Assembly (NCBI GenBank): GCA_025924315.1
Contig: JAICIO010000052.1
Coordinates: 1 to 36,466 of the forward strand
Source: Phycisphaerae bacterium
GTDB taxonomy: Bacteria; Planctomycetota; Phycisphaerae; Tepidisphaerales; Tepidisphaeraceae
Reading direction: 5' to 3'
DNA length: 36,466 nucleotides
Shown here: positions 1 to 36,466 of the stretch, piece after piece
Layout of the letters: each line of letters starts with the position of its first letter
Position numbering within the stretch: the stretch's first letter is position 1
The notes under the pieces: model-generated
Databases searched by the model: none
What the model saw: only the letters and a program-made list of their open reading frames with translations
Told to the model about the DNA's origin: nothing
Translations under genes and position numbers: made by a program

Positions 1-53
1 ACCGGTTACTCATCCTCGAACAGAAATAACCGGTGCGCTGAAGCGCACCCTAC
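1..53. repeat. Family A palindromic intergenic repeat, 5' part cut off by window edge
   Basis: Bases 1-8 (ACCGGTTA) are the inner end of a left arm lost beyond the window. Bases 27-53 form a full right arm whose core GGTGCGCTGAAGCGCACC is itself a hairpin (7-bp stem, TGAA loop) and which ends in CCTAC. The same layout recurs at 14596-14669, 19811-19883 and 8781-8835. It lies directly upstream of the phosphoglucomutase gene. Confidence 0.85.
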
Positions 54-118
54 GAGGCAATTCGAGGTTGTCTCGCAAATCGACTCCCACTATCTTCGAC
101 CGTGAAGGAGAAACGCAA

Positions 119-1750
119 ATGCCCCTCTCGCCGCTCGCGGGGAAATTGCCGCCGAAGGAATTGCTGATCGACCCATCGAAGCTCGAACAGCAGTATTACC
201 AGATCAAGCCGGATCCGAAGCAGCCATCGCAGCGCGTGAGCTTCGGCACGAGCGGCCATCGCGGCACGCCGGAAAATGGATCGTTCAACGAAGCGCACAT
301 CCTCGCGATCGTTCAATCCGTGTGCGAATATCGCAAGTCCAAAGGCATCGACGGCCCGCTGTATCTTGGCAAAGACACGCACTTTGCCGATCAGCCCGCG
401 ACGAAGACGGCGATCGAAGTGCTCGCGGGAAATGGCGTCGAGACGATCATCGCGCAGAACGACGAATACACGCCGACGCCGGTGATTTCGCACGCGATCC
501 TTACGTATAACAAGAACCGCAAGACGGGAATGGCGGACGGGATCATCGTTACTCCGTCGCACAATCCGCCGCGCGATGGTGGCATCAAATACAATCCGCC
601 GCACGGTGGGCCGGCGGATGTCGACGTTACGAAGTGGATCCAGGATCGCGCGAATCAGCTGCTCGAATCTAACAATGCGGGCGTCAAGCGCTCGAGCGAT
701 CGCGCGACGATTCACGAGCAGGATCTCATCTCGCCGTATGTGAACGACCTCGCCAGCATCATCGATTTCGACATCATCAAATCGTCGAAGCTGCGCATCG
801 GCGCCGATCCCCTCGGCGGCGCGAGCGTGCATTATTGGAAGCCGATCGCGGAGAAGTACGGACTCAATCTGACTGTTGTGAATCCGAACGTCGATTTCTC
901 GTTCAAGTTCATGACCGTCGATCACGACGGGCAGATCCGCATGGATTGCTCGAGTCCATATGCGATGACAAGCCTCATTGGCCTGAAGGACAAGTACGAC
1001 ATCGCCTTCGGCAACGACACCGACGCCGATCGCCACGGCATCGTCGCGCCGTCGGTGGGCTTGCTCAATCCAAATCACTTCCTCGCCGTCGCGATTCAGT
1101 ATCTCTTCGGCAATCGCGAGAAGTGGAGCAAGTCGGCGGCCGTCGGAAAGACGCTCGTCAGCAGCAGCATCATCGATCGCGTCGCGAATCAGCTTGGGCG
1201 AAAGCTGCTCGAAGTGCCTGTCGGATTCAAATGGTTTTCGCCCGGTTTGTTCGATGGCTCGCTCGGATTTGGCGGAGAAGAAAGCGCCGGCGCGAGCTTC
1301 CTGCGTCGCGACGGAACCGTCTGGACCACGGACAAAGACGGCCTGATCATGGGCCTCCTCGCGGCGGAGATCACTGCCCGCACAGGCAAAGATCCGGGCG
1401 AACATTACGAGAAGATCGAGCAGCAGTTCGGCAAGAGCTACTATCGCCGCATCGACAGTCCGGCGAACGCGTCGGAGAAGAAGATCTTGTCGACTCTTTC
1501 ACCCGAAGCGGTGAAAGCGACGACACTCGCGGGCGAAGCGATCGAAGGAAAGTTCACCAAAGCGCCCGGCAACAACGCCGCCATCGGTGGCCTGAAGGTC
1601 ACAACGAAAAACGGCTGGTTCGCGGCCCGTCCGTCCGGCACCGAAGACGTGTACAAGATCTACGCGGAGAGTTTAAGAAGCGAAGAGCATCTCGAAGCGA
1701 TTCTCGACGATGCCCGCGAGGTGGTGAGCGCAGCTCTGAAGTCGTCGTAG
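119..1750 (+). CDS. pgm: Phosphoglucomutase, alpha-D-glucose-phosphate specific
   Basis: Cytoplasmic enzyme that interconverts glucose-1-phosphate and glucose-6-phosphate, linking glycogen and nucleotide-sugar pools to glycolysis. The protein reads like E. coli Pgm nearly end to end and has almost the same length (543 residues against 546). Visible motifs: catalytic phosphoserine loop [11 protein letters not shown] (Ser147), metal loop NDTDADRHG (Asp300, 302, 304), sugar-binding [10 protein letters not shown] (about 385-394) and phosphate-binding [10 protein letters not shown] (about 504-513). The reading frame is open back to a TTG at 68, but ATG 119 is chosen because GAAGGAG (104-110) sits 8 nt before it and the family aligns from here. 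The stop codon TAG lies inside a palindromic repeat shared with the convergent GH43 gene. Identification is secure. Confidence 0.96.
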
Positions 1751-1812
1751 CACGGGCTACCAGCCCGTGCCTTCTTCGCGAGGCGAATGCACGGGCAAGT
1801 TGCCCGTGCTAC
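1747..1812. repeat. Family B palindrome that supplies both convergent stop codons; likely bidirectional terminator
   Basis: Two 24-bp arms (1747-1770 and 1789-1812) match at 21 of 24 positions when inverted. Each arm is also a mini-hairpin: GCACGGGC-TACCA-GCCCGTGC and GCACGGGC-AAGTT-GCCCGTGC. The TAG at 1748-1750 is the stop of pgm, and the CTA at 1809-1811 is the TAG stop of the GH43 gene on the other strand. A T-run follows the right arm (1813-1817). A role as terminator for both converging genes is inferred from position and structure. Confidence 0.85.
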
Positions 1813-3380
1813 TTTTTATCAATCCGAACAAAATCAAACGCCGCAGGGATACTGCGGATGCTGTCCGGCGAGCACGCGCCAAAACCGATGCGGAGATCGA
1901 TCAGGTTCAAGTTGCGGCTGCCAAGCTTCGTCCACTTGTTGCCGTCCAGGCTATATAAGAAGTCGTAGTTATCCGCCTTCTTTTCGATGCGAAGCCAATA
2001 TGCATCCGCGACCGGCGCGTCGTGCAAATCGGAATCGTTCTTCTGCTGAATCTCGGTATCGATCTCCAGTTTTACTCCGCCATGCGAATGCACGACGTCA
2101 ATCTTTGCGAAGTTGTTGTGGTCCTGCCAGATGTTCAAAAAGGCCTGCTCGAAATCCTTCTGGGGCTTCACCGCGACTTTTGTCGTGACCGTGAAGTCAC
2201 CGAACGGCGCGTATTCGAGGAAGAGATTTTCCAGATCCGATCGATCTTCAAACACATCGCCATCAAACGTGTTGATGGTCAGCATCCCGTTCTTCAGCGA
2301 CCACCGCTTTGGTTCTTCGCTGAAGATCGTCCAGCGCTTGCGATCGAGCGAGGTTTCATTGAACTCGTCGCTCTCCCCGCGCACGAGCTTGGCTGATCCC
2401 GAAGGCATCGGCTGCGGCTGGGTTGTTGGCCCGAAGACCTTAATCGTCGGCGGACTGCCTTCGATGATCTTGGCGCGATCGATCGCGAGCTGCCGCGGCC
2501 CGCCGGGCTCGTTCAGAAACTGATGCGTGTGATACGCGATGAACCATTCCTTATGATCGGGCGAGTCGATGAAGCAGTGGTGACCGGGACCTGAAACCCC
2601 TTGGGCGCGCGTGAGGATCGGACCCGGCGCGGTCTTGTTCCACGGACCCGTCGGCGATTTCGCCCACGCGATGCCGACCGAGTAATTCGGGTCCTGGAAC
2701 CCGTTGAACGAATACGTCAGCAGGTAGTAACCCTTGTGCTTGATGACGAACGGCCCCTCGTTCACCATCCCGCCTTCCCACGATTTTTCGGGCATGATGC
2801 ACAGCGTCGATTCCTTCGACACGCGAAGTTGATCGTCGAGCCGGTGCACGCGAACCTGAAAGGTGCCACGCAAGCTGTCGGGCGTGTAGACGGCGTAGAG
2901 ATACATCTTGCCGTCGTCGTCTTTGAAGACGTCCGAATCGATGACACTGTTGCCCGGATCCCACCACGGGGCCAATTTTTCCTTGAACGGTCCGAGCGGC
3001 GAATCACCTTCCGCCAGCACGATGCGACGGTCGTGGTTCGCGTTTTGCGCGGTGAAGTGCAGGTAATACTTTCCGCGATATTTGAAGAGCTCCGGCGCCC
3101 AGAAGTTCCGCCGCGCCCACGAGCTTTGCGTGCGCTTCAGCGCATATCCATTGCGTTGCCAGTTCACGAGATCGTGCGACGTCCAGACATACAGCCCATC
3201 GTCCGCCGCCGTGCCGTAGAGGTAATACGTGTTGCCTTCGCGATAGATGAACGGATCGGCGATCAGCACGTCCAGCGGGTTGGCGTAGGTGTCGACGTTC
3301 TTCGCCATCGGTTGCGATGATGCGCAGCCGGTGACGAGCATCGCGAGAAGAAGAACGGCGGAAGAAAACTGTCGACGCAT
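1809..3380 (-). CDS. GH43 glycoside hydrolase lipoprotein with C-terminal beta-sandwich domain
   Basis: Predicted secreted, lipid-anchored alpha-L-arabinofuranosidase, beta-xylosidase or arabinanase that trims plant polysaccharide. The protein (523 residues) starts with a lipoprotein signal ending in LVTGC (Cys19). The five-blade GH43 catalytic domain spans about 40-330, with general base Asp42 in IADPFI, the pKa-tuning Asp150 in VIDSDVF and general acid Glu208 in NEGPFV. Residues about 340-523 (DEFNETSLDRKRW onward) look like the concanavalin-like GH43_C2/DUF1349 module. ATG 3380 is chosen over the in-frame ATG at 3407 because GGAAAG precedes it and it starts the signal peptide directly. It is the last gene of the minus-strand importer locus, separated from the permease by a palindromic repeat. 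Substrate cannot be fixed from sequence alone. Confidence 0.9.
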   Translation of the reverse strand: MRRQFSSAVLLLAMLVTGCASSQPMAKNVDTYANPLDVLIADPFIYREGNTYYLYGTAADDGLYVWTSHDLVNWQRNGYALKRTQSSWARRNFWAPELFKYRGKYYLHFTAQNANHDRRIVLAEGDSPLGPFKEKLAPWWDPGNSVIDSDVFKDDDGKMYLYAVYTPDSLRGTFQVRVHRLDDQLRVSKESTLCIMPEKSWEGGMVNEGPFVIKHKGYYLLTYSFNGFQDPNYSVGIAWAKSPTGPWNKTAPGPILTRAQGVSGPGHHCFIDSPDHKEWFIAYHTHQFLNEPGGPRQLAIDRAKIIEGSPPTIKVFGPTTQPQPMPSGSAKLVRGESDEFNETSLDRKRWTIFSEEPKRWSLKNGMLTINTFDGDVFEDRSDLENLFLEYAPFGDFTVTTKVAVKPQKDFEQAFLNIWQDHNNFAKIDVVHSHGGVKLEIDTEIQQKNDSDLHDAPVADAYWLRIEKKADNYDFLYSLDGNKWTKLGSRNLNLIDLRIGFGACSPDSIRSIPAAFDFVRIDKK

Positions 3381-3405
3381 GTCATTCTTTCCAAGGGAAC
3401 GGATC

Positions 3406-3510
3406 AACCGCGGAGGCGCGAAGGACGCGAAGAACAGACGCGAAGTAAAAGCGATCTCGCAATCATTCTTCTTCGCGTCCTTCCTTCGCGCTCTTCGCGG
3501 CTTCGCGGTT
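3406..3510. repeat. Family D inverted repeat (CGCGAAG units)
   Basis: The left arm (3406-3434) is built of GGCGCGAAGGACGCGAAG-type units. The right arm (about 3466-3510) is its inverse with one extra unit. It fills the gap between permease stop (3541) and GH43 start (3380), so a transcript crossing it would carry a strong hairpin. The same unit type forms the outer arms at 4378-4550. Confidence 0.8.
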
Positions 3511-3540
3511 GTCTGTATCAGAGTATGTAATTGGTTTGCG

Positions 3541-4359
3541 CTATTCCTTCAATCCCGCCGTCGCGATGCCTTTGATGATGTGTTTGTGGAACAGCAAAAA
3601 GATCACGATGATCGGCAGCGTGCAGATCACGCTCGCCGCCAAGGTCAGGCCGTATTCGTTTGCATAGCTGCTCTGAAACAGTGCGATGCCCACCGGCAGC
3701 GTGTAGTTCTCCACCGAATCGAGAAACACCAGCGGCTCGGTGAAGGAATTCCACGACCCGATGAATGTGAAAATCGCCAGCGTCGCCAAGGCGGGTTTGC
3801 TCAGGGGAAGCATGATCCGCCAGTAGATTTCCCACGACGAGCAGCCGTCAATCATCGCGGCTTCTTCAAGCTCCCTCGGAATTCCTTTGAAGAATTGATG
3901 CAGCAGAAACACGCCAAATGCGCCGGCACCGGCGGGGACGATCAGCGCCCAGGGCGTGTCGAGCCAGTGCAGCTTGCTGAGGATCAAGTAAACCGGCACG
4001 AGCAGAATCTGCCCCGGGACCATCATCGTCGCGAGGATGATCGCGAAGATCCATTTCCCGCCACGCAAATTGAGCCGTGATAGCGCATATGCGGCCATCG
4101 AATCGACGGTCAGCACGAGCAGCGTCACGCTCGACGAAATGAAGACCGAATTGAAAAGCCACCGGAAGATCGGAATCTCCTCCGGCCGCCCGAGCACTTC
4201 GCGGAAATGGGTGAGGGTCCACTCGTGCGGAAAGAAGCCGTTGAACTGGATGATCTCCGAATCGGGTTTAAAAGCTGTGAGAAAGATCAACGCCACCGGA
4301 ATGATGCACGCGAGCGCGACGAGGAAGACGAGGATTTCAACCGGCGACCATTTACGCAT
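3541..4359 (-). CDS. Carbohydrate ABC transporter permease, MalG type (CUT1)
   Basis: Inner-membrane subunit of a sugar importer. The 272-residue protein has about six hydrophobic segments beginning with VEILVFLVALACIIPVALIF, and the cytoplasmic EAA loop EEAAMIDGCSSWEIYWRIMLP, which docks on the ATPase. Length and the loop position (about 70 residues from the end) are those of MalG-like proteins. It follows the MalF-type gene on the same strand, but a 195-bp gap full of nested palindromes separates them, where such pairs usually touch. No ATP-binding subunit gene is in the window, so it probably shares a distant MsiK/MalK-like ATPase. Substrate is inferred from neighbouring GH43. Confidence 0.93.
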   Translation of the reverse strand: MRKWSPVEILVFLVALACIIPVALIFLTAFKPDSEIIQFNGFFPHEWTLTHFREVLGRPEEIPIFRWLFNSVFISSSVTLLVLTVDSMAAYALSRLNLRGGKWIFAIILATMMVPGQILLVPVYLILSKLHWLDTPWALIVPAGAGAFGVFLLHQFFKGIPRELEEAAMIDGCSSWEIYWRIMLPLSKPALATLAIFTFIGSWNSFTEPLVFLDSVENYTLPVGIALFQSSYANEYGLTLAASVICTLPIIVIFLLFHKHIIKGIATAGLKE

Positions 4360-4377
4360 TTCGTCTCAAACGCATTG

Positions 4378-4550
4378 TTCGCGAAGACGCGAAGAAGCGC
4401 GAAGGTTCGCGAAGACCAGAAGAACGGATTCGCCACAGAGACACAGAGAGCACAGAGGCAAGATTCGAATGAACATCTCTGTGGCCTCTGTGTCTCTGTG
4501 GCACATTATTCCTTCGCGATCTTCGCGCACATTCGCGCCTTCGCGATAAA
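4378..4550. repeat. Nested inverted repeats: family D outside, CACAGAG family inside
   Basis: The outer arms (about 4378-4417 and 4511-4546) are made of TTCGCGAAGACGCGAAG-like units and their inverse. Inside them sit two 27-bp arms of a different family (4432-4458 and 4476-4502), built of GCCACAGAGACACAGAG, pairing at 24 of 27 positions across a 17-nt loop. The block fills almost the whole gap between the two permease genes. It looks like one mobile or replicating repeat inserted between the arms of another (inference). Confidence 0.8.
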
Positions 4551-4554
4551 CGTC

Positions 4555-5421
4555 TTACCGTTCCCTCATCACCCGAAACTGGATCACCGAAAACACCACG
4601 ATGATCAAAAACAGCAGCCAGCTCATCGCGGCGCCGTAGCCCATGTGAAAGTTGTTGAACGCTTGTGCGTAAATGTAGAGCACGAGCACGAGCGTGCCGC
4701 GTTCCGGTCCGCCCGCGGTCATGATGAAGGGCTGGCCGAAGATCTGCCATGCGCCGATCACACTGATCACCGTCACGAAGAGCAACACGTTACGGAGTAG
4801 CGGCAGCGTGACGAAGAAGAACTTTCGCCAGCCGACCGCGCCGTCGATTGATGCGGCCTCGTAATACGCTTCGGGAATCTGCTTGAGACCGGCGAGGAGA
4901 ATCACCACCGGTCCGCCGACGGTCCACCAGAGCGTCATGATGATGGTTGACGTCATCGCCCAGTTGGGCGTGAGCAGCCACGGGACTTTCACCGGCAAAA
5001 TCGCGTTGAACACGCCAAATTCCGAGTTGTAAAACCACCGCCACAAAATGCCGGCGACGCTGATCGTGATCATCGTTGGCAGAAAAATGGCGACGCGATA
5101 CGCCTGCTCGCGCTTTCCGCGGATGGATTCGATGCCGACGGAGATGAGCAGGGCGCTGATGATCGTGATCGGCACGGAGAAGATGACGAACTTCGTCGTC
5201 ACCCAAAGCGCTTTCCAGAAATAATCGTCGTGCAGCGCATCGTTGTAGTTGCGCAGGCCGATGAACTGCGGGACGTCGCCGGCCTTTCGCGCGAGCTCGT
5301 ATTCCTGGAACGAGATCCACAGGCCAAAGAGCAATGGAATCACGAGGAACACGAGAAAGATGGAGAGATACGGCGCGAGGAAGAGGTAATTCCACGCCGA
5401 GCGCCGGCGGCCACGCGTCAT
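4555..5421 (-). CDS. Carbohydrate ABC transporter permease, MalF/UgpA type (CUT1)
   Basis: Inner-membrane partner of the MalG-type permease. The 288 residues hold about six membrane segments (first: YLFLAPYLSIFLVFLVIPLLFGLWI) and the EAA loop YEAASIDGAVGWRKFFFVTLP. Its ATG (5421-5419) overlaps the stop of the sugar-binding lipoprotein gene as ATGA, so the two are translationally coupled and belong to one transport system. The basic N-terminus MTRGRRRSAWN is typical for this subunit. The exact sugar is not determinable here. Confidence 0.93.
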   Translation of the reverse strand: MTRGRRRSAWNYLFLAPYLSIFLVFLVIPLLFGLWISFQEYELARKAGDVPQFIGLRNYNDALHDDYFWKALWVTTKFVIFSVPITIISALLISVGIESIRGKREQAYRVAIFLPTMITISVAGILWRWFYNSEFGVFNAILPVKVPWLLTPNWAMTSTIIMTLWWTVGGPVVILLAGLKQIPEAYYEAASIDGAVGWRKFFFVTLPLLRNVLLFVTVISVIGAWQIFGQPFIMTAGGPERGTLVLVLYIYAQAFNNFHMGYGAAMSWLLFLIIVVFSVIQFRVMRER

Positions 5422-6713
5422 GGGGTTGCTCCGCTGTCGCCGTTGAAGCGATTCATGATGCGTGTGATCTTTACCGCGGCGCTGTCGAGCGCCTGCTGCG
5501 GTGTCTGCGATCCACGAAGCGCCTTCTCGATGCCGTATTCGTACTCGGTCATGTACTCAAAGTTGTACGGCACCGCCGGGAAATACGCCGCGTACGGAAT
5601 CTCCTTCGCGAACTCGCGCTGCTCGTTCATGTGCTGAAATCGCTCGCTCGCACGCAGGCTCTTCCGCACCGGAATCTGCCCGGCGGCGGCCCAGTCGAGC
5701 GTGTGATCGGAGAGAAACTTCACGAATCGCTTCGCCGCTTCCAACTCCGGCCCGCTCAGATTGGCGCGAAGACAAAGGCTATGCGAATTCGCCCAGGCCG
5801 CCGGCTGCTTGAACAGCAGCGGCACCGGCGCGGCGGCGTAGTCGAGCTTGCCGTCCTGCTTGCGCAGATCCGGCAGCATGTAGATTCCCTCGAATGCGAT
5901 GCCGACTTTGCCCTGCAGAAATCCAACCCATGCGTCAAAGTCCTGCGGCGCGGGCGCGAGCTTTTCTTTCAGCACCAGATCTGCACACCATTGCAGCGCC
6001 TCGACATTCTGCGGCGAGTTGATCGTCGTCTTCGTATGATCGGCGTTGAACATGTCCCCGCCGTTTTGACGAATGGCGGTGTAGACGTTCGTCCGCTGCC
6101 ACGTGTAAACAAATCCCCAGGAATCGGGGCCATTGATGCCTTTGAGCTTCCGCAGATCGTCGATGAACTCTTCGCGATTCGTCGGCGGTTTCGGCTCGCC
6201 TTTCGCGTCGACGATCCCCGCCTTGCGAAACATCGCGCGGTTGTAAAACATCCCGAGCAGATGAATGTCGAGCGGCACGGCCCAGTGTTTTCCATCGCGC
6301 TCCGTCGCATGCCACACGTTCTCATCGAAATCGCTCGGATCAACGATGCCGTTCTTCCCCACAAGATCGTCCACCGGCCGCACGAAATTCGCACGCGTGA
6401 AGCGCGCCAGCGAATCGGCATGAACCACGAACACCTCTGGCGCCCGCCCACCAATCCCGGCAACGAAAAGCTTGTTGTAATAGAGCCCCCAATCCATCCG
6501 CTGCATGGTCACATAGATGTCGGGGTTGGATTCGTTGAACTGCTTGACGAGCGCTAGCATCGTTCGGCCGTCGGGCCCGGTGAAGCCGTTCCAGAAGCGA
6601 AGCTTCACGGGCGAGTGAACGGTGCTCGATGAGCGATCACAGCTCGTCACGGAAAGAATGCAAAGCGAGAGGGCGAGATGAAGAATCGCAAGCAGCCGCA
6701 GTCGGTAGGTCAT
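5418..6713 (-). CDS. Sugar-binding lipoprotein of ABC importer (extracellular solute-binding protein family 1)
   Basis: Captures the sugar outside the cytoplasmic membrane and delivers it to the MalF/MalG pair. The 431-residue protein begins with a signal peptide ending SVTSC, so Cys25 should be the lipidated residue. Family-1 features are LRFWNGFTGPDGRTMLALVKQFNESNPDI near the N-terminus (given in part), the hinge region VPLDIHLLGMFYNRAMFRKAGI and the late segment AAKRFVKFLSD. The start codon overlaps the stop of the upstream esterase-sialidase gene (ATGA at 6713-6710), and its own stop overlaps the next permease in the same way. That ties all three together. Ligand unknown; an arabino- or xylo-oligosaccharide fits the neighbours. 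Confidence 0.93.
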   Translation of the reverse strand: MTYRLRLLAILHLALSLCILSVTSCDRSSSTVHSPVKLRFWNGFTGPDGRTMLALVKQFNESNPDIYVTMQRMDWGLYYNKLFVAGIGGRAPEVFVVHADSLARFTRANFVRPVDDLVGKNGIVDPSDFDENVWHATERDGKHWAVPLDIHLLGMFYNRAMFRKAGIVDAKGEPKPPTNREEFIDDLRKLKGINGPDSWGFVYTWQRTNVYTAIRQNGGDMFNADHTKTTINSPQNVEALQWCADLVLKEKLAPAPQDFDAWVGFLQGKVGIAFEGIYMLPDLRKQDGKLDYAAAPVPLLFKQPAAWANSHSLCLRANLSGPELEAAKRFVKFLSDHTLDWAAAGQIPVRKSLRASERFQHMNEQREFAKEIPYAAYFPAVPYNFEYMTEYEYGIEKALRGSQTPQQALDSAAVKITRIMNRFNGDSGATP

Positions 6714-8695
6714 CTGGAGTCATCTCCAGATGCGAGCCGGCCGTCAATCGCCCAGACGCCAGACTTGTGGTCGATCTCCGTGCCGATCAGCGCGACAATC
6801 GTGTCATCGTCGCGCACGAACAGCGAATTCCATTCCCCTTGTTTCTCCTCAAACGGTTTCGTCGCGGCTTTGAATTGGCTCGCTGTGGCGTCACCGACGA
6901 AAAGTGCGGGCCGAGGACCCGCGCGGCCCATCCACAGTCCGGTCTGGCAGGAGAGAATCGTTTCGCCAGTCGACAACTGAGCGATGTATGGCGCACCCGC
7001 ATACAAACGTTCGTCGAGCGAATGAATCGCAGCTGTTCGACGCCGATCCGATCCACCGATGACCGAGGTATCCCTCGGATCCGAATGAAGAATGGTCGGC
7101 TGAAGCGCGCGTGTTTTGCGGTCGCCGGTGTCTTCCACCACGACGACCAGTTCGCCGCTTTTCAGGATCAGAGGGACCGGCATACCATCGCGACCACCTT
7201 TACGAAAGCTGAAGCTTCTCGCGTCGCTCCACGAGGCCCCATCATCGGTCGATCGCATGACCGAGATTTCCTGTTCGTCGCTCTCCCGATAGGGCGACTC
7301 GTTCGCGAAAAACAGATCGATTTCGCCTGCCGGGCGCTGCACGGCCGCAGGTTCCCAACAGCCGTTCTTCCGATCGGAATCGGCCGTGTAGATCGGATCC
7401 GGGCGCGGCGACCAGGTTCGTCCACCGTCGCTGCTGCTGGTCATGCAGATCGCATAGGGGCTCTTGTGATCGGTGGGGCGATCGTTGTAGATGAGAACAA
7501 TCGTCCCGGACCGCAACTGTAGTGGTTGCGGATTGACGGCGGCGCCGTCATTGCTCCGCGCCGCTTCGATGGCATCGCTCCAGGTCTTTCCATCATCCTC
7601 GCTTCGACGAACGACCGCGCGTCCGCGTTCTTCGCACGAAAGCAGGGTCGCGCCGTTCTTGAGCGCGATCATGCGCGGATACCCGCCAGGGCCGAGGTAG
7701 CGCAGGGTCAAAGGATTCCAATCGATGTTCACCTCTGCCCTTGGCGCGGGAAACGCTGACGACTTCAGATGCTGATTAAGAAATCGAACAGCCACCGGCC
7801 GCAGGTCCTGCGGCAGCGGTTTGTGGTTCCACGTCTGGAAATCGAACGTGTGACCGATGGCGGGAATCATGTGGATCTCGTGCTCGACGCCCGCTTCCTT
7901 CAGCTTCGCCTCGAGTTCCGTCGCCTGATCGCGGTTCACGGTTGTGTCGGCGGTGCCGTGCAGGATCAGCGTTGGCGGGGTGTGCTTGTTGATGTATGTC
8001 ACGGGCGAGGCGGATTTCCATAGATCTTCATGGCCCTCGCGCTCGTCCTTCAACATTGCCGCGGCCTTGTCGCCGGGTGTGCCGATGGCGTTGCCTTTGT
8101 CATCGGTTTTGCTTCGCGTGAGCAGGTCCGTGATCCCGTACATGTCGACGACGCAGTTTACGGCGTCGGAAACGCCGGGATATGGCGACTTCGGCTCGAG
8201 GTCCGCGACGTCGGTTGTATAGGCGACCATCAACGCGAGATGTCCGCCGGCGGAGCCACCGATCACGCCGATGTGTTTGCCGTCGATTTGATAGGTTTCA
8301 CTATTCTTGCGCAGGAAGCGGACCCCGTTCTTGCAATCGAAAAGGTTGCTCGGCCAGTTCCCGCGCTCCAGCGTGTAGTTGATGCTTGCGACGACATAAC
8401 CGGCCTTCGCGAGGGTGGCGCCGATCTCAAATTCGCGGCCGGACGCTTTGTCGCCACCCACCCAACCGCCGCCGTGAATCAATACGATCGCGGGCGAACG
8501 TACGTCTTTCGGTCGATCCGCGGGCAGATAGAGATCGAGTTTTTCCGCGCGCTGCGGTTCGAGGTAGGTCACATTCTGCTGAATGACGACGCCGGCGGGC
8601 GCTGGCGGGAGTTTCGCCGCACGCTTCGTCGTCTGCGCGCAAAGCGGCGCCGCGAGAACGAGCGCGATCAATATGCAACACCACGATCGTCTCAC
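6710..8695 (-). CDS. Secreted fusion: alpha/beta-hydrolase esterase plus sialidase-like (Asp-box) domain
   Basis: Two enzymes in one 661-residue chain. After a signal peptide (VVRRSWCCILIALVLAAPLCAQ region), residues about 40-310 form an esterase/BD-FAE-type hydrolase with oxyanion motif HGGGW (74-78), nucleophile Ser148 in GGSAGG, Asp250 in HGTADTT and His282 in IGHTF. Residues about 325-661 form a six-blade sialidase/BNR fold with three Asp boxes, SEDDGKTW (365-372), SSDGGRTW (421-428) and STDDGASW (482-489). The frame is open to 8830, but GTG 8695 is preferred: AGGAAAGAGG lies 5 nt upstream and the signal peptide starts there. First gene of the importer locus, coupled by ATGA to the binding protein. 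A carbohydrate de-esterification role is inferred; the sialidase-like half may not act on sialic acid. Confidence 0.85.
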   Translation of the reverse strand: MRRSWCCILIALVLAAPLCAQTTKRAAKLPPAPAGVVIQQNVTYLEPQRAEKLDLYLPADRPKDVRSPAIVLIHGGGWVGGDKASGREFEIGATLAKAGYVVASINYTLERGNWPSNLFDCKNGVRFLRKNSETYQIDGKHIGVIGGSAGGHLALMVAYTTDVADLEPKSPYPGVSDAVNCVVDMYGITDLLTRSKTDDKGNAIGTPGDKAAAMLKDEREGHEDLWKSASPVTYINKHTPPTLILHGTADTTVNRDQATELEAKLKEAGVEHEIHMIPAIGHTFDFQTWNHKPLPQDLRPVAVRFLNQHLKSSAFPAPRAEVNIDWNPLTLRYLGPGGYPRMIALKNGATLLSCEERGRAVVRRSEDDGKTWSDAIEAARSNDGAAVNPQPLQLRSGTIVLIYNDRPTDHKSPYAICMTSSSDGGRTWSPRPDPIYTADSDRKNGCWEPAAVQRPAGEIDLFFANESPYRESDEQEISVMRSTDDGASWSDARSFSFRKGGRDGMPVPLILKSGELVVVVEDTGDRKTRALQPTILHSDPRDTSVIGGSDRRRTAAIHSLDERLYAGAPYIAQLSTGETILSCQTGLWMGRAGPRPALFVGDATASQFKAATKPFEEKQGEWNSLFVRDDDTIVALIGTEIDHKSGVWAIDGRLASGDDSR

Positions 8696-8780
8696 GACGG
8701 CCTCTTTCCTGAACGCGAATCGAGATTGTGGTCGAGGGGCCGAAATGATGCAACGTGGAACCGCAGATGAACGCGGTCTT

Positions 8781-8835
8781 GTAGGGTGTGCTTCAGCACA
8801 CCATTGGCCGAATGGTGTGCTGTAGCACACGCTAC
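8781..8835. repeat. Family A-like palindrome between esterase-sialidase and histidine kinase genes
   Basis: Two 25-bp arms (8781-8805 and 8811-8835) pair at 23 of 25 positions over a 5-nt loop (GGCCG). Each arm holds its own hairpin, GGTGTGC-TTCA-GCACACC on the left and GTGTGC-TGTA-GCACAC on the right. It ends 5 bp before the stop of the kinase gene, so it may terminate that gene while lying upstream of the importer locus promoter. Confidence 0.85.
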
Positions 8836-8840
8836 GCCCA

Positions 8841-10490
8841 TCACTTCGTGGTCTGCTGAATCGCCGCCTGCAAACGTTCGAGATCGACGGGCTTGGTGAG
8901 GTGCTTTTCGAAACCGGATTCCGCGCTGCGCGAGATGTCTTCGTCCATACCGAAGCCGCTCACGGCGATGCCTTTTACGGCGTAGCGGGCGCGCAACGCG
9001 CGCATCACATCGTGACCACTTCCGTCGGGCAGGCCAAGGTCGCTTACGACGAGATCGATCGGTTCCTGCTCCGCGGCGGCGAGGGCTTCTTTGACCGTGG
9101 ATGCGGTGATGACGCGATGGCCGAGGCCATTGAGCAGTTTCGTCATTGCCTTGAGCGTGCCGACGTGATCTTCGACGAGCAGAATGCGCATCGGCGACTG
9201 CTTCGCCGGCGGGAGCTTTACGCGCGTCGGTTCCTGCGTGATCGCTGGCGATACCGTGGGCAGATCGATCGTAAATTTCGATCCGCGCATGCGGCCTTCA
9301 CTGAACGCTTCGATGGTTCCCTGATGCGCCTCGACCAGCTGCCGCGTGATCGTCAGACCGAGACCCAGTCCGCCGAAGTTTCGCGTGAGCGATGCGTCTC
9401 CTTGTTGAAATGCGTTGAACACCGTCGGCAGCACGCTCGTGTCGATTCCGACGCCGTGATCGGAGATTTCCACCACAAGATGTCCGCTCGTCGCATTGCT
9501 TGTGCAAACGGTAATGCGCTCGCCTTCAGGCGTGAATTTGTCCGCGTTGCTCAGCACGTTCCAGAAGATCTGCTGCAGCCGCGCGGGATCGGCACGAACG
9601 TGATGCTGCTCGGCATCGAGCTTTACCTCGACATCGTCCAGCCGCTGCTGGCAACACAGGTTTACCGCGTTGCGAATGAGCAGATGCGCATCGACGGTTT
9701 CGAAATGAAGCTGCAGCGTTCCGCGCGTGATGCGCGTGAGGTCGAGCAGATCGTCGATGAGTCGCGCCTCGAGCTCAACGTTGCGGCGGATCGTTTGAAT
9801 GTCGTCCTGCACTTCGCCGGGAAGATTCTCGAATCGCTCGAGCAGTGAAACCGTCAGCAGCACAGGCGTGAGCGGCGTGCGCAGCTCGTGCGAGAGCATC
9901 GCGAGGAATTGATCCTTCGCGAGATTGGCCGATACCGCCGCGAGACGTTGCGCTTCCGCGAGTTCTTTTGCGGCGGTGAGTTCTTTCGTCAGCTGAAGCA
10001 GCCGCGATTCACTTTCGCGTGCGATCTCGGCGGCCAGCAGGTGTCGCGCGCTGTCTCCGCGCATGCGGAGCAGTTCGGTCACCTCTTCAGCGCGGTGAAT
10101 GATCGCGATGACCGCGCCGCGCTCGTTGAGCAGCGGGGTGTTCACCGCCCGCCAATGCCGTTCCTCAAACCCGCCGCCTTCGCTTGCCGGCCGGCGAATG
10201 TCGTACTTCAGCACGGCGACGGTGTCGGGCTTGCCGGTCCGGATCACGCGCTCGAAGGAAGCGCGAATCTGCTTTTCACCGTCATTCGGTCGCTCAGGAT
10301 TGTCGGGGAAAACCTCAAACGTCGGCCGGCCGAGGATCTCCTCGCGCCGGGTCATCGTCGCCGCAAGGTAAGAATCGCTCGCCGCCAAAATCGTGAACTG
10401 CGGATCGACATTGACAACGAGATACAACCCCGGCACGCTCTCAAACAGCGCCCGAAAATCCAGCTGCGGATTCACCGGCTGATGCCCCAT
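8841..10490 (-). CDS. PAS hybrid histidine kinase with C-terminal receiver
   Basis: Cytoplasmic sensor kinase of 549 residues with no membrane segment. Order: PAS sensor (about 10-140), short coiled coil (150-190), HisKA with His201 in LSHELRTPL, HATPase with N box (IFWNVLSNADKF, about 308-319), G1 DHGVGID (344-350) and G2 GLGLGL (375-380), then a receiver (435-547) with acidic pair Glu440/Asp441, phosphoacceptor Asp484 in VVSDLGLP, Ser511 and Lys533. All key residues are present, so both modules should work. There is no DNA-binding output domain and no response-regulator gene beside it; the phosphate must go to a partner elsewhere. ATG 10490 has no clear Shine-Dalgarno sequence. Link to the sugar genes is by position only. 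Confidence 0.93.
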   Translation of the reverse strand: MGHQPVNPQLDFRALFESVPGLYLVVNVDPQFTILAASDSYLAATMTRREEILGRPTFEVFPDNPERPNDGEKQIRASFERVIRTGKPDTVAVLKYDIRRPASEGGGFEERHWRAVNTPLLNERGAVIAIIHRAEEVTELLRMRGDSARHLLAAEIARESESRLLQLTKELTAAKELAEAQRLAAVSANLAKDQFLAMLSHELRTPLTPVLLTVSLLERFENLPGEVQDDIQTIRRNVELEARLIDDLLDLTRITRGTLQLHFETVDAHLLIRNAVNLCCQQRLDDVEVKLDAEQHHVRADPARLQQIFWNVLSNADKFTPEGERITVCTSNATSGHLVVEISDHGVGIDTSVLPTVFNAFQQGDASLTRNFGGLGLGLTITRQLVEAHQGTIEAFSEGRMRGSKFTIDLPTVSPAITQEPTRVKLPPAKQSPMRILLVEDHVGTLKAMTKLLNGLGHRVITASTVKEALAAAEQEPIDLVVSDLGLPDGSGHDVMRALRARYAVKGIAVSGFGMDEDISRSAESGFEKHLTKPVDLERLQAAIQQTTK

Positions 10491-10544
10491 CTGCGAGCGA
10501 AGTATAAATCGCTTCGCCCGCAGAGGCCACGAGATAATTTATCC

Positions 10545-10823
10545 CTAAGGGGCGATCTTTGGATGATCCTTGTAATACGCGGCGTTCTTCTCAATGAAGG
10601 ACTGGGAGTCGACCGGCAATTCGTCTTCGTTGAAGATCGCCGAGACAGGGCATTCACCCACGCATAATCCGCAGCAGGTGCAATCCCGCCCATCGATGAA
10701 CAGTTGATCGACCTCGTTGAAGTTCCTTTCGTCCGCGGTTGGATGAATGACATCCACCGGGCAGACGACCACGCACGCGGTATCTTTCACGCCGATGCAA
10801 GGCTTGGCGATGACATAAGCCAT
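10545..10823 (-). CDS. Ferredoxin with [3Fe-4S] and [4Fe-4S] motifs (FdxA-like)
   Basis: Small soluble electron carrier, 92 residues. Cys9, Cys17 and Cys21-Pro (CIGVKDTACVVVCPVD) match the first-cluster motif of seven-iron ferredoxins from Thermus and Bacillus-like bacteria. Cys48, Cys51, Cys54 and Cys58-Pro form the CxxCxxCxxxCP second cluster. A roughly 10-residue longer linker (HPTADERNFNEVDQ) separates the clusters, and an extra Cys50 sits inside the second motif (CTCCGLC). The start is ATG 10823 because GGAGGT lies immediately upstream; the open frame to 10877 lacks such a site. It is transcribed away from the LysR gene. Its redox partner is not visible. Confidence 0.93.
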   Translation of the reverse strand: MAYVIAKPCIGVKDTACVVVCPVDVIHPTADERNFNEVDQLFIDGRDCTCCGLCVGECPVSAIFNEDELPVDSQSFIEKNAAYYKDHPKIAP

Positions 10824-10875
10824 AAGACCTCCTCGTGCGCGAAAATAGCGTGCGACTGGGTCATAAATCCAATAC

Positions 10876-10908
10876 ATAACGGTGTTACACGATATAACTA
10901 GAAGTTAT
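10876..10908. promoter_or_regulatory. Two dyads in the divergent fdx/lysR gap, candidate LysR operator
   Basis: ATAACT-AGA-AGTTAT (10894-10908) is a perfect 6-bp dyad that overlaps the ATG of the LysR gene (10907). Exactly 18 bp earlier is a second, weaker dyad ATAAC-GGT-GTTAC (10876-10888). LysR proteins usually bind tandem dyads in a divergent gap and repress their own gene, so the position fits; binding is inferred. Confidence 0.5.
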
Positions 10909-11827
10909 GAACCTTCACGCTTTGGAAATCTTCCGCGCGGTCGGCCATTTAAAAAACGTCAGTCGCGCGGCGGAGTCATTAATGATCAGTCAACCGGCAG
11001 TTTCCAAGCAGCTGAGCCAGCTCGAGCGGTCGCTCGGACGAAAGCTCCTGGAGCGATCGTCTCGCGGGGTGACACTGACCGATGCGGGCGAAGTGCTGGT
11101 GGGCTACGCCGATCGCATCTTCGCCCTCGCGCACGACGCAGAGATGAACATGCGTCAGTTCGATCCACTGCGCACTGGAAAAGTGTCGATCGGTATTACG
11201 CCCAGCCTCGGTACGTACATTCTTCCAAAGGTGATCGTCTATTTGCGGCAGCGGTATCCGGGCGTGCAAATTCGATCGGAGATGCAATCCGCCGAGCGTC
11301 TGAAAAGCCTGTTGGAAGATCGCGTGCTCGACGTGGCGCTTTCTCCGGTGGACATCTCGTCCAAACAGATGCAGAGAGAGATCACATGCATGGAGGATAT
11401 GTTGCCGGTTGTCTCCGCGCGCCATCGTTTCGCGTCGAAGCGTCATGTCACCACCGCGGAATTCTTGACCGAACCGATGATCGCGCGCGAACCGAGCTCT
11501 CACGCCCGTTCGCTCGTCGAAACGGCGCTCGCCGGAAGAGGTTTGCGCGTCGAGCCAGCGATGACCTTTGCCAGCACAGAAGCGGTAAAGCAGGCAGTCG
11601 CCGCCGGATTGGGTGTGGGTTGGTTGTCGCGCATCGCGATCGAGCACGAATTGGCCGCGAAACGCCTGGCGATCGCGGCGATTCGGTCGTTGCACTTTCG
11701 CCGCCCGGTGTATCATGTGCGGCCGAGGTCGGGGCCGGTGAACAAGCTCGTTCCGGCGCTGATCACGGTGTTCCGGCACGCGATGCGCGGAACGCTGCCG
11801 GAAAAACCGCGCTTGACGCTGCAGTAG
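10907..11827 (+). CDS. LysR-family transcriptional regulator
   Basis: DNA-binding regulator of 306 residues. The winged helix-turn-helix at 1-60 contains the family signature NVSRAAESLMISQPAVSKQLSQLE, followed by GRKLLERSSRGVTLTDAGE. Residues about 90-295 are the periplasmic-binding-like effector domain (KVSIGITPSLGTYILPKVI; VAAGLGVGWLSR). It is divergent from the ferredoxin gene and is followed after 21 nt by the GH127 gene on the same strand, so both are probably on one transcript. The inferred effector is a pathway intermediate or sugar. There is no strong Shine-Dalgarno sequence before ATG 10907; a palindrome covers the start codon, suggesting autoregulation. Confidence 0.93.
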   Translation: MNLHALEIFRAVGHLKNVSRAAESLMISQPAVSKQLSQLERSLGRKLLERSSRGVTLTDAGEVLVGYADRIFALAHDAEMNMRQFDPLRTGKVSIGITPSLGTYILPKVIVYLRQRYPGVQIRSEMQSAERLKSLLEDRVLDVALSPVDISSKQMQREITCMEDMLPVVSARHRFASKRHVTTAEFLTEPMIAREPSSHARSLVETALAGRGLRVEPAMTFASTEAVKQAVAAGLGVGWLSRIAIEHELAAKRLAIAAIRSLHFRRPVYHVRPRSGPVNKLVPALITVFRHAMRGTLPEKPRLTLQ

Positions 11828-11848
11828 TTCGTGATGGAGGGTCGTGCA

Positions 11849-13696
11849 GTGAATCGATCAATCGTTGTAGACACAACCAAAAGTGCGTTCGGGTCGCTTC
11901 AGCCGGTCGCTCTGTCGGACGTGACGGTGGCCGATGCGTTCTGGGCGCCGCGGCGGGAGACGAATCGCGAGAAGACGATTCCACAGCAGTGGCGGCAGTG
12001 CGAAGCAACCGGGCGGATTGATAACTTTCGGCGGGCGTCGGGGCATAAGCAGGATCCCGCGTTTCATGGGGCGTTTTTCAACGATTCGGATGTTTACAAG
12101 ATGCTTGAGTCGGCCGCATGGACGCTCGCGACGGATCGCGATCCAAAGTTGGAAAAGATGGTCGATGATCTGATCGGCGAGATCGCGGCGGCGCAGCAGC
12201 CGGACGGGTACATCGACACGTTTTTCATGTTCGATAAGGCGAAGGAACGCTTTACGAACCTTCGCGATCTCCATGAGCTGTACTGCCAGGGTCATCTGAT
12301 TCAAGCGGCGGTCGCGCATCATCGTGCGACGGGGAAGACTACTTTGCTCGACGTCGCGAAAAGATCGGCCGATCACATCCGCGATTACTTTGGCCCCAAA
12401 GATTCCCGGAAGCACGAAGGCGTGCCGGGTCATCCGGAATTGGAGATGGCGATGGTCGAGCTGTCGCGCGACACCGGCGACGAGAAGTATCTGAAGCAGG
12501 CGGAGTATTTCATCAACGCGCGCGGGCACGGACTCATCGGCGGAAGCCCGTATCACCAGGATCACAAACCAATTCGCGAGCAGGATCGGATGGTGGGGCA
12601 CGCGGTGCGGAATGCGTATCTGAACTGCGGCGCGACGGATCTCGTGCTCGAGCGCGGCGATGAGAAGCTGAAAACCGCGATGGAGCGGACGTGGCAGCAG
12701 ATGGTATCGCGCGTGCTGTACGTGACCGGCGGAATCGGTGCTCGGGCGAATGGCGAAGCGTTCGGCGACGATTTCGAATTGCCCAACGCCGCGGCATACG
12801 CTGAAACCTGCGCATCGGTTGCGAGCATCATGTGGAGCTACCGCATGCTGCTGCTCACCGGCGAGGCAAAGTACGCGGATCTTATCGAACTGACGATGTA
12901 CAACGGCGCGCTGAGCGGCATCGCGCTCGACGGTGAGAATTACTTTTACGTGAACCCGCTCGAAAACGACGGCAACCATCGCCGCGTGCCGTGGTTTGAT
13001 TGCGCGTGCTGCCCGCCGAACATTTCGCGGCTGATCGCGTCGTGGCCGGGTTACCTCTACAGCACGTCGAAGGATGCAGTTTGGGTGCATCATTATGTGA
13101 AGGGTGCGCTGAACGGGAAGCTGACGGTCGATGCGAATTATCCCTGGTCAGGAAAGATCGCGGTGAAGATTGATGGCCCAGGATCGTACGCGCTGATGCT
13201 TCGCGTTCCAGCTTGGGCGAAGGACGCGACGGTTTCGATAAATGGCGAAAGGCAATCGATCGATTTGAAGCCGGCGAGCTATGCGCGCCTTCAGCGCGAT
13301 TGGAAGGCTGGCGACACGGTCGAGCTTGATCTGCCGATGCCGGCTCGGTTGCTCCTCCCGCATCCGTACATCGAAAGCTGCAGCGGCAAGGCCGCGATCA
13401 CGCGCGGGCCCGTGGTTTATTGCCTGGAAGGTGTCGATCAGCCCAACCTCGATCCGCGGGAGGTCGAGCTGACCGCCAACCCAAGGTTCCAAGAGAGGTG
13501 GCGCGGCGACGAGCTGCGGGGCATCATGACCCTGCAAACCAGCGACGCGCGTCGCCTCCAATTCGATCCGAATGCCCTTTACCAGACTGAGGTTGCGACG
13601 AAATCCGAGCAACCGGTGAGCTTAACGGCGATTCCGTACTACGCGTGGGCGAATCGGGAGAAGGCGCGCATGGCGATCTGGATTCGCCTGGCGTAA
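11849..13696 (+). CDS. GH127 beta-L-arabinofuranosidase (DUF1680 family)
   Basis: Predicted retaining enzyme that releases beta-L-arabinofuranose, for example from hydroxyproline-linked or pectic chains. The 615-residue protein has the (alpha/alpha)6 barrel followed by beta domains. Residues corresponding to the HypBA1 active site are present: Glu303 as likely acid/base, and zinc ligands Glu319 and Cys321 (ETCAS) with Cys387-Cys388 (CCPPN), one of which is the cysteine nucleophile. No signal peptide is seen, so it should act in the cytoplasm on imported oligosaccharides. Start GTG 11849 is chosen because GGAGG (11836-11840) lies 8 nt before it; GTG 11831 and ATG 11834 lie upstream in frame. 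With GH43 and the importer it argues for arabinan-type substrates. Confidence 0.92.
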   Translation: MNRSIVVDTTKSAFGSLQPVALSDVTVADAFWAPRRETNREKTIPQQWRQCEATGRIDNFRRASGHKQDPAFHGAFFNDSDVYKMLESAAWTLATDRDPKLEKMVDDLIGEIAAAQQPDGYIDTFFMFDKAKERFTNLRDLHELYCQGHLIQAAVAHHRATGKTTLLDVAKRSADHIRDYFGPKDSRKHEGVPGHPELEMAMVELSRDTGDEKYLKQAEYFINARGHGLIGGSPYHQDHKPIREQDRMVGHAVRNAYLNCGATDLVLERGDEKLKTAMERTWQQMVSRVLYVTGGIGARANGEAFGDDFELPNAAAYAETCASVASIMWSYRMLLLTGEAKYADLIELTMYNGALSGIALDGENYFYVNPLENDGNHRRVPWFDCACCPPNISRLIASWPGYLYSTSKDAVWVHHYVKGALNGKLTVDANYPWSGKIAVKIDGPGSYALMLRVPAWAKDATVSINGERQSIDLKPASYARLQRDWKAGDTVELDLPMPARLLLPHPYIESCSGKAAITRGPVVYCLEGVDQPNLDPREVELTANPRFQERWRGDELRGIMTLQTSDARRLQFDPNALYQTEVATKSEQPVSLTAIPYYAWANREKARMAIWIRLA

Positions 13697-13713
13697 GAAT
13701 TGATTCCCGCATA

Positions 13714-13802
13714 ACTTAGGTGAGCTTGGCCGCTTGCGGCTTAGCGGATTGGTGAGTTGCAATATTTCCCGCTAACCCGCAAGCGGCTAAATTAGCTTAA
13801 GT
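13714..13802. repeat. Imperfect 34-bp inverted repeat (CCGCTTGCGG family)
   Basis: Arms 13714-13747 and 13769-13802 pair at about 27 of 34 positions around a 21-nt loop. The best part is the self-complementary GGCCGCTTGCGG core. The right-arm unit CCGCTAACCCGCAAGCGGC recurs with one change at 35254-35272 inside another repeat. It separates GH127 from the ECF sigma gene and may end the upstream transcript. Confidence 0.8.
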
Positions 13803-13823
13803 AACGGATGGATATAGACTTAA

Positions 13824-14582
13824 GTGAGAGTCCTCGATAACCCCCGGACCCCGCCGTTTGACGTCCCATATCCCTGCCGCTACCAATTACTTCACGTGGA
13901 TCGCCCCGTAGACAAACCGCGGCCGGGTAAACCGGCCGTGCAGACCGAACCCAGCGACCTTCAAGCGGTGCCCCTCGGCCGATCGTCGGACGAGGAGCTC
14001 ATGCGCCGCACCCAGACTGGCGACAAGCAGGCGTTTTCCCTCCTGTACGAACGCTACAACGCTTCGGTCCTGTCGTACCTCTACCGCATGCTTGGCAACG
14101 TTGAGGACGTTGAGTCCATCGGCCAGGAAGTCTTCCTCCGGGCGTTTCGCTTCGCCGCGACATATCGCTATCCGCAAAAATTCTCGACCTGGCTATTCAC
14201 GATCACCCGCAACCTCGCGATCAACAACGCGCGCCGCAAGAAGCGCAGCCCGATCAAGAACATCACCGAGCTGCACCTCGAAGGCATGGACATGAGCGGC
14301 GACGCGTACGAAGTCGCGTCGCGGGCAACAGATGACGTCGAGAAGCGCGAAGAGATTGCAATTGTATTAAAAGCGCTCGATGACCTGCCGACGGATCAGA
14401 AAGAAGTGATTGTGCTTGGCGTATTCCAGGACCTGAGCTACGCGCAGATGGAAGAAATCACCGGAACAAAGGCGGTGACGCTGCGTTCGCGAATGTTCCA
14501 CGGCCTGAAAAAACTCGCGAGGCTCATGGGCGGCGAAGAAGCCGTCGCGGAGATCGAAGGACGGAAGGAAAAAGATCGTTGA
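13824..14582 (+). CDS. ECF RNA polymerase sigma factor (first of two)
   Basis: Alternative sigma factor. Region 2 lies at about 72-145 (SLLYERYNASVLSYLYRMLG, then STWLFTITRNLAINNARRKKR for -10 recognition) and region 4 at about 187-240 (LDDLPTDQKEVIVLGVFQDLSYAQMEEI, then a helix-turn-helix that reads -35), each quoted in part. Total 252 residues includes a roughly 60-residue proline-rich N-terminal stretch that is unusual for ECF factors. The start is therefore doubtful: GTG 13824 has no clear Shine-Dalgarno sequence, and a later GTG such as 13896 is possible. The next gene encodes a single-pass membrane protein that is a candidate anti-sigma partner, separated by a palindromic repeat. Confidence 0.9.
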   Translation: MRVLDNPRTPPFDVPYPCRYQLLHVDRPVDKPRPGKPAVQTEPSDLQAVPLGRSSDEELMRRTQTGDKQAFSLLYERYNASVLSYLYRMLGNVEDVESIGQEVFLRAFRFAATYRYPQKFSTWLFTITRNLAINNARRKKRSPIKNITELHLEGMDMSGDAYEVASRATDDVEKREEIAIVLKALDDLPTDQKEVIVLGVFQDLSYAQMEEITGTKAVTLRSRMFHGLKKLARLMGGEEAVAEIEGRKEKDR

Positions 14583-14595
14583 GGCTCTTGCTCCT

Positions 14596-14669
14596 GTAGG
14601 GTCCGCTTCAGCGGACCGGTTACTCGTCTTGGAGAAATGGAATAACCGGTCCGCTGAAGCGGACCCTAC
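14596..14669. repeat. Family A palindrome, perfect 27-bp arms
   Basis: Arms 14596-14622 and 14643-14669 are perfect inverse copies around a 20-nt loop. Each contains a mini-hairpin, GGTCCGC-TTCA-GCGGACC on the left and GGTCCGC-TGAA-GCGGACC on the right. It is the best-preserved copy here and fills the gap between the ECF sigma gene and its membrane partner. Confidence 0.92.
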
Positions 14670-14686
14670 AAGACAAACGGGAAACG

Positions 14687-15709
14687 ATGGCGACGCTGGA
14701 TTTTGAATCCGATCAATTCTTGCAGCTGCTGACGGAGGCTCTGCGCGCTGGACCTGCGAGCCCGGAGTGGCATCAAGCCGTCGCGCGCTTGCGCACCGAG
14801 CACGGGGTGGAAGTTGATGAGTTCAAACTGCTTGTCGCGGCACGACAGCATCTCGAGAGTGGTAAGGAATATCGATCGGTTCGCGCGGGGCCGGAGTTCA
14901 CGCGAAAGATCATGTCGTCGCTCGAAGAGGAAGAGCCCGCGATTGCGCGGCGGCACACGAAGGTACCCACAGCCAATCTCATCGCGATCATTTCCGCATT
15001 GGTCATGATCGCGGTTGTGGGGCTTCTCGTGTGGGTGTTGATCCCGGGGAAGAACGAAGCACCGATTGCGATCGACGCGCTGGGGAGCGTGTATTTTTCC
15101 GAGCCGGCGATGAATGTGAGCTTCGATTCGCCGCTCGATCCGCAGTGGCACAGCTTTGGTTCGCTGAAGCTAGACGTCGGCACTGGTCTTTCGCCCGTCC
15201 CGGCCCTCGACAGCGGCACAGAACCGGCCGGCGGAGGGATTTACTGGAGCCAGCCGCTCGATGCATCGCAGCCCGTCTCGATCGAAGCGGCGCTTCGCGT
15301 GAATCAAATTCCGGACAATCTCATCGCGCAAGTGTTCGTGACCGATCAACCGGAATTCAGCGAGACGCGCGGCACCGGACAACACGAGCTTACGTGGTCA
15401 TTACGGAACGGACAGGCGACGCTCGTGCTGCCCTCAGGTGACGTCGCGGCGCAAAGTGCCAGCCTCCGTGAAGTGCCGACCACGATTCACGTGCGCTTCC
15501 TCATCGACCAGTCGAATACGATCGTCGAAATGGGCGAGCAAGTCTGGAAAGGCCCACACGGGCTCGGCGGCCAACCGCGATACGTCGGGCTGCGATTTCT
15601 TCGCGTCGATTCCATGCGCAAACCATCGAAGGACTCAACGCATCGCGCGAGCGACAAAGACGCACTCGTCTTCCAATCCCTCCGTGTACTCAAGGCACAA
15701 AAGCAGTAG
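14687..15709 (+). CDS. Single-pass membrane protein, candidate anti-sigma partner
   Basis: I do not recognise the family. The 340 residues consist of an acidic helical cytoplasmic part (1-95), one membrane segment (about 97-119, ANLIAIISALVMIAVVGLLV), and a 220-residue outer part rich in beta strands that reads like a carbohydrate-binding or LamG-like sandwich (YWSQPLDASQPVSIEAALRV; KGPHGLGGQPRYVGLRFLRV). There is no zinc HxxxCxxC motif, so it is not a classical zinc anti-sigma factor. The position straight after an ECF sigma gene and the topology suggest it holds or senses for that sigma factor (inference). The MoxR gene starts 16 nt later on the same strand. Confidence 0.8.
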   Translation: MATLDFESDQFLQLLTEALRAGPASPEWHQAVARLRTEHGVEVDEFKLLVAARQHLESGKEYRSVRAGPEFTRKIMSSLEEEEPAIARRHTKVPTANLIAIISALVMIAVVGLLVWVLIPGKNEAPIAIDALGSVYFSEPAMNVSFDSPLDPQWHSFGSLKLDVGTGLSPVPALDSGTEPAGGGIYWSQPLDASQPVSIEAALRVNQIPDNLIAQVFVTDQPEFSETRGTGQHELTWSLRNGQATLVLPSGDVAAQSASLREVPTTIHVRFLIDQSNTIVEMGEQVWKGPHGLGGQPRYVGLRFLRVDSMRKPSKDSTHRASDKDALVFQSLRVLKAQKQ

Positions 15710-15725
15710 GATGCTCGCGCCTTAA

Positions 15726-16784
15726 ATGACCGCGACGAATTCAACCAACTCGAGCGCCGGTGTGAATCAAACCGCCGCGCCGTCCGATGTCGAGGCCGCG
15801 CGCTCGCTGGCGGAGTCGTATCAGCAATTGCAGGCCGAACTCGGCAAGGTGATCGTCGGGCAGCAGCGCGTGATCGAAGAGCTACTCATCGCCATTTTCG
15901 CTCGCGGGCATTGTTTGATGCAGGGCGTGCCAGGGCTGGCGAAGACGATGCTCGTCTCGACGCTCGCCCAGACGATGGATCTGAGCTTCAGCCGCATCCA
16001 ATTCACGCCGGATTTGATGCCCAGCGACATCACGGGCACGGACATTCTCCAGGAGGATCCGGATACCGGCCGACGCAGCTTCGAATTCCAGCGCGGGCCC
16101 ATCTTCGCGAATCTTTTGCTCGCGGATGAGATCAACCGCACTCCGCCGAAGACTCAGGCGGCGCTTCTCCAGGCGATGCAGGAACACCAGGTAACGGTCG
16201 GCAACCGCACGATGAACTTGCCGGATCCGTTTTTCGTCCTGGCGACGCAGAATCCGATCGAGCAGGAGGGGACGTATCCGCTGCCCGAGGCGCAGCTCGA
16301 CCGTTTCATGTTCATGGTGATCGTGAACTATCCGAATCGCGATGAAGAGTTCGAAGTGCTGAAGCGCACGACGGGCTCGGTGCATGCTGCGATTGGGCGC
16401 GTGCTCAGTGGCGAGCGGATCAAGCAGTTGCAGGAGATCGTGCGACGCGTGCCGGTGGGCGATCACGTCTTCAACTTCGCGCTCGACATCATCCGAGCGA
16501 CGCGGCCGAACGAGCAGGGCGCGAGCGACTTCGTCCGCCACTGGCTCAACTGGGGCGCGGGTCCGCGCGCTGGGCAGTACATGGTGCTCGCGGGCAAAGC
16601 GCGTGCGCTAATCCATGGCCGGCTGCATGTGACGATCGAAGACATCGAAGCGGTTGCCGCCCCGGCGCTTCGCCATCGCCTCATCCCCAACTTCAACGCC
16701 GAAGCCGAAGGGATCACCGTCGAGCAAATCATTGAGAAGATCCTCACCCTCATCCCGCGAGGCAAAGGCGAGCGGCTTCTGTAG
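15726..16784 (+). CDS. MoxR-family AAA+ ATPase
   Basis: Chaperone-like ATPase, 352 residues, that in known cases works with VWA proteins to mature or assemble complexes. Walker A is GVPGLAKT (67-74), Walker B LLLADEINR (130-138), sensor 1 LATQNP (172-177), followed by the family signature EGTYPLPEAQLDRF (about 181-194) and the C-terminal lid. A proline/serine-rich 20-residue tail precedes the domain. Usual partner genes (DUF58, BatA-like) lie not beside it but from 25.7 kb on. It follows the sigma/membrane-protein pair closely, so it may be under that sigma factor. The convergent transporter gene ends 4 bp beyond its stop, leaving no terminator space. Confidence 0.95.
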   Translation: MTATNSTNSSAGVNQTAAPSDVEAARSLAESYQQLQAELGKVIVGQQRVIEELLIAIFARGHCLMQGVPGLAKTMLVSTLAQTMDLSFSRIQFTPDLMPSDITGTDILQEDPDTGRRSFEFQRGPIFANLLLADEINRTPPKTQAALLQAMQEHQVTVGNRTMNLPDPFFVLATQNPIEQEGTYPLPEAQLDRFMFMVIVNYPNRDEEFEVLKRTTGSVHAAIGRVLSGERIKQLQEIVRRVPVGDHVFNFALDIIRATRPNEQGASDFVRHWLNWGAGPRAGQYMVLAGKARALIHGRLHVTIEDIEAVAAPALRHRLIPNFNAEAEGITVEQIIEKILTLIPRGKGERLL

Positions 16785-16788
16785 GAAG

Positions 16789-18555
16789 CTATTGCGGAAT
16801 GAGTTGGGCGATTGTTTCGCGCAAAGTCCAGCCGACGTTGTCGGCGCCGGATGAGCGAAGGAAACGGTCGGTTTGCGTGGTATCTCCGCTCTGTCCCCAC
16901 CGGCCAACGAGAAGTTTCGTCTTTGGATGCGTTCGGCGCACCTCCGCAAGAAGCGCGCGAGTCTGCGTAAGCCCACCCGGCGAGAGCGTCAATAAGCAGA
17001 CGACGATTGGCTTGGTCGATTCTCGTTCCGCTTGATCCACTGCCTGCAGCAGTGCGTTCGAAGAAATCACAACCACTTCGCCTTTGGGGCAGATCGCATC
17101 GCGGAACATTTCGAGAGCGATCTTATCCGCGTCGCCAAAGACCGCGCAGCCAATCACACGCACGGGCGGCAGGTTTGTGGCTGCTTGAGCGGCGGGACGC
17201 TGGCAGTTGTTGTGGGCGATGAGCCCGCCAAGCAACTCGCGCGTGGCGTCGTTGATCGAGTGTTCTTCATCGGCAGGAATGTCGCCTTGCTCGCGGTCCG
17301 TTTTCGCTTGCGCGAGCGCGGGCAGGAGGACGTGGTCGTATGTTTCGACCGGCGGGTGGTTCGAGTTGTATTCGTCGAGAATGACCGCGGCCTCGTCGTA
17401 ATCGCGCGCGAGCAACCGGTTGTAATATCGCGCCGCAGGATCGAGCGTGGGCTCGTCGCCGAGAAGCACTTTTAGAAATCCCAGCGCCGGCACATGCTCG
17501 CCAATCACCGCGAGACAAACCGTGAGCGGCGTGGAGAGCAGCAATCCAACCGGTCCCCACAAAAATGCCCAGAAAACCGCGGCGATCAGCAGCGCCACGG
17601 GCGTCACGCCTGTGCCGTGACTGAACACGAGCGGCTCGACGACGTTCGCCATCGCGAGGTCAAACGCGGCGAACATGATCAGCACGTAGAGCGGGTGTGA
17701 CCACCCAGGCGTCACGGCCGCGCTCATGGCGATCGCGCTCACACCGGCAATCCAGTAGCCGACGTACGGTACAAAGCGAAGGATGGTCACGAGCAGCCCG
17801 AACAGCGGCGCGTACGGCACCTTGAGGAGGTACAAGCCGAAGCCGACAACCGCCCCGAGGATTGCGTTGATGCACAGCTGCAGAAGCAGGTATTTTCCGA
17901 CTCGCGCCGCGGCGTCATCGAGCGCGCGGGTCGTGCTGCTCAGCCGGCTTCGTCCTGCGAGTCGGATCAAACGATCGCGGAACGTTTCGCGCTGCATCAG
18001 CATGAAGACGGTCAGGACGATCACAAGGACGAGGTTGACGAAAATCTCGACCAGCGGGCGCGCGAGCGACGGCACCCATGACAATGCATCGACCTGCGGC
18101 GGTTGAACGACGACCGGCTTTGGTTGGTCGGGCGCGGCCGGTTGCGTTGTTTCGGGCGCTGCTTCGTTGATGTGCGACTGTAGCGCGCGGATGCGATGCA
18201 GCAGTTTTTCGGCCGGCTCGATCTTCTGTTGGATGTTGGTTTCGTACTGAGGAAGATCGGCGACGAGATCGTGAAACTGGTTCACGGCCAGCGTGACAAA
18301 TGCGGCGAGGATCGCGAACGCGCCGATGGTCACAAGGAGCACGCTCGGCGCCCGCGGCAGGCCTTTCTTCTCGAGCCACTGCGCCGGCGGGGTGAGGACG
18401 AACGCAAACAGCGCCGCGAGCGAGAGCGGAACCAGGATGACCTGTCCCCAATAGAGCGTCACGGCGATCAGAACGAGCAGACCGATGGCGTAAAAGGCGT
18501 TCTGCAGCCGATGGGGTGCGACGGGTGAGGATGGCGCGGTTCGTGGTTTCGTCAA
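16789..18555 (-). CDS. AI-2E-family transporter with soluble C-terminal extension
   Basis: Multi-pass inner-membrane protein of the PerM/AI-2E exporter family. Residues 1-390 carry about eight membrane segments: an N-terminal pair (about 22-60), a proline/glutamine-rich loop (about 125-160), and the conserved core with LLQLCINAILGAVVGFGLYL and the family motif LRFVPYVGYWIAG (each in part). Residues about 395-588 are a soluble extension absent from the basic family, with an alternating strand/helix pattern (VRVIGCAVFGDADKIALEM; KPIVVCLLTLSPGGL) resembling a Rossmann-like or cobalamin-binding-like fold; that part is a guess. The start is TTG 18555 with GGAAG 7 nt upstream, and no ATG precedes the first segment. 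Substrate unknown. Confidence 0.87.
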   Translation of the reverse strand: MTKPRTAPSSPVAPHRLQNAFYAIGLLVLIAVTLYWGQVILVPLSLAALFAFVLTPPAQWLEKKGLPRAPSVLLVTIGAFAILAAFVTLAVNQFHDLVADLPQYETNIQQKIEPAEKLLHRIRALQSHINEAAPETTQPAAPDQPKPVVVQPPQVDALSWVPSLARPLVEIFVNLVLVIVLTVFMLMQRETFRDRLIRLAGRSRLSSTTRALDDAAARVGKYLLLQLCINAILGAVVGFGLYLLKVPYAPLFGLLVTILRFVPYVGYWIAGVSAIAMSAAVTPGWSHPLYVLIMFAAFDLAMANVVEPLVFSHGTGVTPVALLIAAVFWAFLWGPVGLLLSTPLTVCLAVIGEHVPALGFLKVLLGDEPTLDPAARYYNRLLARDYDEAAVILDEYNSNHPPVETYDHVLLPALAQAKTDREQGDIPADEEHSINDATRELLGGLIAHNNCQRPAAQAATNLPPVRVIGCAVFGDADKIALEMFRDAICPKGEVVVISSNALLQAVDQAERESTKPIVVCLLTLSPGGLTQTRALLAEVRRTHPKTKLLVGRWGQSGDTTQTDRFLRSSGADNVGWTLRETIAQLIPQ

Positions 18556-18635
18556 AGTTGCACTTCCGCGAGTGACGGTACCGATCCGGGGACGAGCATG
18601 CAGCGCGGAAAGTATGGATCGGAAACATCCAACGG

Positions 18636-18765
18636 TGTCATCCTGAGAGCGTGTGATCTTTTCAGCGTGGCGAGGGCATCTTGCCCTCGCGAACGCGGCT
18701 GTAGCCGCAAATGCGAGGGCGAGACGCCCTCGCCACGCAAAAGATCACACGCTCTCAGGACGACA
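18636..18765. repeat. 130-bp composite inverted repeat with four pairing blocks
   Basis: Outer arms 18636-18662 and 18739-18765 pair at 26 of 27 positions (core CCTGAGAGCGTGTGATC). Directly inside, 18665-18690 and 18713-18738 pair at 24 of 26, and each is a mini-hairpin of GCGAGGGC with GCCCTCGC. The centre has a further small hairpin GCGGC-TGTA-GCCGC. It lies between the pseudopilin stop and the transporter start, both on the minus strand. Confidence 0.9.
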
Positions 18766-18816
18766 TTCCTCGCGCACCAGGAAATGACGGAAGCTGCACG
18801 GATCTTGTCTGCAGGC

Positions 18817-19707
<891 letters not shown>

Positions 19708-19810
19708 AAATGTCTCCCGACCTCAAGTGACTGCGCTGGCAGCGGATTCGGCAACGACGTGACGAGCACATTGTACCGGAACTTGCGATTTGGGAAGGGA
19801 AATTTATGGT

Positions 19811-19883
19811 GTAGCGTCCGCTTTAGCCGACCGGTTATTCGCCGTTTCGAGCGGAATAACCGCTCCGCTGAAGCAGACCCTAC
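19811..19883. repeat. Family A palindrome, degenerate arms
   Basis: Arms 19811-19837 and 19857-19883 pair at 22 of 27 positions over a 19-nt loop. Mini-hairpin cores are CCGCTTTAGCCG and CCGCTGAAGCAG, both partly decayed. It lies in the divergent gap between the pseudopilin and sigma genes, upstream of both. Confidence 0.85.
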
Positions 19884-19954
19884 ACCCTTTTCCCCTAATA
19901 AACCTTCTGGAGTATCGTCAAACGGATGAGCAGGCAGCGCTCGGCGGAGATCGC

Positions 19955-20494
19955 ATGACGGGAGTCCCACCCGGGAATGGGCAATGGATCCATGCTGCGG
20001 TGGCGCGGTATGAGGCTCCGCTGATGGTGTATGCCGCACGTCTGGTGCGCGACCCGGAGTCCGCGCGCGACATTGTGCAGGATGTGTTCACGAAGCTGTG
20101 CGCGCAGGACCCGTTACAGGTGGGGCCGGTCCTGCCGCAATGGCTTTACACCGTCTGCCGCAACCGCGCGCTGGATGTGCGGCGGAAGGAGAAGCGCATG
20201 ACGCGCCTCGCGGACGCCGATGTGGATGTCGCCGCCAATGGCGCCGCGCGCCCCCTGGACCTTGCGGAGCTGCATGACACGTCACAGGCCGTCGTGCGAA
20301 TGGTTGAGCACCTGTCGGACGATCAGCAGGAAGTGATTCGGCTGCGGTTTCAGCACGGGCTATCGTACCAGCAGATCGCGGAGGTCACGGGGCATAGCGT
20401 GAGCAATGTGGGGGTGCTGATTCACACCGCGATCAAGAAGCTGCGATTGCAGATGGCGGTGAGCGAGAAGGCGAAGGGAATTGCAAGAAAATGA
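19955..20494 (+). CDS. ECF RNA polymerase sigma factor (second of two)
   Basis: Alternative sigma factor of normal ECF length, 179 residues. Region 2 spans about 12-82 (YEAPLMVYAARLVRDPESARDIVQDVF in part; PQWLYTVCRNRALDVRRKEKR) and region 4 about 120-170 (HLSDDQQEVIRLRFQHGLSYQQIAEVTGHSVSNV in part). ATG 19955 is chosen: GGAG (19946-19949) lies 5 nt upstream, and the longer open frame to 19790 only translates the palindromic repeat. The gene is followed by a membrane protein whose N-terminus looks like a helical anti-sigma segment, the common planctomycete sigma/anti-sigma pairing. Which promoters it reads is unknown. Confidence 0.93.
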   Translation: MTGVPPGNGQWIHAAVARYEAPLMVYAARLVRDPESARDIVQDVFTKLCAQDPLQVGPVLPQWLYTVCRNRALDVRRKEKRMTRLADADVDVAANGAARPLDLAELHDTSQAVVRMVEHLSDDQQEVIRLRFQHGLSYQQIAEVTGHSVSNVGVLIHTAIKKLRLQMAVSEKAKGIARK

Positions 20495-20499
20495 TGAAT

Positions 20500-20572
20500 G
20501 ATGAATTATGAATTAGGAATCACAGAGAGAGCTGTCTCATTTTCATAATTCATCCTTCTGAATTCATAATTC
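20500..20572. repeat. AT-rich inverted repeat between sigma and VWA-less YfbK-like genes
   Basis: GAATTATGAATT (20503-20514) pairs perfectly with AATTCATAATTC (20561-20572), and GATGAATTAT (20500-20509) can instead pair with ATAATTCATC (20545-20554). The block is far more AT-rich than its surroundings and starts 6 nt after the sigma stop. It could attenuate read-through. Confidence 0.75.
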
Positions 20573-20605
20573 GAGTGATTTCTCCGGCGGGCATCGGAGC
20601 AGGTC

Positions 20606-22288
20606 ATGATTGAGAATGATGATCCCATTTTGACTGCGTACGCGCTCGGCGAGCTGAGCGAGGTGGACCGCCGCGCCGTTGAGGCCGAACTGGCGATGAA
20701 TCGCGAGGCGCGGGCGGCGGTGAACGAGATCCGCGCGACCGCAAATCTCCTTTCACAGCAGTTGCAATTACAACAATTGAAGGAAATGGAAGCGCTGAAA
20801 GGTGTGATCGCGCAGAAGCCGCTGAAACTGCCAACGGATAAAGTGACGTTCGCGGACCGGGTCCAGGCGTGGCCAGCCCGCGTGTTTACGATTGCGGTCG
20901 CCGCAAGCATCGTGCTGGTCGTCGGCGGAATTCCGCTCGCGATTATTCTGGGGAATCAGCGCGCGACAGTGCAGAATGCTGTTGGCCCGTTGAAAGCGTC
21001 CCCTGCGACTCAGCCGGGTGCTACGGACCAGAGCGTTACGTATCGCGCCTCGCCACCGCTCGTTCAGTCGATGCCGCCAGTCGTCGCGCCCGCGCCTCAA
21101 CCGCTCATAGCGCAGGACAACCCAGCGGCGATTCCGCAAACGCCGATCCGTCCCGATGCATCGGACCGTCAAACCCGCACATTCGTCGCGGTTCCTCCTC
21201 CGCCGGGATCGAACGTCGCAGTGCGGACGCCCGGAACGTATACGCCTCCCACGCGCGATGCGGAACGACCGAACCCGCACGACGTTGGCTACGCAAGCAT
21301 TCCAAACCAGCCGCAACCGCATCTGGATTCCAGTTCGCCGGGGGAGACGTACGGCCGGCCCTCCAGCGTCGATTCCGCGACGTTGCAAGTGCAGGCCAGC
21401 ATCAACCCGCCGTCGCGTGACGAGCTTGTCCATCGCGAGCGCCCGGTCGAACCTCCGACGAGCACCGAAAGTTACACTCCGTTTATCGACAATAAGTTCC
21501 TTGATGTCGCGAGCGATCCGGTTTCGACCTTTTCCGTCGATGTCGACACCGCTTCGTATTCGACGATTCGGCGGTTCATTCAGCAGAACAACACGCTTCC
21601 GCCGAAAGAAGCCGTGCGGATCGAGGAGATGTTGAATTATTTCCCGTACGAATATGAAGGCCCGGCGAAGGATGCCGTCGATCCAATTGCACCACACGTC
21701 GAGATTTCCGAGTGTCCGTGGCATCCGGAGCACCGGCTCGTCCGCGTGGGCCTGAAGGCAAAGACGGCCGCAAACGATGTGAAGATTCAGGTCGAGTTCA
21801 ACCCCGCGAAAGCCTCGGAGTATCGGCTGATCGGTTACGAAAACCGGTTGTTGGCGAAGGAGGACTTCGACAACAATCGCAAGGAAGCAGGCGGGATGCG
21901 CGCGGGACAGGCGGTCACGGCTCTGTACGAAGTCGTTCCCGCCGCGTTATCAAGCACCACGGGCGCTGCAACGACGCGTGAAGTAGGCGATCAGTTGTTT
22001 ACGCTGAGATTGCACTATAAGCAACCGGGCGGCAATCCGAGCAAGCTGATGGAAGTGCCGGTGACTGACTGGGGCAAGGGCCTGCTCGCCAGCAGCACCG
22101 ACTTGCGCTTCGCCGCCGCGGTCGCCGAGTTCGGCATGATCCTCCGCGGATCACCGTACAAAGGCGCCGCGACGTACGCGAGCGTCATCGAACTCGCGAA
22201 CGGCGCGCGAGGCGCCGATCCCGGCGGATATCGCAAAGAATTCGTTGAACTCGTCCGAAAAGCGCGGACGCTCGCGAATCAGAAGTAA
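20606..22288 (+). CDS. Membrane-anchored YfbK-like protein lacking its VWA domain
   Basis: 560 residues. Residues 1-80 are a helical anti-sigma-like segment (ILTAYALGELSEVDRRAVEAEL in part), one membrane segment lies at about 93-116, and 120-285 are proline-rich and disordered. Residues about 290-387 match the N-terminal half of YfbK/DUF3520 VWA proteins (STFSVDVDTASYSTIRRFI; AVRIEEMLNYFPYEY; ECPWHPEHRLVRVGLKAK), and 388-560 match their C-terminal DUF3520 half (DVKIQVEFNPAKASEYRLIG; YENRLLAKEDF; SSTDLRFAAAVAEFGMIL). The roughly 170-residue VWA domain that normally lies between, with its DxSxS metal site, is missing, and the frame is intact across the joint (about 21761-21772). ATG 20606 has GGAG 6 nt upstream. 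Paired with the sigma gene, it is a plausible anti-sigma or sensing partner. Confidence 0.85.
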   Translation: MIENDDPILTAYALGELSEVDRRAVEAELAMNREARAAVNEIRATANLLSQQLQLQQLKEMEALKGVIAQKPLKLPTDKVTFADRVQAWPARVFTIAVAASIVLVVGGIPLAIILGNQRATVQNAVGPLKASPATQPGATDQSVTYRASPPLVQSMPPVVAPAPQPLIAQDNPAAIPQTPIRPDASDRQTRTFVAVPPPPGSNVAVRTPGTYTPPTRDAERPNPHDVGYASIPNQPQPHLDSSSPGETYGRPSSVDSATLQVQASINPPSRDELVHRERPVEPPTSTESYTPFIDNKFLDVASDPVSTFSVDVDTASYSTIRRFIQQNNTLPPKEAVRIEEMLNYFPYEYEGPAKDAVDPIAPHVEISECPWHPEHRLVRVGLKAKTAANDVKIQVEFNPAKASEYRLIGYENRLLAKEDFDNNRKEAGGMRAGQAVTALYEVVPAALSSTTGAATTREVGDQLFTLRLHYKQPGGNPSKLMEVPVTDWGKGLLASSTDLRFAAAVAEFGMILRGSPYKGAATYASVIELANGARGADPGGYRKEFVELVRKARTLANQK

Positions 22289-22526
22289 GACCCAACCGCA
22301 AAGAAAGCACCGCTGGAAAATCCGGTTCTTTCGCTAAATCCCGCCCACTTTCCCACCCGCCAGCAACTTCTTGGCAGATTCCATTAGATTTCGATCACTT
22401 CACACAGCCCCCTCACTAGACTGCCTCGTCGTATCTCGCTGTGGGTGTCCGTGTCGGCGCAAGGCCGGCTCGTCAGCCAAATCGTGAATGCCGTTGAAGC
22501 TAGCAAAAAATCTGGAGGGTCTGGTT
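22289..22526. other. 238-bp gap before the beta-helix gene, no recognised element
   Basis: Contains no gene and no long palindrome, unlike most gaps here. The last 90 bases (about 22436-22526) are GC-rich with short self-complementary runs (GGCGCAAGGCC, GCCGGC) before the GGAGG ribosome site. I could not match it to a known riboswitch; it could be an ordinary untranslated leader. Confidence 0.4.
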
Positions 22527-24158
22527 ATGCGCGCATCGAAGGGTTACGCATGGTTTGAGCGTCTCGAAGATCGACGATTGCTCGCGGCGCATGTCGACGG
22601 AAATACGTATCCGACGATTCAGGGGGCCGTCGATGCCGCCAACCCGGGTGACACCGTCACCGTGGACGCCGGCAGCTATGAGGAGCAGGTCTTCATCACG
22701 ACCACCGGCCTCAAGATCCAAGGTGCCGCCGCCGGCACGGATGCGCGCAGCGCTACGCGCGGGTCGAACGAAAGCGTAATCCGCGGGACTGAATACGACA
22801 CGACGAATCATCTGCGCTCGTCATCGTTTGTCATATGGGCCAATGACGTGACGATCGATGGTTTTACCGTGCAGGACAACAACTCGCCCGGTGCGGACGG
22901 CTCGGGCATCGTAATCAAGGCGGGCGCATCCGGAACGGATATTCTCAACAACATCATCCGCAATAACACGTCGGGCGTTTCGCTCGCCAACCAGAGCAGC
23001 ACGGATCCCGCAGTGATTCAGGGCAACCTGTTCGACAGCAACAACAACCCCGGCCTGAACACCGGCCGCGGAATCATCAGCAACGGCGATATCTCCGGCG
23101 GGTTGCTGACCAACGTCACGATCAACAACAACACGTTCACGAACAACATGGGCTTCAATATCGATCCGCAGAACAACCCCGAAGCGGCAGTTTCGCTCGA
23201 AGCCGCGACGTCGGCCTCGACCCAGTCGAAAATCAGCATCACGAACAACACGATGACCGGCAACGGCAAGGCCGTGCTCGCGTTCAATGCGAAAAACCTG
23301 ACCATCACCGGCAACCTGGTTACCAACTCGCAGGACGCCAACAGCGCCGCGTTGCGCTTCGAAGGCAACGACAACAACGTCACGATCAACAGCAACACCG
23401 TGACCGGCAGCCTGGGCTTTGCGATTCGGATCGATGACAAATCCGTGAACAGCACTGGAGCCGCGAACAGCGGATTCACGATCAATGCCAATAATCTCTA
23501 TGGCAATACGCTGGGCGCGCTGCGCGTCTTCCAGGACACGTATGCCGGCACGATGGACGCCACCGGGAACTGGTGGGGCAGCTCGTGGGGTCCCAGCGGA
23601 TCGCAACCGGGCTTCGGCGATTACACCCAGGTCGACAACGCCAACGTCGCGATCTGGCAGTGGCTGGCGCTGCCGTCCACCAGTGCCCCGCAACTCGCTC
23701 AGACTCCGCGAGCGCTCGAACTCGACGCGCTCGCCGATTTGAAGAAGTATCGGGCCAGCGTCACGCAGAAGGACATCGGGACGAAACTCGACGGCGCCAT
23801 CACCCAGCTGACCAGCGCAACGAGTGCGTCGCTCTGGAAGGACGATTCACATCTGCTGGCGACGAGCAAAAACGTCTTCGATCTGACCAAGCAGGCAGTC
23901 GCCACGCTGAAGGGCCTTCTTTCCAACGCTGCGGTGTGGAACATCGGCCTGACCGGCAATATCCAGCGGTTCGATCAGGCGATGCGAAGTGTCGCTCAGA
24001 TCGCCCTGAACGAAGCAGTCGCTCGCAACGGCAACGCGAGCAAGATCAAAGCCGCCCAAACCGCCTTCGCGCAGGGCGACAAGGACTTCGCCGGCAACAA
24101 GTACGACACTTGCATCGATGATTACAAGAACGCATGGGCGAACGCGATCATCGCCTAA
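22527..24158 (+). CDS. Secreted right-handed beta-helix protein with planctomycete FERLEDRRLLA export motif
   Basis: 543 residues. The N-terminus carries FERLEDRRLLA (10-20), a motif planctomycetes place at the front of exported surface proteins. Residues about 28-370 are parallel beta-helix repeats of the NosD/pectate-lyase type, seen as asparagine-rich turns every 20-25 residues (VTINNNTFTNN, ISITNNTMTGNGKAV, LTITGNLVTN, VTINSNTVTGS) and ending in the WWGSSWGPSG capping motif. Residues about 385-543 form an alpha-helical tail with alanine/lysine-rich helices. ATG 22527 is chosen because GGAGG (22514-22518) lies 8 nt upstream. Polysaccharide binding or cleavage is likely, but no catalytic residues can be assigned. 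A strong terminator follows. Confidence 0.88.
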   Translation: MRASKGYAWFERLEDRRLLAAHVDGNTYPTIQGAVDAANPGDTVTVDAGSYEEQVFITTTGLKIQGAAAGTDARSATRGSNESVIRGTEYDTTNHLRSSSFVIWANDVTIDGFTVQDNNSPGADGSGIVIKAGASGTDILNNIIRNNTSGVSLANQSSTDPAVIQGNLFDSNNNPGLNTGRGIISNGDISGGLLTNVTINNNTFTNNMGFNIDPQNNPEAAVSLEAATSASTQSKISITNNTMTGNGKAVLAFNAKNLTITGNLVTNSQDANSAALRFEGNDNNVTINSNTVTGSLGFAIRIDDKSVNSTGAANSGFTINANNLYGNTLGALRVFQDTYAGTMDATGNWWGSSWGPSGSQPGFGDYTQVDNANVAIWQWLALPSTSAPQLAQTPRALELDALADLKKYRASVTQKDIGTKLDGAITQLTSATSASLWKDDSHLLATSKNVFDLTKQAVATLKGLLSNAAVWNIGLTGNIQRFDQAMRSVAQIALNEAVARNGNASKIKAAQTAFAQGDKDFAGNKYDTCIDDYKNAWANAIIA

Positions 24159-24184
24159 GCACAACGACATCGAGGGGAGTACCC

Positions 24185-24218
24185 AGAAGCACGGGCCGCA
24201 ATCCGTGCTTCTGTTTTT
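24185..24218 (+). terminator. Intrinsic terminator after the beta-helix gene
   Basis: AGAAGCACGG (24185-24194) pairs perfectly with CCGTGCTTCT (24203-24212) over an 8-nt loop, followed one base later by TTTTT (24214-24218). It starts 26 nt after the stop codon. Confidence 0.88.
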
Positions 24219-24305
24219 GGATTTCTTTGCATCGCAAAAAAAGCCGATGTTATCGGACGATCCTGCGGCTTTTGGCCGCATCTTTTCTTTCGCGAAATGG
24301 GGCCT

Positions 24306-24337
24306 ATTATTCCCGCGTCTGCTGAAGCAGACCGTAC
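24306..24337. repeat. Solitary, decayed half of a family A repeat
   Basis: TATTATTCCCGCGTCTGC followed by TGAAGCAGACCGTAC resembles the right arm of the family A copies, including the mini-hairpin GTCTGC-TGAA-GCAGAC. No left arm is found in front of it. It may be a remnant. Confidence 0.6.
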
Positions 24338-24424
24338 GCGTTAGATCCTGCCGGACACCCTCGCGCGTCTTCTTAGCCTCGTTAATTGAAGTTGCTCCCG
24401 GCGTTCACCGATGAACGTGTAGTT

Positions 24425-24655
24425 ATGTTCGACCAGAACCCCATGACCGCGCTTGGCCTCATGTATGCCCTGCGCATGACCAAAGACCAGCCTTCTACCC
24501 GACGCGCGTCGCGTCCCACGGTGAGCTGGTTCACCCGTCTCACCAAGGCGATCGGCTCGCTCTTCGCGTCGCAACCCGCGAAGGCTCCGCCCGCTCGCGT
24601 GGTGAAGATGCCGGCGCCCGTCAAGCCGGACCTCCCCACGAAGCGCGCGGCGTAG
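24425..24655 (+). CDS. Small basic hypothetical protein
   Basis: 76 residues, rich in Lys, Arg and Pro, ending KPDLPTKRAA, with no clear membrane segment or known motif. Support is codon use: third positions are almost all G or C, as in the surrounding real genes. Against it, there is no Shine-Dalgarno sequence before ATG 24425 and the product is low-complexity. An in-frame upstream ATG at 24386 would add 13 residues. If it is not a gene, 24159-24699 is a 541-bp gap with only the terminator and a repeat remnant. The pseudokinase gene starts 44 nt later on the same strand. Confidence 0.45.
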   Translation: MFDQNPMTALGLMYALRMTKDQPSTRRASRPTVSWFTRLTKAIGSLFASQPAKAPPARVVKMPAPVKPDLPTKRAA

Positions 24656-24699
24656 CAGCACCTGTTGCATTTCGCCCGCGATCCGATTGACTAGCTCGA

Positions 24700-25509
24700 A
24701 TGCCTCTCGCCACGCCACAGCGGATTGGCGCGTATCGCATTCTTCGGGCGCTTGCGCGCCAGAAGAGCTTCGTCGCCGACGACGAAGCCGGGCGGCGCGT
24801 CGTGATCAAGCTGCTGGATCCGGATTGTCTTCTGGACGATCAGCTTCATCCGAGCATTCACGATCGACTCGCGCGCGTCCGCGAGCTGGCGCAGGCGAGC
24901 GTCGCCAATCTCTACGGCGTGGAGCGGGATCTCGATCTCGTCTTCATGGTGTGGGAGTACGTCCATGCGATGTCGTTTGTCGAATACGCCTCATCGCCCG
25001 ACCTAAGCGACGTGGATCTGATCAAGCTCATGCGCGAGCTGGCGCTGGCCGTCGAATCGCTGCATGCGCGCGGGATCGTGCACGGCGCGATTCACGACGG
25101 CAATGTCTTCGTCGATTCCGACGGCAGGATTCACCTGACCGATATCAGTCCGCTGCTCTATCACGACCCTGCGGTGGATGAACGGGCCGTGATCGAGCTC
25201 ATGCGCGAAGCGGCGCGAGCGCGCACGCCGTTGAGCGGCGCGATCGCGCAATCGCTCGAAGCGCTGGACGGGCAGCAGACGAATCTACGCGAGCTGACGG
25301 ATCACCTTGCCGCGTTGGCAAAGCCGGACGACCCCGCTCGCATCGCGATCGACGAGCGGCCGGGTCGCCTTCGATTACGCACGATCGTCATGGCGCTCGT
25401 GATCGCGATCGTGGGCATTGCGAGCGTTTTTATCGTCCGCTCGTACATCCTCGCGCAGCTTCGCAAATCCGCGCCGCCGAGCGTCGCGCCCCCGATATCG
25501 ACGCGCTGA
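24700..25509 (+). CDS. Membrane-anchored degenerate Ser/Thr kinase (pseudokinase)
   Basis: 269 residues with a protein-kinase fold followed by one membrane segment (about 227-247) and a short proline-rich tail. The ATP-site lysine is kept (VVIKLLD, Lys37), but the glycine loop is gone (YRILRALARQKSF), the catalytic HRDLKPEN is replaced by HGAIHDGN (128-135), so the catalytic Asp is Ala, and DFG reads DIS (148-150). It should not phosphorylate and may act as a binding or scaffold protein at the membrane. The hinge motif MVWEYV is kept. It lies upstream of the DUF58/BatA-like genes on the same strand, separated by 193 bp with a strong hairpin. Active-site loss is directly visible; function is inference. 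Confidence 0.85.
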   Translation: MPLATPQRIGAYRILRALARQKSFVADDEAGRRVVIKLLDPDCLLDDQLHPSIHDRLARVRELAQASVANLYGVERDLDLVFMVWEYVHAMSFVEYASSPDLSDVDLIKLMRELALAVESLHARGIVHGAIHDGNVFVDSDGRIHLTDISPLLYHDPAVDERAVIELMREAARARTPLSGAIAQSLEALDGQQTNLRELTDHLAALAKPDDPARIAIDERPGRLRLRTIVMALVIAIVGIASVFIVRSYILAQLRKSAPPSVAPPISTR

Positions 25510-25539
25510 CCAGCATCGCAGTTGGCAACGACCGTCGTC

Positions 25540-25597
25540 GTCGCTTCGCGGTTTCGCAGATTCACACACGCTTGCGTCTGCGAAACCGCCAAGCGAC
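25540..25597. repeat. Long hairpin before the DUF58 gene
   Basis: 21-bp arms 25540-25560 and 25577-25597 (GGTTTCGCAGA core) pair at 20 of 21 positions over a 16-nt loop. No T-run follows, so it resembles the other palindromic repeats more than a textbook terminator. It separates the pseudokinase from the DUF58 gene. Confidence 0.85.
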
Positions 25598-25702
25598 GGC
25601 CGGCGCGCTTTCCAAAATCCTGTGCCGTCTGCTCGACCATAGTTGATCTTCCATTCAGTGAGCGTACGCTTATTTACGGGCAAATCGCGGTTTTCCCGTT
25701 GC

Positions 25703-26596
25703 ATGAGTCTCGTCTCGCGATATCTCGATCCGGCCGTCATCGAGCGGCTCAATCAGCTCCAGCTTTCCGCGCGCAGCGTGGTCGAAGGCAATACCACCGG
25801 TCTGCACAGAAGCCCGGTGAAAGGCGCCAGCATCGAGTTCCGCCAACATCGCTTTTACGTCCCCGGCGACGAACCGCGTCGGCTGGATTGGCGCGTGCTC
25901 GCGCGGACGAACAAGCCGTTCATCAAGGAATATGACGAAGAGACAAACCTTCGCTGCGTGCTGATGCTCGACAGCAGCGGGTCGATGGCCTACGGCGACC
26001 GCGCGGGCTCGAAGTTCGACTATGCCGCGCGGATGGCGGCGTCGCTCGCGTATCTGATGCTTGGTCAGACCGAGAGTGTTGGCTTGGCGGCGCACTCGAA
26101 CAAGCTCGACACGTTTATCGCGCCGCACGGCGGACATGCGCAGCTCACCCGAATCATCGACGCACTCGAGCGCATCAGCCCAAGGCAGGAGTCAACGCTG
26201 CATCGCGCGATGCATGAGGTCGCGGATCGTGTTTCCCGTCGCGCTCTGATGGTGATCCTCTCGGATTTCTTCGCCCCGGCCGCACGCGTTCGGGAAGGCC
26301 TTGCACGACTGCGTCACGATCGCCATGAGGTGATCGCGATGCAGATCCTGCATCGCAACGAAGTGGACTTTCCATTCCGAAGCTGGTCCCGCTTTAAAGG
26401 TTTGGAAGGCGAACGTGCGCAGCTTTGCGAGACGGCACTCGTTCGCAAAACGTATCTCGAAAACTTCCGCCGCCACAGAAGGGAACTGGAGGAAAGCTGC
26501 CGTCTTCTGGGCGTCGAATTCGCCTCGTTCGTCACCGACGATCCGCTGATCGATTCGATGACGTCGTTTCTGCGTCGCCGACGAACTGTCGGCTAG
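25703..26596 (+). CDS. DUF58 protein with VWA-like fold (MoxR partner)
   Basis: Cytoplasmic protein of 297 residues, the usual companion of MoxR ATPases. The DUF58 signature spans about 41-80 (GASIEFRQHRFYVPGDEPRR, then LDWRVLARTNKPFIKEYDEE), followed by a VWA-type fold with an intact metal site: DSSGS (90-94), Thr165 in QESTLHRAM and Asp in ILSDFF. ATG 25703 is chosen because the domain starts a few residues later (MSLVSRYLDPAVIERL); the frame is open to a TTG at 25643. No clear Shine-Dalgarno sequence is seen. In studied systems MoxR and DUF58/VWA proteins work as a chaperone pair. The MoxR gene here is 9 kb upstream. Confidence 0.93.
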   Translation: MSLVSRYLDPAVIERLNQLQLSARSVVEGNTTGLHRSPVKGASIEFRQHRFYVPGDEPRRLDWRVLARTNKPFIKEYDEETNLRCVLMLDSSGSMAYGDRAGSKFDYAARMAASLAYLMLGQTESVGLAAHSNKLDTFIAPHGGHAQLTRIIDALERISPRQESTLHRAMHEVADRVSRRALMVILSDFFAPAARVREGLARLRHDRHEVIAMQILHRNEVDFPFRSWSRFKGLEGERAQLCETALVRKTYLENFRRHRRELEESCRLLGVEFASFVTDDPLIDSMTSFLRRRRTVG

Positions 26597-26603
26597 GAGA
26601 AGT

Positions 26604-26659
26604 TGGTGATTGGTGATTGGTGCATGACAAAAGCATCAATCACCAATTACCAATCACCA
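26604..26659. repeat. Inverted repeat abutting the start codon of the BatA-like gene
   Basis: 19-bp arms 26604-26622 and 26641-26659 (TGGTGATTGGTGATTGGTG) pair at 18 of 19 positions over an 18-nt loop. The last base of the right arm is the A of the ATG at 26659. It leaves no visible ribosome site, so folding of the mRNA could hide the start. Confidence 0.85.
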
Positions 26660-28806
26660 TGTTTCTCAACCCCCTCATGCTCGCAGGCATCGGCGGCGCA
26701 GTGTTGCCGCTCGTGCTGCATTTGCTCAGCCGCGCGCGCTATCGCACCGTGGCATGGGGGGCGATGATGTTTCTCGAACCGCTCGAAGCGCAGCAGCGGC
26801 AGCACACGCGGCTCAAGCAGATCACGCTTCTGCTGGTGCGCATGGCGATCGTCGCGCTACTGGCGATTGCATTGGCCAGACCGATCGTGCACGGCACCTG
26901 GGGCACGCTCGCGGAAGAGGGTCGCGTCAGCGCAGTCGTCGTCCTCGATCGCTCCGCATCGCTCGCGTACGAGGAGAACGGCCGCCCGCGCATGGAAATC
27001 GCCAAGCAGGCGGTGTCGAACATTCTGTCGAACCTGCGCCGTGGCGATGAAGTCTCGCTCATCCTGATGGGTGGCGAAAAGACGAATGCGGACGTCGTCG
27101 CGAGCAGCGATCTTCAGTCGCTCACCTCGCGGCTCGCGGATCTGTCGCCCTCTTCCGGCAAAGCCGACATTGCCTCGGCTCTCACACAGGCGATGCGCAT
27201 CTTCAATCGCGACAAGAGCAACAATCGAGAGTTGTACCTTGTGTGTGATCGACAGGCGGCGAGCTGGCAGCAGATTAACGACGCGTTCACCGCGTCCTGG
27301 AACAAGGCACGCGAATCGATGGGCGTCGCGCCGCGGTTTGTGGTGGTGCCGGTCGGCGGCGAAGAACGCGACAACGCGCTGATCGAGCAGGTCGTGCCCC
27401 TAAGCAACCCAATCGTTCGCGATCTGCCGACGGACTTTGAGATCCGCATCCGCAACATCGGCAAGACTCCGAGATCCGCGATGCCGGTGACGCTTTCGGT
27501 TGGCGGCAAAGAGGTCTTCCGCACGACGACGAGCCTCGGTCCGGACTCATCCGCGTCGATCGTCGCGACCGTGAAGCTGAGCACGATCGGTTCCCAGATT
27601 CTCTCGGCGCATATCACAAGCGCAGGTTACACCGCCGACGATTCGTTCGACCTCGCGTCGGATGTGGTCGATCCAATCCCCGTGCTGCTGATCAGCGGCG
27701 ACGAGCGCGAAGGCGCGTTTCGCAGCGAATCGGATTACGCGCGGCTCGCGCTGGCGCCGTTCAAGACCGTCGGCGAAAAAGGCCCCGATCCTGCGACCGT
27801 TACGGTGCTTCCATCGGACCAATGGCCGAAAGAAGGGCTCGACAACTTTCGCGTCGTGATCGTCGCGAACGTCGCGCGGCTCGCGCCGGCGCGGATCAAA
27901 GAGTTGGAGGAATTCATCTACAGCGGCGGCGGGGTGCTCTTCTCGGTCGGTAATCTCACGCGTCCCGAGGCGTACAACTCAACCCTCTTTCGCGACCGCG
28001 CCGGGCCGCTGCCGGCGGCGCTTTCGGCGCCGGCGACGTCGCTTCCGAGCGAAGGCACGACGATCGGGTCGCTGCAGATCGATCATCCGATATTCGGATT
28101 TCTCAAGGGCCGCATCGATCTCATCCCCGCGATGGCCTTTGCGCGGTATTGCCCGGCTGACGCCAGCGGCAGCGACGCGCGCGTCATCGCAACCTTCAAA
28201 ACCGGCGATCCATTTCTGATCGAGCGCACCTACGGCCGCGGGCGCGTTCTGCTCGACACGACGACGCTCGACGCCGACTGGAACACGCTACCGCTGACGA
28301 ACTTTTATCTGCCGATGCTGCAGTCCTGCGTCCGCTATCTTGCGTCCGCCAATGCGGTGAATCGAAATCTCTCGCCCGGCGAGCCAATCCTGGCGACGTT
28401 CGATGATGCGATCGAGAACAAGGCGACGGTTGTGCGCCCCGATGGCGCGAGCGAGGTCGATCTGGCGCGCATCGGCGATCGGCTCGAAGCGCGCTTTGAC
28501 GACACGAGCGAGCCGGGAAGGTATTCGATCAAAGTAAAAACGAAGTCCGGCGAGCAGCGTGTGAACTTCGTCGTTGCCACGCCGCGCGAGGAATCCGATC
28601 TCACGCCGCTGGATGAAGCGAAGTGGCAGTCGCTGTCGAAGTCGCTGCACTTCACGCGGATCGATCCCGATCGCGAGAAACTCGCGGCCGCGATCAGTGG
28701 AGGCCGCAGCGGGCGCGAGCTGTGGATGACGATGCTCGCGTGCGTCGCGGCGCTTGCGATCGGAGAGTTGATGCTCGCGCGGCTCTGGACACAGGAGGCC
28801 GCATGA
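26659..28806 (+). CDS. BatA-like membrane protein with VWA domain
   Basis: 715 residues. The N-terminus FLNPLMLAGIGGAVLPLVLHLLSR with WGAMMFLEP is the BatA/PF07584 signature (given in part), followed by a second membrane segment (about 55-75). A periplasm-facing VWA domain follows with metal site DRSAS (97-101), then a CARDB-like beta region (about 250-330; IRNIGKTPRSAMPVTLSVGG) and a glutamine-amidotransferase-like region (about 340-540), ending in one more membrane segment near the C-terminus (LWMTMLACVAALAIGELMLA). The start is ATG 26659; the frame is open to a TTG at 26617, but that stretch is the palindromic repeat. It overlaps the next gene by ATGA. It is likely an assembly or stress protein working with MoxR/DUF58. 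Confidence 0.92.
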   Translation: MFLNPLMLAGIGGAVLPLVLHLLSRARYRTVAWGAMMFLEPLEAQQRQHTRLKQITLLLVRMAIVALLAIALARPIVHGTWGTLAEEGRVSAVVVLDRSASLAYEENGRPRMEIAKQAVSNILSNLRRGDEVSLILMGGEKTNADVVASSDLQSLTSRLADLSPSSGKADIASALTQAMRIFNRDKSNNRELYLVCDRQAASWQQINDAFTASWNKARESMGVAPRFVVVPVGGEERDNALIEQVVPLSNPIVRDLPTDFEIRIRNIGKTPRSAMPVTLSVGGKEVFRTTTSLGPDSSASIVATVKLSTIGSQILSAHITSAGYTADDSFDLASDVVDPIPVLLISGDEREGAFRSESDYARLALAPFKTVGEKGPDPATVTVLPSDQWPKEGLDNFRVVIVANVARLAPARIKELEEFIYSGGGVLFSVGNLTRPEAYNSTLFRDRAGPLPAALSAPATSLPSEGTTIGSLQIDHPIFGFLKGRIDLIPAMAFARYCPADASGSDARVIATFKTGDPFLIERTYGRGRVLLDTTTLDADWNTLPLTNFYLPMLQSCVRYLASANAVNRNLSPGEPILATFDDAIENKATVVRPDGASEVDLARIGDRLEARFDDTSEPGRYSIKVKTKSGEQRVNFVVATPREESDLTPLDEAKWQSLSKSLHFTRIDPDREKLAAAISGGRSGRELWMTMLACVAALAIGELMLARLWTQEAA

Positions 28807-31427
28807 ACATCGGCCGCTTGCTTCTCAATTCACCGAACTTGCTCCCCGCAGTGCTGATCGCGGCGGGATTGGTGTTTATCGTCGTTCTGTGGCTCTATCC
28901 TCCGCAGGTGCGATTGCTGCCGGCGCGGTTTCGGTGGATTCTGCCGGGCCTTCGCGTGCTGGCGCTGCTGGCGCTTGCGTCTGCGATCCTGCGTCCGGTA
29001 ATGATTCGCCCGCGAACGGCCAGCGAGCAAGGCGCGATCGCGGTCATTGTCGATTCGTCGAAGAGCATGAGCGTGGTCGATTCCGGCCGCACGCCCGCGC
29101 AGCTCGTCGCGCTCGCGGATGCAATGGGTCAGCTTCCCCCGGACACGCGCGCGACTCAGCTCTCGCAGATGATCCAGTCGTGGATGGCGCTTCGTCCACT
29201 GGTGGAGGACCTGGCGCTGGCGCGCACGGCGCTCGATTATGCGAAGCTGACGGGACAGGGCGTAGAGAGCGCGCAGCAGCGCGTCCGCACGAGCGGCGCC
29301 GCAATGGCGAGTGCGCTGAAAGTGTTCGCGGCCGAGTCGGCCTCGATTCCCCCTGGCACGAAACTATCCGAGGTCATCAAACAGGTGCACGAGAACCTCG
29401 GACTTGAAGAAGCAAGCGCGACCGGCGCGCTGCGAACAGACGTGCAGCACCTCGGCGACATCATTCGGCAGCAGCAAGTCGCGCGCGATGAGCAGTCCTA
29501 CCAGACGAACCCCGCGGTGCGGGAGGCGTGCGATGAGCTTTCGCGCATGTCGCGGTTCGATCTGGTGCAGCGGCTGCTCTTGCGTCCGAAGACGGGTTTG
29601 CTCGCGCGACTCGGGGCTGAAGCGCCGATCATCGCGTTTTCGCTGAATGAAAAGCTCTCGCCCATTCCCATCGCGACACAGAATGGGGTCGCCAGCGCTC
29701 TGCCGATGAGGCCGGTTGGATTACGCAGCGATCTGACGGGCGGGTTACGCGATCTGCAGGATCAGCTGCGCGGGCAGACCGTGCAGGCGATATTGCTTTT
29801 CTCCGACGGTCGGCAAGTCGGTGGCGAAGCGCAACCCGCGGCGGCGGGGTCCGTCCTCGGTGCGCCGTTATTTGCCGTGTCCGCGGGTGGACAGATCAAG
29901 CGCGACATCGCACTGACGCGGCTCTCGATTCCGGCGAGTCAGTATGTTGGTGAAACGATCACTGTCCGCGCGGACGTCCGCGGGATCGGTTTTCGCGGCT
30001 CGATGCTCGACGTAAAGCTCGATGCGGGTGAGGTGCATGATTCGCGGCGCGTCGCGCTCGACGATCGTCAGCAAGCGACGATAGAGTTTCCGCTCAAGCT
30101 CACGACGCCGGGCGTTGAAAAAGTTCGGGTGAGCATCCCGCCCCAGGAAGGCGAGGCCGCCCTGGACAACAACGCGATCGAGCGGTCGCTGAAAGTGCTC
30201 GCGGACAAGGTGCGTGTGCTGGCGCTGGCGGGGGCGCCGAGCTGGGATTTTCAGTACATCCGCAATTGCCTGAACCGCGCGAATTGGATTCGCTGCCAGG
30301 ATTACATTCTTGACGGCGGCGCACCGCTGGCGCTTTCGCGCGCACAGATCCTCGATCACGACGTCATTCTCCTGTCGGCCGTTCACGAGTCCATGCTGTC
30401 GAGCGAGCAATGGGAGGCGATTGACGAATTCACGAATAGCCGCGGGGGCACGGTCATCGTGATCGGCACCGATGAGTCCGTGCTGTCCGAGTACGCTGCG
30501 AACGAATCGCTCAACGATCTGATTCCCTATCGTCCGCGACAGAATCCGCGATGGCGAACCTGGCCGGGTGAGGACGCGTTCTTTCGGCTCGTTCCTGCGC
30601 CGGGGACCGAGAACATCGATGCGATTAAGCTGGCCGATACGCCGGCGGAGAATAAGCGGCGATGGGAGCAGTTGCCGGCGATGTTTCACTTCATGGCGTT
30701 GCCGGAACTCAAGCCGAACGCACAGGTGCTGCTGCTGGAGCGCGATTCAAATTCGGCGGTGCTCACCGACAGCCGCGTCGGTTCGGGTCGTGTGATGTTC
30801 TTCGGCGCCGATGAAACGTGGCGGTGGCGGGCGAAGATCGGCGAGCGGGATCAGGACCGATTCTGGTTGCAGCTGCTGCGTTACGCGGTTGAAGAGCCGT
30901 ACGCACTGCATGACGGCGATGTTGCGTTCGATCTAGATCGATTGAACGTCGCACCAGGCGAGGCGGTGCGGGCGCGCGTTCGCGCGACGACGCAGCCGTC
31001 GATCGAGATTATGCAGGACGGAAAGGATGTTCGCTCAGTGGCGATGAGCCGCGCTGGCGGTGAAGGTGCAGCCCGATTTGAGGCGACGTTGTCCGACCTG
31101 CCCGTCGGACAATACGACGTGAAGCTGCGCCTCGGCGGTGAAGCGACAAAGCTCGCGCTGCCGCTGACGGTGTCGGATGAGAGCAGTCCGGAAACGCGAA
31201 TTTTGTCCGGCGACGAAGTGCGGCTGGCGAGTCTCGTGGCGGGCACGGGCGGTGATGTCGTCCGCTTGGAAGATGCCGGTCAGCTTCCACAGCGGATTCG
31301 CGATGTCCGCGAGAAGAACGCACGGCCGATCGAGTATTCTCTCTGGGACAGCCCGTACCTGTTCTGCTTCGTGCTTGGGTGCCTCGGCACCGAATGGGCG
31401 CTTCGTAAACGATTTGGCCTCGCATGA
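28803..31427 (+). CDS. Second VWA-type membrane protein
   Basis: 874 residues. Two N-terminal membrane segments (about 13-31 and 46-63) are followed by a VWA-like region whose metal site reads DSSKS (84-88). A helical stretch (about 100-260), a second beta-rich/amidotransferase-like part (about 380-720), and a C-terminal hydrophobic segment YLFCFVLGCLGTEWALRKRF complete it. Start ATG 28803 is firm: AGGAGG lies at 28793-28798, and the ATG overlaps the upstream stop as ATGA. The open frame extends 60 codons further upstream in a different frame of the BatA-like gene and is not real there. Its stop overlaps the next start as ATGA. It is a paralogue-like partner of the preceding protein; specific role unknown. 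Confidence 0.92.
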   Translation: MNIGRLLLNSPNLLPAVLIAAGLVFIVVLWLYPPQVRLLPARFRWILPGLRVLALLALASAILRPVMIRPRTASEQGAIAVIVDSSKSMSVVDSGRTPAQLVALADAMGQLPPDTRATQLSQMIQSWMALRPLVEDLALARTALDYAKLTGQGVESAQQRVRTSGAAMASALKVFAAESASIPPGTKLSEVIKQVHENLGLEEASATGALRTDVQHLGDIIRQQQVARDEQSYQTNPAVREACDELSRMSRFDLVQRLLLRPKTGLLARLGAEAPIIAFSLNEKLSPIPIATQNGVASALPMRPVGLRSDLTGGLRDLQDQLRGQTVQAILLFSDGRQVGGEAQPAAAGSVLGAPLFAVSAGGQIKRDIALTRLSIPASQYVGETITVRADVRGIGFRGSMLDVKLDAGEVHDSRRVALDDRQQATIEFPLKLTTPGVEKVRVSIPPQEGEAALDNNAIERSLKVLADKVRVLALAGAPSWDFQYIRNCLNRANWIRCQDYILDGGAPLALSRAQILDHDVILLSAVHESMLSSEQWEAIDEFTNSRGGTVIVIGTDESVLSEYAANESLNDLIPYRPRQNPRWRTWPGEDAFFRLVPAPGTENIDAIKLADTPAENKRRWEQLPAMFHFMALPELKPNAQVLLLERDSNSAVLTDSRVGSGRVMFFGADETWRWRAKIGERDQDRFWLQLLRYAVEEPYALHDGDVAFDLDRLNVAPGEAVRARVRATTQPSIEIMQDGKDVRSVAMSRAGGEGAARFEATLSDLPVGQYDVKLRLGGEATKLALPLTVSDESSPETRILSGDEVRLASLVAGTGGDVVRLEDAGQLPQRIRDVREKNARPIEYSLWDSPYLFCFVLGCLGTEWALRKRFGLA

Positions 31428-34400
31428 CGATGACGATCGGCGCCATCACGTCTCTTCCGCCGGCGGTTCACAATTATGTGAGCGGCTTCGTCACGCGCCA
31501 GCGGCGGATCGACGCGCTGCGCGCGATCGGCGTTGCCCTGAGCTGCGCGTTCGTGTGGATCATGTGGTGGGCGCTCTTCGATCGGTTCTTCCAGTTCCCG
31601 CAGAACGTGCGAACGGCGCTGCTCGGGCTCAACCTGCTCGCGGTGATCGTCATTTGCTGGCGGCCGATGCGCGCGCTCATTCGCCGCGAGATGAGCTGGG
31701 CGATAGCTTCGATGCAGATCGAGCGGCGAAATCCGAAGTTCGGCGAGCGACTGCTCACGATTACCTCGCAGTTGCTCTCACCCGTGGGCCATCGCGGATC
31801 GCCGGAGATGCTGGATCAGTTGCTCCATGAAGTGGCGGTGGAGACCTCGAGCGATCGGCCGGAGAAGCTGCTGCCCCTGTCGCTGGCGCTGCGACCCTGG
31901 ATCGTCGTGCTGTCGCTCGCGTTTATCGCGGTGGCGCTCTCGTTCATCTCGTGGATAGACATGCCGACGCTTTTGCTCCGGGAGGTGCTTCCGCTGGCGA
32001 ACATTCGGCCGGCGACCACGACGCATCTCGACGTGAAGCCGGGGAATTCTGAGGTGATCGAAGGCCAGCCGCTGCGGATTACCGTTGCGCCGCAGCGCCT
32101 CGGCGATTCCGGCATCACGTTGCGTACGAGCACCGACCGCAAAACCTGGACGAGCTTTGCGATGCCTTATGCGAGCGAGGGGCTTTACGCGTTCACGATT
32201 CCGTCGATCGATCGCGATTTGAATTACGAAGTCGCGGGTGGAGATGCGGAAAGCGAAACGTACTCGGTGAGCGTGCTGCGCCGGCCGGTGGTGACGAAGT
32301 ATGAGCTGGAATACGCGTACCCCGCGTATCTCAATCTGCCGAAGCAGACCGTGACGAACACCGACGGCGCGGTGGAAGCCCCGATGGGCACGGAAGCGAC
32401 GCTTCGAATCACCGCGAGCGAGCCACTCCAGTCGGCGGTGATGGTGCTCGGCGATGAGCGCATCGTGACGGAACCGGAGAGCGATCCCGCCGTTCGACAG
32501 GCGCGATTCATTGTGCGCGCGACGGGCAAATACGACCTGGAGCTCGTCAGCTCGCACAATATTCCCAGCGCCGGCCCGACCGGTCTGCCGATTCGCGCGA
32601 TCACGGATCATCCGCCGGTCGTGAGCCTGCAATTGCCTTCGACGGATGCAAGGCTCCATCCACGCGATTCGCTCGCGGTGCCGTACCAGGCGGCCGATGA
32701 TTACGCGCTCGCATCGCTCGATGCGAACGTACAGGTGAATGGCTCGGTTCTTCGCGACATGAGCATTCCCGTTTCGACGAACGTAAAGGAACAGGATGGC
32801 GTGTTCAGCCTCGATCTATCGGCACTCGACGTGTCGATTGGCGATGTCGTTACGGTGGCGATCGAGGCGGAGGATCGTGCGGGACAACGCTCGGCGAGCC
32901 AGTTGCTTCGTGTGCTGGTGTCGCCGCAGACGATTGGGGCGAAGACGGCGAATCGCATCGAGGAGTTGCGTGAATCGGCGCGGCGCGCCGAGCGATTGAT
33001 CGCAGAGTTGGGTGCCGCGCAACAGACGATGAGGGCGCCCGCCTCCACATCGCCGAGCGATGCGCAGCCGGACGTAACCGGCACGTCGCGCCATCTGGCC
33101 AACGCCGCCGAAGCGGGACGATTGCTCTCGCGATCTTTGCTGCGTTCGATTCGTCAGAGCGATTCGTCACGGTTGTCGACGGCGCTGAGTAAGCAGATCG
33201 ACACGACGGCGCTCGTGACGGGGCAGGCGGAGCGGATTGGGGCGACGGCGAGCGCCGATCCGGCGATTCGGGCGACGCAGGCGCAGCAAGTGCAAGCGCT
33301 TGTCGATTCGGTAAAGCCGATGCAGCAGCTGTTGCAGGCGCTCGCGCACGGCGAGGCGGCCGCGGCGCTCGAGGCGGATCGCCACAACGTCGCTGCGGCG
33401 CAAAGGGCGGTGGAGCAGCGCGGCGAGCCAGCGCGAAATGAATTCCGCGAGGCGGTGGATCAGGCTCAAAAGAGCGTCGCCATGGGCGCGACGGCACTGG
33501 GACTCGATCCGGCGGCGCCGGATTTTGATGCGCAGCTTCAGCAGCGGGTGACGACGGCCGCGCAGCTTGCGGCGAGTCAGCCCGCCCCGGATGTCGGCGC
33601 GATGACGAAGCAATGGGCTAACAGCGCGAACCGCGCGGATCTGGCGCTCGATTCGCGCCTGTCGCTTCTCGCGCAGGCGGAGGCGCTGCGGCCGGATGCG
33701 CATTTTGTCTGGGCGCGCGACCTGCAACTCGCATCACACGCGGTGCAGCATCTGTCGGCGGAGGCGAGCGCGGCGCAGCCGAGTGCGCCAAAAGACCAGC
33801 AGGTCGTGCAAGCGGTTGAAACACTCGCGCACGCGCACGAGGCGACGAAGAACGCGCCGCCAGCGCCACCATCGGCTGAATCCGAGGCGGCGCGTCAGCA
33901 GCTTCGCGCGCTCGCGGGCGAGAGCGAGGGCGACGGGTCGCTCCAGAGAAACGAAAACGCGACGATGGATGCAACAGCGGCGGCGGTGTCGAAGAAATTC
34001 GATGCCGCGAAGGCGATCGATCGGGGTGCGACGACATCGCCTGGCTCGACGACGTTGCCAGCGAATTCGTCCGGCCCCGCCGAGCAGTCGCTCGGTGCGG
34101 CGCAGCAGTTGGATGAACTCGAGACGGTGGAGAAGACGCTGCGCGAGGAGACGCTTAAGGCGACCTCAGACACGCAGGCGCGGCTCGCGCAGCAGCAGGA
34201 TCAGCTGGCGGATCGGATTGAGGAGATTCGGCGGCAGCGTTCGCCGGAGCTGGGCGAGGACAGCGCGGGCGATTTCAATTCGCGCAACAAAGCGATGGCC
34301 GCGGTGCGCGCGATGCAGCAGCGCGCGGCGGCGCTGCCGCAGCAGTTTGAGGAGGCGCAGAAGGCGGCGGAGTCGGCGCGAAAGGCGCATGCGGCGGCGA

Positions 34401-35128
34401 ATGTGGCGTTCGGCGCTGACAAGGCCCAAGCGCAGGCGAATGCGGACGCAGCGGACCGCGCCGCGAGCGAGGCCGCAAAGCAGGTCGATCCCGCCGTTGC
34501 GAATTTCATGTCGTCCCGTCTGCGACAGTTCGAGCCAGAAACGAGCGGCGCGCTCAGCGCGATCGAAACGCAGCTTCGCCCCGCGATGAACGCGTTTCAG
34601 CAGGCGATGAAGGTGGGCGATGCGCCGGCCGCGAACGCGGCGGCACAGTCTGCGACCCAGGCAGTTCAAGGGCTCCGAGGACAATTGCTCGGGGCGCATG
34701 AGGCGCTCGCGGAGCCCGATCCGTTGGCGGCGGCGCAGTGGTTCGCGCGGCAGTCCGCGCGAGCGCTGGCGCAGAAGGATGCAAACCCGCAGGCGGCGCA
34801 AGTCGATCAATCGAATGCGGCCATTGCGCTTTCGCGCGCATCGGAAGTGCTGGCGCGCGAGTCGGCGACGGCGCGATTGGCGGCGCTTCCCTCGATGGCG
34901 GGGCTGTTCGCGCCGTCGTCGCCATATGAAACGGCCCCGCAGAACAACGAGATTTTGGGCTTTTTGCCGGGGCTCCCGGCGCTGCGCGACTGGACGACGT
35001 TGCGGACGCGCCCGCCGGATGAGATCAGCGCCGGCAGCCGTGAAGCGGATCCGCCTGGGTATCAGGATGCGTTGCGCGTGTACTTTGGCGCGATCAGCAA
35101 ATTGCGCGAGGGGACGGAGAGGCGATGA
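31424..35128 (+). CDS. Giant membrane-anchored coiled-coil protein (DUF4175-like)
   Basis: 1234 residues. Three membrane segments near the N-terminus (about 33-53, 63-79, 158-178) are followed by beta-sandwich modules (about 200-500; VVSLQLPSTDARLHPRDSLA; VTVAIEAEDRAGQRSASQLL) and then a long Ala/Gln/Glu-rich helical region (about 505-1140) that should form extended coiled coils (EELRESARRAERLIAELGAA). A C-terminal globular tail ends LRVYFGAISKLREG. ATG 31424 overlaps the upstream stop as ATGA, and its own stop overlaps the next ATG. The layout matches large proteins at the end of MoxR/BatA clusters in planctomycetes and some proteobacteria (DUF4175). It may be a periplasmic scaffold; function is inferred only from context. 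Confidence 0.88.
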   Translation: MTMTIGAITSLPPAVHNYVSGFVTRQRRIDALRAIGVALSCAFVWIMWWALFDRFFQFPQNVRTALLGLNLLAVIVICWRPMRALIRREMSWAIASMQIERRNPKFGERLLTITSQLLSPVGHRGSPEMLDQLLHEVAVETSSDRPEKLLPLSLALRPWIVVLSLAFIAVALSFISWIDMPTLLLREVLPLANIRPATTTHLDVKPGNSEVIEGQPLRITVAPQRLGDSGITLRTSTDRKTWTSFAMPYASEGLYAFTIPSIDRDLNYEVAGGDAESETYSVSVLRRPVVTKYELEYAYPAYLNLPKQTVTNTDGAVEAPMGTEATLRITASEPLQSAVMVLGDERIVTEPESDPAVRQARFIVRATGKYDLELVSSHNIPSAGPTGLPIRAITDHPPVVSLQLPSTDARLHPRDSLAVPYQAADDYALASLDANVQVNGSVLRDMSIPVSTNVKEQDGVFSLDLSALDVSIGDVVTVAIEAEDRAGQRSASQLLRVLVSPQTIGAKTANRIEELRESARRAERLIAELGAAQQTMRAPASTSPSDAQPDVTGTSRHLANAAEAGRLLSRSLLRSIRQSDSSRLSTALSKQIDTTALVTGQAERIGATASADPAIRATQAQQVQALVDSVKPMQQLLQALAHGEAAAALEADRHNVAAAQRAVEQRGEPARNEFREAVDQAQKSVAMGATALGLDPAAPDFDAQLQQRVTTAAQLAASQPAPDVGAMTKQWANSANRADLALDSRLSLLAQAEALRPDAHFVWARDLQLASHAVQHLSAEASAAQPSAPKDQQVVQAVETLAHAHEATKNAPPAPPSAESEAARQQLRALAGESEGDGSLQRNENATMDATAAAVSKKFDAAKAIDRGATTSPGSTTLPANSSGPAEQSLGAAQQLDELETVEKTLREETLKATSDTQARLAQQQDQLADRIEEIRRQRSPELGEDSAGDFNSRNKAMAAVRAMQQRAAALPQQFEEAQKAAESARKAHAAANVAFGADKAQAQANADAADRAASEAAKQVDPAVANFMSSRLRQFEPETSGALSAIETQLRPAMNAFQQAMKVGDAPAANAAAQSATQAVQGLRGQLLGAHEALAEPDPLAAAQWFARQSARALAQKDANPQAAQVDQSNAAIALSRASEVLARESATARLAALPSMAGLFAPSSPYETAPQNNEILGFLPGLPALRDWTTLRTRPPDEISAGSREADPPGYQDALRVYFGAISKLREGTERR

Positions 35129-36387
35129 AAGGGTGTGCCGCGCGAGAGTTCGGGAACGATCCTCCCTCTCCCCATCGGGGAGAGGGCAGGGGAGAGGGGC
35201 GAAGGGCGCTCAATGTCGACGATGGTACTTGGCGCGGAACGCGTATGAACGTTCCGCTAAGCCGCAAGCGGCGTGACGTGGCGCGATTTGTGCAGGTAAC
35301 CGTCCATCGACTCTCGCGCCGCTCGCCCCTCTCCCCCGCCCTCTCCCCGGTGGGGAGAGGGAGGACGCTTCTCGTGTTGATCTCGCTGACCTTGCTTTCA
35401 AGCATCGTTCGCGCGCAGGTGCCGACGACTCAACCCGAAGTTTCTCCCGGCGTCGATAGTGCGATCGCGAAAGGCCTCGCCTTTCTCGATCGTCAGCAAC
35501 TGGAGAACGGGTCGTTCAGCAATGGTGACCTGCGCTGTGCCATGACCGGGCTTGTGTTGATGTCGTTTCTTTCGGTTGGCAATACGCCCGACGTTGGCAC
35601 ATATGGCTCGACCGTTCGCCGCGCGCTCGATTACCTGGTCGCGTCGTGTCCGGCGAATGGGTATTACGGGGCCGCCGATAACTCACGAATGTACGGGCAG
35701 GGAATCGTTACACTCGCGCTGGCGGAGGCGTATGGGGTCGAAACCGACGAGGCGTCGCGGGTGAAGTTGCGCGCGGCCCTGGGGAAGGCAGTGGGGGTGA
35801 TCGTCGCGGCGCAGAATGTGAAGAAGGATGACAACTCCGCCGGCGGGTGGCGCTATCTGCCGGAATCGACGGACAGTGATCTTTCGCTTTCGGGTTGGAA
35901 TGCGCTGGCGCTGCGGGCGGCGCGCAGCGACGGCATCGCGGTGCCGGATGACAGCCCGCCGCGAACAGTGCAGTTTGTGCTGAAGTGCTGGAATGCACCC
36001 GCTTCTGGATTTTCGTATCAACCGGGCGGCGCTGCTTCGCCGGCGACGAACGCGGTAGGAATGCTCGCGCTGTATCTGCTCAAATCGGCTGATCGGCCCG
36101 AGCTTGCGCCGGCGACGAAGTTTCTGGTGGATCATCCGGTCACGCCCGGCACGCGCTTCCCATACTACAGTTTCTATTACACGACGCAGGCCGCGTTTCA
36201 TGTCGGCGAGCCGTCGTGGAGTGTCGTGTGGAAAGCGACGCAGGAACAATTGCTCAAGCTGCAGGAAACCGACGGCGGATGGTCAGCGAGCCCGACCGCT
36301 GAAGAGCCCGGCCGGATCTACTCGACGAGCATGGCGCTGCTCACGCTGAGCGTGCCGTACCGGTTGTTGCCGGCCTATCAGCGCTGA
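35125..36387 (+). CDS. Secreted toroid-repeat protein (prenyltransferase/squalene-oxidase-like fold)
   Basis: 420 residues from ATG 35125. Several QW-like alpha-hairpin repeats of the alpha/alpha toroid are seen: GLAFLDRQQLENGSFSNGD, NSAGGWRYLPESTDSDLSLS, SGFSYQPGGAASPATNAVGM and LQETDGGWSASP. No cyclase or prenyltransferase catalytic motif (DxDD type) is present. Start choice is the puzzle: ATG 35125 overlaps the previous stop as ATGA with GGAGAGG before it, but a 206-bp palindromic element fills codons about 12-81. The hydrophobic core LLVLISLTLLSSIVRAQ follows it. An alternative is GTG 35374 (337 residues), for which the repeat's edge GGGAGG is a ribosome site. Last gene of the coupled run; periplasmic role inferred. 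Confidence 0.88.
   Translation: MKGCAAREFGNDPPSPHRGEGRGEGRRALNVDDGTWRGTRMNVPLSRKRRDVARFVQVTVHRLSRRSPLSPALSPVGRGRTLLVLISLTLLSSIVRAQVPTTQPEVSPGVDSAIAKGLAFLDRQQLENGSFSNGDLRCAMTGLVLMSFLSVGNTPDVGTYGSTVRRALDYLVASCPANGYYGAADNSRMYGQGIVTLALAEAYGVETDEASRVKLRAALGKAVGVIVAAQNVKKDDNSAGGWRYLPESTDSDLSLSGWNALALRAARSDGIAVPDDSPPRTVQFVLKCWNAPASGFSYQPGGAASPATNAVGMLALYLLKSADRPELAPATKFLVDHPVTPGTRFPYYSFYYTTQAAFHVGEPSWSVVWKATQEQLLKLQETDGGWSASPTAEEPGRIYSTSMALLTLSVPYRLLPAYQR
35160..35365. repeat. 206-bp palindromic element within a 5' coding region
   Basis: 42-bp arms 35160-35201 and 35324-35365 pair at 40 of 42 positions. Each arm includes its own hairpin (CCCTCTCCCC with GGGGAGAGGG). Between them lies another repeat unit, CCGCTAAGCCGCAAGCGGC (35254-35272), also found at 13769-13787 with one change. 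No stop codon interrupts the toroid-protein frame. No target-site duplication or transposase is seen. Confidence 0.93.
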
Positions 36388-36420
36388 GCCGCTTTGATGA
36401 TTCACAGTGACGGGCGGGCG

Positions 36421-36466
36421 AGGCTCCTGCCGAGCCGTTTGCTCCCAATCGGCTCGGCAGGAGCCT
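36421..36466. repeat. Perfect 17-bp inverted repeat at window end
   Basis: AGGCTCCTGCCGAGCCG (36421-36437) and its exact inverse (36450-36466) flank a 12-nt loop. It follows the toroid-protein stop by 33 nt and could terminate the long operon. It runs to the last base, so the right edge may extend further. Confidence 0.88.

Follow-up and report, generated by a model that had tools for sequence, protein, structure and literature searches.

In YfbK-type proteins, the VWA domain is usually regarded as the part that matters most for function. What, then, is a gene that keeps both flanks of this domain and nothing of the domain itself? The question is raised by a frame at 20606-22288 (+ strand) of the window, i.e. 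the whole stretch of 36,466 nucleotides analysed here. Our results make it probable that this gene and the one upstream form an ECF/membrane anti-sigma pair with an outer sensor consisting of a YfbK shell, from which VWA was exactly deleted, and that such deletions took place repeatedly in ECF-linked members of the family. Two points go beyond the preliminary description of this DNA: the same VWA loss recurs and, as seen in structural models, VWA is an inserted domain.

Gene layout and joint

The gene encodes 560 amino acids from an ATG start, in a frame open throughout and devoid of frameshifts. The N flank of the shell matched Pfam family PF12450 (residues 286-380, 21461..21745; E 5e-35, 119.7 bits versus a cut-off of 25) and the C flank matched PF12034 from profile position 5 (residues 387-555; E 7e-57, 193.1 bits versus a cut-off of 25), while no VWA family of Pfam matched the protein at E up to 1. 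Between the flanks, four residues were found in place of the ~190 that form a VWA with a DxSxS MIDAS in relatives. The left flank ends with ...RLVRVGLKAK at residue 386, followed by TAAN (residues 387-390, codons 21764-21775) and by DVKIQVEFNP from residue 391, the start of the C flank proper (PF12034/YfbK_C, residues 391-555, 21776..22270). In alignments TAAN lies over 'TIAK', the final VWA-side residues of relatives; the cut would therefore have removed VWA exactly. The preliminary description had reported a VWA missing between well-kept flanks without a frameshift, with which Pfam and the open 560-residue frame agree; it had also identified the right site for the joint, although its coordinates were about one codon off. 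Codon use was, as stated there, normal across the joint (GC3 of 0.75-0.78 on either side and even across it), but this is a weak argument for a live gene. A genome search retrieved one copy of the gene in the window's own genome. Judging from these sequence features, the protein is a descendant of the YfbK family and not a full member in architecture.

Structural position of the VWA domain

The window protein was modelled with AF2 from an alignment of only eight sequences; in the shell, ten-residue blocks mostly reached a pLDDT of 84-95, with a few lower loops. The N flank contributes two strands of a beta-sandwich (361-369 and 377-385) and the C flank supplies the remaining ones (up to residue 486) followed by a helical bundle (helices 498-514, 524-533 and 542-559). 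Across the joint, strand 377-385 meets strand 389-398 through a short turn. In the AlphaFold model of a VWA-bearing relative (L035), strands and helices followed one another as in the window protein, the whole VWA lying between strands 161-169 and 361-372. In these models VWA is a domain inserted between two adjacent beta-sandwich strands; its exact removal would therefore restore a plain hairpin, which explains the clean cut.

A sequence search retrieved no relative of the window protein among solved structures. At the structural level, the best solved match was ArnB (8s05), with residues 359-560 of the model on residues 2-355 of the chain and a Z score of 9.0, a middling value of a common kind. 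An ArnB paralogue came second (5a8j, Z 7.8), followed by adaptin-type sandwiches (Z ~6 and less). E. coli YfbK has itself been predicted to share the architecture of ArnB (PMC12852372).

ECF sigma gene and putative anti-sigma N-terminus

The window gene adjoins, on the same strand, a gene for an ECF sigma factor of about 179 amino acids (19955..20494, + strand, counted from ATG 19955; the mechanical ORF starts upstream, at TTG 19790). Its product matched Sigma70_r2 (E 5e-9), Sigma70_r4_2 (E 2e-13) and, above cut-off, the NCBIfam sigma70-ECF model, in accordance with the pairing previously proposed. The proposed fusion of the shell to an anti-sigma-like N-terminus and a membrane segment was likewise recovered. 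Residues 9-132 matched the NCBIfam anti-sigma model NF052375 (E 8e-10, yet under the whole-protein cut-off of that model) and a single membrane helix occupies residues 93-115 (20882..20950; 89-124 in the AF2 model). The putative anti-sigma domain covers residues 9-57 (LTAYALGELSEVDRRAVEAEL..., 20630..20776). Homologues matched RskA_N (down to E 2e-4), and the match of the window protein to zf-HC2 was sub-threshold (E 0.014). No HxxxCxxC zinc motif was found in the window N-terminus; class I anti-sigma domains without zinc are known (PMC7406223). Membrane helix and shell are separated by a Pro/Gln/Ser-rich linker (residues 117-286, 20954..21463) that is predicted to be disordered (pLDDT below 50 over residues 115-286). 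Since Arg residues precede the membrane helix, the N-terminus probably lies inside the cell and the shell outside.

An imperfect palindrome of ~80 bp (20490-20572) is located between the ECF and anti-sigma genes, with 30-nt arms that are 77% complementary and 17-nt inner arms that are 94% complementary. It belongs to an interspersed family: counting the palindrome itself, the draft genome contains 18 matches, of which the remaining ones are ~70-88% identical. Its RNA fold is unexceptional (z -1.3) and it resembles a MITE or REP-type element within the operon. Elsewhere in the window, a second ECF gene (13824-14582) is followed by a gene (14687-15709) coding for a single-pass membrane protein of 340 amino acids without family matches, possibly the anti-sigma factor of this second ECF with a different outer domain.

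Distribution of VWA-less forms

The survey comprised ~750 Planctomycetota genomes, with searches over 60 relatives, at class level (397 genomes) and at phylum level (392 genomes). DNA was read at more than 100 loci and 119 proteins displaying both flanks were examined. An operon composed of ECF and membrane anti-sigma/YfbK with VWA was widespread in Planctomycetota. VWA was present in 114 of the 119 proteins and absent from five, namely the window protein and those of genomes G012, G013, G198 and G719. The preliminary description had proposed looking for other VWA-less versions beside planctomycete ECF genes, and these four are the outcome. The distance between N and C flanks was 193-251 residues, nearly always 195, in VWA-bearing proteins, versus 5-30 in VWA-less ones (window 5, G012 12, G198 and G719 16 each, G013 30), a difference that is not due to chance, and the DxSxS metal motif was kept in 113 of the 114 VWA-bearing members. 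An anti-sigma-type N-terminus (with an invariant TAY-L-EL) and a membrane helix were common to all five VWA-less proteins, and each of their genes directly follows one for an ECF sigma factor; in G198, the ECF frame (3318-3995) ends where the anti-sigma gene begins. The five therefore represent a VWA-less form of the widespread operon. The G013 genome consists of one contig, and G025, from the same genus, has the C part in common with G013 and a comparable linker, on a contig that starts there.

Profiles built from the five VWA-less proteins revealed no further contiguous case among the best few candidates scored per genome. VWA-less proteins amounted to 5/73 of ECF-linked members and 0/46 of the others (p ~0.08, calculated by hand), so that a confinement of VWA loss to ECF-linked members is suggestive only. 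Three additional candidates were discarded: G506, which had displayed a contiguous BLAST stretch, as well as G404 and G545 all have a normal VWA. A literature search, which missed the two most relevant planctomycete surveys, found no paper naming the ECF/YfbK pairing.

Some VWA-bearing members showed peculiarities of their own. L045 (4414-6744 in G001, a genome of the window's family) was the sole one of the 114 without DxSxS and has DISPA; G001 shares its genus with G022, the ECF sister of VWA-less G013. Its broken metal motif may be an intermediate, with metal-site loss preceding domain loss. L042 (6273-8864 in G021) carries ~54 extra residues inside VWA (flank gap of 251 versus 195), and in L041 (8138-11158 in G010), an ECF-linked YfbK, the region joining membrane helix and shell holds a beta-strand repeat of autotransporter type (PATR/TIGR02601).

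Number of VWA losses

The ECF neighbour, which was untouched by the deletion, was used as a tree marker and as a proxy for the anti-sigma gene. Among VWA-bearing proteins its identity correlated with flank identity (0.48) and with N-terminal identity (0.64), making it a fair but imperfect proxy. In a careful ECF tree, the central 90% of bootstraps required five changes to account for the VWA-less loci, a single origin was seen in 0% of bootstrap trees, and supported (starred) branches forced at least four changes. G013 was the sister of VWA-bearing G022 and G012 that of VWA-bearing G017 (100/98 in both cases), whereas G198 grouped with three VWA-bearing members of its family (99/90). A single VWA-less clade was rejected by the AU test (p 0.013). 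The position of the window locus was poorly supported, and joining it to G013 alone or G719 alone was not rejected (p 0.21 and 0.23, respectively). Because of this rejection of one origin and of the changes forced in the tree, VWA appears from the ECF sequences to have been lost repeatedly among ECF-linked YfbK members.

A flank tree containing all five VWA-less rows was also attempted. Its free search got stuck, the AU test favoured one clade and one clade was not rejected; the tree was unusable because of long branches and was replaced by the ECF tree together with a flank tree in which the window protein was the only VWA-less row.

Functional gene or remnant

Repeated loss might also produce decaying remnants, in which the outer sensor became unresponsive once VWA was gone and the gene drifts, with the sigma factor perhaps locked off or constitutively on. 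The older VWA-less shells are indeed much diverged: flank identity to VWA-bearing proteins was 0.26-0.39 in the other VWA-less members, compared with 0.52 on average for the window protein and 0.57 among VWA-bearing proteins themselves, and the first part of PF12450 is eroded in G012 and G013. In the flank tree with the window protein as only VWA-less row, its branch was about twice the median (0.63 versus 0.3). The divergence of the other shells could reflect relaxed or changed constraint and a slow decay of the sensor. Yet, the ECF and anti-sigma parts of VWA-less members, unlike their shells, keep normal identity, the window frame is intact over 560 codons, most of its shell was modelled confidently, and VWA losses recur across lineages that have nevertheless kept the gene itself. 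Moreover, in G013 and G025, the only testable pair, 182 codons of the VWA-less C part yielded a dN of 0.21 and a dS of 0.72 (dN/dS ~0.29), which indicates purifying selection on the VWA-less shell in this genus. We consider decay unlikely, and the preliminary description, which had favoured a signalling variant over a dead gene, gains indirect support from the dN/dS of the congeners, the mostly confident shell model and the conserved ECF and anti-sigma parts. The window gene has no close relative. Since its product keeps the whole of PF12450 and a mean flank identity of 0.52, its VWA loss would seem more recent than the other cases.

An assembly or binning artefact, the cell having a full-length gene, is very improbable. 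It would fit a draft genome of 262 contigs and the fact that, among the five losses, that of the window shows the least erosion and is confirmed by no close relative, but the cut preserves the frame and coincides exactly with the domain edges, and a search run without a positive control found no YfbK-type VWA elsewhere in the draft. Assembly collapse, an objection that the preliminary description had raised, fails on two counts: VWA-less loci were found independently, one of them in the one-contig genome, and in eight VWA-bearing relatives the repeats shared by the deletion edges do not exceed 10 bp, which makes a collapse unlikely.

Little credence can be given to a VWA acting in trans, i.e. 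to a shell that works with a separate protein. MoxR-type ATPases work with VWA proteins, and the window includes DUF58-VWA (25643-26596) and BatA-VWA (26617-28806) genes 3-5 kb downstream as well as a MoxR AAA+ gene (15726-16784) upstream; against this, MoxR/DUF58/BatA homologues were not found beside any other locus, VWA-less or VWA-bearing, and these downstream VWAs are generic DUF58 and BatA ones, not YfbK-type. That the VWA-less proteins form an ancient, distinct family in which VWA was never present, the other objection raised earlier, is scarcely credible: the long-branched flank tree does not reject one clade, but the ECF tree does, with G198, G013 and G012 nested among strongly supported VWA-bearing sisters, and VWA occurs not only in 114/119 proteins seen but also in the YfbK family of Bacteroidota, Spirochaetota and one alphaproteobacterium.

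Proposed mode of action

The window protein is most likely a working anti-sigma factor with an outer sensor that no longer uses MIDAS; its orientation in the membrane, its binding to sigma, its fold and its persistence as a functional protein are inferred from sequence and model. The N-terminal helical domain is predicted to bind the ECF sigma factor inside the cell, while one membrane helix and the disordered linker would cross the envelope towards the outer sensor, a YfbK shell that, like ArnB, combines beta-sandwich and helical bundle. Ancestors would have had a MIDAS-type VWA inserted between two neighbouring sandwich strands. Following its exact deletion, these strands would form a simple hairpin and the shell would still fold. 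As the MIDAS-type VWA is gone, the sensor, if working, would act without a metal-site ligand, and sigma would presumably be released either via the surface of the shell itself or by way of proteolysis or of tension exerted on the linker.

Repeated separate VWA loss suggests that the sensor can work without VWA. One may speculate further, more tentatively, that VWA is a dispensable plug-in module, which lineages repeatedly excise while keeping a working MIDAS-free sensor for a different signal perceived via the bare shell. Our findings suggest that the YfbK shell, to which no function has so far been assigned, may itself be a sensor. Recurrent exact loss in an otherwise kept operon also provides natural pairs with and without VWA, e.g. 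G022 and its ECF sister G013, which could be used to test the contribution of VWA to signal sensing.

Comparison with known systems

Class I zinc-free anti-sigma factors of the RskA and RseA type resemble the window protein by their N-terminal helical domain, single membrane helix and ECF neighbour. The window protein differs by its outer sensor, a YfbK shell, and its sigma binding is only predicted. ArnB and its paralogue ArnE/vWA2 of Sulfolobus (8s05, 5a8j), as well as the Sec23/24 core, share the succession of beta-sandwich and helical bundle, and their sandwich topology is split by a vWA at the place matching the window's deletion. Unlike the window protein, these proteins retain the vWA, lack a sigma partner and are regulated by phosphorylation; the shared architecture does not make the window protein a member of that group. 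The ECF-linked membrane YfbK form of Planctomycetota (PF12450-VWA-PF12034) displays the same two flanks, anti-sigma N-terminus, membrane helix and upstream ECF gene, and the window protein differs from it by the absence of VWA and its DxSxS MIDAS.

Follow-up and report, generated by a model that had tools for sequence, protein, structure and literature searches.

Palindromic elements inserted in frame into genes are best known from Rickettsia, which has a reduced intracellular genome. REPINs consist of two inverted palindromic units with a spacer and are mobilised by RAYT transposases. According to passages of PMC10969869, Rickettsia palindromic elements (RPEs) are ~150 bp long, many of them lie in frame in unrelated genes and each encodes a conserved peptide; the same passages present MITEs as short non-autonomous elements able to fuse with host ORFs. 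Passages of PMC3733652 state that proteins decorated N-terminally by RPEs have been reported to be expressed in vivo. They further describe GTAG/CGTC REPs and their dimers as small palindromes in inverted pairs, located for the most part between genes close to gene ends and in some cases within genes; intragenic examples come from several phyla, with DNA repair genes as frequent hosts and tRNA synthetase genes also represented. These passages also warn that many REPs at the 5' ends of ORFs may not be coding.

We analysed a window of 36,466 nucleotides, the whole of a stretch of DNA from a Phycisphaerae bacterium (GenBank assembly GCA_025924315.1, contig JAICIO010000052.1, positions 1 to 36,466 of the forward strand), whose last gene carries a palindromic element near its 5' end. 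The genome measures 6.6 Mb and is of planctomycete type. Like the RPEs (roughly 100-150 bp), the element is a hairpin-forming palindrome, somewhat longer at 204 bp and with a sister group of about 137 bp. Its family is likewise found in frame in unrelated genes (9 of 41 members, in nine different genes), in one element frame with a conserved peptide (PSP/PAP..GEG; 9/9 by eye, 7/9 by script). The likeness is drawn from these features, and the present family differs in that its host belongs to a different phylum and most copies are intergenic. With the GTAG/CGTC REPs it shares repair and synthetase hosts (MutL, DNA ligase, a DinB-family polymerase and ValRS), but the listed ends, compared by eye, have no common GTAG or CGTC tag. 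As in REPINs, the units form inverted pairs, and the genome encodes Y1_Tnp proteins (10 matches); however, no Y1_Tnp locus here bears element ends (0/10, up to 1.5 kb per side). In the comparison with MITEs, neither a parent insertion sequence nor an unambiguous target-site duplication was found, and inspection of the flanks by eye gave no consistent duplication. Within the open-access literature, covering planctomycete cases and in-frame elements generally, we recognised no report of this family, nor one of a transposase in frame within a tRNA synthetase of the type seen in genome G012 (see below). In-frame palindromic insertion is known from Rickettsia, and this planctomycete family is a new member.

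A palindrome in the leader of an exported-protein gene

The window terminates in an operon with ATGA overlaps at 28803-28806, 31424-31427 and 35125-35128. An earlier note on this DNA had observed that ATG 35125 uses the same overlap as the two preceding junctions and that the frame stays open through the element, and both observations held: from ATG 35125 the frame is open up to the stop at 36385-36387 (Table 1). Searches of Pfam and NCBIfam with the encoded exported protein yielded no family match; the gene is conserved in Phycisphaerae, and several relatives keep the same upstream gene before it. On the 3' side of this last gene, inspection revealed a perfect 17-bp inverted repeat (AGGCTCCTGCCGAGCCG) at 36421-36466, exactly at the contig end, which may be a terminator or a further repeat at which the assembly broke off.

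Table 1. Features of the element-bearing gene (positions in the window).
Feature	Position	Strand	Remark
Exported-protein gene bearing the element	35125..36387	+	420 codons counted from the coupled ATG
GGAGAGG, ribosome-binding site of ATG 35125	35116..35122	+	Anti-SD duplex -7.8 kcal/mol, partly unpaired
MKGCA, putative ancestral leader start	35125..35139	+	Cf. MIRGCA in the G008 orthologue; aligned by inspection
21 bp apparently inserted along with the palindrome	35140..35160	+	18/21 match to the interior of another member
Palindromic element, 204 bp	35161..35364	.	In-frame reading PPSPHRGEGRGEG...SPLSPALSPVGRGR
Left arm (inner hairpin CCCTCTCCCCATCGGGGAGAGGG and second half)	35161..35202	+	
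Inner motif CGCTAAGCCGCAAGCGG, itself repeated	35255..35271	+	69 exact genomic copies
Right arm, last bases GGGAGG	35323..35364	+	Buried ribosome-site-like sequence at 35359-35364
Putative remainder of the ancestral signal peptide, TLLVLISLTLLSSIVRAQ	35365..35418	+	Sequence and orthologue comparison
GTG, alternative downstream start (rival reading)	35374..35376	+	

The element had been described as 206 bp long with 42-bp arms, spanning codons 12-81 approximately. We measured a core of 204 bp, or 206 bp when the outer T/A pair is counted, which covers codons 13-80. Of the 42 positions in the outer 42-nt arms, 40 are complementary, while 100 dinucleotide shuffles gave no arm above 29; the arms extended to 59 nt are 86% complementary. 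The element RNA has a predicted fold of -159.8 kcal/mol. The sequence GGGAGG, which the note had placed near GTG 35374, is present nine bases before that codon. The 21 bases adjoining the palindrome on its left (35140-35160) seem to belong to the insertion; their match to the interior of another family member is 18 of 21, a score reached by none of 200 shuffles (maximum 16) nor by any of 200 21-mers taken from coding sequence of the window. An identity with an Rfam family was rejected, the search having returned only microRNA families far below the cut-offs, which we took for chance matches to a G/A-rich palindrome.

The earlier note had proposed a comparison of orthologues for the presence of the element and the length of the leader. 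Six orthologues were aligned, all from other genera and 47-57% identical. The element is absent from all six (6/6), and their leaders are far shorter than the unusual 97 residues counted from ATG 35125. Conserved residues shared across this stretch were not found in the six, and the possibility that the element is ordinary conserved coding sequence was rejected because the orthologues lack it. The mature part of the protein is conserved, and the gene is intact over 420 codons.

In genome G008 the orthologue likewise begins at the ATGA overlap, with the sequence MIRGCATLILVLAGSSLAYAQ; the order in the window is MKGCA, 75 codons, TLLVLISLTLLSSIVRAQ. Judged from these sequences, an ancestral leader in which MKGCA directly preceded TLLVLISLTLLSSIVRAQ would have been interrupted behind codon 5 by an insert of 225 bp (35140-35364; 75 codons in open frame), the insertion point being taken from this one orthologue aligned by eye and placed differently by MAFFT. 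Because the relatives belong to other genera at the above identities, they offer no precise near-relative empty site for comparison. At the same junction in three other genomes (L013 and L014 in G022 and G001, L016 in G013), tandem repeats of the ATTTTGC type were seen by eye in the leader or the junction, as was a GAATGAAGAA/TTCTTCATTC repeat.

A dispersed family and its members inside genes

The DNA of the element gave 60 matches in its own genome. A 53-base model of the terminal unit gave at least 124 (E <= 0.01), many of them as inverted pairs, and this count is a lower bound because 150 of 1567 candidates were scored. Complete members are inverted pairs of the terminal unit, with units of about 50 bp and complete elements of 115-367 bp, and they fall into two length groups of about 201-204 bp (the window's group, aligned from five members, one of which is 251 bp) and about 137 bp. 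By eye, the copies mostly end in CTCCC/GGGAG or TCCCC/GGGGA. Among 61 genomes, 4 contain the exact core of the terminal unit: the present one at 16 places, and three from other families at 4, 1 and 1 places. None of the family's 25 further genomes has it, against 3 of the 35 from outside the family. Elsewhere in the window (13730-13786) lies an inverted pair of the CGCTAAGCCGCAAGCGG motif, its copies ~40 bp apart. Similar pairs recur in the genome, and such pairs are a second small palindromic family.

We examined 41 complete members, namely that of the window and 40 fetched ones, with pairs chosen by eye; unpaired terminal units and two contig-end pairs (C136:20-180 and C166:34-194) were excluded before this count. 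Most family members are intergenic, and for many the nearest called gene end is no more than 25 bases away. Thirty-two of the 41 are intergenic or without a credible gene, and nine lie in long ORFs, the window's gene among them. The remaining in-ORF hosts were assigned by Pfam/NCBIfam as Lnb (L150), DusB-like (L155), a heavy-metal P-type ATPase (CopA-like; L156), MutL (L157), B12/radical SAM (L158), an ATP-dependent DNA ligase (L162), ValRS (L170) and a DinB-family polymerase (L145). The gene caller flagged seven, and L145 joined the set by eye and Pfam. Two further spanning ORFs were not counted, one (L161) with the element upstream of the probable start and the other (L166) antisense to called genes.

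By eye, the element frame PSP/PAP..GEG is common to all nine in-ORF members. A scripted test found this frame open in seven of the nine, with L158 not anchored and L145 anchored on another phase. Among the 32 other members, 8 have open frames in the PSP/PAP..GEG frame and 12 and 5 in the others, and 6 were unplaced; four full-length intergenic copies of the 204 type contain 1-3 stops in the PSP/PAP..GEG frame, in either orientation. The occurrence of nine out of nine in one frame is not chance on a rough estimate of (8/25)^9, about 4e-5, in which insertions are treated as independent. The in-ORF members were detected via spanning frames, which introduces a bias towards open frames, not towards one particular frame.

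Comparison with solved structures placed the element at 259-304 in the P-type ATPase (CopA), where the alignment passes from 254/214 to 304/219, at 497-542 in the DNA ligase (493/362 to 555/380) and at 434-482 in ValRS (413/363 to 485/378). CopA, the ligase and ValRS are continuous around the insert. In DusB the insert starts at 255, and the alignment reaches no further than this point. As a control, 10 intergenic copies with genes on one strand were checked for a gene interrupted out of frame in their flanks, and none was found, L152 being uninformative with no family match. The genes of this genome, essential ones included, seem, as judged by their reading frames, to tolerate such insertions as extra protein stretches.

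Of 294 genomes of the phylum, 15 contain the arm motif of the sister (137-bp) group, four of them in 10 copies or more, and 40 stretches were fetched from five genomes bearing it. One of these, G323 from another family, provided two clear in-frame cases, in an MFS transporter (L229) and in a 4Fe-4S protein (Fer4; L236); the stretches fetched from G256, G180, G097 and G249 contained no countable case. In-frame residence occurs in other genomes but is not the rule.

With regard to mobility, we infer mobilisation by an HUH (Y1) transposase. A search with the terminal-unit model, up to 1.5 kb per side, found element ends beside none of the 10 Y1_Tnp loci and tied none of them to the family; the cognate transposase may lie elsewhere or be missing from the draft genome. 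On contig C169, two inverted copies of a CTAAGCCGCAAGCGG motif were seen at and beside a weak Y1_Tnp match (L045:1641-1962).

Start codon of the element-bearing gene

Probably, translation starts at the coupled ATG 35125 and the element forms an N-terminal extension. On this reading, a mobile palindrome of REP/MITE-like kind, itself non-autonomous, would have entered the signal-peptide sequence of a translationally coupled gene behind codon 5. Because the net insert of 225 bp would be a multiple of three and open, initiation at ATG 35125 would still be possible, and ribosomes ending the upstream gene at the ATGA overlap would still start there. About 75 extra residues, rich in proline, glycine, glutamate and arginine, would then be translated in front of the hydrophobic core. 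A charged GRGR directly before this core would come from the element's right end, so that export could continue via an internal, longer signal sequence. We infer both translation of the insert and working export.

The earlier note had offered two ways in which the repeat could have reshaped the gene, either by becoming the N-terminus of an exported protein or by moving the start. That a repeat is involved is borne out: the element belongs to a dispersed family, lies inside the leader and is lacking in the orthologues aligned from other genera. As to the outcome, the first option is favoured because all nine in-ORF copies, that in ValRS included, share one element frame. The GGAG site and the ATGA coupling are kept at ATG 35125; the very stable hairpin directly after this start and the unusual length of the leader count against translation of the insert.

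The second option has a smaller, though appreciable, chance of being correct. The element would in that case be an untranslated or uselessly translated intercistronic hairpin, with the start at GTG 35374 or TTG 35377 (served by GGGAGG), at GTG 35350 or at ATG 35245. The calculated duplex is stronger at the GTG 35374 site (-11.9 kcal/mol) than at that of ATG 35125 (-7.8 kcal/mol), and passages of PMC3733652 describe REPs at 5' ends that may have no coding role. However, the part of the earlier note in which the right edge of the element created a new ribosome site for GTG 35374 fared less well. GGGAGG is fully paired in the predicted fold (unpaired probability zero), and because most copies terminate in GGGAG or a near variant, the sequence represents no special adaptation. 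Moreover, the leader from GTG 35374 would be MLISLTLLSSIVRAQ, which lacks a charged n-region, having no charged residue before the core. A start at GTG 35350 would yield MGRGRTLLVLISLTLLSSIVRAQ, a good-looking signal peptide by eye, but this codon is without a ribosome site. With a moved start there would also be nothing to keep the frame open, and it is nevertheless open.

It is improbable that the hairpin serves regulation, reducing or uncoupling expression of the operon's last gene through polarity or mRNA stabilisation. The great stability of its RNA at a gene junction and the position of most members between genes, often close to called gene ends, would suit such a role, but orthologous operons do without the element and the family is scattered beside unrelated genes. 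Least probable is that the insertion damaged the gene or that the repeat is an assembly artefact, as might be suspected from the unusually long leader in a draft MAG of 262 contigs with 4.59% contamination, because the gene is intact with a conserved mature part and the copy is unlike every other found (best 76% over full length), which excludes a mis-join of identical repeats.

Repeats at the same sites in related genomes

The leader of the orthologous gene in genome G019 (L015), from another genus, contains a different palindrome (TCCCTCCCCCGGAATACCGGGGGC), which has 28 matches in G019 and is in open frame. The ValRS loop was compared in 18 aligned relatives and, counted by eye, is short in 11, intermediate in 4 and long in 3 (G015, G010 and G012); the survey pattern parsed 48 of 80 loci, the other 32 not being read by it. 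The loop of G015 (L250, 1028-1134), also from another genus, contains an inverted pair of the terminal unit of the window's family (E 5.8e-7 and 0.0019), either inherited or independent. That of G010 is another low-complexity stretch.

In G012, which represents a genus different from those of the window and of G019, the ValRS frame (L257:553-4149, contig C157) includes an in-frame Y1_Tnp (RAYT-like) domain with 25.8 bits against a cut-off of 23. The domain is flanked on both sides by palindromic pairs, and the flanking pair has 62 matches in G012 (both strands counted), among them a third such pair further along the same valS frame. By comparison of scores, L257 seems to be the only valS of G012, because the other listed matches to the ValRS query score like other synthetases.

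A still more tentative and rather doubtful proposal is that REP-type elements have made coding sequence a regular home in this lineage. They would insert in frame, in one fixed frame, where essential proteins have leaders or flexible loops, and unrelated repeat families would have re-used the ValRS loop and the exported-protein leader. The transposase of one genus would even lie in frame in what is seemingly the only valS, with its own repeats flanking it, so that careless loss of the transposase would cut an essential gene.

For the in-frame palindromes of Rickettsia, the mode of spread and the tolerance of the proteins are open questions. The same pattern is now seen in a planctomycete-type genome of 6.6 Mb, in one fixed frame and in conserved proteins such as ValRS, and a related genome has an in-frame transposase gene at the same ValRS loop. 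Spread, tolerance and the choice of frame thereby become experimentally testable in laboratory strains.
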